Of a stretch of DNA of 52,432 nucleotides, positions 1-52,432 are shown piece after piece (positions within the stretch are counted from its first letter, which is position 1; every line of letters starts with the position of its first letter). The position numbers were made by a program, and so were the translations under genes. The DNA is from a virus. Under the pieces are notes generated by a model, which was not told the DNA's origin, did not search any database, and saw only the letters and a program-made list of their open reading frames with translations. The stretch is from the IMG/VR virus record IMGVR_UViG_3300047586_000094, positions 1-52,432 of that record; one strand, written 5' to 3'.

Positions 1-141
1 TAAGCAGCATAAGCAGCATAAGCAGCAGCATCAGCAGCATCAGCAGCAGCAGCATCAGCAGCAGCATCAGCAGCATAAGCAGCATAAGCAGCAGTATCAG
101 CATAAGCAGCAGTATCAGCAGCAGCAGCAGCATCAGCATCC
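1..141. repeat. GCA/ATCAGCA trinucleotide microsatellite
   Basis: About 140 bases made almost only of agc-agc-atc and agc-ata units. It is in frame with the minus-strand gene and encodes its Ala/Asp/Tyr tail. Unit number is prone to change by slippage; changes in multiples of three keep the frame. It continues past the left edge of the window. Confidence 0.9.
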
Positions 142-416
142 AATTCTTCTCTTGTGATTTTTCCATTAACATAGTCAAAACAAGCCTGTAAAGCATCTTT
201 ACTTCTTTGATCTCTCATAAGATGTTCAACCTGTTTAGCACACATAGCCTTAGCCATAGTTAATTTCTTGTCATCTACATTTAACCTTTTAGCTAACCAT
301 AGCATCCAATCTCCTCTTTCACAATTCTGCCAAGCAGAAGCACTTGTTTTTTGAGTTTTGACATACTTTCTTGCATCGTAGCAAGCATGTAATCTCTCAA
401 GTTTTGTTGTTTTCAT
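1..416 (-). CDS. Imm-5-like protein with Ala/Asp/Tyr repeat tail (3' end outside window)
   Basis: Read on the minus strand from ATG at 416, this frame stays open to base 1, so the C-terminus is missing. The first ~90 residues resemble the Imm-5 type immunity-protein domain (an N-terminal RGDWMLWLAK-like core, then an alpha-helical segment ending in a GKITREELDA motif). After residue ~95 the protein becomes a monotonous run of Ala with Asp, Tyr and Thr, encoded by GCT/GAT/TAT codons. Such Ala-rich tails are common in this family, which was predicted computationally as immunity proteins to polymorphic toxins; the role in a phage is unknown. It lies 26 bases downstream of the other minus-strand gene. 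Family assignment is from memory of the motif and is moderately sure. Confidence 0.6.
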   Translation of the reverse strand, partial: MKTTKLERLHACYDARKYVKTQKTSASAWQNCERGDWMLWLAKRLNVDDKKLTMAKAMCAKQVEHLMRDQRSKDALQACFDYVNGKITREELDADAAAAADTAAYADTAAYAAYAADAAADAAAADAADAAAYAAYAA

Positions 417-442
417 TTTTCCTAAGTTTTACTTTAATTTGA

Positions 443-661
443 TTATTCCTGAACATCACATTCACCATTGGCAAGTAAATGATCTACTAGAAGATTACAA
501 ACAGCTGGGATATTATTACCAAGCTTAAAAACGTAATTCTGATTGAGGTATCCAACCAGCTCTGCATCTGAGTAGTCAAAAGTAATATGACTAAAATTCT
601 TTGTCATATAATTCTTCAACTCTTCCAAGTCGATTCCAGAGGTAACTTTTAAATTTTTCAT
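443..661 (-). CDS. hypothetical protein, 72 aa
   Basis: Small minus-strand gene ending 26 bases before the Imm-5-like gene, probably co-transcribed with it from the divergent region at 662-1239. The 72-residue product is acidic with no membrane segment or metal motif; it begins MKNLKVTSG and ends with ECDVQE. Not recognised. Confidence 0.55.
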   Translation of the reverse strand: MKNLKVTSGIDLEELKNYMTKNFSHITFDYSDAELVGYLNQNYVFKLGNNIPAVCNLLVDHLLANGECDVQE

Positions 662-1239
662 CGTCGTAAATATTAGTGGGACATTAATTAGTGGGCAACT
701 AAGGAGATTTGATCTCCCAACGCAATATTCTATATAATAATAGGTGTACTCGCGTCCTTTAGTACCCTTAAGCTTTAGATTTGCACTTCTCTCAACTCTA
801 TATGAGTAATTAGTCAGCTACGCTGGATTTTAAAGTCACATCCAGATTTTACATGCTAGCCGGAGCTTCCAAACCGTCTGAGTTTTACGTCTGAGCTTCG
901 AGCTAACCTCCTGGAAGTTCTGCTTCCGTGGGACTACTCCCTGCTCCCTCTGCGTTGGCGTTAATCCTCGTAACGCTCAGTTTCTGGACCGCCTCTGCTT
1001 GAATCTCATTCCAGATTACAATATAAAGATAAGAAATATAAATCAGACGACAATGGATTTTTTATGTTATTTTTTATTTCAGATAAAAAGAATTATAAAA
1101 ACCTCAATTTTAGTGAAATAATTGATTACACATTAATGATTTAGAAGATATTACAAAAAATATTTGAAGAATTGTAGAAGAATCTATACTTCCATCTGAT
1201 TAAATTCTATTAATTTTCCACTTTCAAACCTAAATTACT
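662..1239. other. divergent non-coding region with GC-rich hairpin-dense core
   Basis: No convincing reading frame occurs in these 578 bases, which separate minus-strand genes from the long plus-strand run. Bases ~690-1020 are clearly richer in GC than the flanks and full of inverted repeats: GGAGAT/ATCTCC near 702-716, CTGGAT/ATCCAG (823-845), GGAAG/CTTCC (913-927), GCGTTA/TAACGC (958-976) and TCTGG/CCAGA (983-1015). A short direct repeat CGTCTGAG occurs twice near 876-895. This looks like a structured RNA or a leader, on either strand; I recognise no known RNA family. Bases 1031-1239 are very AT-rich and probably hold the rightward promoter. Confidence 0.4.
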
Positions 1240-1569
1240 GTGGATAATAACTTTAGATGTACAAAATGCAAATTAGAATTTTTAGTTCCACGATACTCCT
1301 TCAAAATTATTAAGAGCATTACCAGTTATTTCATCTCACAAACAGGACAATCTATTCATTGTCCTGTTTGCTTGTCATCCCAGGTAGAAGTAATTCAACA
1401 AAAAACAGATTTAACGACCATTCTATATGGTCGTTTTTCATCTGCCAGTGATGAAGAGAAGAAGAGAATCCTGAAGAAGAGGGCAAAGGAACATAATAAA
1501 AAGACGGAAGAGCAATATCATACTATTGATAAAGAGTTTCGTGGGAAAGTAAATGAAAAACATTACTAA
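1240..1569 (+). CDS. zinc-ribbon-like small protein
   Basis: 109 residues from a GTG start; first gene of the rightward run. An N-terminal CTKC and a later CPVC pair, about 35 residues apart, fit a four-cysteine zinc ribbon, followed by a Lys/Glu-rich helical tail. Probably a small nucleic-acid- or protein-binding factor, but the exact role is unknown. It ends two bases before the next gene, suggesting one transcript. Confidence 0.6.
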   Translation: MDNNFRCTKCKLEFLVPRYSFKIIKSITSYFISQTGQSIHCPVCLSSQVEVIQQKTDLTTILYGRFSSASDEEKKRILKKRAKEHNKKTEEQYHTIDKEFRGKVNEKHY

Positions 1570-1571
1570 CT

Positions 1572-1904
1572 ATGGATAATATATTAAACAGAGAAAATCT
1601 TGACACAATCAGAAAGATTGCAAAAGAATGGGAACCAGGGGTTTTCATTTTTAAACCATTCGATGGTGATTTTGTTTTTTTAGCTGTTGATGAGGTTACG
1701 ATGTATAGTCCATCTGACCATATTCATCACACAACGGTGAAAGGAAAAGATATTTCGTTAGTTGTCAGTCAGCGCTTTGACGCAACAAAATTACAAGGGA
1801 AAAATCCAATATCTACATACATTAATAATATTGAGTATGAAGACGAGTGGGAGGTGCCAGCTGGGGAACGATTCTTGTGGCTTAAAAACAAACAGAGGTT
1901 CTGA
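1572..1904 (+). CDS. hypothetical protein, 110 aa (possibly N-terminal half of a split gene)
   Basis: ATG-started, directly after the zinc-ribbon gene. 110 residues, mixed alpha/beta look, no recognisable motif. It ends at TGA 1902-1904 while the next reading frame, shifted by one base, continues without a clear start codon. It may therefore be the front part of a longer protein broken or controlled by a frameshift, or a genuine separate gene with an overlap. Not recognised. Confidence 0.5.
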   Translation: MDNILNRENLDTIRKIAKEWEPGVFIFKPFDGDFVFLAVDEVTMYSPSDHIHHTTVKGKDISLVVSQRFDATKLQGKNPISTYINNIEYEDEWEVPAGERFLWLKNKQRF

Positions 1905-2463
1905 TTATTTACATGTTGCATTTGTTCGTACAAAACCACCAAAGCGAACAAGAAGAAAAAAGACGGGATCAGATTTAAAAACACTTTATTACTATCGCTA
2001 TGGTAGGTTACAAATTACTCCGGTAGATAATTCAGGAATTGGTCTTTATTTTGGAACATATGTATTTATTAAGAAATATAGTCCGGAAAAAGATCAATTT
2101 TTAATTGAAGATGTTGATGGACAGAAAACATGGACAGATTTTATAGTACCAATAAAACCCTCAATCGAGGGAATACCTTTATATTATACCTGCTTTGAAT
2201 TTTTAGCCAGACAAAAATATCGTGCCGGACATCAAGTCTGTTATAGAACTAAAAATGGTTTTGCTTTTCTCCGGACAGAACATCAGGTATGTGATGGTGA
2301 ATATAATCTATTTAAAAATGGCTCGTTAAATATTGATAATATTCCCAAGTGTTATAATTTTGCTTTGGGATATTCTGAGAATGAATCTATTCCAACGGAA
2401 ATAATGGGAGTGTGTTGTCAACAAGCTACTAATTCTAACAGTATATATGATGAAACAACTTAA
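1837..2463 (+). CDS. hypothetical protein, start uncertain (possible frameshift continuation)
   Basis: The frame is open from 1762 to 2463. I chose ATG 1837 over ATG 1762 to reduce the overlap with the preceding gene, but the sequence between 1837 and ~1905 reads poorly as protein, and convincing protein starts only near 1903 (SDYLHVAFV onward, then a basic RTKPPKRTRRKK patch). A +1 shift near 1885-1903 would join it to the upstream 110-residue frame. The C-terminal part has several cysteines (VCCQQ near the end). Function unknown. Confidence 0.45.
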   Translation: MKTSGRCQLGNDSCGLKTNRGSDYLHVAFVRTKPPKRTRRKKTGSDLKTLYYYRYGRLQITPVDNSGIGLYFGTYVFIKKYSPEKDQFLIEDVDGQKTWTDFIVPIKPSIEGIPLYYTCFEFLARQKYRAGHQVCYRTKNGFAFLRTEHQVCDGEYNLFKNGSLNIDNIPKCYNFALGYSENESIPTEIMGVCCQQATNSNSIYDETT

Positions 2464-2839
2464 ATTGTATGTTCCAGTGGTTATTTCTGGAATTGCTAAG
2501 GTTAAAAAAACCTATAAATTTATTTTAGTAGGAGTTCATAACACAACTCTTATTCGTAATCAATGTCCAACACCAAAAGATATTGGTGAACATTTAATGG
2601 CACAGAGAATGCTCACAGCTAATGGTGGAGTATATACATCCATAAAGATAAATGTCTCCCTGGAAGAATATCAAGCTATGTGTCAGGAGATATCTCGAAA
2701 GATTGGACGGAGGTTTACTCCATCGGTGATTGATATTATATTTCAATTAGGTCAGAAACCCATTATTCAGATTATTGGACCATCAATTCAAAAGAAACTG
2801 GAAATTTCAGTAGAAGAAAAACAAAAAGTAATTGTATAA
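2447..2839 (+). CDS. hypothetical protein, 130 aa
   Basis: Starts at ATGATG 2447 or 2450, overlapping the previous gene by about 14-17 bases. The product looks globular, with an alternating strand/helix pattern and a polar C-terminus (EEKQKVIV). No membrane segment, no metal motif. Not recognised; part of the small-gene run. Confidence 0.55.
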   Translation: MMKQLKLYVPVVISGIAKVKKTYKFILVGVHNTTLIRNQCPTPKDIGEHLMAQRMLTANGGVYTSIKINVSLEEYQAMCQEISRKIGRRFTPSVIDIIFQLGQKPIIQIIGPSIQKKLEISVEEKQKVIV

Positions 2840-2847
2840 TATAAAAT

Positions 2848-3042
2848 ATGAATATGTGGTCAGCAATATCAAGAGCTAAAAAGAATATCGTCCTGGAACA
2901 TATTACTATTTTGGAAGATAGTATTATAACTATAACAAAAGGTGTGAAGGAGAAATATGCTTTATGGTATAAAGAGGGAACATTTGATATTTCTCCGGAG
3001 TGTGTTGATGAAGAATATCTTAAAATTATATCCAAAGAATGA
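2848..3042 (+). CDS. hypothetical protein, 64 aa
   Basis: Short frame that ends by overlapping the next start codon by four bases (ATGA type), typical of coupled phage genes. No motif seen. A TATAAAATATG leader precedes it. Confidence 0.5.
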   Translation: MNMWSAISRAKKNIVLEHITILEDSIITITKGVKEKYALWYKEGTFDISPECVDEEYLKIISKE

Positions 3043-3320
3043 GAAAGAAATGTGAGTTTTGTGTTCAAAATGTGTGTTATGCCTGGGTTTGTTATTCCGG
3101 TGAAAAATGTGGAGCCAAAGATGAAAAAGGAAATGTGGTGAGAATGGCAAGTATTGAGGAAATAAAGGAACGGGAACGACAATTGGAAAAGAATGCTGGG
3201 CTCACCTCAGAAGAAATTTCCCCTCTACGTGGAAAACATATAGAAAATATGGTTTTGGATGAGGATAAAATCATAACAAAAGCTGATCGTAGAATGCATC
3301 ATAAATATAAAGTGAGATGA
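3039..3320 (+). CDS. cysteine-rich small protein, 93 aa
   Basis: Overlaps the previous gene by four bases. The first 30 residues hold five cysteines (CEFC, CYAWVC, a later KC), suggesting a small metal-binding head. The rest is charged and probably helical (EEIKERERQLEK). Function unknown. Confidence 0.5.
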   Translation: MRKKCEFCVQNVCYAWVCYSGEKCGAKDEKGNVVRMASIEEIKERERQLEKNAGLTSEEISPLRGKHIENMVLDEDKIITKADRRMHHKYKVR

Positions 3321-3490
3321 AAGAGATACTTGAACTTACATGGCCAGTATGGCTGATAGTAGCAATATTGGTAATTTTATTGGTTTGGGATTGGTGGGAA
3401 GATAGAAAGAAACCAACAGGCATTATAACTCCTGACAAGAAATTGTCTGATGAGGAGATAAAAAAGTTTAAGGATTTATGGAATAAATAA
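3317..3490 (+). CDS. small single-pass membrane protein, 57 aa
   Basis: ATGA overlap with the preceding stop. After a short N-terminus, residues ~9-27 form one hydrophobic segment (WPVWLIVAILVILLVWDWW), followed by a basic patch and a charged tail ending in LWNK. This fits a one-span inner-membrane protein with the tail inside. Such small phage membrane proteins can be lysis accessory or superinfection factors, but nothing here decides it. Confidence 0.55.
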   Translation: MKEILELTWPVWLIVAILVILLVWDWWEDRKKPTGIITPDKKLSDEEIKKFKDLWNK

Positions 3491-3497
3491 ATTTATT

Positions 3498-3743
3498 ATG
3501 AAGCAAGATCATTTACAGGACAAATTAGAAGAAACTCTTTACGAGTTTATGGGCAGAACAAGGCACATGGAAGAAGCAAAAAGAATTTTAATGCATCCAA
3601 CAACTTGGGTTGAATTATGTGAAGAAGTTGATGTAACATTTAGAACGAATATTTATTTACTTGATATAAGCAAACCACAATATAGAGGAATAACTATTTA
3701 TCGAACAGAAGATATAAAACAAGGTGAATTTGAAGTTTACTAA
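3498..3743 (+). CDS. hypothetical protein, 81 aa
   Basis: Compact, acidic protein directly after the membrane protein gene. No recognised motif. Its stop is 12 bases before the HTH gene, with which it shares an AAATTTGCT-type leader. Confidence 0.5.
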   Translation: MKQDHLQDKLEETLYEFMGRTRHMEEAKRILMHPTTWVELCEEVDVTFRTNIYLLDISKPQYRGITIYRTEDIKQGEFEVY

Positions 3744-3755
3744 AATAAATTTGCT

Positions 3756-4037
3756 ATGAAAAAAGATGATGAGGTTTTACAGAGACTTGGTAAACGAATA
3801 AAACTTATTCGTACACGCAAAGGAATGTCACAAAAAACATTAGCTAACAGAGTTTGTATTAGCAGGTCATATATTTCCCAGATAGAACAGGGAAATAAGA
3901 ATTGCTCTTGCACTGTTCTTTTTAGAATATTGGAGATTTTGGATATTCGTATTGTTTTATTTGATGGGATATCAAATGATCAGATTGGTAAAATTATGAC
4001 AAACGTCAATGAAATTATTCGAATATTAAAAAAATAA
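3756..4037 (+). CDS. Cro/C1-type helix-turn-helix regulator
   Basis: 93 residues. Residues ~8-62 match the XRE/Cro-C1 fold: a first helix (LGKRIKLIRTRKGMSQ), the helix-turn-helix (SQKTLANRVCISRSYISQIEQG), and further helices ending in LEILDIRI. The conserved Gln, Ala, Ser-x-x-Ile-x-x-x-Glu-x-Gly pattern is present, so DNA binding is expected. It probably controls phage transcription, possibly its own run or the divergent region. The short C-terminal extension has no sensor domain. Confidence 0.85.
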   Translation: MKKDDEVLQRLGKRIKLIRTRKGMSQKTLANRVCISRSYISQIEQGNKNCSCTVLFRILEILDIRIVLFDGISNDQIGKIMTNVNEIIRILKK

Positions 4038-4120
4038 TGGAAAAATATGGAATAACTGAAGAAATGGTTAATACTTATATTAAATCATTTCAATTTAAAG
4101 ACAAATTTGTTAACGAATAA
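4037..4120 (+). CDS. micro-ORF, 27 aa
   Basis: TAATG overlap with the stop of the regulator gene; encodes MEKYGITEEMVNTYIKSFQF and six further residues. The tight coupling and position in the run favour a real gene, but the size makes this uncertain. Confidence 0.35.
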   Translation: MEKYGITEEMVNTYIKSFQFKDKFVNE

Positions 4121-4135
4121 CGATATAAAGAAAAA

Positions 4136-5269
4136 ATGGATAGAACAAAACCACCGAAGGTTATAATAGATAAAGACGGATGGATGCAAGTACAGATTGA
4201 AGAAGACTTCTTAATACCAGTAGACGTCAGAGATCAAACAGCTTTCTTGAACAGGGAGAAAATAATGAGATATATCAATAATCATCCAGAAAGGATGTAT
4301 CACTATATGGTTGGTGACCAGGAGTTTACAGTTGATTGTAAGTGTAGTGAGTATCTCATTCGAAAACTAATGACTGATAAAGGAGGATTAGAAGAAGATA
4401 TAATACTAGCACAAGAGATAGGACATCAACTTCGATATTTCTATGGTAAGTTAACACAACAGACCAAACTAGCATTCGCGGGTAAATCACAAGCTGGTGG
4501 AGTGCTCGAAGCCAAGGCAGATGAACTGCTCGATTTGTTTGGTTCACTCCATTCTATTGAAGATGTTTGCAGGATAGTAGTTGAACAATGGGGGTTTCAC
4601 GTTCATCCAAATACCATAAGATCATTCTATACCAGGAACTTAAAGGAGATTGAACGACTTAGGGATCAATATGCTGCTGATTATTCTGATGTAGCCTTGA
4701 CGAAGAAACGTGCTCGAATGGATAAATTGTCCATAATTTTTTATACTTATTTTAATAAGTGGTACAAAAATCCTCAGTTGGATTATGCTAATATGTTATT
4801 GAAGTTACTTGAACAGATTAGAAAAGAAGCAGAAGGTGAAATAGTTAATGTGAATGTTCAAGGACAAATCAATATCGATTTAACCTTGGAAGTGAACAAA
4901 ACACTTTATGAAGCATATAAACGTGTGCCGGTTAATAATCTTATCTTGGCAATGGTGGCAGCAAAGAAGGGGATAGACCCAACAAAGTTAATGACTCAGT
5001 TAACGAGCTCTTATTATAAATCTCTGACGGGTTTTGGCACTTATAAACCAGAAGAGGAATTGGTGCATCCGGTTGATTTAACATATAACTGGAATGAGAT
5101 TGAACGTAAGCATCGGACAAAAGATAAATCGATTATAATTGAAGAGGCTCAAATCGTGGAATCAACTGGAAGTTTAAAATCAGATGCTGAAGTAAATACG
5201 ATGAAAAATAAACTTCTTGAACTTCTTGATAAAGATCGTTCAGTTAATAGTAAAAGAATAACGAAATAA
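4136..5269 (+). CDS. possible terminase small subunit / DNA-binding protein
   Basis: 377 residues, soluble and largely helical. Residues ~140-180 (SIEDVCRIVVEQWGFHVHPNT and following) look like a helix-turn-helix similar to those of small terminases, followed by long helices that could oligomerise, then a conserved-looking block around residues 235-300. Size and its place ahead of the structural genes fit a DNA-recognition subunit, but the large terminase is not next to it, so the call is tentative. A plain DNA-binding protein is the alternative. Confidence 0.35.
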   Translation: MDRTKPPKVIIDKDGWMQVQIEEDFLIPVDVRDQTAFLNREKIMRYINNHPERMYHYMVGDQEFTVDCKCSEYLIRKLMTDKGGLEEDIILAQEIGHQLRYFYGKLTQQTKLAFAGKSQAGGVLEAKADELLDLFGSLHSIEDVCRIVVEQWGFHVHPNTIRSFYTRNLKEIERLRDQYAADYSDVALTKKRARMDKLSIIFYTYFNKWYKNPQLDYANMLLKLLEQIRKEAEGEIVNVNVQGQINIDLTLEVNKTLYEAYKRVPVNNLILAMVAAKKGIDPTKLMTQLTSSYYKSLTGFGTYKPEEELVHPVDLTYNWNEIERKHRTKDKSIIIEEAQIVESTGSLKSDAEVNTMKNKLLELLDKDRSVNSKRITK

Positions 5270-5327
5270 TTTGTATAATAGTGATAAAACTATTATTTTC
5301 TTCTTTTAAAAATTAATCCCCAAAGCT

Positions 5328-6065
5328 ATGAAAGACATAAATAATAACGAGATGTTTCGCAAAGTTTGGATTAAATCTGAAGCAGACTTGCCTAAAAATG
5401 CCGATAGCTATTTTTCTCAGCACGGACACGCTTTACCAGAAGCTATATTTGCCTATCGTAAGTTTGATCCTGATGACCCACAATTAATGGCGATATGGTT
5501 ACACTCTATTGATTGGTATCTTCAGCCCCTCCCCGCCCCAGAATCAAGCGAGGTAACAGATGAGAAAGACAATAAAGATAAAACAAAGGTTTATATTAGT
5601 CCATCAAAAGAACAGATAATTGCATTTGTAAATAATACATGGACTGCATTTTATAGACACGACATAGTTTGTAAAATAGAAGATTCTCTTTTCAATCAAT
5701 CCCAAGGCAGGGGAGTGAGGGAAGAGATTGAGAAAGTAAAAATAAATGCTATATCACGATCATTATCTATGCTAACTCCTGGTGAGTTAAATAAGATTGT
5801 TCAAATAGCCTTAAATGTTGCTTGGGAGGGGAGTGGTCACTTATTAAAAAATAAGGTAGAGTGGCATGAATGTAGATTTTGTCATATATATACAAATATT
5901 CCTGATTCAGAATGTGGGTATAAAAATACACCATCAAATAGCGAACTCTTAAAGAAGATGGAAGAATCAAAAGAATCAAAAGAAGAGTTTCAACTAAATA
6001 AACTTGATGAATGGATTCACCTTATCTCTTCTCCCGCAAAAGCAAATAATAAAAAAATAAACTAA
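5328..6065 (+). CDS. hypothetical protein, 245 aa
   Basis: Starts after a CCCCAAAGCT leader that also precedes the gene at 6359. The N-terminal 60 residues look like a fold with conserved Trp and Pro (DPQLMAIWLHSIDWYLQPLP), followed by a polar linker, a helical middle and a Cys-x-x-Cys near residue 184. Not recognised. Confidence 0.55.
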   Translation: MKDINNNEMFRKVWIKSEADLPKNADSYFSQHGHALPEAIFAYRKFDPDDPQLMAIWLHSIDWYLQPLPAPESSEVTDEKDNKDKTKVYISPSKEQIIAFVNNTWTAFYRHDIVCKIEDSLFNQSQGRGVREEIEKVKINAISRSLSMLTPGELNKIVQIALNVAWEGSGHLLKNKVEWHECRFCHIYTNIPDSECGYKNTPSNSELLKKMEESKESKEEFQLNKLDEWIHLISSPAKANNKKIN

Positions 6066-6076
6066 ATAATACGATA

Positions 6077-6331
6077 ATGGAAAAGAAAATTTATTTGTGT
6101 GAAAATTGTAAAAAAGTAGCTGAAAGTGTAAAAGAATTAAGAAGAGATAACTGGCTACAAATTAACGGAGATATTACACATGGTATAAGCATTTGGTTAG
6201 ATAAACCACGGAAACATAAAGAAGGTGTATCTGATTCATTTATGATTACTATTGGATGGCAAAACAGAGAATATCATTTTTGTTCTATTAAATGTCTTGT
6301 AAAGCTACTTAAAGGTAATGAAAGTATATAA
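6077..6331 (+). CDS. small protein with paired cysteines, 84 aa
   Basis: N-terminal CENC and C-terminal HFCSIKC could form one zinc site. A central beta-rich stretch (FMITIGWQNREYHFC) precedes the second pair. Probably a small zinc-binding adaptor; no partner can be named. Confidence 0.55.
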   Translation: MEKKIYLCENCKKVAESVKELRRDNWLQINGDITHGISIWLDKPRKHKEGVSDSFMITIGWQNREYHFCSIKCLVKLLKGNESI

Positions 6332-6358
6332 TTAATAATTAAATAAACCCCCAAAGCA

Positions 6359-7177
6359 ATGGACTACAAGAAAGCGTTTGAAAAGCAAAGAGAGATAATT
6401 AATTTATTGGACATTTGGAAATATCCTATGTCACCGTCAGCATGGAATGAACTTAATAGCCTTCGTGATGAACTTGCTGTATTAGAACAAGAGCAGTCAG
6501 AAAATGAAGAAAGAATTGCTCCCGTCAGAGACAAGGAACTTGAAGATATATTAATTGATTTTGCTAATTGGTATTTAAGGCTTATAAAAGTTACTTCTGA
6601 TAAAAACGAAAGATTTGAAATTGAAAATAGAGAGATTATTTGGAGTTTTTTGCGAGGTGATGATTATAAACTTTGGTGGGAAAAAGTCGGAGAACAAGGG
6701 CAGCCTGAGAGAAAGAGTGTGGAAGAAATTAATTTAAAACCTAATCATAAATGTAGGTTAGTTGCAAAAGCATGTATGGGACAAGGTAGGGAATGGTGGT
6801 GTGGTGAATTAATAGAGTCTATTAAAGAATATCCATTAGAAACTCATTGTCTTCATTTAAAAACACAATTAAAAGATGTTGTATTCTTATGTAATAAAGC
6901 AGATTTTCAGCAATTACAATTACTAGGCAGAAGTATTACTGGAAAATTAAACGAAAGATGGGTAATTGCAATGTTAAAAGTAGTAAATCCATTACACAGT
7001 GAAGTTGATCAATCTCAGCCTCAAGTGGAACTGACTGATGAGACGATAAGGGATTATGCAGAAAAAAGATTTCCAAGTCTTAATTCAAATGAGGCAGAGA
7101 TATACGAAAAAGGCATGAAGTTTGCCAGAGATTACATGAAAGGAATAATTAAGGGTAATGTAATGAAAAATAAATAA
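6359..7177 (+). CDS. hypothetical protein, 272 aa
   Basis: Shares the CCCCCAAAGCA leader type with the gene at 5328. The N-terminal ~50 residues are helical and the middle looks beta-rich with several Cys, His and Trp. The final ~50 residues (DETIRDYAEKRFPSLNSNEA onward) resemble the short helical tail seen in many Bacteroidota phage proteins. No catalytic motif seen. Confidence 0.55.
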   Translation: MDYKKAFEKQREIINLLDIWKYPMSPSAWNELNSLRDELAVLEQEQSENEERIAPVRDKELEDILIDFANWYLRLIKVTSDKNERFEIENREIIWSFLRGDDYKLWWEKVGEQGQPERKSVEEINLKPNHKCRLVAKACMGQGREWWCGELIESIKEYPLETHCLHLKTQLKDVVFLCNKADFQQLQLLGRSITGKLNERWVIAMLKVVNPLHSEVDQSQPQVELTDETIRDYAEKRFPSLNSNEAEIYEKGMKFARDYMKGIIKGNVMKNK

Positions 7178-7274
7178 ACAAGGGAGGTATTACTCTTGCT
7201 GTCTTGAGGAGGATGTTTTGGTATATTTTATTTTTAACTAAAATTTATTAATTTTAATATCAAATTCGAATATT

Positions 7275-7529
7275 ATGAAAAGAGATAATGATAGACGAGA
7301 TAAAATCTATATTGAACGAAGAGGAATAAAGAATGCAGGTACTGGAGCAATAAAGGTTTATCTAAATCATGTGCTTCAATGGTGTCAGGATCAAAAAATG
7401 TCTGATGATGAGATTAAGGAGTTGGATAAACAAATTAATGTAGCTATTATGACTAGCAAGACAATATTTATGAATATTGTTATGCCTCGTATTCAAAAAC
7501 ATATAAAAGAACTTCCTGATGATCATTAA
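7275..7529 (+). CDS. hypothetical protein, 84 aa
   Basis: Follows a ~97-base AT-rich gap that may contain a promoter. Basic N-terminus, then two or three amphipathic helices. It overlaps the next start by 11 bases, so it may open the glycan-modification operon. Not recognised. Confidence 0.5.
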   Translation: MKRDNDRRDKIYIERRGIKNAGTGAIKVYLNHVLQWCQDQKMSDDEIKELDKQINVAIMTSKTIFMNIVMPRIQKHIKELPDDH

Positions 7530-8154
7530 AGGCTTTTGGCATATTTATCTTATTAATCACTGGTACACAATAGTGACTGATCAATTGAGAATACTCCTGA
7601 CATCAGGCTTATATGATAGGTGTGAGGAAATCAATATTGGTTGTATTGAACCAGAGCAGGCTATACAATCAATGTATCTTCGAAAGATGTTTACAGAACA
7701 ATATCCAAAGTTAAAAATCAGATACATTTCAACTATTCCTACAGATTACGAATTTAAGACCCTGAAGCTTATTGAAGAAGATAGGTCAGATTATGTAGGA
7801 TTCTATTTTCACACTAAAGCAGTAACTAAACCCGGAGATACAATACAAAATCACTGGCGAGCCTGGTTGAATGAAGCAATTCTTAATCAATGGGATGAGC
7901 ATTATCATCATGTTAATGATAGTGGATATGATGTATCATCAGTTAATCATTGTCTGTCACCTCAGCATCCGGAACACTTCAGTGGTAATTTCTGGTGGTT
8001 CAATCGGGAGTATATCAAGAGACTACCAAAAGTGGATTCTTTAAATCATCAGAATCGTTGGACTGCTGAACAATGGATATGTCAGGGGCATGGTCGATAT
8101 TATTCGACTGAATTTATGGAGCCTGGAAGAGATATATTTTTGATGAAAAAGTAA
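7519..8154 (+). CDS. glycosyltransferase-like protein
   Basis: 211 residues. The C-terminal half carries a HFSGNFWWFNREYIKRLP motif, then a conserved Arg and AEQWIC, a pattern I associate with virus and bacterial glycosyltransferases that decorate surface polymers. The middle part (DYVGFYFHTKAVT) fits a nucleotide-sugar fold. It opens a run of five sugar- and methyl-transferase genes, so a role in making or altering a glycan on virion or host is likely. Donor and acceptor cannot be read from the sequence. Confidence 0.6.
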   Translation: MIIKGFWHIYLINHWYTIVTDQLRILLTSGLYDRCEEINIGCIEPEQAIQSMYLRKMFTEQYPKLKIRYISTIPTDYEFKTLKLIEEDRSDYVGFYFHTKAVTKPGDTIQNHWRAWLNEAILNQWDEHYHHVNDSGYDVSSVNHCLSPQHPEHFSGNFWWFNREYIKRLPKVDSLNHQNRWTAEQWICQGHGRYYSTEFMEPGRDIFLMKK

Positions 8155-8198
8155 AATTATTGTATAATAATACAATAGTTAACTTAAAATTTGAAAGT

Positions 8199-8420
8199 AT
8201 GGACACACATGGTTATTCGTCGGCTCAAGAAGTAATCCTTATTCGATTTCGTTTTATTTGTGATTTTCTCTTTGACAAGAAGACGTATGATATACATCAG
8301 CTTAAAAGAGAACTTGGTTTGGCATATAATACAATTAAAAAAGTGCTTAAATGTTCACCCAATAGATTTTGGAATATAAATCTAAACAAGAAAACAATTT
8401 GTTACATTTCATTCGAATGA
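8199..8420 (+). CDS. small putative DNA-binding protein, 73 aa
   Basis: I start at ATG 8199; an in-frame TTG at 8160 would lie in an inverted repeat (TTGTAT/ATACAA) that looks like a promoter or operator. The product has a helical HQLKRELGLAYNTIKKVLK segment consistent with a winged or simple helix-turn-helix. Possible local regulator; weak call. Confidence 0.45.
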   Translation: MDTHGYSSAQEVILIRFRFICDFLFDKKTYDIHQLKRELGLAYNTIKKVLKCSPNRFWNINLNKKTICYISFE

Positions 8421-8436
8421 TGCTCTAAAAGCTGAC

Positions 8437-9027
8437 ATGGAGAAAAAGATAGAAGCCTATGCCGTTGAACAGGCTAAGAAAGAAGATGAGTTGCTTGACA
8501 GCTTTCGTAAAGTTTGTAATAGATTGATTTCCAGTCGTGGCTATACTAAAGAAGCTTGTCGTGTAGAAGCTGGTTTGGCAAAAATAACATTTGGTAATAT
8601 TTTTGATGAACACAAACATAAATATTCAAATTCAATTTTGACCAGGATAAGTAAATTTAATCGTGATCGTTTTGTCCTGGCTTATAGATATGATCATACT
8701 AGGGCTAATGATATTGCGTTGGGAACGATTAAACATAAAGGGATAACAAAGAGACCAAATGGTTGTTTAGTTACTCCTAAGAAAGAAGAAGTAAAATACC
8801 GACCTATTCACTTACATAAGACATTATTTCCTAATGTTTTACATGACGCAGTTCATAAAATACCTGATGCGGATAAGATAGCTGCTGAATTAATGAAACA
8901 CGATGTTGAACAGGAAGTTGGTCGGGCATTTATAAAGAAGCTATTCTTTTGGGAACTCATAGCCTTAGCTGGAGATAAGTTACCAGATAATGTAATAGTT
9001 GATATTGAACTTAAGCATAAGAAGTAA
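8437..9027 (+). CDS. hypothetical protein, 196 aa
   Basis: Lys-rich soluble protein with an N-terminal helical region (KKEDELLDSFRKVCNRLISS) that may bind nucleic acid (YTKEACRVEAGLAKITFGN reads like a helix-turn-helix). It overlaps the methyltransferase start by one base. Not recognised. Confidence 0.5.
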   Translation: MEKKIEAYAVEQAKKEDELLDSFRKVCNRLISSRGYTKEACRVEAGLAKITFGNIFDEHKHKYSNSILTRISKFNRDRFVLAYRYDHTRANDIALGTIKHKGITKRPNGCLVTPKKEEVKYRPIHLHKTLFPNVLHDAVHKIPDADKIAAELMKHDVEQEVGRAFIKKLFFWELIALAGDKLPDNVIVDIELKHKK

Positions 9028-9572
9028 TGAATGACCGGGGAATTTGGACAACACCAGAAGAAGTAGCAACACATGAGTTTGATTTGCAATTATGTGATGC
9101 TATTTTTGAATTATGGAGTGGTGTGGCTTCTGTGGCAGATGTAGGTTGTGGTAAGGGGGATTATGTGAAGACTCTTCTCAGCAAAGGACTTCGATGCCAA
9201 GGATGGGATGGTAATCCTATGACCCCAGAAATAAGTGGGGGGATTTGTCGAGTGATGGATTTTTCTAAGCCAGCTAATATTGGTTTACATGATTTGGTGA
9301 TGAGCTTGGAGGTGGGTGAACATATTCCAAAAAAGTTTGAAAGTCAGTTTATAACTAATCTAACTGAGGCTTCAGTGAGGTGGATAATACTCAGCTGGGC
9401 TATTCCAGGTCAGGGAGGTGTAGGACATTTTAATGAACAGTCAAATATGTATATTATAAATGAGATGGAGAATCGTGGGTTTAAAATACAACCATCTCTT
9501 TCATTAACTCTTCGGCAGAGGAGTACACTTCCGTGGTTTAAAAATACTTTAATGGTTTTCCGTTATGAATGA
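9027..9572 (+). CDS. class I SAM-dependent methyltransferase
   Basis: 181 residues with SAM-binding motif I VADVGCGKGDYVK at residues ~38-50 and an acidic end of strand 2 (GWDGN). Motif IV is likely the LVMSLEVGEHIPKKF stretch. The fold is that of a small Rossmann-type methyltransferase. It sits between glycosyltransferases with overlapping ends, so a sugar or cell-surface substrate is more likely than DNA. The substrate is not shown by the sequence. Confidence 0.8.
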   Translation: MNDRGIWTTPEEVATHEFDLQLCDAIFELWSGVASVADVGCGKGDYVKTLLSKGLRCQGWDGNPMTPEISGGICRVMDFSKPANIGLHDLVMSLEVGEHIPKKFESQFITNLTEASVRWIILSWAIPGQGGVGHFNEQSNMYIINEMENRGFKIQPSLSLTLRQRSTLPWFKNTLMVFRYE

Positions 9573-10233
9573 ACCAGTAACTGCAATTTTCTTTTCATGC
9601 AAACGTTTAGCACTTCTAAAGAAGACAATAACATCCTTCATAGTTTCAAATACTTATCCTTTAGAAGAGATTATCATAGTTAATGATAGTGGGAATGAGT
9701 TAATTCATTCTCTTTTACAAAAGCAATATCCTGATTGTACTTTGGTTTTACACCCGCACAATATTGGTTTAATTGCCAGCATTGATTTAGGATATAGACA
9801 CATCAAAACAGAATACTTCTTTCATAGTGAAGATGATTGGTGTTGTAATGGGAAGGGGGGATTTATCGAGAAATCTTTAGAGATTATGACTATACGACCT
9901 GATATTGAGGAAGTGTGGTTGGCTGATATGAATGCTCATCCTTTGGAGGCTGAAGTACTTCGTGCCGGAAGGACTGAATATCGGCTGGTTGCTCAGAATT
10001 TTCAAGGTGATTGGCATGGCTTTTCAACAGCTTGTGGGCTGAAGAGAATAAGTGATTATTGTAGGGTTGCACCATACGTAGCTATTCCTTGGGAAAAAAC
10101 CATTTGGCATAGGGAACAGGCTATTGGTTTGGAGTATTATAAATTGGGTTATCGATCAGCAATACTGATGGATGAATATGTATATAACATTGGAATGGGA
10201 CAAAGTGAATACGTTACAGGACTTGAAAAATAA
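9565..10233 (+). CDS. family 2-type glycosyltransferase
   Basis: 222 residues with the GT-A layout: a first strand and helix (VTAIFFSCKRLALLKKTITS), IIIVNDSG, then the acidic metal and sugar-nucleotide motif SEDDW at ~residues 91-95. Overlaps the methyltransferase by 8 bases. It probably transfers a sugar from a nucleotide donor to a surface glycan in the cytoplasm. Specificity unknown. Confidence 0.8.
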   Translation: MNEPVTAIFFSCKRLALLKKTITSFIVSNTYPLEEIIIVNDSGNELIHSLLQKQYPDCTLVLHPHNIGLIASIDLGYRHIKTEYFFHSEDDWCCNGKGGFIEKSLEIMTIRPDIEEVWLADMNAHPLEAEVLRAGRTEYRLVAQNFQGDWHGFSTACGLKRISDYCRVAPYVAIPWEKTIWHREQAIGLEYYKLGYRSAILMDEYVYNIGMGQSEYVTGLEK

Positions 10234-10238
10234 ATGAT

Positions 10239-10727
10239 ATGCCAGGAAGTGTAGAATTATTTAAGCGTTACCCCAACAGAATGTTTATTGAAACTGGAAG
10301 TGCTTACGGGGATGGTATTCAACAAGCATTGGATGCAGGGTTTGAGAATGTGATTTCTATAGAAACATCAAAAGAGTTTTATGATCACTGCGTAGAACGG
10401 TTTAAAGGGGATTATCGGGTTGTCCTCGTTCATGGAGATAGCCGGGAGGAGCTTAAGCACGTCCCTGAGATACCATTCCCGATAACGTTCTGGCTGGATG
10501 GTCACAATGAAGATGATTATCCATTGCTGGCAGAGCTTCAGGCCATAGGTCTTTCAGATATTAAGACTCATACCATATTGATTGATGATCTACGGATGTT
10601 AGATATTGTAAAGCATGGGTTGAGTATAAAAGTTTTAACCGAGAAAATGCTGGAGATCAATCCTAATTATCAGTTTTGTTTTGAGAATGGACATGTTGCA
10701 AATGATATATTAGTTGCGAAGATATGA
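10239..10727 (+). CDS. methyltransferase-like Rossmann protein
   Basis: 162 residues; MFIETGSAYGDGIQQAL fits SAM-binding motif I and ISIETSKEF the acidic end of strand 2. ITFWLDGHNEDD is a later acidic strand end. This pattern matches small class I methyltransferases often encoded beside glycosyltransferases. It overlaps the next gene by four bases. Confidence 0.6.
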   Translation: MPGSVELFKRYPNRMFIETGSAYGDGIQQALDAGFENVISIETSKEFYDHCVERFKGDYRVVLVHGDSREELKHVPEIPFPITFWLDGHNEDDYPLLAELQAIGLSDIKTHTILIDDLRMLDIVKHGLSIKVLTEKMLEINPNYQFCFENGHVANDILVAKI

Positions 10728-11425
10728 AAATAGAAGCCTTTATTTTGTGTAACAACGAAGAGATGATAATGCCATATCTGATGAGGCATTACAATCAGTT
10801 TGCTCATGTGACAATTTTGGAAAACAACTCTACTGACAATACAGTTAAGTTAGCTAAATCGCTGGGAGCAGATGTTAATATTTATGACGTTCCGGATGAG
10901 ATCAATGATCAGTGGTACATGGATGTCAAAAACAATTGCTGGAAGGGATCCAAAGCTGACTGGGCGATTGTAGGGGATGCTGATGAGTTTGTTTATCATC
11001 CGAAGATCCTGAGCATTCTGGAAAAGACTAAAGCTACAATATTTTTGCCGAGATTATTTAATATGTTCTCAGAGAAGTTTCCCACTACACAAGGGCAGAT
11101 TTATGAAGAAGTCAATATGGGGATTGAAGGTGGTGGTAAAATGAATTTATTTCGACCATCAGCTATTAAAGAGATAAATTATGATGCTGGTTGTCACTCG
11201 GCTCATCCTGTTGGAGACGTTCAATTGGATGTTAATAGTCCTATTATGACACTTCATATGAGAAACTTATCAAAAGAATATGTGATTGATCGTAATGCCA
11301 GGGCAGCAGCTCGGCTGAGTCAATTGAATAAAGATATGAAATGGGGATATCATTATAATGCTACCCCAGAAGAGATTAGTAAATATTTTGATGATTCAAT
11401 GACAGCTTTAATTAAAGTAGTATGA
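10724..11425 (+). CDS. glycosyltransferase family 2-like protein
   Basis: 233 residues. ILENNSTDNT and the acidic motif VGDADEFV (~residues 82-89) are typical of GT-A enzymes that act on surface glycans. Late positions include conserved HSAHPVGD and LHMRNLS. ATGA-type overlap with both neighbours indicates tight co-translation. Confidence 0.75.
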   Translation: MKIEAFILCNNEEMIMPYLMRHYNQFAHVTILENNSTDNTVKLAKSLGADVNIYDVPDEINDQWYMDVKNNCWKGSKADWAIVGDADEFVYHPKILSILEKTKATIFLPRLFNMFSEKFPTTQGQIYEEVNMGIEGGGKMNLFRPSAIKEINYDAGCHSAHPVGDVQLDVNSPIMTLHMRNLSKEYVIDRNARAAARLSQLNKDMKWGYHYNATPEEISKYFDDSMTALIKVV

Positions 11426-12009
11426 CGTTACATATCATTTGTGTGGCTTATAATCGAGCAATCCCCCTGAGGATATTAATAGACTCATTTATGGTGCAAA
11501 CTAATCCTAATTGGCAATTACATATCATTCATGATGGTCCAGCCCTGACTGATGTAAAACAAGTCATTAAATTATATAAACATGAATCCCGGGTACATTA
11601 TGAAGAAACTTTTAAAAGAAACGCATGTTGGGGACATCCCAATCGGAAAATGATGTTGGAGAAAATACAAACAGCTGATGGTGATTTTATATTAATGACC
11701 AACGATGATAACTATTATGTCCCGGTTTTTGTAGAGTATTTTCTGAACAAATGTAGCACGAATGCTGGTATGGGTTATTGTAATACTATTCATAACTATA
11801 TGAAGTATAGTGTTTTATATACCCGGGTGAAAGAGAATTATATAGATATGGGATCATTCATAGTTCGGGCAGATATAGCAAAATCTATAGGATTTAAACA
11901 TATGCATGAACAAGCGGATGGACGTTATGCAGAGGAGTGTGCAGCCAGTTGTTTGGAGAAACATTTGTCAGTCATGTATATTGACAAACCTCTGTTTGTC
12001 CACAATTAA
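11422..12009 (+). CDS. glycosyltransferase family 2-like protein
   Basis: 195 residues: the opening LHIICVAYNRAIPLRILIDS and the acidic motif MTNDDNYYVP (~residues 92-101) mark a GT-A enzyme. Its C-terminus is short, with a probable catalytic EECAA near residue 176. It is the last gene of the glycan run, and a T/A-rich element related to the repeated promoter-like motif follows. Confidence 0.75.
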   Translation: MTLHIICVAYNRAIPLRILIDSFMVQTNPNWQLHIIHDGPALTDVKQVIKLYKHESRVHYEETFKRNACWGHPNRKMMLEKIQTADGDFILMTNDDNYYVPVFVEYFLNKCSTNAGMGYCNTIHNYMKYSVLYTRVKENYIDMGSFIVRADIAKSIGFKHMHEQADGRYAEECAASCLEKHLSVMYIDKPLFVHN

Positions 12010-12044
12010 GATTAATTTTAAAAAACTTTATTTATTTTTAAATC

Positions 12045-12464
12045 GTGGGACTAATCCGTTTAATATTAGCAAGACAACTTAATCCTAACGAAACAAAAGG
12101 GTTATACATCGTTTTGAATGATAATGAAGAAGTGTTTCGTTGTTGTTGTTTAGAGCTTCCCTGGCTAAATAATCTTCCAGATAAGAGTTGTATTCCTCCG
12201 GGAATTTACTGGTGTAAGAAAGTAAATACTCCGGAGCATCCCAATTCGTTTTTGATTGAAAATGTTCCAGGGCGGGAGGGAATAGAAATTCATATTGGAA
12301 ATTTTGCTACTGGAGAAAAGATTAATACATTGGGATGTCAACTTCCAGGGTTGAGTTTTGAAGATATTGATGGGAATGGTCTGTTGGATGTAACAGGTAG
12401 CACAATAGCAATGACAGTCTTAAATTATTTTCTTCCTCAGACTTTTCAGATTATAATTGTATAA
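12045..12464 (+). CDS. DUF5675-family protein, likely lysis-linked
   Basis: 139 residues from a GTG start after a TTTTAAAAAACTTT element. The core motifs CIPPGIYWCKK, ENVPGREGIEIHIGN and TLGCQLPG match the DUF5675 family of small beta-rich proteins found in phage lysis regions. Molecular function is not established. Followed by a two-span membrane protein and close to the transglycosylase, in keeping with a lysis cassette. Confidence 0.75.
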   Translation: MGLIRLILARQLNPNETKGLYIVLNDNEEVFRCCCLELPWLNNLPDKSCIPPGIYWCKKVNTPEHPNSFLIENVPGREGIEIHIGNFATGEKINTLGCQLPGLSFEDIDGNGLLDVTGSTIAMTVLNYFLPQTFQIIIV

Positions 12465-12491
12465 TATATTATAATTTAAAAAGAATGTAAG

Positions 12492-12677
12492 ATGAGCAAA
12501 TTATTTCCAAACAAAACCAGCAAAAAAGTAACAGCTATTATTGTATTAATAGTTTGTGGTATTTTAATGATCCCGGCATATACGAATGAACATCTTATTG
12601 TTTTAGTTATTATAGGAGAATTCTTTTTATGGGATGCTTGCTGGTTAGTTGATTTAACTGAACATAAAATGATATGA
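12492..12677 (+). CDS. small two-span membrane protein, 61 aa
   Basis: Residues ~11-29 (KVTAIIVLIVCGILMIPAY) and ~34-52 (HLIVLVIIGEFFLWDACWL) are hydrophobic with a short polar turn between. Size and position beside DUF5675 and transglycosylase genes fit a holin-like or lysis accessory protein, but such proteins cannot be assigned from hydropathy alone. Confidence 0.5.
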   Translation: MSKLFPNKTSKKVTAIIVLIVCGILMIPAYTNEHLIVLVIIGEFFLWDACWLVDLTEHKMI

Positions 12678-12681
12678 TATT

Positions 12682-12795
12682 GGAGAAGTGGTTTCACAAA
12701 TGTACCTTCGTACATAACTATATATTCAGAGATATAAGTTTTTTAGTTTAGTACTATTTTTTACAAATCCCATTAGCCACTTCTCCTTCTTTTTA
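12682..12795 (+). terminator. long branched hairpin with T-rich tail
   Basis: A perfect 10-bp stem GGAGAAGTGG (12682-12691) / CCACTTCTCC (12777-12786) closes ~85 bases and is followed by TTCTTTTT. Inside it are smaller hairpins, such as ATGTAC/GTACAT with a CTTC loop and TATAT/ATATA. It probably ends transcription of the DUF5675 operon before the tmRNA gene, but a small structured RNA is also possible. Confidence 0.5.
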
Positions 12796-12804
12796 AAATT
12801 AAAC

Positions 12805-12821
12805 GTTCTTTGAAGATATTG
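12805..12821 (+). promoter_or_regulatory. boxA-like leader element upstream of tmRNA
   Basis: GTTCTTTGAAGATATTG closely resembles the GTTCTTTGA-CATATTG element found before rRNA genes in Bacteroidota, which I take to be the NusB/NusE boxA antitermination signal. Placed just before a stable RNA gene, it would let polymerase pass structured RNA. Inference from memory of the motif. Confidence 0.45.
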
Positions 12822-12880
12822 TTATTGGAGATTTATAGAGTAGTTTGTTTGGACCGGGGTTCGACTCCCCGCAGCTCCAC
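12821..12880 (+). ncRNA. tmRNA acceptor piece (3' tRNA-like half)
   Basis: Contains a candidate P2 strand GATTTAT (12830-12836), the conserved TTTGTTTGGAC stretch, a perfect T arm (CGGGG 12855-12859, loop TTCGACT, CCCCG 12867-12871) and the acceptor strand CAGCTCC (12872-12878) with discriminator A12879. The DNA continues ACAA rather than ACCA, so the CCA end is not fully encoded and would need tRNA nucleotidyltransferase. Confidence 0.85.
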
Positions 12881-13067
12881 AATTGAGTGGTTGATCTGAA
12901 TTAACAGGGACGTCAAGGCAATTACGGTATTGCCAACCACTCTTCGCCTCACTAGTAGGTGGTAACTGAATGGATATTGGTTAGCAATAAGGCCGGAAAG
13001 ATTAGTAATACTCATCAAATATGGCAATTAGTCTAATGACAGTAAAGGTTACGTAAATCCTACCTTC
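12881..13067 (+). other. internal transcribed spacer of the permuted tmRNA
   Basis: About 187 bases between mature 3' and 5' ends, expected to be cut out by RNase P and other nucleases. It is structured: GAGTGGTTG (12885-12893) pairs with CAACCACTC (12934-12942), enclosing GGCAAT/ATTGCC (12917-12934, sharing one C). A second domain may close by GTAAC/GTTAC and TAGG/CCTA. No tRNA or reading frame is seen. This seems long compared with spacers I recall from other permuted tmRNA genes. Confidence 0.6.
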
Positions 13068-13227
13068 GGGGCTGACATGGTTTTGACAGCAGATGAGGGA
13101 AATAAATCAATGAAGGTAACAAGCATGCCCATTAAACGGCAAAACAATCAACATGGTCGAAAGACCACAGGCTTTACGCTTAGCAGCATAAGCCGACTGA
13201 GGGGGCACTCAGGTAGTGCTCCCCTCT
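13068..13227 (+). ncRNA. tmRNA coding piece (5' half with tag frame)
   Basis: Begins GGGGCTGAC at the acceptor stem, then the D-loop analogue, the P2 strand (AGCAGAT 13088-13094 and ATAAATC 13102-13108), AAGCATGCC, the tag frame and a 3' pseudoknot. AGCAGAT can pair with GTTTGTTT of the acceptor piece (two G-U pairs and a bulge), and ATAAATC pairs perfectly with GATTTAT, separated by an internal loop of similar size on both sides. No obvious PK1 lies between P2 and the tag. Confidence 0.8.
13138..13191 (+). CDS. tmRNA proteolysis-tag frame
   Basis: The frame ends TTA GCA GCA TAA, giving the classic LAA end of tmRNA tags. Reading back gives GKTINMVERPQALRLAA if the resume codon is GGC 13138, unusually long. 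A hairpin TGGTC-GAAA-GACCA sits inside this frame. If it replaces PK1, translation could resume at GCT 13171 and the tag would be only ALRLAA. The resume codon cannot be fixed from sequence alone. Confidence 0.6.
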   Translation, partial: GKTINMVERPQALRLAA

Positions 13228-13229
13228 TT
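13197..13229 (+). terminator. pseudoknot/terminator at the tmRNA 3' end
   Basis: Two alternative folds overlap. CTGAG (13197-13201) with CTCAG (13208-13212), whose loop pairs with TGCTCCCC, forms an H-type pseudoknot like those in tmRNA. Alternatively GGGGGCACT (13201-13209) pairs with AGTGCTCCCC (13215-13224), one bulge, followed by TCTTTT, as an intrinsic terminator. Confidence 0.65.
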
Positions 13230-13261
13230 TATTAAATTAGTAGAAACCAAAAACACAAGTA

Positions 13262-13813
13262 ATGAAAAAATTTATGTTTTTAGTCTTATTATTTAGTATT
13301 CATTTTTCACTGGGGGTTGGTTCACAATACACAACCATCTACATTACAAAGGCACGAAGTATTATCAAACCTCCGGAGAAAGTAAATGTTGAATTTCGAT
13401 TATTTATTACACACTTAGGATTAATAGAATCATCTAATCAATGGAAGATCATCAATCCTATTGGATGCATGGGGAAGTATCAATTTACTCAGGCAACACT
13501 TGAACGCTTGGGATATATGGGAATAACCCCTCAGCGGTTTAAAGATAATCCTGATATCTTTCCCGAATCAATACAAGAACAAGCAATGCGGGAATTGGTA
13601 AAGAGTAATCAAAAACAATTAACTAAATCTTTTCAATATATTGGACAGATTATAAATGGTGTCAGGATCACCAAGGCAGGATTGTTAGCTGCCAGTCATT
13701 TAGCTGGGGTAGGTGGTGTTCAAAGATATCTGACAACCAGTCATAATGCTACAGATATAAATGGTACTTCAGTTCAGAAATATCTTAGAGAATTTCAGGA
13801 GTATCAGATCTGA
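13262..13813 (+). CDS. lytic transglycosylase-like endolysin with signal peptide
   Basis: 183 residues. A signal peptide (MKKFMFLVLLFSIHFSLGVG) is followed by a lysozyme-like domain: catalytic Glu56 in LGLIESSNQW, the GCMGKYQFTQATL motif (residues 68-80) and a late AASHLAGVGG helix. These are hallmarks of soluble lytic transglycosylases that cut peptidoglycan between MurNAc and GlcNAc. Export by Sec would place it in the periplasm. It lies just after the tmRNA and near DUF5675, so a lysis role is likely; a virion-borne wall-cutting role is less likely given the signal peptide. Confidence 0.8.
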   Translation: MKKFMFLVLLFSIHFSLGVGSQYTTIYITKARSIIKPPEKVNVEFRLFITHLGLIESSNQWKIINPIGCMGKYQFTQATLERLGYMGITPQRFKDNPDIFPESIQEQAMRELVKSNQKQLTKSFQYIGQIINGVRITKAGLLAASHLAGVGGVQRYLTTSHNATDINGTSVQKYLREFQEYQI

Positions 13814-13819
13814 AAAAAA

Positions 13820-13860
13820 TTAATTTTTAAAAAGTTTATATATTTTTATATCATATTTGG
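13820..13860 (+). promoter_or_regulatory. repeated promoter-like element, copy 1
   Basis: TTAATTTTTAAAAAGTTT, then TATATATTTTTATAT and CATATTTG, 26 bases before the start of the structural region. Very similar to the element at 41055 and partly to 48708. CATATTTG matches the Bacteroidota -7 box TAnnTTTG at 7 of 8 positions. Confidence 0.55.
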
Positions 13861-13885
13861 TTGTAAAATTGATATGATATAAAAG

Positions 13886-14719
13886 ATGAATGCAATTACC
13901 AAAGGTGAATTTCTTCAAATGGTGAAGCTTCAACACTTAGAAGTTCTCACACCTGAGCAGATGGCTCAAAACACCAATACCATAAAGACATATATTGAAA
14001 AGGCTTCAGTTGAAGAACTGACTGAACTGGAGAAAGCTACGGCTAACACTTTAATTGCAGAAGTTGGTGAATTCACCTGTTGGAACGTTCTCAGGGATGA
14101 TTTCTCGAAAGCAGTTGTATATACTCGTCCGGAGCAGGTCGTGTGGGATGAGCCTGTAAAGGGAGAGTTTGGTGAAATCATTAAGGCTAAAGGTGGAATT
14201 TATAAACCTACTGCTGAGAATAAGAAGCTGGGGCGTGTTGGTCAAAAGTATGGTGAAGGAAAAAAGGATATTTTTCCAAAAGGTGATCTAACTAAGGAAA
14301 AAGAAAAGTACGAGGCAGATGCAGCATCGAGTAGAGCCAGAGATCATTTTGAAAAAGAAGGTGATGAGAATGAGACGCCTGAAAAAGTAAAATATGATGC
14401 CATTCAGAAGAAATATGACGATGCTGTTGCTAGAGGTGATTATGCTGCTGCTGAAAGATATGCTAACGCACATGCTGTTCAAGGAGCTCTTGTTCGTGAA
14501 GAATGGGATAAACATCATCTTAAATCAGGTGTAAGTAAACCAGGAAATAGAGAAGCATATGATGAGATGACTCGCTATGGTCATATTCCTATAATTGGAG
14601 ATGAAAAAGATTCTAATTACTACCCTGATATAGATTATTCAAAACACTTAGCTGATGCTGAAAGAAAATATGGTAAGGGAAATTATACACATGATAAATC
14701 AGGAAATAAAAGAAAATAA
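13886..14719 (+). CDS. structural-region protein with KA-GIYKPT linker module
   Basis: 277 residues, first gene after the promoter-like repeat. The N-terminal ~95 residues form a small helical/beta unit. At K100-A101 it has a KA-KGGIYKPTAENKKLG module ending VGQKYG, nearly the same as two modules in the protein at 38767. The rest is highly charged and likely helical (GDYAAAERYANAHAVQG). The module is probably a linker cut by the prohead protease (inference). Role otherwise unknown; likely virion-associated. Confidence 0.6.
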   Translation: MNAITKGEFLQMVKLQHLEVLTPEQMAQNTNTIKTYIEKASVEELTELEKATANTLIAEVGEFTCWNVLRDDFSKAVVYTRPEQVVWDEPVKGEFGEIIKAKGGIYKPTAENKKLGRVGQKYGEGKKDIFPKGDLTKEKEKYEADAASSRARDHFEKEGDENETPEKVKYDAIQKKYDDAVARGDYAAAERYANAHAVQGALVREEWDKHHLKSGVSKPGNREAYDEMTRYGHIPIIGDEKDSNYYPDIDYSKHLADAERKYGKGNYTHDKSGNKRK

Positions 14720-14753
14720 TATATTTGATTCAATCATAAACAGATAATAAAGA

Positions 14754-15089
14754 ATGAAAACATTAGTATTCGAGAATAGTGTAGGACAACTTGTAGAACT
14801 TCTTACTGATCTGATAGATGGTAATGAGTCATTTACTATTTATCAAATTCAGTATCGGGATGCAAATGGCAAAATGCAGATAGGTTTGTCAGATGCTTTG
14901 ATAACAGCCGGATTTGGTTATATGAGTGTGGGTATGTCAGGTGATTTGGGAGCAGTCAGAGTAGCAGCTGCTGAACTTGGATATACCGTAACGGCCACTG
15001 AGACTGGCAAGGAAGATGTTGTTATTTATCAGGGCACTTATTATGGAGGTGCTATCGGCGTAGATCTTCTTGATGAATATATGTATTAA
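14754..15089 (+). CDS. hypothetical protein, 111 aa
   Basis: Small Gly- and Ala-rich protein between two structural-region genes; strands such as FTIYQIQYRDANGKMQIG and a Gly-rich middle suggest a compact beta/alpha fold. No motif recognised. Its position suggests a virion or assembly role. Confidence 0.5.
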   Translation: MKTLVFENSVGQLVELLTDLIDGNESFTIYQIQYRDANGKMQIGLSDALITAGFGYMSVGMSGDLGAVRVAAAELGYTVTATETGKEDVVIYQGTYYGGAIGVDLLDEYMY

Positions 15090-15097
15090 TAGAAGAG

Positions 15098-16000
15098 ATG
15101 ATCGAAAGAGCTGTCTTTTCATACTTCAATCCTGGAGAGTCATTTACAAATAAAGCAGGTTTTCATTTTTACAGTGACTTTTTATATACTATGGCTTTGG
15201 CTACTGAGTATGCCACCCATCATTTTCCCGTGGTACAAATAATAACAAGTACTTGGGGAGAAAAAGTATTAAGAGGTGCTGGAGTGCCTGCTACGGAATA
15301 TTCTTCGGGATTGGATTGTATGAAAAGTGTCTCCCCTTGGTTTTGGGCGTATGGTAAGCTAATTGCATATAATATGCAAACCACTCCATTTGTACATATT
15401 GATAATGATGTTTTCATGTGGAAACCTTTACCTACACGTATACGTGGTGCTGAGCTTTGCTTCCAGAGTAAGGAATATATGAATATTCCCAGTTATCAAT
15501 GGTATGATGTTTTAACTCCCTGTTGGAATACAGCTCCTGTTCGTCCGGAGATTATTGTCAGAAATCCTATCAGAGATTTTGTGTATAATTGTGGTATTTG
15601 TGGAGGACACAATCTTGAGTTCTTTAAAGAATGGATTAAGTGCAGTGCTGAATATATTTTTGCTCCGGAGAATCAACCGGTGTTTTTTGGACAATTCAAG
15701 AATGTGCTTATGCATCAGAATTTATTTCATGAACAATATTTTGCTGCTTGTTTAATTAAAGCACATAACATGCGTGGACGAGTACAGGTAATTACTGATA
15801 ACGTACAGAATTTGGTCCGGGATACTAATCGGGGATATTCTCATATGTGGGGTGTTACAAAGACTGATCAACGAGTGATTGCAAAAGTCAAAGCAAGATT
15901 AAAAGCAGAATTTCCACAATTATATAATCAGGTAACTGATTTTACTAATTCTTATCTATTTAATGAATGTCACGAAGAAGAAATAAAAGCACTGGTTTAG
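15098..16000 (+). CDS. DUF6734-like glycosyltransferase-like protein
   Basis: 300 residues. FVHIDNDVFMWKPLP (~residues 98-112) is an acidic D-x-D-type motif, and the overall pattern (ERAVFSYFNPGES at the start, GICGGHNLEFFKEW in the middle, HEQYFAACLIKAHN later) fits the DUF6734 family of putative GT-A enzymes. It overlaps the portal start by 34 bases and lies away from the other glycosyltransferase genes; it may act with them on the same glycan. Confidence 0.65.
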   Translation: MIERAVFSYFNPGESFTNKAGFHFYSDFLYTMALATEYATHHFPVVQIITSTWGEKVLRGAGVPATEYSSGLDCMKSVSPWFWAYGKLIAYNMQTTPFVHIDNDVFMWKPLPTRIRGAELCFQSKEYMNIPSYQWYDVLTPCWNTAPVRPEIIVRNPIRDFVYNCGICGGHNLEFFKEWIKCSAEYIFAPENQPVFFGQFKNVLMHQNLFHEQYFAACLIKAHNMRGRVQVITDNVQNLVRDTNRGYSHMWGVTKTDQRVIAKVKARLKAEFPQLYNQVTDFTNSYLFNECHEEEIKALV

Positions 16001-17664
16001 CTTTACCTCAAACTTTAGAGAAGGCAGATGAAGCAATACAGAAACTGACTATTCATAAATCTTTGTTATTTGAAAAGTTAGCTGAGTCTTCTCGTCCTGA
16101 TGATGTTATGAAAGCAATTTCATATCAAAATAAACAGGCTGGGATGAATAAAGATCAGCAGAAAGCCTTTTTATTTGCTCCTGATAATGAGTTTTATACT
16201 GGACAAGGATATAAGCCGGCAATAAAGATTGTTCCTTTTGAATTCTTACGTTCGATGGGGACAACTCCGGTGGTCTTTTCAGTTATTAGCACAAGGTTAA
16301 ATCAACTATTGGAATTTAGTAATTTCTCAGTCGATTTAGATCGTCCGGGATGGACAATTCGTAAAAAGATTTCCAGGTTTGAGAAAGATTACGAAAATAC
16401 AGATCAAGACAAACGAGCTATTGAAAAGATAGTGGACTTCCTGGAGAATGGTGGAATCAATGCCAAGTTCACAATTCATGATGACTTTCATGATTTTCTA
16501 AAAGTGTTTCCACGGGATTTATTGGAATTGGATCAGGGTTGTTTTGAGTTACAAAGAACTCGTGGTGGAGACCTTTTAAATTATAATACTGTCGATTCTT
16601 CTACAATTCGTTTGTTGGAGACGATTGATCCAAATTACAGGGATGATAAAAAGTACGTACCTCAGACATTTAAGGATGATGAATATTATCCATTCTATTG
16701 TCAGGTCTGGCGGGAAAGATTAATGCAAAATCCAAAAACCAAACAGGATATTATTTGGTATCCTTGGGAAATGTGTTTTGCTATCCGTAATAAACAATCA
16801 TCTATAATGGCTAATGGCTATGGACAATCTGAATTGGAAGTCCTGATGAGGATTGTGACTTGGTTATTGGAGTCCATGGAATATAACGGTCGTTTTTTTA
16901 GCAATGGAAGCAACCCTCGTGGCTTTTTTACGATGAAAGGTGGGGTGGATCCAAAGATGTTAAATGACTTCCGAATGGCTTGGAGATCAATGGTTACGGG
17001 ATGGCAGAATGCACATAAGGTTCCAATCTTTGAAGCTGACAAGATTGATTGGGTTGATATGCAAAACACTAACAGAGAAATGGAGTTTTCAAAGTGGATG
17101 GAACTTTTAACTTTAATCACTTGTGCAGTATATAAAACAGATCCTTCGGAGATTGGTTTCAAATCAGGACAGACAAATCAATTGTTTGGGGAGAGTGGAC
17201 AAAAACAACGTCTGGAACATTCCAGGGATAAAGGACTCAAACCACTTTTGAAAGTTGTTGGAAAGAATGTTGATAAATTTATTGTCAGTGAATTAAATCC
17301 TAACTACGAATTTATATGGACTGGGGTTGATATTGAAGATGAAACCACTAAATTGGAGAATGATGTTAAGAAGTTAGCCAATGGAATGGTTGCAATGCAG
17401 GATAAATTCAAAGAATATTCCGGAAGGGAATTTGATCCGGAGAAAGATATTATTTTGAGTTCAGTTTATCAGCAATCAAAACAAATGGCTGCTTTTGGTG
17501 GTCAGGGAATGAATGGTGTGGTAGATCAGGAAAATGGAGGAGAAGATATTGGACAGAAGAATCCTTTTGATGATTTTGAAAACGATATGCAGAAGGGAAA
17601 AAGCTCAGATCCAATAATGAGTGAGTTAATTAATTATATTAACAAAGAAATAATAACAAAATAA
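15967..17664 (+). CDS. portal protein
   Basis: 565 residues. Basic N-terminus, a central block with DLLELDQGCFELQRTRGG, YNTVDSSTIRLL, WYPWEMCFAIRNKQ and NGYGQSELEVLMRIV, then a long helix region (FFSNGSNPRGFFTMKGG, DPSEIGF). This order is typical of HK97/PBSX-type portals, which form the 12-fold ring for DNA passage at the head vertex. The C-terminus is acidic and disordered. The start ATG 15967 overlaps the previous gene. Confidence 0.85.
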   Translation: MSRRRNKSTGLALPQTLEKADEAIQKLTIHKSLLFEKLAESSRPDDVMKAISYQNKQAGMNKDQQKAFLFAPDNEFYTGQGYKPAIKIVPFEFLRSMGTTPVVFSVISTRLNQLLEFSNFSVDLDRPGWTIRKKISRFEKDYENTDQDKRAIEKIVDFLENGGINAKFTIHDDFHDFLKVFPRDLLELDQGCFELQRTRGGDLLNYNTVDSSTIRLLETIDPNYRDDKKYVPQTFKDDEYYPFYCQVWRERLMQNPKTKQDIIWYPWEMCFAIRNKQSSIMANGYGQSELEVLMRIVTWLLESMEYNGRFFSNGSNPRGFFTMKGGVDPKMLNDFRMAWRSMVTGWQNAHKVPIFEADKIDWVDMQNTNREMEFSKWMELLTLITCAVYKTDPSEIGFKSGQTNQLFGESGQKQRLEHSRDKGLKPLLKVVGKNVDKFIVSELNPNYEFIWTGVDIEDETTKLENDVKKLANGMVAMQDKFKEYSGREFDPEKDIILSSVYQQSKQMAAFGGQGMNGVVDQENGGEDIGQKNPFDDFENDMQKGKSSDPIMSELINYINKEIITK

Positions 17665-17665
17665 A

Positions 17666-18427
17666 ATGGATAATTCATTAGTGCTTTGTACAGGAAAGCT
17701 TCCGAAAAAGGAAGATCGATTAGATCGCACATTACTCTTTGCTAAATATGTAGGAACCTTAGCTCCTCCTCAACTGACATATGATGGTCTGATGAGGATT
17801 TATAATAATTTAGGAATAACTGACCCTGGAAAGTTATTTCCTATGGATGGCAATGATCAGCTTGGTGATTGTGTCATGGCAGGGGGTGCACATATACTTA
17901 CAAATTGGTATGGAATGATAAATAAAAAGAAAATTCCTACAAGATGTGCTACTGTTCGTCAATATAAACATCTCACCGGAGGTCAGGATACAGGACTTAA
18001 TATGCTTGATACTCTTAATTATTGGAGGCAACATGGTCTGTTTGGTGAAAAGATTGATGCTTTTGTTGAAAATAATATAAAGAATCAGATGCAGCTAATG
18101 CAGAGCATCTCAGTTTTTGGTGGTCTTTATTTTGGAGCTAACCTTCAGGTTGGAGCACAAGATGATTTCCGGGCAGGTCGAATATGGACAAAAGGACCTT
18201 TAAGTGGTGATGGACATTGCATGGTTATTTTAAGTTATGATCAGAATGGTGTTACTCTTCTGACTTGGGGAGCTATTCAGAAAGCTGATTGGGATTGGGT
18301 CTTCTGCTGCTTGGATGAAGGATATACAATTCTTCCTAAAGAAGCTGAAAAAGTAGGATTTGCTCCGGGATATGATTTTGCAACTCTTGAACAGGATTTA
18401 ACAGCAGTTACTGCTATTGCAGCATAA
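17666..18427 (+). CDS. papain-like cysteine peptidase-like protein
   Basis: 253 residues starting two bases after the portal stop. QLGDC (Gln63-66 region, Cys69) followed by a helix, then GDGHCMVILSYD with His184 and a TWG-x-x turn about 13 residues later, is the Gln/Cys/His/(Asn-Trp) layout of C1-type peptidases. A function on phage or host proteins during assembly or early infection is possible, but the substrate is unknown. Phage genes of this type are sometimes inactive, though all key residues seem present here. Confidence 0.65.
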   Translation: MDNSLVLCTGKLPKKEDRLDRTLLFAKYVGTLAPPQLTYDGLMRIYNNLGITDPGKLFPMDGNDQLGDCVMAGGAHILTNWYGMINKKKIPTRCATVRQYKHLTGGQDTGLNMLDTLNYWRQHGLFGEKIDAFVENNIKNQMQLMQSISVFGGLYFGANLQVGAQDDFRAGRIWTKGPLSGDGHCMVILSYDQNGVTLLTWGAIQKADWDWVFCCLDEGYTILPKEAEKVGFAPGYDFATLEQDLTAVTAIAA

Positions 18428-18447
18428 ATATTATTGTTTAATTAAAA

Positions 18448-18831
18448 ATGTTAATTATGAACACTCAACAATTTTGGAAAGGTCTTTTAATGACATTGGT
18501 AGCATTGTTTGTATCAATGTGGACAACAACAATTAATTGGGTTCTATTGGGGATTAATGTAGTAAGTACTATACTTACCTACTTTGGTAAGAATCTTATT
18601 CCCTGGCTTCATTCTGATTCACCTGCAGGACAATTAAGTTTAATCAATATTATCTCTGGTATATGTATTGCTCTAGGTACAGGTCTTCTAAATGGCCTTG
18701 GTCAGTATTTCCTTACTGATCATATTGTATGGGCATCTCTTGGTAAACTTGTTTTATCAGTAACATTTACTTATTTAGGTGGGACAATATTTCAGGGATC
18801 TTATAATAACAAAACATTAACTTTTAAATAA
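18448..18831 (+). CDS. multi-span membrane protein, holin-like
   Basis: 127 residues with about four hydrophobic segments (roughly residues 9-28, 30-52, 63-86 and 93-113) and short loops. An alternative start is ATG 18457. Size and topology fit a holin or other phage membrane protein, and it neighbours a signal-peptide protein and further small membrane proteins. No sequence motif fixes the role. Confidence 0.5.
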   Translation: MLIMNTQQFWKGLLMTLVALFVSMWTTTINWVLLGINVVSTILTYFGKNLIPWLHSDSPAGQLSLINIISGICIALGTGLLNGLGQYFLTDHIVWASLGKLVLSVTFTYLGGTIFQGSYNNKTLTFK

Positions 18832-18838
18832 ATTGATT

Positions 18839-19348
18839 ATGAAAAAGAGAATCGTTATTTTATTTGCATTTTTGCTTTCTGCCTTTAGTGCTATTCAGGC
18901 ACAGAGTCCGTGGTCAGGTTTCTTTAAACCAATCAATGCTAACATCTTCGAACAGAAACACCAAATGTTTACCAAGTCATCTTTGGGTAATCTGAAGTTG
19001 GCCGATACAGTAGTTGTTATGCCTTCGGCTTGGAAGTTTCATCCGGCAGTAGGTATAACTGGGTTTGAGCTTGAATTCAATAAAGCAGCAGCAAGAATCG
19101 AATCGTTACCACTTAGCTTATCGGGAGGTGTGGGTATTTCATACCTTTATTTTATTAATGATAATGGTGTGCCTTACAGTCCATTTGGAGCAAGTGCTTT
19201 TATATTTTTTGATGGGAATGGAGCATGTCTTGTAGGAACAATATCAGCCTTACAATATCTTAATTTTGGAGGAGGGTATAACTTTGCTACAAAGCATGGG
19301 TTGTTTATGATTGGACTTCAATATAATTTCAATCTGACCAATCTTTAA
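18839..19348 (+). CDS. exported beta-rich protein, possibly outer-membrane
   Basis: A signal peptide (MKKRIVILFAFLLSAFSAIQA) is followed by ~145 residues with alternating strands rich in Gly and aromatics (GGVGISYLYFINDNG, LNFGGGYNFATKHGLFMIGL) and a C-terminal QYNFNLTNL strand ending in a near-terminal aromatic, as in outer-membrane barrels. Start taken at ATG 18839 because an upstream TTG would add only two residues. A superinfection-exclusion or lysis role is possible; not proven. Confidence 0.6.
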   Translation: MKKRIVILFAFLLSAFSAIQAQSPWSGFFKPINANIFEQKHQMFTKSSLGNLKLADTVVVMPSAWKFHPAVGITGFELEFNKAAARIESLPLSLSGGVGISYLYFINDNGVPYSPFGASAFIFFDGNGACLVGTISALQYLNFGGGYNFATKHGLFMIGLQYNFNLTNL

Positions 19349-19380
19349 TAAATCTGATATAAAGTTAACAACAAAATAAA

Positions 19381-19833
19381 ATGACAGCAATAGTAGTATC
19401 GAATGGACAGGTCACTGTTGGTGGAGCAACTTACGCTTCACTTAAATTCAAAGCCAGCCTGGATGGTAATGGATTAATAACTATTCATAGCGACCCTGTG
19501 GGGAGTGAGGTTTTACTTTATGGTGCAGCAGCCGGTGATGTTACTCTAAACGGTACTACTTATACCAGCACATCTCAGTTTGTTGCTGACTTTAATACAG
19601 CTGTACAATCTGCTGATTTAGGGGTGAATGTTGCCGGGATGATAGCTTTAGGTAGTGTTGTCTTTGCGTGGGGTGTATCTTCAGCTAATAAAAAAAGCGA
19701 TGTTTTAAGTATTGGTAAGGATCAGACTGAAATGAAAGCCGACATTAAGAGTATTCAGGGTGCAGTTTCACTACAAAATCAGGCATGGACAAGATTTATG
19801 GCAAAGGATTCTTATGAAATATTTAAAAGATGA
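19381..19833 (+). CDS. hypothetical protein with one membrane segment, 150 aa
   Basis: The N-terminal half is beta-rich (VTVGGATYASLKFKASLDGN), then residues ~84-100 (AGMIALGSVVFAWGVSS) could span the membrane, and the tail is polar. Overlaps the next small gene by four bases. Not recognised. Confidence 0.5.
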   Translation: MTAIVVSNGQVTVGGATYASLKFKASLDGNGLITIHSDPVGSEVLLYGAAAGDVTLNGTTYTSTSQFVADFNTAVQSADLGVNVAGMIALGSVVFAWGVSSANKKSDVLSIGKDQTEMKADIKSIQGAVSLQNQAWTRFMAKDSYEIFKR

Positions 19834-20000
19834 AATATATAATACATAAATCAAGTGATGGGCAATTCTACTTTATTTTAATAGCACGGAATGGTCAGGT
19901 AATTGCTACATCAGAAACTTACAAGACTAAACAGTCATGTAAGAAAGGGATTAAATCTGTTAGACGCAATGCATTTGCAAGAATAGTTGATTTAACGTGA
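19830..20000 (+). CDS. DUF1508-like small protein, 56 aa
   Basis: ATGA overlap with the preceding stop. The motif FILIARNGQVIATSETYKTK then CKKGIKSVRRNA is the signature of the DUF1508 (YegP-like) repeat, a small ~50-residue alpha/beta unit of unknown function. It holds a single repeat; many bacterial members have two. Confidence 0.75.
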   Translation: MKYIIHKSSDGQFYFILIARNGQVIATSETYKTKQSCKKGIKSVRRNAFARIVDLT

Positions 20001-20002
20001 AA

Positions 20003-20608
20003 ATGGATATAGATATGGCAGCTAAACGCAAACCAGCCTCACCAAAAAAGAAGCTCCCAGTGAAAACGGTGTACATTCATAAGTGTTCTCAAAAGGAAGT
20101 GCTTGAGCAAATGAGTATAATATTGGTAGGTAATGGTCATCCAGAGGATGGTTTAGCATTCCGATTTGGGGAGTTTATGACGGATCATAAACGAGTACTT
20201 GAAAATATAGAGGAAATAAAGTTAAATGTATCAACAGCTATCAAGGCATCTATAACGGCAGCACATGCAATAGAAGAGTATAAAAGGCATGAAGAAGATA
20301 TCAGTGAAGGAAAGGAGGCTATAATAAAACTTGCAGAAAAATCAACAAAGGAAAAAAGGGAGAAGATAAGAACAACTCTTCAGTTAATGGCAACAATCAT
20401 TGGTATTATGATGTTTATTCTTGCATATATGAATATTATAAAACAGAGTACAACTAATGGTAAGAAGATTGATAATTTGGGTACACCGGTATTAATGAAT
20501 CCACGTGGGGCTGTTGAACCACTTCAAAAAGGAGAAGTTTTGAAGATGTATCCTAAAGATTTTACTGGTACAGATACTACAAATAAAGTCAATGGAACAC
20601 AAAAGTGA
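20003..20608 (+). CDS. coiled-coil membrane-anchored protein, ~201 aa
   Basis: Start taken at ATG 20003; GTG 19997 overlapping the previous stop is equally possible. Basic N-terminus, then a long charged helical region, then one hydrophobic segment (LMATIIGIMMFILAYMNII, ~residues 133-151) and a polar tail. Could be a membrane-anchored assembly or spanin-like factor; no lipobox seen. Confidence 0.5.
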   Translation: MDIDMAAKRKPASPKKKLPVKTVYIHKCSQKEVLEQMSIILVGNGHPEDGLAFRFGEFMTDHKRVLENIEEIKLNVSTAIKASITAAHAIEEYKRHEEDISEGKEAIIKLAEKSTKEKREKIRTTLQLMATIIGIMMFILAYMNIIKQSTTNGKKIDNLGTPVLMNPRGAVEPLQKGEVLKMYPKDFTGTDTTNKVNGTQK

Positions 20609-20744
20609 ACATTTTGATCCTCCTCGATATCCTAAGCTCATATTGCCTATTGAAGAGGCAATGAAGATAGAATTTAAAGTCACTTGTAAAAAAATAATGA
20701 TTGATCTGACTAAACAATTAGTTAAGGAAATAAAAAGTAAATGA
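20592..20744 (+). CDS. small hypothetical protein, 50 aa
   Basis: Encodes MEHKSEHFDPPRYPKLILP and a Lys-rich helix; overlaps both neighbours (17 bases before, 4 after), which supports a real coupled gene. No function seen. Confidence 0.45.
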   Translation: MEHKSEHFDPPRYPKLILPIEEAMKIEFKVTCKKIMIDLTKQLVKEIKSK

Positions 20745-21685
20745 TTTTAAGTCCTTCACAAATAGAAAAAATGCTCAATGTAATTAGCAAGAATGTCTTG
20801 CTTTACATTAGTATGAATCTTGGTGAAGCTGTTCTTTCTGAAGTTGATCGTACAACATTACTTGCAGCTGGAGTTGATCTTGCTGGATTAGGTAAATCTC
20901 TTCCACCTTATTTTAAAATGTATTTGCTTGGGCGACTCACTCAGACTATTGGAGAATATAATTCAGCCAGGTTGAAATATAAAGATTTTGAAGAGTATCT
21001 ACGTAAGGAACAATTTCAACCATTGACACCCTTTGAGGAAATTCAATATATGTTAGCCCGACATGCAACGTATGGTCACCTGAAGCATTTGGAACATCGG
21101 ATGAGAATTGACTCTGAAGGAGCACTTATGCAGGAGTTGACCCGAGCAGAATATGAAGGAGTCATTAAAGAGAAAATAGCAACTGGAGTACAACAAAGAA
21201 AATCAATTGGTGCTGTCATTTCAGATATTGGTCATTATACCGGAGATTGGGCAAAGGATTTAGGAAGAATTGTGGAAACTGAAATGAATAATATTTTTCA
21301 AAGGGGGAGGGCTGTTCAAATTGCTGAGAAGAATCGTGGGAAAGATCCATGGGTTTATAAAGATGTTTATGAAGGGGCTTGTCGTCATTGTATTGCTTTG
21401 TATTTAACACACGGGTTGGGATCAGAACCACGACTTTTTCGATTAAGTCAATTAATGGCTAATGGAACAAACATTGGTGTTCCTGTTGCTCGTTGGAAGG
21501 GTGTTATTGGAAGCACCCATCCCTGGTGCCGTTGCAACCTTAGGGAGCTGCCTGAGCATATGATTTGGAGTAAAGAGAAAAAACATTTTATTTTCGATGC
21601 AGAAGGATTACGACGGGCAGAGGCAGCTCTTGGATTGAAAGGAAAAATAAAAATCACAATCGGCGATGAAGTTATTGAGGTTTAA
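20741..21685 (+). CDS. MuF/SPP1 gp7-like head morphogenesis protein
   Basis: 314 residues. A helical N-terminal part is followed by the minor-head motif: a Cys pair (Cys214, Cys217 in GACRHC), then STHPWCRCNL with His260, Cys263 and Cys265. This metal-binding set defines the MuF-like family, whose members attach near the portal and are injected or help head assembly. Order portal, MuF-like, protease, capsid supports it. Confidence 0.85.
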   Translation: MILSPSQIEKMLNVISKNVLLYISMNLGEAVLSEVDRTTLLAAGVDLAGLGKSLPPYFKMYLLGRLTQTIGEYNSARLKYKDFEEYLRKEQFQPLTPFEEIQYMLARHATYGHLKHLEHRMRIDSEGALMQELTRAEYEGVIKEKIATGVQQRKSIGAVISDIGHYTGDWAKDLGRIVETEMNNIFQRGRAVQIAEKNRGKDPWVYKDVYEGACRHCIALYLTHGLGSEPRLFRLSQLMANGTNIGVPVARWKGVIGSTHPWCRCNLRELPEHMIWSKEKKHFIFDAEGLRRAEAALGLKGKIKITIGDEVIEV

Positions 21686-21744
21686 TTATTAATTGAATTA
21701 CTTAACTTTACATAATATTTGATTATACTTAATAAGTACAAAAA

Positions 21745-22260
21745 ATGAATTCAGGGTGGGAACAGGAGATTGCAGCAAAAAACATGGAAAGAATTTTGTC
21801 AATTGCTTTCCAATTAAATGATGTTAACAACTTTGAAAAATCTATCACGGATAATTCTTCTCACTTGGAAGCAGAGAGAATTGAAAAGTCCGGTGGAGAA
21901 ATCAAAGAAAAACTTCAGACTGAACTAAATGCTATTTTGGTTGACAAGGATGCTTGCATTAAGAAAATGACCACATTGGTAGCAGGTATTGGTCAGATGC
22001 CAACGGGAAAGATTGATCGTGGACTCTTGAAAGGTTTTGAGAGCACAATCGAAGATATTCCCAGACAATACGAACATTCACAGATTTACTCTGGAGAAGA
22101 ACTTTCTAAAGCTGCATCGATGCGGGATTTTAATCTACTTGCCGGGACGTATGTCAAACGTTGCATCGAGGAAGTTAAACTCAAAACAACTATTGACAAC
22201 TTGCCAGATGAGATGATTGTTCCATTATCCAAAGTATTAGCTGATCAACTTGGCTTTTAA
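21745..22260 (+). CDS. hypothetical structural-region protein, 171 aa
   Basis: Mostly helical soluble protein (ERIEKSGGEIKEKLQTELNA) with no membrane segment or catalytic motif. It lies between the MuF-like gene and the first polyvalent gene. Possibly a small virion protein. Confidence 0.5.
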   Translation: MNSGWEQEIAAKNMERILSIAFQLNDVNNFEKSITDNSSHLEAERIEKSGGEIKEKLQTELNAILVDKDACIKKMTTLVAGIGQMPTGKIDRGLLKGFESTIEDIPRQYEHSQIYSGEELSKAASMRDFNLLAGTYVKRCIEEVKLKTTIDNLPDEMIVPLSKVLADQLGF

Positions 22261-22272
22261 TTTGTTATTAAA

Positions 22273-25050
22273 ATGATACAGAAACTCAGACGACTATTAG
22301 GCTGGGAAGGTTACGAAGAAGCTCTTCGTAATTTTTCTACAATAGTGGAAGAAAGTGAATTACTCAAGTCAGAGATTGATTTGATGGCTGCTGAATATAT
22401 TGGAGCTTCTAATGATCTTAGCAAGTGGCTATTGGATGAAAAAGAACCAGAGGTGCAGACATTGATCAAATCTCAACAGAGTGGTTTAACTTCCCGGTAC
22501 TTATCTTTTTTGAGTGACAAACAAAAAAGTTATAAGAAGTATGCAGCTGACAAGAAAGCATATATTCAAAAATACCCTGAGTTTGAAAAAGCATTGGCAG
22601 ATCTTAAGAAAAGTGATTTCCTGGAACAAACCCTGGAAAGATATCGTTCTTCTGAGTTGACTCTGGATGAAGCCACGACTATAATCAAAGCAGTTACAAA
22701 GGAGAAAGTCAATTACGCTGACAATATTGTGTTCAATCAAAATGGAGAAATTCTTATTGAACAACGTGGTCCCTTGGATACCACTGGTCCAAATCTTTGG
22801 TGTCTTCCCGGTGGTCATGTCAATATGGGTGAAGCTTATGAAGCAGCTGCAATGCGGGAGTTATGGGAAGAAACTGGATATCAGGTTGATGATATTTGGC
22901 AGGTAGGAGAACATGACGATGATAAATGTCACATACAATATTATACTTCAATGGTGGATACTGATGAGCAATCTCCTATTGTTGATGCCAATGAAACCAG
23001 AAATACAGCATTTGTCCCCGTTAGTAAACTCTACGATTATCCTACTATATTTAACATGTGGGATCGGGTGTATGAGATTTTAGGATTGGATGAAAATATA
23101 GTTCGGGTTAAGAAAGCTATTGCTGAAGGAATTATAAAAGGAGCATCTAAATTAATTGGTGATGCTCAGATTGATTCTATATTTAAAGGTTGTGGTGACG
23201 TTCCGGAAGGAAAGAAGAAAAAGAAAAAGAAGTTTAAAGAAGTGATGGATAAATGGAAGTCCGGAGCTTTACACAGTGGAAGTAAAGAAGGAGAGAAGGT
23301 AACTAGTCAAGCTCAAGCTCAAGCTATTGCTATTGCTATGAGTGAAACAGGACAGAGTAATCAGAAGGGTATTGAGGATGAGTTTGAAAAAGCACAAAAT
23401 AATGAAGATTTAAAAGATCTGGATGATGCAGGTATTCTTCGCACTGCTGTTACAGCTGAATTTGATGCAATAAACCTTTATGAACAGTTAGCAAAGAACG
23501 CTAAAGATGAAAAACTTAAAAAGCTTTTTGCAGATATTGTCAAAGAAGAAAAAACTCATGTTGGGGAGTTTGAAGCACTCCTGACGGAAGTTGATAAAGA
23601 ACAATCTCATGAATTAAAGTCCGGAGAAAAAGAAGAGAAAAAGGTAGAAATTGAAAAGGCTGAATTTATCAGAACAAAATGGCCTGAAGGAACAACAGAA
23701 TTTGAGAAAGCACGGACACTTGGACATTTGATTCCAAAGAAAGTTCAAGTCAAAGATAAATCAGGAAAAGTCCATCTGGCTATTCGCTGGGTCAATCCAA
23801 ATTCAGGAGAATCAGAACATTTTGCATCCGGGATGAAAGAAAACAAAAGAATTACCGGTGCAACAATTGAAGATATTGTAGCTGGTATTGTCGATAGTGA
23901 TTTATCCAGGGCAGATAAAGTCAGGAATTTAATTGATTGTGGAGTTTATGATCCTAAACTACTTACTTTATTGACTGGGGAAACTTATCCACAAAAGGCG
24001 TTACAACAAGCAGATATAAATTTAAAGGACTTACCTGATAATTCAGAAGCGATTGTCACAGAGGTTCGGAAAGAGCAGGGAGTTACTGACACTCCAGAAG
24101 GTCGGGAAGCAAGTATGTTAATGAGAGATCCGGCAGACATAGCAGTTTTATGGGCAAAATACAAATTGAATATAAAAACCGTTCTTAAAGGCAATCATAA
24201 ACTTTGTGTTGCTTATGGAACAGGTGGTGTTGGAAAAACATGGAATTGTATGAATGTAGTTGAGAATTTTAGTCCTCCCGGAGAAGAAGGTTTTAAGTTG
24301 AGACGTTTTAATAAGGAGATACAACCAGATCATGATCAATATGATTATGTAGTTGTAAAAGGAAGGATTTCAGTCGTACAAGTATATGCTGAGATGTATC
24401 GTCATCGGGATAAGATTATTATATTTGATGATTGTGATTCATTTATGAAAGAACAGGATGTACAAGGCTTTCTTAAAGGTGGATTGGATACAGGAAAAGA
24501 TTGTGAGATATCTAATTTGACAGGAAGAGCTATATATAATATTCAAGGTGATCCTGACTCAGGACAGATTCCAGATACGTTCAAATTCAAGGGTGGTGTC
24601 ATTTGTATTACAAACTTGGAATTAGGAGATATTAAAGAAAAGGCAATTCTTACTCGTGCATTGCTTAATAACTTATCAATGATAACAGATGAAACCCTGC
24701 GAATGATTGCAGAGTTTAAAGATACAATGGAAATATATTCTGCAGATAAAGCAACCGTTGTTTTTGTCAGTCAGGAAAATAGAGATCTTGCTTTTAATAT
24801 GTTAACAGAACAAAAAGATAGTTTATCTGGTGGGGATGTCAATGGCAGGATGTATAGTAATATGGCTTTACAAGCACAAGAAGCAGATGATGACGGTATT
24901 GATCAAGCAACAAAAGTAAAAATGGTTCAATTATATATTGATAGTGTTGCTGATAAGTTTACTAAACAAATGAGAGCAGCAGCATTACAAACAAAAATGA
25001 ATCAGATATATAATCAAAAAATACAATCACAACAAGCAAAATCAAGATAA
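22273..25050 (+). CDS. polyvalent protein: Nudix + DUF6496 + ferritin-like + AAA+ ATPase
   Basis: 925 residues. In order: a helical N-terminus; a Nudix hydrolase domain (box 181-203, GHVNMGE..REL.EETGY) that would cut nucleoside diphosphate derivatives; a poly-Lys stretch and DUF6496-like motif (~317-358); a ferritin-like helical bundle (~385-440, Glu396, Glu426, His429 as possible metal ligands); a KA-linker with PKKVQVKDKSGK (480-503); and an AAA+ type ATPase with Walker A GTGGVGKT (649-656) and Walker B IIIFDDCD (715-722). Such mosaics match the 'polyvalent proteins' of phages and conjugative elements, thought to enter the host with DNA. Lys-Ala sites at 139-140, 373-374, 462-463 and 479-480 fall near domain borders. 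Confidence 0.8.
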   Translation: MIQKLRRLLGWEGYEEALRNFSTIVEESELLKSEIDLMAAEYIGASNDLSKWLLDEKEPEVQTLIKSQQSGLTSRYLSFLSDKQKSYKKYAADKKAYIQKYPEFEKALADLKKSDFLEQTLERYRSSELTLDEATTIIKAVTKEKVNYADNIVFNQNGEILIEQRGPLDTTGPNLWCLPGGHVNMGEAYEAAAMRELWEETGYQVDDIWQVGEHDDDKCHIQYYTSMVDTDEQSPIVDANETRNTAFVPVSKLYDYPTIFNMWDRVYEILGLDENIVRVKKAIAEGIIKGASKLIGDAQIDSIFKGCGDVPEGKKKKKKKFKEVMDKWKSGALHSGSKEGEKVTSQAQAQAIAIAMSETGQSNQKGIEDEFEKAQNNEDLKDLDDAGILRTAVTAEFDAINLYEQLAKNAKDEKLKKLFADIVKEEKTHVGEFEALLTEVDKEQSHELKSGEKEEKKVEIEKAEFIRTKWPEGTTEFEKARTLGHLIPKKVQVKDKSGKVHLAIRWVNPNSGESEHFASGMKENKRITGATIEDIVAGIVDSDLSRADKVRNLIDCGVYDPKLLTLLTGETYPQKALQQADINLKDLPDNSEAIVTEVRKEQGVTDTPEGREASMLMRDPADIAVLWAKYKLNIKTVLKGNHKLCVAYGTGGVGKTWNCMNVVENFSPPGEEGFKLRRFNKEIQPDHDQYDYVVVKGRISVVQVYAEMYRHRDKIIIFDDCDSFMKEQDVQGFLKGGLDTGKDCEISNLTGRAIYNIQGDPDSGQIPDTFKFKGGVICITNLELGDIKEKAILTRALLNNLSMITDETLRMIAEFKDTMEIYSADKATVVFVSQENRDLAFNMLTEQKDSLSGGDVNGRMYSNMALQAQEADDDGIDQATKVKMVQLYIDSVADKFTKQMRAAALQTKMNQIYNQKIQSQQAKSR

Positions 25051-25051
25051 T

Positions 25052-25216
25052 ATGGCAAACGCTAATAATGAGAAAGAATTAGATCTTGACGATTTTACTT
25101 TGGAGGATCTTGAGTTAATGTATCGGGTAGAATTGTATAATGACATTGATTCACCTTTTGCCGTCAGTTTAATGAATGAAATTGTCAGAAGAAAAGAAAT
25201 TTTAGAAGTAGCATAA
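25052..25216 (+). CDS. small acidic protein, 54 aa
   Basis: Starts two bases after the polyvalent gene and its TAA shares a base with the next ATG. Highly acidic N-terminal half (ELDLDDFTLEDLELM) then a helix. Conserved spacing suggests translation coupling to both giant genes. Function unknown. Confidence 0.55.
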   Translation: MANANNEKELDLDDFTLEDLELMYRVELYNDIDSPFAVSLMNEIVRRKEILEVA

Positions 25217-28200
25217 TGGCTAGAGAGTGTCCAGTTGGGACAATTCATATTTGGGGAGATGCTCGTGGGGAAGGTACTGAAATGATTAAAGCTCACGATC
25301 CTGTACAGCCATACAGCTCGGGCTGGGTGCCTCTAAGGACTACTCCCAGATTTGATCAGGTTGGAAGAGAGTGTGATGCTTATGGACGAGATATCCTCAG
25401 TCATAAGCTTCCAATTGATGGAGAAAAGTTCTTAGATCATGAAATAGATGAATTTGGAGAAAAAGAAGGAGGTGATTTTTTCAGATCTGGTGAGTTCAAA
25501 AAGTTTGAAGGTTGGCATGATTCTGGTCGGTATGCTTTTCGTAATCAGTTTTCTAAGTTGTATATGGATAATATTATGCGACTGGATGAAGAGGTTGCCA
25601 GGGCAGTATATGATGCTAATGCAGCACTTGGATTAGATCCAAAAGAAGATCACCTATCAGCAGAAGAAAAGAAAGAAGTACGAGCTGAAATACGAGCAAG
25701 GTTCAAATCGAATCCGGACACAATAGATGAAGAGAAAGTTCTGAGATTACTTGAGATTATTAAAAAAACTAAGGAACAGATTGAAATTGGATTGGATTTT
25801 AAAGATCCTCTACAAAAGAAAGCCTACGAAGATTTCCGGATTATTGTGGATGCTTTACCAGAGACATATGAGTTAATATCTGAAAAACGAAAACTCCGGC
25901 TTAAAGCCGTTGATTTGATGGAGGATATGTTTCCTGATAACTGGGGTGTTCGGGAATCATGTAAAGATTATGCTCAAAAGAAATTCGATGAGTATGTCAG
26001 AAAATATGCTGATAGAATTTCTAAAGATAGTCTGGAAGAACAGCTCAAGATGTTTGGTGTTACAATAGATATGGAACCAGATGAGTTCTATAGTAAGATT
26101 TATGCTAAGGCTGTAAATACAAATTATGATTATCTGGAGAAGTATGTTGGAAAAGAAATTCGATTTGCCGGACATGATGTTCGTTATAAAGTCATAAAAG
26201 AAAATGGTCAACTTTATTATGTGGATCAAAATGGATATAAATACCTTTTAATTGCAGCTTTAAAGAATAATGAATATCATTTATCTCCGGAGTATGATGA
26301 GTTTGGTGGAGGATTCAAGGATTTGGTTTACCTTAGATTCATGAAGCGTTATGGTAAATCAATTGAAGGGGAATGGACATTGGAACAATTACCAGCTATT
26401 CACAACCTGGAGAATTTAGCTAATGAGTTACCAGATGGACAATTTAAAACAAATGAAGAGTTATACCTCATTACCAATAAAAGTTATGCTGGTGGAGATC
26501 ATGGTGGTTATGCTTGGTATAATCGTGGTGAAAGACGTATAAATTTAAGTGCTCAATGTATTGCCAGAGCAACAGTTTGGGGAGTATTACAAAATCCATC
26601 AGAGTTTAAGTCTGTATTATTACATGAAATAGGACACTCAATAGATGCAAAAATTAATGGGACAGCTACATATGATTATAAGAAATTCGTGGTGGATTGT
26701 GGTTGGACATATCAATCAAAGGAGTTACGAGCAGGAATGTCAGCAACCGGGAATCAGAAAGATATTCTACGAACTGGATCTAATGCTTCTACAACTTTAA
26801 TAACTGACTACGCTCATAAGTCTCCCAGTGAAGCATTCGCAGAATATTATTCATTTTATAATCTGAATAAAAAACATTTTGATAAATATTTTGAAACTGG
26901 AGATACACAATATTTACAAACAGATAGTAAGATAATTGCCAAGAGTGTTTCTTCAGAACAGAAGATTAAACAGATGCTTGGTACCAGAATAATTAAACCG
27001 GGAGATGATCATGAATATGAATTAAAGCATGAGAGACCTAAAAGAGTCAATGTTCCAGAAGGACAACCACAACCTCCACCACCTCCCGTTCCAACTATAG
27101 GAGCACAACAAGTGTTGAAAACATATAATGAAGTTACTCAGGCTTTATCTGACCGTGGACAGGATCATCAAATAACATTGACCAATCCTTGGTCAATGAA
27201 ACTTAGTATAGAGGAGCAAGCAAAGTTTAATCCTAAACGTGTTAAAGAACGTAAAGGGTTTTCAATTAATTCCATGCCACCTCTTGTAGTTGTAAAAAAT
27301 GGAGCAACTCGTGTGGTTATTGATGGTGGGGTCCGGATGGAAGTAGCAAGAATGAATAAACAATTGGCTCCTTGTATTGAGATATCAAAAGAAGAATATT
27401 ATAATTGTCGGGATCGTGGAATGGATGATCGTCAAATTTCTGATTGTGTTTATACGAAGCATGCCGATGATTGGGTTCCAAAACAAATTGCACCTGCTGT
27501 CCGGGTAAGTGGTTTAATTTATAGGGATGAGTTGGTTCCATTGGATGTTATTTTAGACAATCATGATGGAATAAAAACAATGAAAGATCTTTGTGAATCA
27601 AAAACTTTACAGAAAGCAATCGAGGAGTTATTTGGTGATATAGACGATGGGTTTAATAAAGCAATACAAAGAGGCAAACTCTATCCCAAAAAAGTACAGG
27701 TCAAAGGGAAAGATGGTAAAACTCATACAGCTATTCGTTGGGTTAAAATACAAGAGGAAGAGAAACCAGTCACTCCGGAGAAAAAAGAAAAGAAAACTTT
27801 TATAAGTGATCCAAAAAAATCTGTTATTCTTAGTCAATTAAAAGGAATGCTTCAATTGAATCTTTCTGATCAACAGAAAGAATATATGGAGTGGAAGCTT
27901 AAGCATGCCAAGTTAATTTCAACATTTACACATACGGATGAGATTAGACAACAATATCCAGCAATTGATCGTTTTTTAAAACATTTCAAACCAGTAGTGA
28001 AAGAATGCTATCGAAATGCTTCCCGAATGGCTGTTGACGTTCCAGGGATTGAGTATGTGGAAGGTTCCATTTCTTTGAGGGATTTACCTATAGAAATTGA
28101 ACATGCTTGGAATAAAGTAGGAGATCAATATTTTGATATTATGTCTGATAATTGCTGGGATGAACGTTCCATGCCTACGTCTGAATATGTTTCTTTTGTG

Positions 28201-29127
28201 GAATTAAACGACGAAGCTTTGGACGAATGTATGTTGGAAGATGGAATGTATGGTGAATGTGTTAAAAAAACATTTCTCAAAGAATTAAAAGCAAAACAAA
28301 GTACATTCTCATATGAACCCAACTCAGCCCTCAAATCTAAAGCTCATCAACTTATAGAAACTAAGTTTGCTGATGAGTTAAAATGGAATTTGGATGCAAA
28401 AGAAAAAGAATATAAAGCTAAATTTCATAATGTACTTAGTGGGGATAATGCTAAGGAGTTGTCTGAAGATTACATGAAAGATCCTATGGGATTATCAGAA
28501 GCTGTTCATGAGCCTGCGTCCGGATTTGTGAAATATTTGTATAATAAAGAGTTAAGTGTCCCAGTTACGAAAGATCAAGACAATGTGGTGGTATTTACAG
28601 CAGGGGGATCAGGAGCAGGTAAGACGACTGGTATTACACAGTTTGGAGTGTTGGGAGATCTTACGAAGAAAGCAAATATCGTTTATGATACCACGATGAG
28701 TTCATTCCGAAGTGCAGATAATAAAATTCAGCAGGCAATTAAACATGACCGGGATGTTGTAATCCTTTATGTTTATAGAGGGTTGGAAGATGCATTTACA
28801 AATGGAGTTGTTCCCAGGATGAAAGCAACCGGACGGGTTATTCCTTATTATGCACACGTAATGAACCACATTGACTCTTTAGCTACTATTAAAAAATTAA
28901 CAGACAAATATAAAGATAGTGATCGGGTCTCAATTCAATTGGTGGACAACTCTAATGGGTTTGGGAATGCAAGAATAATGACACCAGAAGAATTGAACAA
29001 TATTAAGTTTGTAGAACCTGAACATTATGAAAAAGAATTATTGGCAGAGATTAATAAACAGAAACAAAATGGACAAATCACAGAAAGACAATACAAAGGA
29101 CTTCTTGGATCAAGAAGCGTCACTTGA
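25216..29127 (+). CDS. polyvalent protein: zinc peptidase + ParB-like + cysteine-peptidase-like + zeta-toxin-like
   Basis: 1303 residues, the largest gene here. In order: ~400 mostly helical residues; a zincin metallopeptidase (HEIGH 470-474, with PSEAFAE 537-543 supplying a third ligand); a Pro-rich linker; a ParB-like domain (~676-717, INSMPPLVVV, IDGGVRMEVAR); a KA-linker with LYPKKVQVKGKDGK (814-833); a cysteine-peptidase-like domain (Cys931 in ECYRNA, His963 in EHAWN); and a P-loop zeta-toxin-like kinase (GGSGAGKTT 1130-1138). It follows the polyvalent layout known from phages and conjugative elements. All are expected to act in the newly infected cell. Activity of each domain is inferred, not shown. 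Confidence 0.8.
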   Translation: MARECPVGTIHIWGDARGEGTEMIKAHDPVQPYSSGWVPLRTTPRFDQVGRECDAYGRDILSHKLPIDGEKFLDHEIDEFGEKEGGDFFRSGEFKKFEGWHDSGRYAFRNQFSKLYMDNIMRLDEEVARAVYDANAALGLDPKEDHLSAEEKKEVRAEIRARFKSNPDTIDEEKVLRLLEIIKKTKEQIEIGLDFKDPLQKKAYEDFRIIVDALPETYELISEKRKLRLKAVDLMEDMFPDNWGVRESCKDYAQKKFDEYVRKYADRISKDSLEEQLKMFGVTIDMEPDEFYSKIYAKAVNTNYDYLEKYVGKEIRFAGHDVRYKVIKENGQLYYVDQNGYKYLLIAALKNNEYHLSPEYDEFGGGFKDLVYLRFMKRYGKSIEGEWTLEQLPAIHNLENLANELPDGQFKTNEELYLITNKSYAGGDHGGYAWYNRGERRINLSAQCIARATVWGVLQNPSEFKSVLLHEIGHSIDAKINGTATYDYKKFVVDCGWTYQSKELRAGMSATGNQKDILRTGSNASTTLITDYAHKSPSEAFAEYYSFYNLNKKHFDKYFETGDTQYLQTDSKIIAKSVSSEQKIKQMLGTRIIKPGDDHEYELKHERPKRVNVPEGQPQPPPPPVPTIGAQQVLKTYNEVTQALSDRGQDHQITLTNPWSMKLSIEEQAKFNPKRVKERKGFSINSMPPLVVVKNGATRVVIDGGVRMEVARMNKQLAPCIEISKEEYYNCRDRGMDDRQISDCVYTKHADDWVPKQIAPAVRVSGLIYRDELVPLDVILDNHDGIKTMKDLCESKTLQKAIEELFGDIDDGFNKAIQRGKLYPKKVQVKGKDGKTHTAIRWVKIQEEEKPVTPEKKEKKTFISDPKKSVILSQLKGMLQLNLSDQQKEYMEWKLKHAKLISTFTHTDEIRQQYPAIDRFLKHFKPVVKECYRNASRMAVDVPGIEYVEGSISLRDLPIEIEHAWNKVGDQYFDIMSDNCWDERSMPTSEYVSFVELNDEALDECMLEDGMYGECVKKTFLKELKAKQSTFSYEPNSALKSKAHQLIETKFADELKWNLDAKEKEYKAKFHNVLSGDNAKELSEDYMKDPMGLSEAVHEPASGFVKYLYNKELSVPVTKDQDNVVVFTAGGSGAGKTTGITQFGVLGDLTKKANIVYDTTMSSFRSADNKIQQAIKHDRDVVILYVYRGLEDAFTNGVVPRMKATGRVIPYYAHVMNHIDSLATIKKLTDKYKDSDRVSIQLVDNSNGFGNARIMTPEELNNIKFVEPEHYEKELLAEINKQKQNGQITERQYKGLLGSRSVT

Positions 29128-29254
29128 TGACGTATCGGTTGAAGGTTTAAAAAGTATGCCAACTGAAAAGAAGGGGCTTTTGTATCTCAGTTCTTTTATG
29201 AAAAATTTGAATGGACATACTCAGGCAAAGAGTAAAAAAGAAAAAGGTGAGTGA
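29069..29254 (+). CDS. small protein overlapping the polyvalent gene, 61 aa
   Basis: Starts inside the 3' end of the giant gene; the longer frame from 29027 looks like read-through. Charged, ends GHTQAKSKKEKGE. The overlap and coupled position make it plausible but weak. Confidence 0.4.
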   Translation: MDKSQKDNTKDFLDQEASLDDVSVEGLKSMPTEKKGLLYLSSFMKNLNGHTQAKSKKEKGE

Positions 29255-29981
29255 AGTTCAAGATATATTGCACGATTCTAGTATTTTGATTGACGATAGA
29301 ATTGAAAAAGCCCTTACTATATTAGATGATATAGAAAGATATCGATGCAAAGATGGGAAGTTTCGTGTAATTTATATATCATATGATGAAGTGAATGGTA
29401 TGAAATATGTTGGACAACATACTACTGAGAATCTAAATGATGGGTATTTAGGATCTGGATTAGTCATTCAGAGAATTCTCAAGAAATATGGTAAAGAACG
29501 ATTTGATTGTGGAATTCTTGAATATTGTAAAAATAGGAATGAGCTTAACAGGAAAGAAAAATATTGGATCAAATATTTTAAATTAAAAAATCAAAGTTAT
29601 AATATTGGAAATGGTGGAACTGGTGGTGATAATATTACGGATAATCCTAATTATGATCAGATTATAGCAAAAATGTGTATTGCTAGTAGTGGTCGATTTT
29701 TAGGAAATCATCATTCAGAAGCAACAAAACATTTGCAAAGTCTAGCTAAAATAAATAAGTCACTTTCTAAAGAACATAAAAATAATATAAGTAAAAGTTT
29801 GGAAGGACGTGTTGTTACTGAAAACACACGTGAGTTGATTAAAAAAGCACTTAAAAGCAGATCATTTATTACTTGTTTTTATTGTGGATGGACAAGTCAA
29901 GATGCTAGTTATATGAAAAGACGTCATTTTGATAATTGTATTCATAAATTTGAGTTTGTTAGAACAAGATTTAATAATTAA
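29247..29981 (+). CDS. GIY-YIG homing endonuclease, one zinc-finger module
   Basis: GIY-YIG core with YISYDEVNGMKYVGQHTTEN, LNDGYLGSG and a YNIGNGG motif; a C-terminal zinc module CFYCG..MKRRHFDNC. Free-standing homing endonucleases cut intact copies of their site and spread by repair. Start taken at GTG 29247, overlapping the previous stop; ATG 29211 is an alternative. Residues 1-40 before the core (SEVQDILHDSSILIDD..) look like a remnant of another gene fused to the endonuclease, as they include a RIEKA-LTILDD site like the phage's own proteins. Confidence 0.8.
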   Translation: MSEVQDILHDSSILIDDRIEKALTILDDIERYRCKDGKFRVIYISYDEVNGMKYVGQHTTENLNDGYLGSGLVIQRILKKYGKERFDCGILEYCKNRNELNRKEKYWIKYFKLKNQSYNIGNGGTGGDNITDNPNYDQIIAKMCIASSGRFLGNHHSEATKHLQSLAKINKSLSKEHKNNISKSLEGRVVTENTRELIKKALKSRSFITCFYCGWTSQDASYMKRRHFDNCIHKFEFVRTRFNN

Positions 29982-29985
29982 ACCA

Positions 29986-31053
29986 ATGATAAAAGATAAT
30001 TTTACTTTTTTTGTACCTGTAGAATTAGAAAAAGCAACAACCAATCCTAATGATTCTAATAGATATAAGAATATGATTCTTCGTGGAGTTGCAAGCACAT
30101 CTGATGTAGATGCCGATAATGAAGTATTAGAACCTAGTGGGTTTGATCTTTCAATACTTAGAACTAAAGGAACCATCAATTATGAGCATTTGGCAAAACA
30201 AAGTGCTTTAAATATTATTGGTGAACCTATTGAAGCAGAGATAAGAGACAATAAATTTATATTGAAAGCAAAATTGTGGGAAAAATCAATTAAGGCACGT
30301 GATCTTTGGGATACTTTACATATCATGCGTGATAGTGGCAGTACAAGAAAATTAGGTTGGTCTATCGAAGGAAAACCTATTGCAAGAGATCCACGGAATC
30401 CAAGTAGAATCCTTAAAGCACTCATAACCAATGTAGCCGTCACATTTGCACCGAAGAATGGTCAGACTTATGCTGACATTTGTAAAGGACAGTTAGCACC
30501 AAAAGAATTAGATTATGATATTCCAACTGATGTTGATTATCTTTTCAAGGGGATGTATGGTAATCACGAATATACATTAAATAAAGATTTTACTATAACT
30601 AAAGCAATGTGTGCAGGATCCACTACCGGACAAGCATTAATAGGACAGGATACGTCCGGAGCTGCTTTGAAAAAAGAACATCTGGATGAAGATCTTAAAA
30701 TCCTGACAATTCCTATTTCAACCATAAAATGGTCAGCTGACAATTGGGAAAGTTTTCAGGAAGATACTAAGAAGGCTTTACAAAAAGCTTTGCATGATCA
30801 ATTGGAGAAAGGTGGTGAAGGAAGTCGTGGAGGTAGAGTTATAGGTCAAACAAAATCAGGTAAGAATATCTATGCAAAACACTATAATCCACAACAATTA
30901 GAAGGGTGGGACAAAGAAGATCATGCAGATGCTAGTAAAAGACATCAGGAAGAAAGTGAAAGATATAAAAAGATGGGATCTGCTGGATATGATTCTTACC
31001 AACATCATGCTAGAATGGCAATATATCATAAAGAAAAATCCGAACAGAAATAA
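29986..31053 (+). CDS. prohead maturation protease with capsid-like segment
   Basis: Start taken at ATG 29986; upstream sequence to 29929 is in the endonuclease gene. The protease domain (~residues 10-165) fits the HK97-type serine protease fold: INYEHLA with the likely catalytic His, LGEP-like IIGEPIEA, and LGWSIEG with the likely Ser. It would cut scaffold and capsid during head maturation. At 206-241 it has KAMCAGSTTGQALIGQ and further residues, 75% identical to capsid residues 33-68. The C-terminus carries a Gly-rich RGGRVIGQTKSGKNIYAK module also seen in phage injected proteins. Confidence 0.75.
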   Translation: MIKDNFTFFVPVELEKATTNPNDSNRYKNMILRGVASTSDVDADNEVLEPSGFDLSILRTKGTINYEHLAKQSALNIIGEPIEAEIRDNKFILKAKLWEKSIKARDLWDTLHIMRDSGSTRKLGWSIEGKPIARDPRNPSRILKALITNVAVTFAPKNGQTYADICKGQLAPKELDYDIPTDVDYLFKGMYGNHEYTLNKDFTITKAMCAGSTTGQALIGQDTSGAALKKEHLDEDLKILTIPISTIKWSADNWESFQEDTKKALQKALHDQLEKGGEGSRGGRVIGQTKSGKNIYAKHYNPQQLEGWDKEDHADASKRHQEESERYKKMGSAGYDSYQHHARMAIYHKEKSEQK

Positions 31054-31148
31054 TTTCTGAAAAAATCATTTCAAAAAGATTATTTCAAATCCGTTTCCAT
31101 TTAAATTTACAGTTTAATATCTGATTATAAATATTTAACTGAAATACA

Positions 31149-31889
31149 ATGGATGGAAAATTAGCACTTGATACCATAAAATCTTTCAAGACAATCATGC
31201 CGAAGGAAGATTATGATGAGTTCCTGAAGAGTGAAGACTCCGCAGAACTCAGGGCATTTCCTGAAGTCACAGAATTTTTGAAAGGTGAGATGCCAGAACA
31301 GTTCAAAAAGAAGGATGACGAAGGTGGAGAAGGTAAGAAAGAAGACGAAGACGAGAAAGGCAAGAAAAAAGAAAAAGAAGAAGGTAAAAAGAAAGAGGAA
31401 GAGGGAGAAGGAAAAAAGAAAGAGGAAGAAGAAGAAAAAGCTGTCACTCCTGAGTTGATTAAAGGTCTGAAAGATACAATGGATGAAAAGTTTGCAGCCG
31501 TTACCAGTCTTTTAAAAGACAATCTTGGCATTGAAAGCAAAATGACTGAACTTCAAAAGTCAGTTGATGCCGTTACAACCCTTGTTGAAAAGATTGCCGG
31601 AATGCCTTTGGGCACTAAAGCTATCAGGTCAGGTGTTGCAGCAAACTTCTTTGAAAAAGCCTTTTCTGGTGATCAGGAAGATGATAAGGGAAAGAGACTC
31701 CTTTCTGTTACAATGAATAAAGAAGTTGTTTTAAAATCCTTGGAAGATGGTTTGAATAAAGCCGTTGATCCTGAACTGAAAAAATCTTATGAAAACTCAA
31801 TCGTGAGATATAATGGTGGTGGTGGAACGATTGATCAGGCTGTGGCAATCGATTTATTCGAAAACCATAACGTTCGTTTAACTCAATAA
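31149..31889 (+). CDS. scaffold-like protein with Lys/Glu-rich middle
   Basis: 246 residues between protease and capsid, the usual place for scaffold. Residues ~54-97 are a long low-complexity run of Lys, Glu and Gly (KKKEKEEGKKKEEEGEG), flanked by helices. Lys-Ala sites (EEEKA, LGTKA, FFEKA, GLNKA) fit cleavage by the same protease so the scaffold can be removed. Confidence 0.6.
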   Translation: MDGKLALDTIKSFKTIMPKEDYDEFLKSEDSAELRAFPEVTEFLKGEMPEQFKKKDDEGGEGKKEDEDEKGKKKEKEEGKKKEEEGEGKKKEEEEEKAVTPELIKGLKDTMDEKFAAVTSLLKDNLGIESKMTELQKSVDAVTTLVEKIAGMPLGTKAIRSGVAANFFEKAFSGDQEDDKGKRLLSVTMNKEVVLKSLEDGLNKAVDPELKKSYENSIVRYNGGGGTIDQAVAIDLFENHNVRLTQ

Positions 31890-31922
31890 ATTCGTGAAAA
31901 AACAATATAACTTATTTTTAAA

Positions 31923-33470
31923 ATGAATCCAACAGTAGCAGATCTTTATAATTATAGTGGACTTGAGAACGGAGTGTTTCCTGGACTTGATTCCCCTGAC
32001 AAAATTTATGAGCTTGCGAAAGCAATGTCTGCCGGAGACACAACCGGTCAGGGTCTCATAGGTACGTTAACAAGTGGTGCAGCATTGAAAACAGAATCAT
32101 TGGATCCAATGCTAAAAATCTTAACTTCCACAGACAAGCATATTGTCCTGCACAAAATTCTGCCAAAACAGAATGCATTCAACACAGTGGAAGAATTCAA
32201 CCAGTTGGTTGATTATGGGCTTAATATTGGAATCTTTAATAAAGAGGGGGAAACTCCTCAGTTTACAGATTCCATCTACAGAAGGGAATCTGTACTGATC
32301 AAGTATACAGGTGTGAGTGGTGAAGTTACCCATCCATTTACATTGGTAAGGCTTGGATCAGGAGTTGGTGATGCCCTTGCCCAGGAAGTAAAAAACAAAA
32401 CTCAGTTCCTCCTTCGTGCTCTTGATAAAGCATATCCGGTTAGTGATAGCCGTTTGGTTGCGGATGAGTTTGATGGCATATTTAAACAGCATTATGCTGG
32501 TGTTACCGGTGCTGCCCTGCCAAGTGCAGTTAATCTCACGACATATTTTAAGAACACTTCTGCTGTTATTGATGCTCGTGGCTATATCCTTTCGGATAAA
32601 ATGGTTGAAGATGCTGCCCATGCAGTTGTCAATGACAACTTTGGTATGGTTTCCAGCATTATAGGCCCGCCGATTGTATTTAGTAATTATGTTGCACAGT
32701 TCCATGAGTCAAAACGTATTATCGTTGGTAGCCCGAATGGTGTAGAAGGGGCTACAATGGGTCAGTCAGTCAATGATATCATGACTCAGTTTGGAAAAAT
32801 TGGAGTCGTAAGTGATATCTTCTTTGACTATAAAGTATCGAAAGCTTGGAATGAAGCTGCATCGAGTGCAAAAGCTCCTGCTGCTCCGGTTCCCGCAGGT
32901 GCTTTGACAAATGCAGTTACAGATACCGATACAGAATTTACCGATTCAAATGGCAATTACTGGTATGGAGTAACTGCTAAAAATCGTTATGGTGAATCAG
33001 CAATGGCTCTTCTTGACACTGCAGTTCAGGCAATTGCAACAACTGAAGCTTGTGATATTACATTCACTCATACTGACGGAGCTTATGCAGCAGAGTGTTT
33101 TGTAATTTACAGGACTGAAAAAAGTCCCGCTGCTTATACTACAGCAAAATTCTATCCAATTATAACAGTGACCCGTGGGGAATTTGGTATTGGATATGAT
33201 GGAGCAGGTGCAGGAAGTGTAAGAGATAAAAACAGAATCATCGCAAATACACATTCAGCAATTGTTCTTGATAATAGTCTGGATGTATGGGCATTGAAAC
33301 AGTTGGCCCCAATAATGAGAATGGACTTAGCAAGAACCAGTCCATCCTTCAGGTTTATGGTTCTTGCATATTTGACAATGGTCTTGTTTGCTCCCAAAAA
33401 GATTTCGAGAATTGTCAATATTGGTTCAGCAATTCCTTCAAGCGTACCATACTTTAATACCCACGTTTAA
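31923..33470 (+). CDS. major capsid protein with inserted Ig/FN3-like domain
   Basis: 515 residues. A predicted maturation site lies at Lys33-Ala34 before MSAGDTTGQG. The core (HKILPKQNAFNTVEEFNQL, RESVLIKYTGVSGEVTHP, then an APIMRMDLARTSPSFRFMVLA end) fits an HK97-fold capsid. Between ~318 and ~430 is a Ala/Pro-bounded insert that looks like a fibronectin/Ig-like beta sandwich (YWYGVTAKNRYGES, ECFVIYRTEK), likely displayed on the head surface. Followed by a strong terminator, as expected for a highly expressed gene. Confidence 0.8.
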   Translation: MNPTVADLYNYSGLENGVFPGLDSPDKIYELAKAMSAGDTTGQGLIGTLTSGAALKTESLDPMLKILTSTDKHIVLHKILPKQNAFNTVEEFNQLVDYGLNIGIFNKEGETPQFTDSIYRRESVLIKYTGVSGEVTHPFTLVRLGSGVGDALAQEVKNKTQFLLRALDKAYPVSDSRLVADEFDGIFKQHYAGVTGAALPSAVNLTTYFKNTSAVIDARGYILSDKMVEDAAHAVVNDNFGMVSSIIGPPIVFSNYVAQFHESKRIIVGSPNGVEGATMGQSVNDIMTQFGKIGVVSDIFFDYKVSKAWNEAASSAKAPAAPVPAGALTNAVTDTDTEFTDSNGNYWYGVTAKNRYGESAMALLDTAVQAIATTEACDITFTHTDGAYAAECFVIYRTEKSPAAYTTAKFYPIITVTRGEFGIGYDGAGAGSVRDKNRIIANTHSAIVLDNSLDVWALKQLAPIMRMDLARTSPSFRFMVLAYLTMVLFAPKKISRIVNIGSAIPSSVPYFNTHV

Positions 33471-33497
33471 CTTTAACAATCAATCAAACAGTCAAAA

Positions 33498-33528
33498 GGG
33501 CGAGCTCTAAAACGCTCGCCCTTTTTTT
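33498..33528 (+). terminator. intrinsic terminator after capsid gene
   Basis: Perfect 8-bp stem GGGCGAGC/GCTCGCCC with an 8-base loop (33498-33521) followed by seven T. Strong Rho-independent terminator, separating head from connector transcripts. Confidence 0.9.
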
Positions 33529-33552
33529 AATAATCATAAATAATTTGCTAAA

Positions 33553-34149
33553 ATGAAAATTGAAACTATTGTTAAATCCTATGCAAACCAGATAGTAAAG
33601 TTTGCTGATGGTATTCGTGTAACGTTTAATGCTGATTGCACAGCAGAAGTTTCCGAAGAAGATGGAAAGAAATTATTGGAAAGATACACAACTCAAATTT
33701 TTCCTGAAGGAAAGGTTATTCAGCCAGAAATTGCAAAATCACCTGCATTACCAAAAGTAGATAAGGCTACTATAAATGAATTACAGGAACAGTTACAAAG
33801 AGCAAATCATTTAATAAATGATTATGCAGCTCAGGCTAATACTGCTAAGGAAGGAGAACGTGTCTGGAGGAATAAATGTACTGAATTACTGGGACAGATA
33901 AAGACTTTACAAGCTCAGCTTGGTCAAAAGGCAGATATAAAACCGGATGATGCACCAAAGAATGAATCTGAAAAAGATTCTAAGAAAACTGAACAAGTTG
34001 ATGCTGCAGCTTTACTGGAGAAACTTTCAGCAAAAACGGTTAAAGAATTGCAAGTAATAGCTGATGAGTTAAAACTTCCCCAAAAGAAATTGAACAAACA
34101 AGGACTTGTCGATTACATAATCGCCGCAACAACAAATGCCACAACTTGA
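33553..34149 (+). CDS. coiled-coil protein with SAP/HeH-like tail
   Basis: 198 residues. An N-terminal beta unit, a long coiled coil (ELQEQLQRANHLINDYAA, EKLLGQIKTLQAQL-type heptads), then an acidic linker and a C-terminal ~40-residue LSAKTVKELQVIADELKLP helix-turn-helix resembling HeH/SAP units. Lies after the capsid terminator; possibly a head decoration or fibre-like protein. Overlaps the next gene by 14 bases. Confidence 0.55.
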   Translation: MKIETIVKSYANQIVKFADGIRVTFNADCTAEVSEEDGKKLLERYTTQIFPEGKVIQPEIAKSPALPKVDKATINELQEQLQRANHLINDYAAQANTAKEGERVWRNKCTELLGQIKTLQAQLGQKADIKPDDAPKNESEKDSKKTEQVDAAALLEKLSAKTVKELQVIADELKLPQKKLNKQGLVDYIIAATTNATT

Positions 34150-34984
34150 AGACACATTATTTATTCGAACTAGATATTCTGATTTTTACTACATTGTTTA
34201 TAAGACCACGAATCATATAAATGGGAAGATTTATATTGGTCGTAAACTTACTAAAAATCTTAACGATGGATATTTAGGATCGGGTAACCATTTTAAAAGA
34301 GCACTTAATAAGTATGGACAAGATAATTTTTATCGAGAAATTCTAGAATTCTGTCAAGATAGAAAGCAACTTTCTGAACGTGAAATTTGGTGGATTGCTG
34401 AACTTGATGCTAGAAATCCTATTATTGGATATAATATAGGTCGTGGTGGAGAAGGCTCTAATCTTGAACATTTTACAGAAGAACATAAAAAACATTTACG
34501 TGAGAGCCATAAAGGAAAACATATAGGCCATCCAGGATGGAGTAAAGGACTAACAAAAGAAACTGATGTTCGTTTACAACAAACTAGTATTAAATTAAAA
34601 GGTAAAGTGGGTCCACGTCTTGGTGCAATTACGTCAGAAAAAACAAAACAATTACAAAGAAAAAAAGCATTAGGTAGACATTGGTCATCTAAGCGAAAGG
34701 AAATATACTATAAACGACCAATGGTAACTTGTCCTCATTGTGGTTTTGTATCAAGAAATCAAATGACATTAACTAAATTACATTTTGATAATTGCAAAAT
34801 GAATTCCAATAGAATTGTGACTGCAGAGATTCTTGAAAAGAAGAAGAATTATAGTATGTATGTAAAGAAACGTCTTTTAAATTTGCCTATGGAAACATGT
34901 CCATGTTGTGGTCTTCAAGGAAGAGGAGGGGCTATGAAACAATGGCATTTTGATAATTGTAGACATGTACAAAAAATAGCATAA
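34136..34984 (+). CDS. GIY-YIG homing endonuclease, two zinc-finger modules
   Basis: 282 residues. GIY-YIG core with YYIVYKTTNHINGKIYIGRK, LNDGYLGSG and YNIGRGG. The tail has two copies of a zinc module: CPHCG..TLTKLHFDNC and CPCCG..MKQWHFDNC. It is wedged between two structural genes, overlapping both, so it inserted precisely between them. Likely mobile by homing; its target is probably the adjacent phage sequence. Confidence 0.85.
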   Translation: MPQLEDTLFIRTRYSDFYYIVYKTTNHINGKIYIGRKLTKNLNDGYLGSGNHFKRALNKYGQDNFYREILEFCQDRKQLSEREIWWIAELDARNPIIGYNIGRGGEGSNLEHFTEEHKKHLRESHKGKHIGHPGWSKGLTKETDVRLQQTSIKLKGKVGPRLGAITSEKTKQLQRKKALGRHWSSKRKEIYYKRPMVTCPHCGFVSRNQMTLTKLHFDNCKMNSNRIVTAEILEKKKNYSMYVKKRLLNLPMETCPCCGLQGRGGAMKQWHFDNCRHVQKIA

Positions 34985-35778
34985 TGGCTAATTTAACATA
35001 CTCAATTCAATATAAAAAGAATACAGGAAATGTACTTTCCCCCGCCGAATTGCGGGATCTTTACTTATATGGTATTACTTTAAAAAGCAGAGATGGTTCA
35101 GAAATCCCAGTAACTACCTGGGAAACAAAAATTAAGTCTTGTCAGCTGGAAATAGAAAAATTTTTAGCTATTAAATTAGTACGACAGCTCTTCACTGAAA
35201 AATTAACATATTATCGTGATGACTATCTGAACAATCTTCCTATTTTAAATACCAGCTTTCCCGTTTATAAGACAGTCCGGTTACTTGGTTTACTTAATAA
35301 TGTAGAACAAATCAAGTATCCCGTTGAGTGGTGCAATTCTTATTCAGCTTCTGATCAAGGGCAGGTCAGAAGAATTAATTTGGTTCCTTCCGGGAGTGCA
35401 ACATCAGCTTCTACAAATGTAGTTCTGATGGGTGTTATGGCACAACTTGGAATCAGATCTCTTAATCTTGTACCAAATTATTGGACAGCACAATACTTGA
35501 CTGGTTGGGATCCAGGTGCTTTGCCTATGGAGATAGTGGATATTATTGGCAAATTAGCAGCCATTCAAATATTATCAATCTATGGAGATTTGGTTTTGCC
35601 TCCCGGACTGAGTGGATCGAGTCTGAGTATAGATGGATTAAGTCAATCTCTTAATACACCTATTTCGGCGCAGGGAGGAGCTTTCTCTGGAAGAATTAAA
35701 CAATATACTCAGGATATTATAACAACTTTACAGAGATTAGAACATTCATACAAAGGAATTAACTTTGCAGTTTTGTAG
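34984..35778 (+). CDS. head-tail connector-like protein
   Basis: 264 residues. The N-terminal half has LSPAELRDLYLYGI and helical segments, then a Gly/Ser-rich part (LVPSGSATSASTN). Layout and place after the capsid are those of connector/adaptor proteins that extend the portal. Inferred from position and general look. Confidence 0.5.
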   Translation: MANLTYSIQYKKNTGNVLSPAELRDLYLYGITLKSRDGSEIPVTTWETKIKSCQLEIEKFLAIKLVRQLFTEKLTYYRDDYLNNLPILNTSFPVYKTVRLLGLLNNVEQIKYPVEWCNSYSASDQGQVRRINLVPSGSATSASTNVVLMGVMAQLGIRSLNLVPNYWTAQYLTGWDPGALPMEIVDIIGKLAAIQILSIYGDLVLPPGLSGSSLSIDGLSQSLNTPISAQGGAFSGRIKQYTQDIITTLQRLEHSYKGINFAVL

Positions 35779-35818
35779 ATTACATATTTGAATATAATCA
35801 TAAAATAAATAAAACATC

Positions 35819-36142
35819 ATGGGAACAATTCACGGAGCAATATTAAATGCAACAGTAAACCCTAATGGGTTGGATACTGCTGTTAAATTTTTATATGGAA
35901 CAGATCCAGCCTTAGTCGGAGCATTGGAAATAGACCTTCCAGTTATACCAGCAGGACATGATGTAGTTCCTGTATCAATACCTATTACGGATTTGGTTGC
36001 AGAGACAACTTACTATTTTAAAGCAAGTGCAACGAATAGTGCAGGAACAACTGATGGAGATATTCTTGATCTTATTACACCTGCTGATGTAGTTACAGGT
36101 CCTCCAATTGTTGAAACTCTTGCAGCTACAGACATTGTATGA
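35819..36142 (+). CDS. single FN3/Ig-like domain protein
   Basis: 107 residues of beta-sandwich character: GTIHGAILNATVNPNGL, VSIPITDLVAETTYYFKASA, NSAGTTDGDILDL. The YYFKASATNSAGT strand is the typical FN3 F-G region. Likely a head or neck decoration domain. ATGA overlap with the next small gene. Confidence 0.6.
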   Translation: MGTIHGAILNATVNPNGLDTAVKFLYGTDPALVGALEIDLPVIPAGHDVVPVSIPITDLVAETTYYFKASATNSAGTTDGDILDLITPADVVTGPPIVETLAATDIV

Positions 36143-36273
36143 TAAAAATATTTTTGCTTGTAGTAATTGCAATAATCATATTCGTATGGGTATTCAGTGG
36201 GGGTGGTGAACATCATTATCATCATAAACGAAAGCCTATAGTAAAAACAAAGATGGCAACTAGTATTTATTAA
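36139..36273 (+). CDS. small single-span membrane protein, 44 aa
   Basis: Hydrophobic start (MIKIFLLVVIAIIIFVWVF) followed by GGGEHHYHHKRKP, a His/Lys-rich tail. Overlaps the FN3-like stop. Could be membrane-bound; role unknown. Confidence 0.5.
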   Translation: MIKIFLLVVIAIIIFVWVFSGGGEHHYHHKRKPIVKTKMATSIY

Positions 36274-36282
36274 AAATACATT

Positions 36283-37065
36283 ATGACAAACATTCGAACA
36301 CAAACAGCCCCTATTCTTGCTGGTGCTCCAAAGGCAAGCTTTCAAGCAGATGCATTTGATGCTCTGTTATGGAACCAGGGCTATCGTGTCGAATTGGAAG
36401 AGGCTCGTCAATGCCCCTGTCAATCTCTTGAATCTGGGACACCTTTAGTAACTTGTCAAAACTGTCGTGCTTGTGGTTGGCTTTTTTTAAATCCTATTAC
36501 AACAAAAGCTGTTATTTCCAATATCAATAAGAAAACCAAATATGGTGTGGAATGGTCAGAAGAAAGTATTGGAACTATTCTAGTGAGTTTAATGAATGTT
36601 GATCGATTGGCTGATATGGACAGAATTACTTTTTTGGATGTTGTTTCAAAATGGAGTGAGCGTCGTCGGGTTCGAACAGTCAATGGACAACAGTTTGTAT
36701 TTTTAACATATAAGCCTCAGGAGATATTGGATGTGTTCTATTTACAAAATGCACAATTGCCTTTGATCAAATTAATAGTGGATGAGGATTATTCATTACA
36801 CCCAACCAATCCGTATATCTTGAATTTAAACATTGCTCCTATTGCCGGATGGAACTCAACAGTGACGGTTACTTATATGTGTAATCCACAGTATCACGTA
36901 ATAGATCTTCCACATGAGTTACGAGCAGGAACAATAATAAATCAAATGGGACAAATTGAAAAAGTTGATTTACCGGTGAATGCAGTTTTGAAAAAATCTC
37001 ATTTGTGTTTATCTTTAAATGACTACGATGGAGGTATACAAACTTTAGATAATTCGTATAGGTAA
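36283..37065 (+). CDS. zinc-ribbon structural protein (head completion/neck)
   Basis: 260 residues with a four-cysteine ribbon near residues 43-64 (CPCQ..CQNCRACGW). The remainder is beta-rich (VNGQQFVFLTYKPQ, VTVTYMCNP). Position between connector and gp10-like genes fits a neck or completion protein. Ends overlapping the next endonuclease gene by one base. Confidence 0.5.
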   Translation: MTNIRTQTAPILAGAPKASFQADAFDALLWNQGYRVELEEARQCPCQSLESGTPLVTCQNCRACGWLFLNPITTKAVISNINKKTKYGVEWSEESIGTILVSLMNVDRLADMDRITFLDVVSKWSERRRVRTVNGQQFVFLTYKPQEILDVFYLQNAQLPLIKLIVDEDYSLHPTNPYILNLNIAPIAGWNSTVTVTYMCNPQYHVIDLPHELRAGTIINQMGQIEKVDLPVNAVLKKSHLCLSLNDYDGGIQTLDNSYR

Positions 37066-37994
37066 TGACAACCAAGATTAAATATCAACATCTTTTTATT
37101 TATAAAACTACAAATTTACTTAATAATAGAATTTATGTTGGGTATCACCAAACAGATGATTTGAATGATGGTTATATTGGTTGTGGTATTCATGGACAAA
37201 AAGATGCTAAACTTGAAACTTTATTTCATAGAGCTGTTAGAAAATATGGATATGAAAATTTTAAGTGTGAAGTTATTGAAGATAATATTAATGATTTTAT
37301 ACAACTTAAAAAACGTGAAATTTTTTATATAAAAGAACTTAAAGCACATATTAGTTTTGGTGGATATAATTTAACTTGGGGTGGAGATGGTGGAGACACT
37401 TTTACCTATAGTCTTAAAAAAGAACAAACTAGAAAAAAGTTACATGATCTTTTTAAAGATAAGAAGAAATCAAAAGAACATTGTCAACATATTAGTGAAG
37501 CTAATATAGGCAAAAAGATGCCAAAAGAAACAATAGAAAAAAGAAGACAAACTTTGGAGTTAGATCCTTATATTCCTACTGAAGAAACAAAACAAAATCA
37601 GAGAATAGCCTATGCAAATAGATCTATACAAATTTGTTCATATTGTGGCTTTGCATCACGAAATATTGGAAATATGAAGCAAAATCATTTTGATAATTGT
37701 GAGAAAAATCCGAATTATATTCCTAGATTATTACGTATATGTCCTTGGTGTGAAAAACAAGGGACTGGTGTTGGGATGACTCGTTTTCATTTTGATAATT
37801 GTGAGAAAAATCCTAATAAAATTATTACAGAAGAACTTATAAAAAAGAAAGAAGAAGCTAATAAAAAACGTAGTAAAACTTTAAAAAATAAACCAATACA
37901 AATTTGTCAATGGTGTGGTTTTCAAAGTAATAATGCTGGTGATATGAAACAGCATCATGGTAATAATTGTAGACGTAAATTAAAAGTAGCATAA
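37065..37994 (+). CDS. GIY-YIG homing endonuclease, three zinc-finger modules
   Basis: 309 residues. LFIYKTTNLLNNRIYVGYHQ, LNDGYIGCG and YNLTWGG mark the GIY-YIG core. The tail carries three C-x2-C zinc modules: CSYCG..MKQNHFDNC, CPWCE..MTRFHFDNC and CQWCG..MKQHHGNNC, the last lacking the Phe-Asp. Inserted between two structural genes with 1-base overlap before it and none after. Confidence 0.85.
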   Translation: MTTKIKYQHLFIYKTTNLLNNRIYVGYHQTDDLNDGYIGCGIHGQKDAKLETLFHRAVRKYGYENFKCEVIEDNINDFIQLKKREIFYIKELKAHISFGGYNLTWGGDGGDTFTYSLKKEQTRKKLHDLFKDKKKSKEHCQHISEANIGKKMPKETIEKRRQTLELDPYIPTEETKQNQRIAYANRSIQICSYCGFASRNIGNMKQNHFDNCEKNPNYIPRLLRICPWCEKQGTGVGMTRFHFDNCEKNPNKIITEELIKKKEEANKKRSKTLKNKPIQICQWCGFQSNNAGDMKQHHGNNCRRKLKVA

Positions 37995-38765
37995 ATGTTA
38001 GCATTAAAAATCGATATGTCAGATTTTATTGACCAATCAGCTTTATCCGAAGGGGAGATTGACGGCTTCAAAAGCTTATTGCTTGATCGTATTGCTAACA
38101 CCTTTGAACATAATTGGAAGGATATTATTAATGAGAATCTTCATTCTACCCGGGCAGAGTACATAAAAGGGATGTACGTGGATCGTCCGGACGATGATAC
38201 TGTCATAATGGGAGTTATTGCCCGTCAAAGTAAATTGGCTGTTGATTTGGAATTGGGAAAAGATGCGTTCGACGAGAAACAGGGATTTGCCAATTCTCCT
38301 AAACGGACAATGAAAAAAGATGGGGTGGGTTGGTACATCACTATACCATTTCGTCACGCTGTTCCTACAGCACTGGGTGAAAGTCCTGTTTTTGCAGATG
38401 TTATGCCTGTTAGTGTATATCAATTAGCAAGAAATCAAAAGAAAGCTCTTAAATTCAATCAATTGCCAGAAGGTGAGCAAAGATTGGGTATTCGTCCGGG
38501 ATTTAATTCTGGTGGAAAGTCATTTCCAGCATATAAACACAAAACGGCTAAATATGAGGGGCTTGTTAGAATAGTTGATACTCAGGAAAATCGTGGTGGT
38601 TATTTTACTTTTCGTAGAGTCTCAGATTTGTCTGATGTTAATAGTTGGATTCATCCGGGATTTCTCCCTAGAAATTTGTTAGGAAAAGCACTTGCAAAGA
38701 CTAAAGGGGAAATTCCTTTAATCATAAGCACAGCTAAAGTTGATTTTTTTGGAAATACTGATTAA
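37995..38765 (+). CDS. head-tail completion protein (gp10-like)
   Basis: 256 residues. Charged, with LDRIANTFEHNWKDI, a VAVDLELGKDAFDEKQ core and a GWYITIPFRHAVPT strand; RHAVP and the later NSWIHPGFLP motif fit HK97 gp10/neck-type proteins. An inner start at 38016 would remove seven residues. Confidence 0.55.
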   Translation: MLALKIDMSDFIDQSALSEGEIDGFKSLLLDRIANTFEHNWKDIINENLHSTRAEYIKGMYVDRPDDDTVIMGVIARQSKLAVDLELGKDAFDEKQGFANSPKRTMKKDGVGWYITIPFRHAVPTALGESPVFADVMPVSVYQLARNQKKALKFNQLPEGEQRLGIRPGFNSGGKSFPAYKHKTAKYEGLVRIVDTQENRGGYFTFRRVSDLSDVNSWIHPGFLPRNLLGKALAKTKGEIPLIISTAKVDFFGNTD

Positions 38766-38766
38766 C

Positions 38767-40173
38767 ATGGAAACTTGGGAACAAGATTTAAAAGCAAATA
38801 TCATAAGCAAGTCAATAGCAATTGGCTCTGGCTTTGATCAACCTATTGAAGAAGTAATTAAAGCCCGGAGTGGGACTTATAAAAACACTCCACAGAATCG
38901 TAAACAAGGACGTGCCGGTGAAAGATATGGTGCTGCTATTCATGGTGGACAGACTGCCCCTCTTGATGAAGAGACCAAAAGAAATATTGACATGGCAACT
39001 AGATGGGCAAATACTTGTATTGCTAAATCAGGTGTTAATAAAGACGATTATACAGTAACAACTGATGGTAAGTTAGTTGCTATTCAAAATAAAAAAACCA
39101 AAGCACTCGGACATTTTACGCATGAAAGTATTTCTACTGAGAAAGCTAAAACGTGGTTGAAAGAAGATGCTGAAAAAGGAAAAACATCACATGAAAAGTG
39201 GAAAGATGCTCAAGCAGACGATGCTAGAATTACACATGGTGAATTAATAAAAGAAGGAAAAGAAAAAGCACGTAACTTTAAAGAAGAAAGCTCTAAAACA
39301 AGAACAGACTCACACTTTAAAGAAGCCTTTGATAGCTATGCTCCGAAGAAGAAAGCTGTAGAAAACACTCTTCAAAAAGCTTTTGAAGCAGATCTTATTT
39401 CTAAAGAAGTTCTTGAAAAGGCTCGTGCAGGTATTTATGCTCCTACTTCTCAGAATAAGAAGAAAGGTGTTGTTGGTCAGAAATATGGTGCAGAGAAGAA
39501 ACAGGAAGAACCCGGGAAAAAAGAATCAGGACAGGAAACATTCTCTGAAGATGAACTCAAGGAACATGCTAAAAATGCTTCAGAACAAGCTTTGACCAAT
39601 GCTATTAAACAATCTCCTGAACCAGTTGTCAGACAAGTAGCACATGCTGAACTACAACGTCGGTCAAAAGAAGAAAAGCCTGGTGATGAGAAAGATTCAT
39701 TTCCTGGGAAGAAGACAACGATCACTGATAAAAATGGTGTAAAATCTAAGTGGGAAGATGTTCCAGGGGATAAAGATCATGCTAAGGAGGTTTTTGATGA
39801 AGCTAAGAAAAAGAAAGAAGATCTTAAAAAGAAACATGATCTATTGGCTAAACATCGTAATGAGCTTGATGAACATGAAAGAAAAAAAGGTGAAAATTGG
39901 ATGCATCAGAGTAGAGATGCTGAAACAATACGTGCTAAACAATTGAAAGAACGAAAAGAAGTTCTAACTGATTCTGATAAACTTAAAAAAGTTGAAGAGC
40001 AACATAAAAAAGAATGGGATACACATCTTGAAAAACACGATACTATTCATAATAAGTGGAAAGAGGAACACAAACAATTACTTGAAAAGCACAAAACTGA
40101 AAAGGAAGGATTGAATCCAAAGAAAGAAGAACAAGAAGTCAAAAAAGCAATTACCGGCATACAATACTTTTAA
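38767..40173 (+). CDS. Lys/Glu-rich structural protein with two KA-GxY modules
   Basis: 468 residues from ATG 38767 (an upstream frame start at 38740 lies inside the previous gene). Two linker modules, IKA-RSGTYKNTPQNRKQG (from 31) and EKA-RAGIYAPTSQNKKKG (from 217), match the one at 13886. The rest is very charged coiled coil with no catalytic motif. Perhaps an internal head or neck protein with protease sites (QKA at 203-205 too). Function unknown. Confidence 0.55.
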   Translation: METWEQDLKANIISKSIAIGSGFDQPIEEVIKARSGTYKNTPQNRKQGRAGERYGAAIHGGQTAPLDEETKRNIDMATRWANTCIAKSGVNKDDYTVTTDGKLVAIQNKKTKALGHFTHESISTEKAKTWLKEDAEKGKTSHEKWKDAQADDARITHGELIKEGKEKARNFKEESSKTRTDSHFKEAFDSYAPKKKAVENTLQKAFEADLISKEVLEKARAGIYAPTSQNKKKGVVGQKYGAEKKQEEPGKKESGQETFSEDELKEHAKNASEQALTNAIKQSPEPVVRQVAHAELQRRSKEEKPGDEKDSFPGKKTTITDKNGVKSKWEDVPGDKDHAKEVFDEAKKKKEDLKKKHDLLAKHRNELDEHERKKGENWMHQSRDAETIRAKQLKERKEVLTDSDKLKKVEEQHKKEWDTHLEKHDTIHNKWKEEHKQLLEKHKTEKEGLNPKKEEQEVKKAITGIQYF

Positions 40174-40176
40174 GAT

Positions 40177-40869
40177 ATGTTTATACCAATAACGAAAGTA
40201 AAAGCAATTCTTGATGCACTGATTACATTAATTCGGTCAGATTATGATGCTGCTATTGCTAACGGAACAGAAACAGAATGTTTTTTATATCGTGTCCTGA
40301 ATGGATCAGCTCTTGGAGATTTTGACTTTTATGAACAAGGTGTTAACATTTTTGTCCGGACTGATGCTTCTGCCCGACAAATACAAACTCGTATGGGATT
40401 TGACCTTGGCACAAGTACTTTACCCACGATTTATGTTCACCAACCGAATGAAGCGATGAGGGGGGTTAACACGATAGGTTTTGGCTATGATACCAATGAG
40501 TTTTATACAAACGCAGATCAATCTATGGTGGATAAGCTTTTTCGGGGATTTGGAGGGACATTTGAGTATGTTATCACGAGTGTGAATGTCATGGAAACTA
40601 TTTTAATTTATGAAGTTTTACATGCAGCTTTAATCTCATCCATTGATACTTTTGATGAATATTTTAATAATATTACTTTTACGGGTAAAGAACTGATTGC
40701 CAAGTCAGAGCAAATACCGGATCCTTTATTTATTAAATGTATTCAATTGGATGTTGATTACATTAAACAAGTTCCTCGTTTGACCACTCCTGATCAGTTA
40801 ATAACAATGGTTGAATTTAATCAACCGACAATATATACAAAAGATCCGATTGGAGGTGAATTAATTTAA
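40177..40869 (+). CDS. neck/tail terminator-like protein
   Basis: 230 residues with helical start (KVKAILDALITLIRSDYDAA) and a beta-rich centre (FVRTDASARQIQTR, TLPTIYVHQPNEAMRG). Lies between the KA-module protein and the sheath, where tail terminators sit. Position-based. Confidence 0.45.
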   Translation: MFIPITKVKAILDALITLIRSDYDAAIANGTETECFLYRVLNGSALGDFDFYEQGVNIFVRTDASARQIQTRMGFDLGTSTLPTIYVHQPNEAMRGVNTIGFGYDTNEFYTNADQSMVDKLFRGFGGTFEYVITSVNVMETILIYEVLHAALISSIDTFDEYFNNITFTGKELIAKSEQIPDPLFIKCIQLDVDYIKQVPRLTTPDQLITMVEFNQPTIYTKDPIGGELI

Positions 40870-40875
40870 AAGAAT

Positions 40876-41058
40876 ATGGAAAGAAAAAAACCAGCAAAAC
40901 CAATACATCCTGCTGACATTGTTTTAGATGTCAATCAGGCTTGTAATGAATTTCAACTTCTTGGGACTACTAGAATACATGTTTTAAAGAAATTTAAAGG
41001 ACAAACACATTCTATAAATTACTGGACTGAAATCTTCCAAGAACAGAGGATAACTTAA
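40876..41058 (+). CDS. small hypothetical protein, 60 aa
   Basis: Basic protein (MERKKPAKPIHPADIVLDV) that ends where the promoter-like repeat of the sheath operon begins. No motif. Confidence 0.45.
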   Translation: MERKKPAKPIHPADIVLDVNQACNEFQLLGTTRIHVLKKFKGQTHSINYWTEIFQEQRIT

Positions 41059-41095
41059 TTTTTAAAAAGTTTTAATATTTTTATACCATATTTGG
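41055..41095 (+). promoter_or_regulatory. repeated promoter-like element, copy 2
   Basis: TTAATTTTTAAAAAGTTTTAA, then TATTTTTATAC and CATATTTGG, 25 bases before the sheath start. Strong match to the element at 13820. Confidence 0.6.
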
Positions 41096-41119
41096 GATTA
41101 CAATAATACTCACAATACA

Positions 41120-42811
41120 ATGGCAACAGGTTTTATATTTAATGGTCGTAAAGAAACATTAGCGGGAGTATATGGTACTATAAAAAGTGGAATCCAAAAT
41201 CCTCCTATTACAGCTGATTATGGTACAGTCTTGATTATAGATAATGGCCTTGGTGCTTCGTGGGGTGGAGGTGCTGGAATTGATGGAACATTAGCAAATA
41301 AAGCAGATGCAATATATGTATTTTATGATTTGCTCACCTATCGGTCATTTCTTAAAGGTGGAAAGTTTTGGAAATTAGCTGAACCGTTATTCAAACCTCG
41401 TAAAACAGAACCCGGAGTAAGTAAAATATATCATGTTAAAGCTGCAACGACAGCTCCAGCTACACTTATTTTCATAGCTACCGGTGGTGGAGCAAAAGGT
41501 GGAACATTTAAAATAAAAGTCCGGGATGAAGGAGTAATTGGAAATGGTTCACAAGCTTCTGGTCATTTGGATAAAGGATATGCATTTACCCTGGAAACAG
41601 GTGTTCTTAATATTACCAAATGGATTATGAAATTATGGGTTGGCACATATAAAGGAGCATATCCAACTGATGGAACGTATTATGGTGAAGCTATTGGTGC
41701 AGAACTTATTTATGATGAAGTCCTTCCTGAAGATGCTCCTCCAATATTACTTGCAAAATCTCCAGAGTTTAATAATATTGCTGATTTAATTGCATGGGCA
41801 AAATCAGATGGTTTATTCAATCAATATTTTGCTCTTGACACAACAACTAGTGCTGTTGTAGGAAATGGTTCAGTAAATTCAGCTGATATTGCAAATTATT
41901 CTGGAAACACTTTAGCTACAGGAGGAACAGAAACATATTCTTCAGCCAATCTTGATTTGGTGCTAGAACAAGTTAAAGATTTGGATTATGTATTTATATT
42001 ATCTGATAAATATGGAATAACAGATTATGATTCAATTGAAGTGGGCAAAATGTTAGCTCATATACAAACTGAAGCTAAATACAGACCAAATAAATATTTG
42101 TTTTATGGAGCTGGATTGGATGATAGTGAGTTTGCTCAGGCAAGTGCTAGTTCTTTGGCTGTTGCTGAATATTTTAATGCTGCTTCCGGGATAGTTATTC
42201 ATAGTGGGGTAAAGAAAGTTTCACAGGCCGATCCTACGGGCTTCCGTATTTGGGATGCTCAATTCCATGCTGCAGCTTTGCTGGGGCGTTTATGTGGTTT
42301 GCCTCCACAAGTGCCTTTGACTTTTAAATCAGTTGGTATTGAAGGCTTGGTACATAATCTTAATCAACGTGAACGTGAGCAAGCTCTGGCTGCTGGCATA
42401 TTGACTTCTTATTTTGATACTGACTTTAATGATTTCATTTGCTTGATGGATATAAACAGTTTACAGAATAATGCAAACTTAATTAATCCTGATGGTACAT
42501 CATATAGTATACAAGTTATGCGTATAGCAGGACAAATCAATCATGATTTAATTGTCAATGCTAAAATACAATTGATGGGGCAACCTAATGGAGTTAATCG
42601 TAACACCCTTAGTGCAAATTACGTTAAGAACTGGACGATGGGATTCTTACAGACGAAAGTTGCTACTGCAAGTCAGGATAACCTGATATTATCATTCCCG
42701 GGTGATCAAATTACTGTTACTCCAATAGAAGATAGTTATTGGGTCAGTTATGCTATTGTCATTAATAATGAGATTGACAAAATATTCTTTACAGGATTTA
42801 TGATTGAATAA
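41120..42811 (+). CDS. contractile tail sheath protein
   Basis: 563 residues. N-terminus ATGFIFNGRKETLAGVYGT, then LIIDNGLGASWGGGAG, is the usual sheath opening; the C-terminus with TMGFLQTKV and ISYAIVINNEIDKIFFTGF-type strands fits the linking arm. Large mid-domains include KSVGIEGLVHNLNQ. Its presence defines a contractile tail. Promoter-like repeat precedes it; tube follows. Confidence 0.75.
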   Translation: MATGFIFNGRKETLAGVYGTIKSGIQNPPITADYGTVLIIDNGLGASWGGGAGIDGTLANKADAIYVFYDLLTYRSFLKGGKFWKLAEPLFKPRKTEPGVSKIYHVKAATTAPATLIFIATGGGAKGGTFKIKVRDEGVIGNGSQASGHLDKGYAFTLETGVLNITKWIMKLWVGTYKGAYPTDGTYYGEAIGAELIYDEVLPEDAPPILLAKSPEFNNIADLIAWAKSDGLFNQYFALDTTTSAVVGNGSVNSADIANYSGNTLATGGTETYSSANLDLVLEQVKDLDYVFILSDKYGITDYDSIEVGKMLAHIQTEAKYRPNKYLFYGAGLDDSEFAQASASSLAVAEYFNAASGIVIHSGVKKVSQADPTGFRIWDAQFHAAALLGRLCGLPPQVPLTFKSVGIEGLVHNLNQREREQALAAGILTSYFDTDFNDFICLMDINSLQNNANLINPDGTSYSIQVMRIAGQINHDLIVNAKIQLMGQPNGVNRNTLSANYVKNWTMGFLQTKVATASQDNLILSFPGDQITVTPIEDSYWVSYAIVINNEIDKIFFTGFMIE

Positions 42812-42828
42812 TATAAAAAACTAAGATA

Positions 42829-43311
42829 ATGGGTCAGCAAACATTAACTGCACCAAAAGCAGTAATAAAAATAAACGGATTTGCATCCGGGTTTATGCGC
42901 AATGTTCGTATAACTGAGAATATTCAACGGGGAGAAGTGAAAGGAATAAGTAATCTGACTTTGCAAGAGGTTCCTGCTACGGGATATACTTGTCAGTTAA
43001 CAGCAGATTTCTTCTTCATTAGTTTGAAGCGTCCTGAAGTCCAGGCAATGATTAATCGATCCGGGTCGGTACAAGAGTTTCTTAATACATTTATTTTGGG
43101 AGAACTACCTTGTCAGGTACATATGTACAAAAAAGTAAAGCTCACAGAAGCAAACAATCTTGTCACCGCTGTTGACAATGAAGGTGAGACAGTGGCTGTT
43201 GTACAGGACTTTTTCCCAGATTCACAATCTTTTGATATTACAGAAGGTCAAATTTCTGGCACTAATATTACCGGGAGATATTTAACTCCGGTTATTTTCA
43301 ATAATTCGTAA
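42829..43311 (+). CDS. tail tube protein
   Basis: 160 residues of small beta-rich protein with a central EVPATGYTCQLTADFFFI strand and an end ITGRYLTPVIF. Directly follows the sheath, as tube genes do. Similar in size and beta layout to myovirus tubes. Confidence 0.65.
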   Translation: MGQQTLTAPKAVIKINGFASGFMRNVRITENIQRGEVKGISNLTLQEVPATGYTCQLTADFFFISLKRPEVQAMINRSGSVQEFLNTFILGELPCQVHMYKKVKLTEANNLVTAVDNEGETVAVVQDFFPDSQSFDITEGQISGTNITGRYLTPVIFNNS

Positions 43312-43332
43312 ACTTTTTAAATCAAATTTGCT

Positions 43333-43677
43333 ATGACAGAATTAAAGTTCGAAGTCAAAGGTAATAGTTATACTATCAAAGTTCCCACACCGGGAGATAT
43401 GATAGATGTTGAACGTATGAAGATGGTATTATCTTCAGGCTATTATAATGAGATGATGCGTACTTCTACAATATCTGCACAGGAGTCATTGATGATTATA
43501 GACATCCAGGCACATTTCACAGTTCAATGTCCTGAACTGATGAAAGATTTAAAATGTGAGGATGTTCGTAAAATGGCTGCTGAAGACTACCAGGAATTGC
43601 GAAAAGCATATACAAAAGAATTTATACCCTGGTGGAACGTTTGGTTAAAATTGTTTAGGGGTGAAGATGAAAAGTAG
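43333..43677 (+). CDS. tail assembly chaperone-like protein, first frame
   Basis: 114 residues after the AAATTTGCT-type leader. Beta start (KFEVKGNSYTIKVPTPGD) then helices. Position between tube and tape measure is that of assembly chaperones. It ends at TAG 43675 in the same frame as the next gene. Confidence 0.55.
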   Translation: MTELKFEVKGNSYTIKVPTPGDMIDVERMKMVLSSGYYNEMMRTSTISAQESLMIIDIQAHFTVQCPELMKDLKCEDVRKMAAEDYQELRKAYTKEFIPWWNVWLKLFRGEDEK

Positions 43678-43680
43678 GGT

Positions 43681-44034
43681 ATGCCTATTAATTCAAAAAG
43701 TAAGAGAGCCGTTTTCATTCCAAACAAACAGCCTCTTAAAAATGACATAGATAGTTTCATATATAAGTGGAATGCAACGTACCCTATTGATCGTTGGTGG
43801 AGAGAAAAACATAAAATTGCTTTTAATTCACCAGAGCATAGGGTCGTTTCATTTTTAGACATTTATATTGAGTGGCAGGAAGAACAATTAGTTAACAAAG
43901 CACAAGAAGCAAATCGTAAAAATATAGAATATAGGTCAGGTGATTGGTTACAAGAACGAGCAGTGCTTGATGTAGATGATGAGATTAAAGAGTTTGAAAA
44001 ATTAGATTTGAAGCAATTTGATGATAAAAAATAA
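43681..44034 (+). CDS. tail assembly chaperone-like protein, second frame
   Basis: 117 residues, three bases after the previous TAG and in the same reading frame. Helical, Trp-rich (FIYKWNATYPIDRWWREKH). Read-through rather than frameshift could fuse it to the first. Overlaps the tape measure by one base. Confidence 0.5.
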   Translation: MPINSKSKRAVFIPNKQPLKNDIDSFIYKWNATYPIDRWWREKHKIAFNSPEHRVVSFLDIYIEWQEEQLVNKAQEANRKNIEYRSGDWLQERAVLDVDDEIKEFEKLDLKQFDDKK

Positions 44035-45680
44035 TGGCTGACGACGCAAGTGTACGAATGACCGTTGATAGTGCTCCCGCGATAACGGAGACTCAAAAGT
44101 ATGTCAGACAAGCGACAGAAGCTTTTAATATTCTTTTACAAAAATCAGAAAAATACTCTAATGATATAAAACTTCGCACCCAATTTATTGAACGTGAAAT
44201 CGCTTTAATGCGAGAACGCAATAAATTGGAAATGGGAGAAAATATCAGAACAGAACAGACTCTTTATGCCAGAGGAGCAACTACTGCGAAAGAACGTGCC
44301 GCAGGGATGGCTGATATTCATTATGCAGCACAGGTTGATGAAAGTAAAATAAGTGAGCTAGTCAAACTAACCAAACAATGGACAAATGATCAAAAGGTAG
44401 AAGCAGAAAAAGCAAATCGTTTGGGTCAGACTTTTACTCGCATGTTACCTGGTATAATTAATGCAGGTTCTGCAGAAGGAATGATAAGTGGGGCAACAGG
44501 GGGGTTATTAGCTCCTTTAGGATTTATGGGAGCTATTGCAGGAATACTTATATCGAAAGCCGTCAGGGGAGCTTCTACTATGGAGCCTGCTATGCGGGAT
44601 TATGCTATTTTAACAGGACAAACTTTAATAGGTACACAGGGAGAGGTTGGTAAATTAGATGTATCAGCAAAAACAGGATTAGCTAGTCTTGGAATGCGTC
44701 CTAGTGAATATTATATAAATAAAGCACAATTACTTAGAGCAGGTGGAGGAGTGATGAATGAAGATGCTTTAGGAATAATGGCTTCTGAAAAAGCATTAGG
44801 ATTATCTCGTCAAACTACTGCCGGATTGTTAGGAGTTGAACGTTATGGTGGGGGAACAATAACAAATATTGAACATTATTTTGAAAGATATCTCAGAGAA
44901 ACAGGGCAAAAGATAGCTGTTTTAAGTGAATCTCTTCAAGGATATACGACAGAAGCCTCTAGAATGCTTCGTATAACAGGAAGGGTAGATCCTGAAGCAA
45001 TAGCTGCAGCAATTACTACTGTTAGTAAAGGATTTGGGATAAAGGGAGAACCTTTACAAAATATTTTTGCTGCAATGAATCAGGGCTTACAACAATCTAG
45101 CAATCCAGTTATACAAGCAATGCAATATTCTGCTATGTCACGAGCTATGCCGGGAGCATCATTGTGGAAAATGCAAACAGCTATGGAAAATCCTATGGAG
45201 AATCCACAATATGTAGCTAATATGATGGATCTTGCTCGTAAAACATCTGCAGGAGGTCAAGAAGGATATGCTCGTAATTTGATGAATCTTTTAGGGATTA
45301 GTGCTAATCAAGCTGATTTATTAGCTAATGGAAAATATTCTCCGGAAACATTTGCTGCTGATAAAGCTGCTTTTAGAAAAACAGGAGTTGGTGGAGATGA
45401 GAAACGAGCAGCAGATTTAATGGGGGCTCTTGAAAAAGCATCTGCTGCCTGGGCAGGAGGTTTTGAAAAACGTGGATTTGCTGGTGGAACAGAACAATTT
45501 GTAACAGAATTAACAACAGCTCTTGATGGAATTGGTGGAAAGATTGATAAATTAAATGATGATTTAAATAGTCGTGAAGTAGATTTGACTATGAATATGG
45601 TTAATGCAAATACTTATCTTAAAAAAATGCTTGCTGTTTTTGAATTTGGTTTTTTCAAAAGTCTTACTTTTCATCCTTAA
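44034..45680 (+). CDS. tape measure protein
   Basis: 548 residues, mainly helical with an N-terminal coiled coil, a Gly/Ala-rich hydrophobic block (GLLAPLGFMGAIAGILISK, ~residues 155-175) and Gly-rich repeats. Sets tail length; at the common ~0.15 nm per residue this implies a tail of roughly 80 nm. Placed between chaperone-like genes and baseplate hub. Confidence 0.7.
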   Translation: MADDASVRMTVDSAPAITETQKYVRQATEAFNILLQKSEKYSNDIKLRTQFIEREIALMRERNKLEMGENIRTEQTLYARGATTAKERAAGMADIHYAAQVDESKISELVKLTKQWTNDQKVEAEKANRLGQTFTRMLPGIINAGSAEGMISGATGGLLAPLGFMGAIAGILISKAVRGASTMEPAMRDYAILTGQTLIGTQGEVGKLDVSAKTGLASLGMRPSEYYINKAQLLRAGGGVMNEDALGIMASEKALGLSRQTTAGLLGVERYGGGTITNIEHYFERYLRETGQKIAVLSESLQGYTTEASRMLRITGRVDPEAIAAAITTVSKGFGIKGEPLQNIFAAMNQGLQQSSNPVIQAMQYSAMSRAMPGASLWKMQTAMENPMENPQYVANMMDLARKTSAGGQEGYARNLMNLLGISANQADLLANGKYSPETFAADKAAFRKTGVGGDEKRAADLMGALEKASAAWAGGFEKRGFAGGTEQFVTELTTALDGIGGKIDKLNDDLNSREVDLTMNMVNANTYLKKMLAVFEFGFFKSLTFHP

Positions 45681-45684
45681 AAGA

Positions 45685-47973
45685 ATGGATTTTTATTACG
45701 TTCCGGTTAATTGTGATACTACTCTTGAGGAGTTGGTAGCTGATCCATTATCTGTATTTAGTCAATATAAAAATAATATTCCATTGTTAGTGAATGGGTT
45801 TAAAAATGATGGAGAATATAATTTTGATCGTATTATAGAGAATTATTCATCGGATGATCTTATATCAGAAGCTTCAAAGATAGTAACTAAAGAATTAACA
45901 TTAATTCGAGCAAATACTTCTTTATTTTTACCAAAAGGAGAATTATCAATGGATCTCTTAGCACTGACTGGTAAGAATTTATTTATTAAAGATATTAAAT
46001 CATTCAATGCTTATTATGGACTTTATTTAGAGTTATTACAAAAAGCTGGGTTTACTCCTGCTTTTAAAGCTACCACAAATGATAATCAAGTAGATATTCG
46101 TAATTATTCGATATCTGTTTGGGTATGGTCACGGGCATATAGTCAGAATGGTACTGTTTTATTAGATATTAGTAAGTATGTGGAAAATTGTACAATTCAT
46201 GTCAATGGGACACAAAATACTTTTAGTTTATCTCTTCAGGCAATTAATGATAAAATAACGAATGTAGGAGATGAAGTTATTGGTCAAGTGAATATTGATA
46301 CAGATAATGATCATCATTCAGATTCGGATTTTGTTAATCCTGATACATTTATTTCCGAAAGATTTCCAATTCCCTGGTTTAAAAGAATTCTTCAGCAAAA
46401 TGATATTTTCTTCATTCGCTATGAGCAATTGACTTTGGAAACTACTGAAGATCGAATAGGAACTGGAATAGAAATACCAGCATCAAAATTACCAGGGAAA
46501 ATTTTTGATATGATTGGTTTGGTTGATAGTGTTGAACATCAATTTAATCCTTTAGCAATAGATATGACAGTTGATGTATCAGGACGAGATTTAACTAAGT
46601 TATTAATAGAAGATGGTAGTTATTTCTTTCCATTGCTTTTTACAGAAAATTCTGACACTCTATTTTTTAATACTCAGGACGATTCAAAGTGGTTTAAACG
46701 TTCATTTATAAAAAACACTTTTGATTACTTATTTATTTACAAGATGCAGTCTGTAAGGGATTCTCTTGGATTTGTTGTTAATCAATTAGCCAATTTAGGG
46801 GCTTGTAATGATACTTTGTTTAGTAGTTATGATGATAAAGGAGATGGAGGAATTGAAGGAGCTGGACTTGGTAGCAGACGTACGCAGGCACTTAGATTAA
46901 CTGGACAAAATAAAGATCAAATATCATGGAATGCTGTAAGTGGTATTTGGCAAATTGTTGATCTATTAATAGATCAACAAATTGAAGATCGTCGTATAGC
47001 TAATAGTCAGATTAGTAATCCTAATGGAAATTTACAAAGTGTAATAGATTCATTTTGTCAACGTCCATTTGTAGAATTTTTTGGTGATACTTATGGAGAT
47101 AAATTTACATTTATTGCTCGTACTCCACCATTTACTCAGAATGCTATTTTAAGTGTATTGAATGGTGGAAATTATATAGATGTTAATTTACGAGATGTTA
47201 CAAATGTTGATCTAGCATGGGAGACCACATTTTATACTTGGTTTGAAATGGATCCACGAAATATGTTTTTGGGAAAATCAGATAGTATTGCACTAGCATA
47301 TTTACCTGTAGTCTGGTTCCCAGAAATTGCCGAAACGTTTGGTAACAAACAAATGAAAATTACGGATAATTATATTTCGAATCAAGCATTTACTGGAGTA
47401 GAAGGATCAGAGAATCGTGATTTATTTAAACAAAAAGTGATAGAAGACTTCTTATATGCTATTGAATCTTATTGTAACTTACCATTTACTGAAACAGGGA
47501 CTATCACTTTGAAACGAGATCGTAGGATTAAAGCTCGGACATGGATTAAAATAGGATCACAATTTTTTTATATAGATTCTGTTTCTAATTCGTTTACTTC
47601 TATAGGAGAAAAAATAGATGGTGCAACTACAATAAATGTCAGTCGTGGAATGTATATTGATTTTATACGAGGAAAATATGTAGAATCTTTGAACAGGACT
47701 ATTGATTATTGGAGTATGGTTAAATTAGATACAATACGTTCAGTGTTAGTTCAAAAGATGCAAGTTTATGATGCTATTACTGCTAAACTTATTTATGATG
47801 CTGCTTATGCTGCTAATCCAATAGCTTATGCCAGAGCATTTGAACCGGTTGCAAATGCTTCAGGTGACTTTTCTCCTATTACAGCTTCTATAAGTAAAAA
47901 TACTGTAAAAGTATCGTTTGGGACTGACAAAGAAGCTTTTGATTTCTTTTTACAACGTAAATTTTTACCATGA
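45685..47973 (+). CDS. baseplate hub-like protein
   Basis: 763 residues from ATG 45685; the frame reaches back to 45604 inside the tape measure gene. Beta-rich with SISVWVWSRAYSQNGTVLLD, KIFDMIGLVDSVEHQF and VDVSGRDLTKL, a gp27/gpD-type layout that threads the tail tip. Follows tape measure as usual. Confidence 0.6.
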   Translation: MDFYYVPVNCDTTLEELVADPLSVFSQYKNNIPLLVNGFKNDGEYNFDRIIENYSSDDLISEASKIVTKELTLIRANTSLFLPKGELSMDLLALTGKNLFIKDIKSFNAYYGLYLELLQKAGFTPAFKATTNDNQVDIRNYSISVWVWSRAYSQNGTVLLDISKYVENCTIHVNGTQNTFSLSLQAINDKITNVGDEVIGQVNIDTDNDHHSDSDFVNPDTFISERFPIPWFKRILQQNDIFFIRYEQLTLETTEDRIGTGIEIPASKLPGKIFDMIGLVDSVEHQFNPLAIDMTVDVSGRDLTKLLIEDGSYFFPLLFTENSDTLFFNTQDDSKWFKRSFIKNTFDYLFIYKMQSVRDSLGFVVNQLANLGACNDTLFSSYDDKGDGGIEGAGLGSRRTQALRLTGQNKDQISWNAVSGIWQIVDLLIDQQIEDRRIANSQISNPNGNLQSVIDSFCQRPFVEFFGDTYGDKFTFIARTPPFTQNAILSVLNGGNYIDVNLRDVTNVDLAWETTFYTWFEMDPRNMFLGKSDSIALAYLPVVWFPEIAETFGNKQMKITDNYISNQAFTGVEGSENRDLFKQKVIEDFLYAIESYCNLPFTETGTITLKRDRRIKARTWIKIGSQFFYIDSVSNSFTSIGEKIDGATTINVSRGMYIDFIRGKYVESLNRTIDYWSMVKLDTIRSVLVQKMQVYDAITAKLIYDAAYAANPIAYARAFEPVANASGDFSPITASISKNTVKVSFGTDKEAFDFFLQRKFLP

Positions 47974-48710
47974 ATTTTCCTGGACCAATATCATCTTCAC
48001 AATATTACGTAGGTATTCAATATGGATATATTATATTACCTTCAGGCATAGACCGGGATACATTTATACAACAATGCTATCGTTGGGAACGAGTATCTGT
48101 ATTATCAGAAGGTGGTGGTGGTGTTATTCATGAATGTTACATTAGCAGGGAAGCTATACGGGATATTGAATTTCCACAGACAGTTGAACAATTAGGCAGT
48201 TGTGTTTCATTTTTAACAGATATTCATAGTGCTCATCCTATTATATTCGGAGTATTTTCCAAAGAGGATGAATCTCAATTGTTACGAGAAGGATATTTTG
48301 AACAGTCAAAAAAGAATGGTAATGATTCTGTTGGCATTTCCGGAGATGCTAAACGAGGGGTATTAAATTTATTTGTTAATGGTGGAACATTAACCCAACT
48401 TAATATTACAATAAGTAATAAAGCAAAAAATGCTGTTATTAATTTACGTTGTCGGGGTAATATTAATGTACAAATGGATGGTAAGTTTACAATTAATAAA
48501 GGTTCTGAACCAATGATTAAAGGTTCTGAATTAAAAACACAATTAGATAAGACAAATCAATATATTGCTGATTTAAAATCAGCATTAGATGTGGCTTTAC
48601 AAACATTGGATTCTATAGTTCCAACAAGTGCAACATTTGATGCTACAATGGCAACGAAGTCAAAAGGGGATTATACTAATATCAAGTCTGAAGAATCATT
48701 CTTGGATTAG
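47970..48710 (+). CDS. baseplate spike/puncturing protein-like
   Basis: 246 residues, starting 4 bases before the hub stop. An OB-like N-terminal part (GIQYGYIILPSGIDRDTF, VSVLSEGGGGVIHE), then beta strands of short alternating residues (LTQLNITISNKAKNAVINLR) that suggest a beta-helix needle, then a helix. Fits a membrane-puncturing spike. Confidence 0.6.
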   Translation: MNFPGPISSSQYYVGIQYGYIILPSGIDRDTFIQQCYRWERVSVLSEGGGGVIHECYISREAIRDIEFPQTVEQLGSCVSFLTDIHSAHPIIFGVFSKEDESQLLREGYFEQSKKNGNDSVGISGDAKRGVLNLFVNGGTLTQLNITISNKAKNAVINLRCRGNINVQMDGKFTINKGSEPMIKGSELKTQLDKTNQYIADLKSALDVALQTLDSIVPTSATFDATMATKSKGDYTNIKSEESFLD

Positions 48711-48740
48711 TTTTTAAAAAGATTTAATATTTTTATAACA
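48708..48740 (+). promoter_or_regulatory. repeated promoter-like element, partial copy 3
   Basis: TTAGTTTTTAAAAAGATTTAA then TATTTTTATAAC, matching the A/T core at 13820 and 41055 but lacking CATATTTG. Just before the next gene's GTG start. Confidence 0.4.
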
Positions 48741-48751
48741 AATACAAAAGT

Positions 48752-49528
48752 GTGAGTATAGATTTAGCCATTATTAATCGTAATCGATTAGCATTAGTTA
48801 AAGGAATTGGGCAAGCTACAGTGCATCAATTATATCCAATGGATTTTGAGTACTATATGCTGGCTCTGGAATTAGTTGATGGTGGTGGTGATACAATTGA
48901 TTATTTTGCTTTTCCTGTTTTGCCTTCATCTATTACAAAGACAGAGAATAAAAGAATTAACATAAAAAAATCATATAAAAGCACTTTAATATTAACATCA
49001 ACAGCATATACTCCTCAAGATATATCTATTCGTGGGAATTTTGGAAGGGGATTTAAGATATTATTAGGGGGAAAAGAAATACTTAAAGGTGTAGCTTTTT
49101 CAACAAAATCTGGAGTTTTTGAATTAACTCAATTATCTAATCGTAGTTTGCTTACTCCAGTTAATCAATTTAGTCAATTTGTTAAAACTGGCTATGGTGC
49201 TCTTAAAATTCTTCAGTCTATCATTCATAAATCAGATGGTAGTGATAATAAAGGTCCATTTCGTTTATATCTATACAATTTTGCTTTAGGTGAAAGTTAT
49301 TTGGTTGTTGCTCCTAGTAAGGCGTTGACCCTGGAACAAAATGATTCCAATATGAATATGATTTGGAATTATACTTTAAATCTTACAACCATTGCTCCGC
49401 TGGAATTAGTAAAGAATGCAGTGACTATCACATCTAATATGAAAATATTAGAAATTAATGCTTTACAAAATACAGTGAATGGAACAGGTCGGGATATTGC
49501 AAGTTACGTTTCAAGAATATTAAAATGA
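48752..49528 (+). CDS. baseplate protein
   Basis: 258 residues from a GTG start. Beta-rich with IDYFAFPVLPSSITKTENKR and RGNFGRGFKILLGGKE. The order hub, spike, this gene, J-like suggests a baseplate component such as a tail-tip or LysM/gpX-like protein. Not assigned more exactly. Confidence 0.5.
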   Translation: MSIDLAIINRNRLALVKGIGQATVHQLYPMDFEYYMLALELVDGGGDTIDYFAFPVLPSSITKTENKRINIKKSYKSTLILTSTAYTPQDISIRGNFGRGFKILLGGKEILKGVAFSTKSGVFELTQLSNRSLLTPVNQFSQFVKTGYGALKILQSIIHKSDGSDNKGPFRLYLYNFALGESYLVVAPSKALTLEQNDSNMNMIWNYTLNLTTIAPLELVKNAVTITSNMKILEINALQNTVNGTGRDIASYVSRILK

Positions 49529-50442
49529 ATACAATTTTTGACACATTTAAAAGTATAACTCGTTTTGATATTCGATCATATTTCGATGCTTTTTCAGCGT
49601 TTGTCTTATCAGACTATCAGAAAGTTGTGGATTATTACACAATTGGTGCAGATATTTCTCCGGATGTAATCAATGAAATAAAAGAGTTGACTAATCAAAT
49701 GATGCAAATCAATGATTTATTCAATCTTTATAATGATCGTCTTAGTAGTGGAACCATTGAAATATGGGAATTACTAGATTATTTTGAACAAACTAAAGTA
49801 ACATTATATACTGTTATAAATTCTGCTCGTTGGATGCATTCTACAAAAAATGTACTTCAAAGCAATGTAGTAAATCAAGATTATATTCTGCGTCAAGGTG
49901 AAAACTTTGAACAATTAGCTACAGAAGTAGGATATTCTGATCCAGATAATGATTGGTCACAAATAGCTTTAAATAATGATACGAATGAAGAAAAATATAC
50001 GTTTGATGGAGGGAACAAATTAAAGATATCATTTGTAAATGACCTTAGTTATGATATCAATACTGTTATTGATAGTATAAGTGGGATAAAAGTATATGGA
50101 TTGGATTTAGATCAAAATTGGGTCTTTGAAAATAATGATTTAAAAGTATTAGGATATCGTGATACAATTAATCAACAAACACAAATCTTAATAGGATTAG
50201 CTAAAGGTAGTGTTCCAGAGTTTCCAGGAGATGGTATAAGCAAGGATCTGGTTGGTAGTAATGTAAATGCTATTCAATATCCTGTTATTTTGAGACAACA
50301 ATCTGCTGTATTTGAAAAAGATAATAGATATAAATCTATTGCAATTAATAAAATTGAAAGACAACAAACTTCTCTTGCTATTGAATTAACTGTAGTTACA
50401 AAGTTGAATGATATATTGAATGAACAATTAGTATTAAAATGA
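49525..50442 (+). CDS. baseplate protein, wedge-like
   Basis: 305 residues. Helical N-terminus (SDYQKVVDYYTIGADIS) and a beta C-terminal half (YPVILRQQSAVFEKDNRYKS). Overlaps its neighbours by four bases on both sides. By position a wedge protein linked with the J-like gene that follows. Confidence 0.5.
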   Translation: MNTIFDTFKSITRFDIRSYFDAFSAFVLSDYQKVVDYYTIGADISPDVINEIKELTNQMMQINDLFNLYNDRLSSGTIEIWELLDYFEQTKVTLYTVINSARWMHSTKNVLQSNVVNQDYILRQGENFEQLATEVGYSDPDNDWSQIALNNDTNEEKYTFDGGNKLKISFVNDLSYDINTVIDSISGIKVYGLDLDQNWVFENNDLKVLGYRDTINQQTQILIGLAKGSVPEFPGDGISKDLVGSNVNAIQYPVILRQQSAVFEKDNRYKSIAINKIERQQTSLAIELTVVTKLNDILNEQLVLK

Positions 50443-51617
50443 ATACAAAAATTTATACTATAGAGAAATTGAAATCACTTATTATGGAATTATTCTATAA
50501 TAAGACAACTCGTGTGACATCTGCTAGTGATGAGAGTGTAATTAATGCTAGTTTTTTTGGAACAGCAAAAGTTGGTCAAAAGGCAATGAAAGATATGGCA
50601 TTGGTAGAGAGTCATATATTTCCACAATATGCTTATGGATCAAATCTAGATAATGCAGCTAAGTTATTTGGAGCACCTGTTCGGTTTGGTGCATCCGGTA
50701 GTTCAACTTATCTTTTAATACGAGCTGATATGGGGACAGAATATGTTGCTACAACAAATATTTTCTCAGGTGAGAATGGTATAGATTTTGAACTTACAGA
50801 AGATTTCATAGTTGGGGCTGTTGGATTTGGTTATGCTAAGGTACGCAGCACTAGTATTGGAGCAGTAACCAATGTTAATGCCAATACATTGTTAAAAGTC
50901 AATCCTGTGCCGGGAGGACATATTGGAGTAACTAATGAATATGCAGCTACTGGTGGTCGGGATGTAGAAAGTGATGACGATTATCGTTTGCGTATCATTC
51001 AGCATCCAAATATATTGGCACAAAAAACATTGACATTCTTAGCTGAAATATTCCGTACCGTTAATGAAGATGTTCTTAGAGTTCTGAATTATGGTATTGA
51101 TAGTGATGCTAAATTAACACTTGCCATAGTACTACAAAACGGAGCTGATTTGACTGATTATGAATTGGCTAATTTATTAATATCTACCAAAGACTATCTA
51201 TCATTAGCTGATTTATCTCCTAGTGGAGATGTCAATGGTATAAAACTTGTTAATCCTGTATGGAATGCTATTGGTGGGGATTCTTTGAGTGATACAGGTA
51301 TAGACTTCCGGGTACAGATTTATGATAATTTTGATCCGGAAATTGTTAGACGTGATATTCAAATTGCATTATCAAATTATATTGATTTTCGTTACTGGGA
51401 TTGGTCTACCAGTCTTCAGTGGTCTGATTTATTAAATATCATAAAGGGAGTAGTGGGGGTAAGGTTTGTTCCCGATGCATATTTTCATCCAGCCTATGAT
51501 ATCACCGTTCCACTGGGACAATTACCTAGGCTTAAGAAATTTGTAATGCGGGATTTATCTGGTAATATTATATTTAATAATACTTCATTAGTTAGTGTTT
51601 TTTATCCAATAATTTAA
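50439..51617 (+). CDS. baseplate J-like protein
   Basis: 392 residues. AKLFGAPVRFGASGSSTYLL, EYVATTNIFSGENGIDFE, VTNVNANTLLKVNPVPGG and GGRDVESDDDYRLRI are hallmarks of the Baseplate_J family (Mu gp47/P2 J type), the wedge that anchors fibres. GRDxExDxxYRxR is the clearest signature. Confidence 0.85.
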   Translation: MNTKIYTIEKLKSLIMELFYNKTTRVTSASDESVINASFFGTAKVGQKAMKDMALVESHIFPQYAYGSNLDNAAKLFGAPVRFGASGSSTYLLIRADMGTEYVATTNIFSGENGIDFELTEDFIVGAVGFGYAKVRSTSIGAVTNVNANTLLKVNPVPGGHIGVTNEYAATGGRDVESDDDYRLRIIQHPNILAQKTLTFLAEIFRTVNEDVLRVLNYGIDSDAKLTLAIVLQNGADLTDYELANLLISTKDYLSLADLSPSGDVNGIKLVNPVWNAIGGDSLSDTGIDFRVQIYDNFDPEIVRRDIQIALSNYIDFRYWDWSTSLQWSDLLNIIKGVVGVRFVPDAYFHPAYDITVPLGQLPRLKKFVMRDLSGNIIFNNTSLVSVFYPII

Positions 51618-52432
51618 TGGCAGAAACAAAAGAGATAGGAACCATTACGAACGTTACTGTTACAGGTGATGTATTGGATATATTTACATATTACGATACA
51701 TCTTTTACAGAGTTCCTTCAATTCTTTATAGTTAATATACTGGGTATTGTGGGCACTATCCCATTTAAAGAAGGAGAACTGGGATATACGGTAGAGGGCA
51801 AGCCTAACTTTTCAGCTAATGTTAATGATCAAGGTGAACTTGTACTTAGTGATGACGATACTGATCCTTACTTTATAGATAATGATGGATATCTGATTGA
51901 TGGAGATTCACTCCCTGCTCCAGTTGCAGATATAGCTACTAATGTCGTAGGTAGTGGGTTTAAAGCACACTGGGAAGATGTTGCTGGAAGGACTGGTTTT
52001 CGTCTGGATGTTTCGACTAATCCTCAATTTAGCTCCTACATTCCTGGATATCAGAATCTCGATGTTGGGGCTGTATTGGATTGTGACATAACTAATTTAT
52101 TGGCTGGTACAAAATATTATTATCGTGTTCGTACATACGATGGGATACAGACAAGTTTGGATTCAAATATTGTAAGTACATTAACACTTTCAGATGCTCT
52201 CTACGATCTAGATGGTAATTTGTATCATGTTATCAATATAGGATCAAAGCAGTTACTCGTAGAGAATTTGAAAGTTACCAAGTTTGCAGATGGTTCATCA
52301 ATACTAAATTTAACAGCAGATACTGGACCAAATTTATTAACTACTTGGACTAATATTGATTTTGGTACATTTACTTCTTCAGGAGCACTTGTTACAAGTG
52401 CTATTAAAGCCGCTGGTTCTTATGGTCATGCT
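51617..52432 (+). CDS. fibre/receptor-binding-like protein with FN3 and FISUMP domains (3' end outside window)
   Basis: Open to the window end (272 codons). A baseplate-attachment start (AETKEIGTITNVTVTGDVLD) is followed by an FN3 domain (~residues 100-195: GFKAHWEDVAGRTGFRLDV, TKYYYRVRTYDG). Then DGNLYHVINIGSKQLLVENL is the opening of a FISUMP domain, found widely in Bacteroidota and Fibrobacter surface proteins. Probably a tail fibre or receptor binder, using the host's own adhesive fold. ATG overlaps the J-like stop by one base. Confidence 0.7.
   Translation, partial: MAETKEIGTITNVTVTGDVLDIFTYYDTSFTEFLQFFIVNILGIVGTIPFKEGELGYTVEGKPNFSANVNDQGELVLSDDDTDPYFIDNDGYLIDGDSLPAPVADIATNVVGSGFKAHWEDVAGRTGFRLDVSTNPQFSSYIPGYQNLDVGAVLDCDITNLLAGTKYYYRVRTYDGIQTSLDSNIVSTLTLSDALYDLDGNLYHVINIGSKQLLVENLKVTKFADGSSILNLTADTGPNLLTTWTNIDFGTFTSSGALVTSAIKAAGSYGHA

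What the first reader, a model, noticed from the sequence alone, without database searches (positions are those of the whole stretch)
12821..13228. A circularly permuted, two-piece tmRNA gene in a phage
The T arm and acceptor strand CAGCTCC (12855-12878) precede the GGGGCTG 5' strand and tag frame (13068-13191). The acceptor halves are complementary with the alanine-specific G3-U70 pair, and a P2 helix joins the pieces. Known permuted tmRNAs come from alphaproteobacteria and a few other lineages; Bacteroidota hosts normally have one-piece genes. A permuted phage gene would be a new instance or a distinct invention. It may rescue ribosomes during takeover or mark host proteins for degradation.
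Basis: partly seen in the sequence, partly recalled or inferred. Interest (0 to 1): 0.95.

Follow-up and report, generated by a model that had tools for sequence, protein, structure and literature searches.

The report
Permuted two-piece tmRNA in Bacteroidota phages
This phage carries its own ribosome-rescue RNA whose gene is written back to front (tail before head), and the same rearranged gene turns up in many other viruses of Bacteroidota, although those bacteria themselves keep the gene in the normal order; the rearrangement looks like an independent, apparently undescribed origin of a known trick.

Summary
Window 12820-13191 (+) matches Rfam RF04321 (permuted tmRNA) at 70.5 bits (cut-off 47), and there is no other tmRNA or tRNA in the record. 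The acceptor piece (T arm, CAGCUCC-A) precedes the coding piece (GGGGCUG, tag GKTINMVERPQALRLAA*, intrinsic terminator). Three inter-piece P2 helices covary with relatives: 11 of 38 pairs show double changes, against 4.7 in shuffles (0/500 reach it). Both halves, their order and a tag recur in at least nine further phage lineages: Chryseobacterium phage MA9V-3, an integrated Bacteroidota prophage (beside a normal host gene), and several gut crAss-like phages, most annotated only as 'SsrA'. Of 395 Bacteroidota genomes, 362 have a standard one-piece gene over the cut-off and one has a permuted one, inside that prophage. The tRNA-like sequence (GGUUUUGACAG, UUGUUU|GGAC, Gly resume codon) is Bacteroidota-type. 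I read this as a phage-borne permutation derived from Bacteroidota tmRNA, independent of the alpha/beta/cyano origins. Permuted phage tmRNAs as such are known (Melnitz, marine phages). No SmpB is encoded, so function would need host SmpB and AlaRS. Expression, processing, charging and biological role are untested.

The parts
12682..12790 (+). Long hairpin (GGAGAAGTGG...CCACTTCTCC) plus T-run just upstream: terminator of the upstream unit or a separate small RNA; not part of the mature tmRNA
   Evidence: fold z = -5.1 against shuffles; hairpin plus T-run also seen upstream in L005 and L108 by eye, but their folds are not beyond shuffles
12805..12881 (+). Acceptor piece (5' end inferred): P2 3' strands, T arm, acceptor 3' strand CAGCTCC, A73; CCA not encoded (ACAA)
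   Evidence: RF04321 alignment; both halves recur in L005, L108, L129, L120 and others
12819..12826 (+). P2c 3' strand TTGTTATT, pairs with 13115-13122
   Evidence: covariation GC to AU in L108; 100% of cells paired
12830..12836 (+). P2b 3' strand GATTTAT, pairs with 13102-13108
   Evidence: compensatory UA to CG and AU to GC in L005
12844..12849 (+). P2a 3' strand TTTGTT, pairs with 13088-13093
   Evidence: UG/UA/CG variants across three relatives, 100% of cells paired
12851..12871 (+). GGAC and T arm CGGGG-TTCGACT-CCCCG
   Evidence: three of five T-stem pairs change on both sides
12872..12878 (+). Acceptor stem 3' strand CAGCTCC, with U70 for the G3-U70 alanine identity pair
   Evidence: pairs with 13068-13074; L108 has CAACTCC/GGGGTTG, compensatory
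12882..13067 (+). Intervening sequence (about 186 nt) presumed to be removed by tRNA processing enzymes; sequence not conserved
   Evidence: present with different length and sequence in every relative
13068..13093 (+). Start of coding piece: acceptor 5' strand GGGGCTG, D-loop ACATGGTTTTGAC, P2a 5' strand AGCAGA
   Evidence: GGGGCTGANNTGGTTTTGACAGC: 96 stretches in 84,980 genomes; the listed titles are Bacteroidota apart from one Delongbacteria and one Chlorobiota MAG
13138..13191 (+). Tag reading frame GKTINMVERPQALRLAA* with Gly (GGC) resume codon
   Evidence: same frame and motif in relatives: GKTIQMPERAQVNMAA, GKSIKMSDQSLRMAA, GKTIQMFNQPLRMVA, GKTIKMFTQPLRMVA, GKVIQMNNAPVRLAA
13154..13167 (+). 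Hairpin inside the tag frame, TGGTC-GAAA-GACCA
   Evidence: covaries: three of five pairs change on both sides
13199..13230 (+). Intrinsic terminator GAGGGGGCACT...AGTGCTCCCCTC-TTTT at the end of the coding piece
   Evidence: terminator scan 13201-13223; hairpins in the same place in L005, L003 and L129 by eye

Best explanation
It is a phage-encoded, circularly permuted ssrA gene. SHOWN by sequence: order acceptor piece, intervening sequence, coding piece with terminator, all on one strand; covarying inter-piece helices; an alanine-type acceptor stem; a conserved tag frame. INFERRED: one precursor is cut by host tRNA processing enzymes (RNase P before GGGG; 3' processing after the discriminator, then CCA addition) into RNAs of about 75 and 130-160 nt held together by P1 and P2. 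Host AlaRS charges it, and host SmpB and EF-Tu bring it to ribosomes stalled on broken mRNA during infection. It then adds a phage-specific tag (GKTI-M...RLAA) that should still be read as a degron by host proteases. The gene belongs to a group shared by many Bacteroidota phages and prophages, whose permutation most likely arose from a Bacteroidota-type tmRNA, independently of the alpha, beta and cyanobacterial permutations.
For: RF04321 70.5 bits. The one-piece model splits into two truncated hits in swapped order. Covariation 0/500 shuffles; cognate-pairing test 0/100,000. Same layout in L005/L006, L108/L111, L003, L109, L110, L118/L120, in isolate MA9V-3, in an integrated element of G258, in a phage-like contig of a Bacteroidales MAG that also has a standard gene, and in crAss-like cr114_1, cr125_1, cr53_1, cr50_1, cr10_1. 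Cellular Bacteroidota: RF00023 over cut-off in 362/395, RF04321 over cut-off in 1/395. Bacteroidota-type D-loop and P2/T junction; TLD tree mixes the phage genes with Bacteroidales genes, away from the single alpha-phage permuted gene included. Consensus Bacteroidota promoters upstream in L129, L003 and L108.
Against: No RNA data. No SmpB in any of nine phage records. The TLD tree rests on about 60 nt and has weak support. The window has no clear own promoter directly before the acceptor piece and a terminator-like hairpin sits just upstream. A single origin within the Bacteroidota phages, and independence from the alpha/beta/cyano origins, are inferences; cellular beta and cyanobacterial genes were not fetched for comparison. 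For the window itself the cognate pairing alone is only modestly better than a shuffled acceptor piece (8% of shuffles do as well).
Confidence: 0.85

Rival explanations
1. The permuted architecture was inherited from an alphaproteobacterial, cyanobacterial or other phage tmRNA and the sequence later converged on, or recombined with, the Bacteroidota host gene.
For: Permuted phage tmRNAs occur in phages of alphaproteobacteria (PMC9004378) and phages exchange RNA genes.
Against: D-loop, P2/T junction and Gly resume codon are Bacteroidota-type in most members; standard one-piece genes with the same signature occur in other phages.
Confidence: 0.15
2. The RNA is made and charged but serves mainly as a competitor of host tmRNA/SmpB rather than as a tagging RNA, as shown for a tRNA-like-domain-only molecule like that of mycobacteriophage DS6A.
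For: TLD-only inhibitors exist (PMC4131195, PMC11915505); a TLD-only element was found in a viral contig here (L004).
Against: A tag frame ending in LAA, MAA or VA with stop is kept in every member of the window clade despite divergence, with a covarying hairpin inside it.
Confidence: 0.15
3. A decayed remnant of a host ssrA captured by imperfect prophage excision, with the order scrambled by recombination and no function.
For: ssrA is a common integration site for phages (PMC11915505).
Against: Compensatory changes across both pieces, conserved tag, terminator, and recurrence in unrelated phage families.
Confidence: 0.03

Closest known systems
Permuted tmRNA family RF04321 (merged alpha, beta and cyano models; PMC11915505)
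   Same: Acceptor piece first, intervening sequence, coding piece second; P1, P2 and T stem shared; scores above its cut-off
   Different: Bacteroidota-type tRNA-like domain; found in phages of hosts with one-piece genes; Gly-initiated tag; P2 in three blocks
Phage two-piece tmRNAs of Melnitz and pelagimyophages (PMC9004378)
   Same: Permuted phage-borne ssrA, proposed to act during infection
   Different: Melnitz's is reported as alphaproteobacterial-type and linked to a glutamine riboswitch; here the sequence is Bacteroidota-type
Standard Bacteroidales tmRNA (tags such as GENNYALAA, GESNYALAA)
   Same: D-loop GGUUUUGACAG, UUGUUU-GGAC junction, Gly resume codon, AAGCAUG(Y)C block after P2
   Different: One piece of about 390-410 nt with acceptor strand 348-401 nt downstream of GGGG
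Permuted tmRNAs of crAss-like phages cr114_1, cr125_1, cr53_1, cr50_1, cr10_1 and of Chryseobacterium phage MA9V-3 (GenBank)
   Same: Same permuted order, Bacteroidota phages, tag starting with Gly where called
   Different: Different tag (GNFYVTDYTRIAA; GNVIDINKYVAKLEVAA) and diverged P2 region; annotated only as 'SsrA' or 'tmRNA', cr53_1 not annotated

Membership tests
Permuted (two-piece) tmRNA, RF04321 | Score above curated gathering threshold | tested here: met
   70.5 vs 47 bits
Permuted (two-piece) tmRNA, RF04321 | 3' acceptor piece encoded upstream of 5' coding piece on the same strand | tested here: met
   12851-12879 before 13068; reversed order relative to 83 standard calls in loci from cellular Bacteroidota
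Permuted (two-piece) tmRNA, RF04321 | Pieces pair through P1 and P2 | tested here: met
   compensatory changes in P1, P2a, P2b, P2c; cognate-swap test
Permuted (two-piece) tmRNA, RF04321 | Precursor cleaved into two RNAs in the cell | not testable with these tools
   needs northern blot or RNA-seq of infected cells
tmRNA (functional) | Alanine identity: G3-U70 in acceptor stem and A73 | tested here: met
   GGGGCTG / CAGCTCC-A; U-G pair invariant in three relatives; charging itself not tested
tmRNA (functional) | Tag reading frame ending in a degron-like sequence and stop | tested here: met
   GKTINMVERPQALRLAA*; relatives MAA*, MVA*, LAA*
tmRNA (functional) | SmpB partner available | tested here: inconclusive
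   not encoded in nine phage records; SmpB found in control genome Bacteroides ihuae; the actual host is unknown
tmRNA (functional) | Downstream pseudoknots PK2-PK4 | tested here: not met
   coding piece ends in a terminator directly after the tag; loss of these is usual in permuted tmRNAs (background knowledge)
Alpha, beta or cyano permuted lineages | Lineage-type tRNA-like domain (UUCGAC D-loop of the RF04321 consensus) | tested here: not met
   UUUGAC in 13 of 14 phage members compared, UUUCGAC only in MA9V-3; TLD tree groups with Bacteroidales (weak)

The most novel reading that the evidence does not exclude
A fourth independent circular permutation of tmRNA that arose and spread in viruses rather than cells: one ancestral event in a Bacteroidota phage, now carried by several unrelated phage families (the myovirus group of the window, crAss-like phages, Chryseobacterium phage, prophages), each with its own diverged tag, running beside the host's one-piece tmRNA.
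Probability: 0.55. Interest if true: 0.72.

Novelty: new variant of a known kind. Interest (0 to 1): 0.58.

Why it matters
Permuted tmRNA has been described from three main bacterial clades, and the current Rfam model was built from those only. A virus-borne, Bacteroidota-type permutation adds a case of convergent gene breakage, shows that the trait recurs in phages of Bacteroidota including gut crAss-like phages, and gives a natural pair (one-piece host gene, two-piece phage gene, same cell) to test why permutation is tolerated or favoured and what phages gain from supplying their own tag.

Tried and rejected
Blastn of the window tmRNA against phage records found nothing; relatives came from D-loop patterns and a neighbour gene. 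The degenerate tag-start pattern gave 36 viral stretches, none recognised as a tmRNA. A longer exact pattern found nothing. A consensus-based blastn for alpha-type phage genes gave only chance-level hits. Bacteroidota promoter motifs are not enriched in the window as a whole, so they do not help host assignment of the window. The GTTCTTTGA upstream of the acceptor piece looks like a boxA antiterminator, but one such match is expected by chance in the window, and in L108 the corresponding UUCAUUGA is complementary to coding-piece UCAAUGAA, so I do not claim boxA. Group I intron and chance-repeat readings rejected because the T loop is intact and the helices covary. ARAGORN's window tag (ETKNTSNEKIYVFSLII) rejected in favour of the frame conserved in relatives. 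A whole-family structural alignment of all 14 genes was not made; covariation was counted on the three alignable members, and the rest tested by piece swapping.

Full report
WHAT IS THERE. The 52,432-base window is a whole IMG/VR virus record encoding a portal protein, a major head protein and a tail sheath, i.e. a contractile-tailed phage. Its major head protein is closest among phage records to human faecal phages, then to Bacteroides phages and Chryseobacterium phage MA9V-3. On the + strand, T arm and acceptor 3' strand lie at 12851-12879 and the acceptor 5' strand, D-loop and tag frame at 13068-13191, followed by an intrinsic terminator. Rfam's permuted-tmRNA model hits 12820-13191 with 70.5 bits; the one-piece model hits each half separately, truncated on opposite sides. 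No other tmRNA or tRNA is in the record.

IS IT MORE THAN CHANCE. A relative with 63% identity in the next gene (L005/L006) has the same arrangement at the same place; L108/L111 is a third member. On these three, a structure of 38 pairs (three P2 blocks, T stem, P1, tag hairpin) has 98.2% paired cells and 11 pairs with changes on both sides; 500 column shuffles gave 4.7 +/- 1.5 and none reached 11; sliding the register by 1-3 bases gave 0-2. With 14 phage genes, the acceptor and coding pieces of one phage pair better than pieces swapped between phages (mean -15.0 against -10.4, sd 0.77, 0 of 100,000 permutations). For the window alone the duplex is only modestly better than shuffled acceptor pieces (8% do as well), so the strength comes from the family.

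HOW WIDE. Exact D-loop patterns in viral contigs found further permuted genes in L003, L108/L111, L109, L110 and L118/L120 and one-piece genes in L107, L112, L114, L115. The isolate Chryseobacterium phage MA9V-3 has a permuted gene (64.7 bits; annotated tmRNA 22766-23124), as do crAss-like phages cr114_1, cr125_1, cr53_1, cr50_1 and cr10_1 (RF04321 49.6-60.3 bits for cr114_1, cr53_1, cr50_1 and cr10_1; ARAGORN tmRNA* for all but cr53_1). Among 395 sampled Bacteroidota genomes, 362 have RF00023 over the cut-off and only one RF04321 over the cut-off. That one (G258, 1.6 Mb contig) lies in a region with DnaB, DNA polymerase A, primase-type zinc finger and a phage integrase, and the genome also has a standard gene (160 bits). 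A Bacteroidales MAG (G013) carries a phage-like contig with the permuted gene (74.3 bits, tag GKTIKMFTQPLRMVA) and a normal gene elsewhere with tag GESNYALAA; whether that contig is an integrated prophage or a free phage binned with the MAG cannot be told.

WHERE IT CAME FROM. The sequence GGGGCTGANNTGGTTTTGACAGC occurs in 96 stretches of 84,980 genomes; the listed titles are Bacteroidota apart from one Delongbacteria and one Chlorobiota MAG. In every such cellular locus where the acceptor strand could be located by the script it lies 348-401 nt downstream, while in the phages it lies upstream. The commonest six bases before GGAC in those cellular genes, TTGTTT (38 loci), are those of the window. 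The resume codon is Gly in window and most relatives as in Bacteroidales tags such as GENNYALAA. A 60-nt tree mixes the phage genes with Bacteroidales genes and leaves the one alpha-phage gene included apart, with weak resolution. I therefore favour a permutation derived from a Bacteroidota gene. Whether it happened once or more than once among these phages is not resolved; similar leader blocks between crAss-like genes, L130 and MA9V-3 hint at one event.

HOW IT LIKELY WORKS. Shown: anatomy, pairing, alanine-type acceptor stem, conserved tag. Inferred from established knowledge of two-piece tmRNAs: cleavage by tRNA enzymes, CCA addition (not encoded here), charging by host AlaRS, use of host SmpB (no SmpB in nine phage records), rescue of stalled ribosomes and tagging of the chain. 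Keeping a tag that starts GK(T/S/V)I.M and in most members ends in R(L/M)(A/V)A suggests selection on the peptide, not only on the RNA; this was not tested separately from selection on RNA structure, and whether the tag changes protease choice is unknown.

WHAT IS KNOWN. Permuted tmRNAs are described for alphaproteobacteria, betaproteobacteria and cyanobacteria (PMC11915505). Phage two-piece tmRNAs are described for Melnitz and marine phages, 53 suggested among the tmRNAs of 18,146 genomes, 50 of them aquatic (PMC9004378). An older list names phages with ssrA including the TLD-only DS6A (PMC4131195). Papers on MA9V-3 (PMC13120357) and on flavobacterial phages (PMC8776804, PMC11590407) mention tmRNA without discussing form in the passages read. 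I found no paper in the held library that reports the permuted form in Bacteroidota phages, but subscription journals and supplements were not searchable, so this is not proof of novelty.

VERDICT. Confirmed gene, known kind (permuted tmRNA), known to occur in phages, with a probably undescribed Bacteroidota-phage lineage that may be an independent permutation. Function inferred only.

Noticed in passing
L004:937-1018 (IMGVR_UViG_3300032331_002485): An 82-nt element with a complete tmRNA tRNA-like domain (RF00023 71.6 bits) but no tag frame, like the tRNA-like-only RNA of mycobacteriophage DS6A; its D-loop resembles the Bacteroidota type.
   Followed up: partly
L202:1009-1177, L196:741-908, L198:557-723: RAGATH-9 and RAGATH-22 structured RNAs lie close upstream of (in L202, abutting) the permuted tmRNA in crAss-like phages.
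   Followed up: no
window 12682-12790: Long stable hairpin with internal stems ending in a T run directly before the tmRNA (fold z -5.1); L005 and L108 have comparable hairpins by eye, not significant in the fold. Could be a terminator or a separate small RNA.
   Followed up: partly
L116, around its - strand D-loop match: A phage one-piece tmRNA cut off just after the T loop with no acceptor strand, possibly an integration or recombination scar.
   Followed up: no
L109:4316-4387: A tRNA gene ends 7 nt before the permuted tmRNA match begins, suggesting a shared precursor.
   Followed up: no
window 9565-12006: Three genes with glycosyltransferase family 2 domains within 2.5 kb.
   Followed up: no
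L206, L209, L211: Brevundimonas phage Kabachok has a permuted tmRNA (RF04321 57.1 bits) that its record does not annotate; Caulobacter phages CcrPW and phiCbK show matching unannotated stretches, not scored here.
   Followed up: partly
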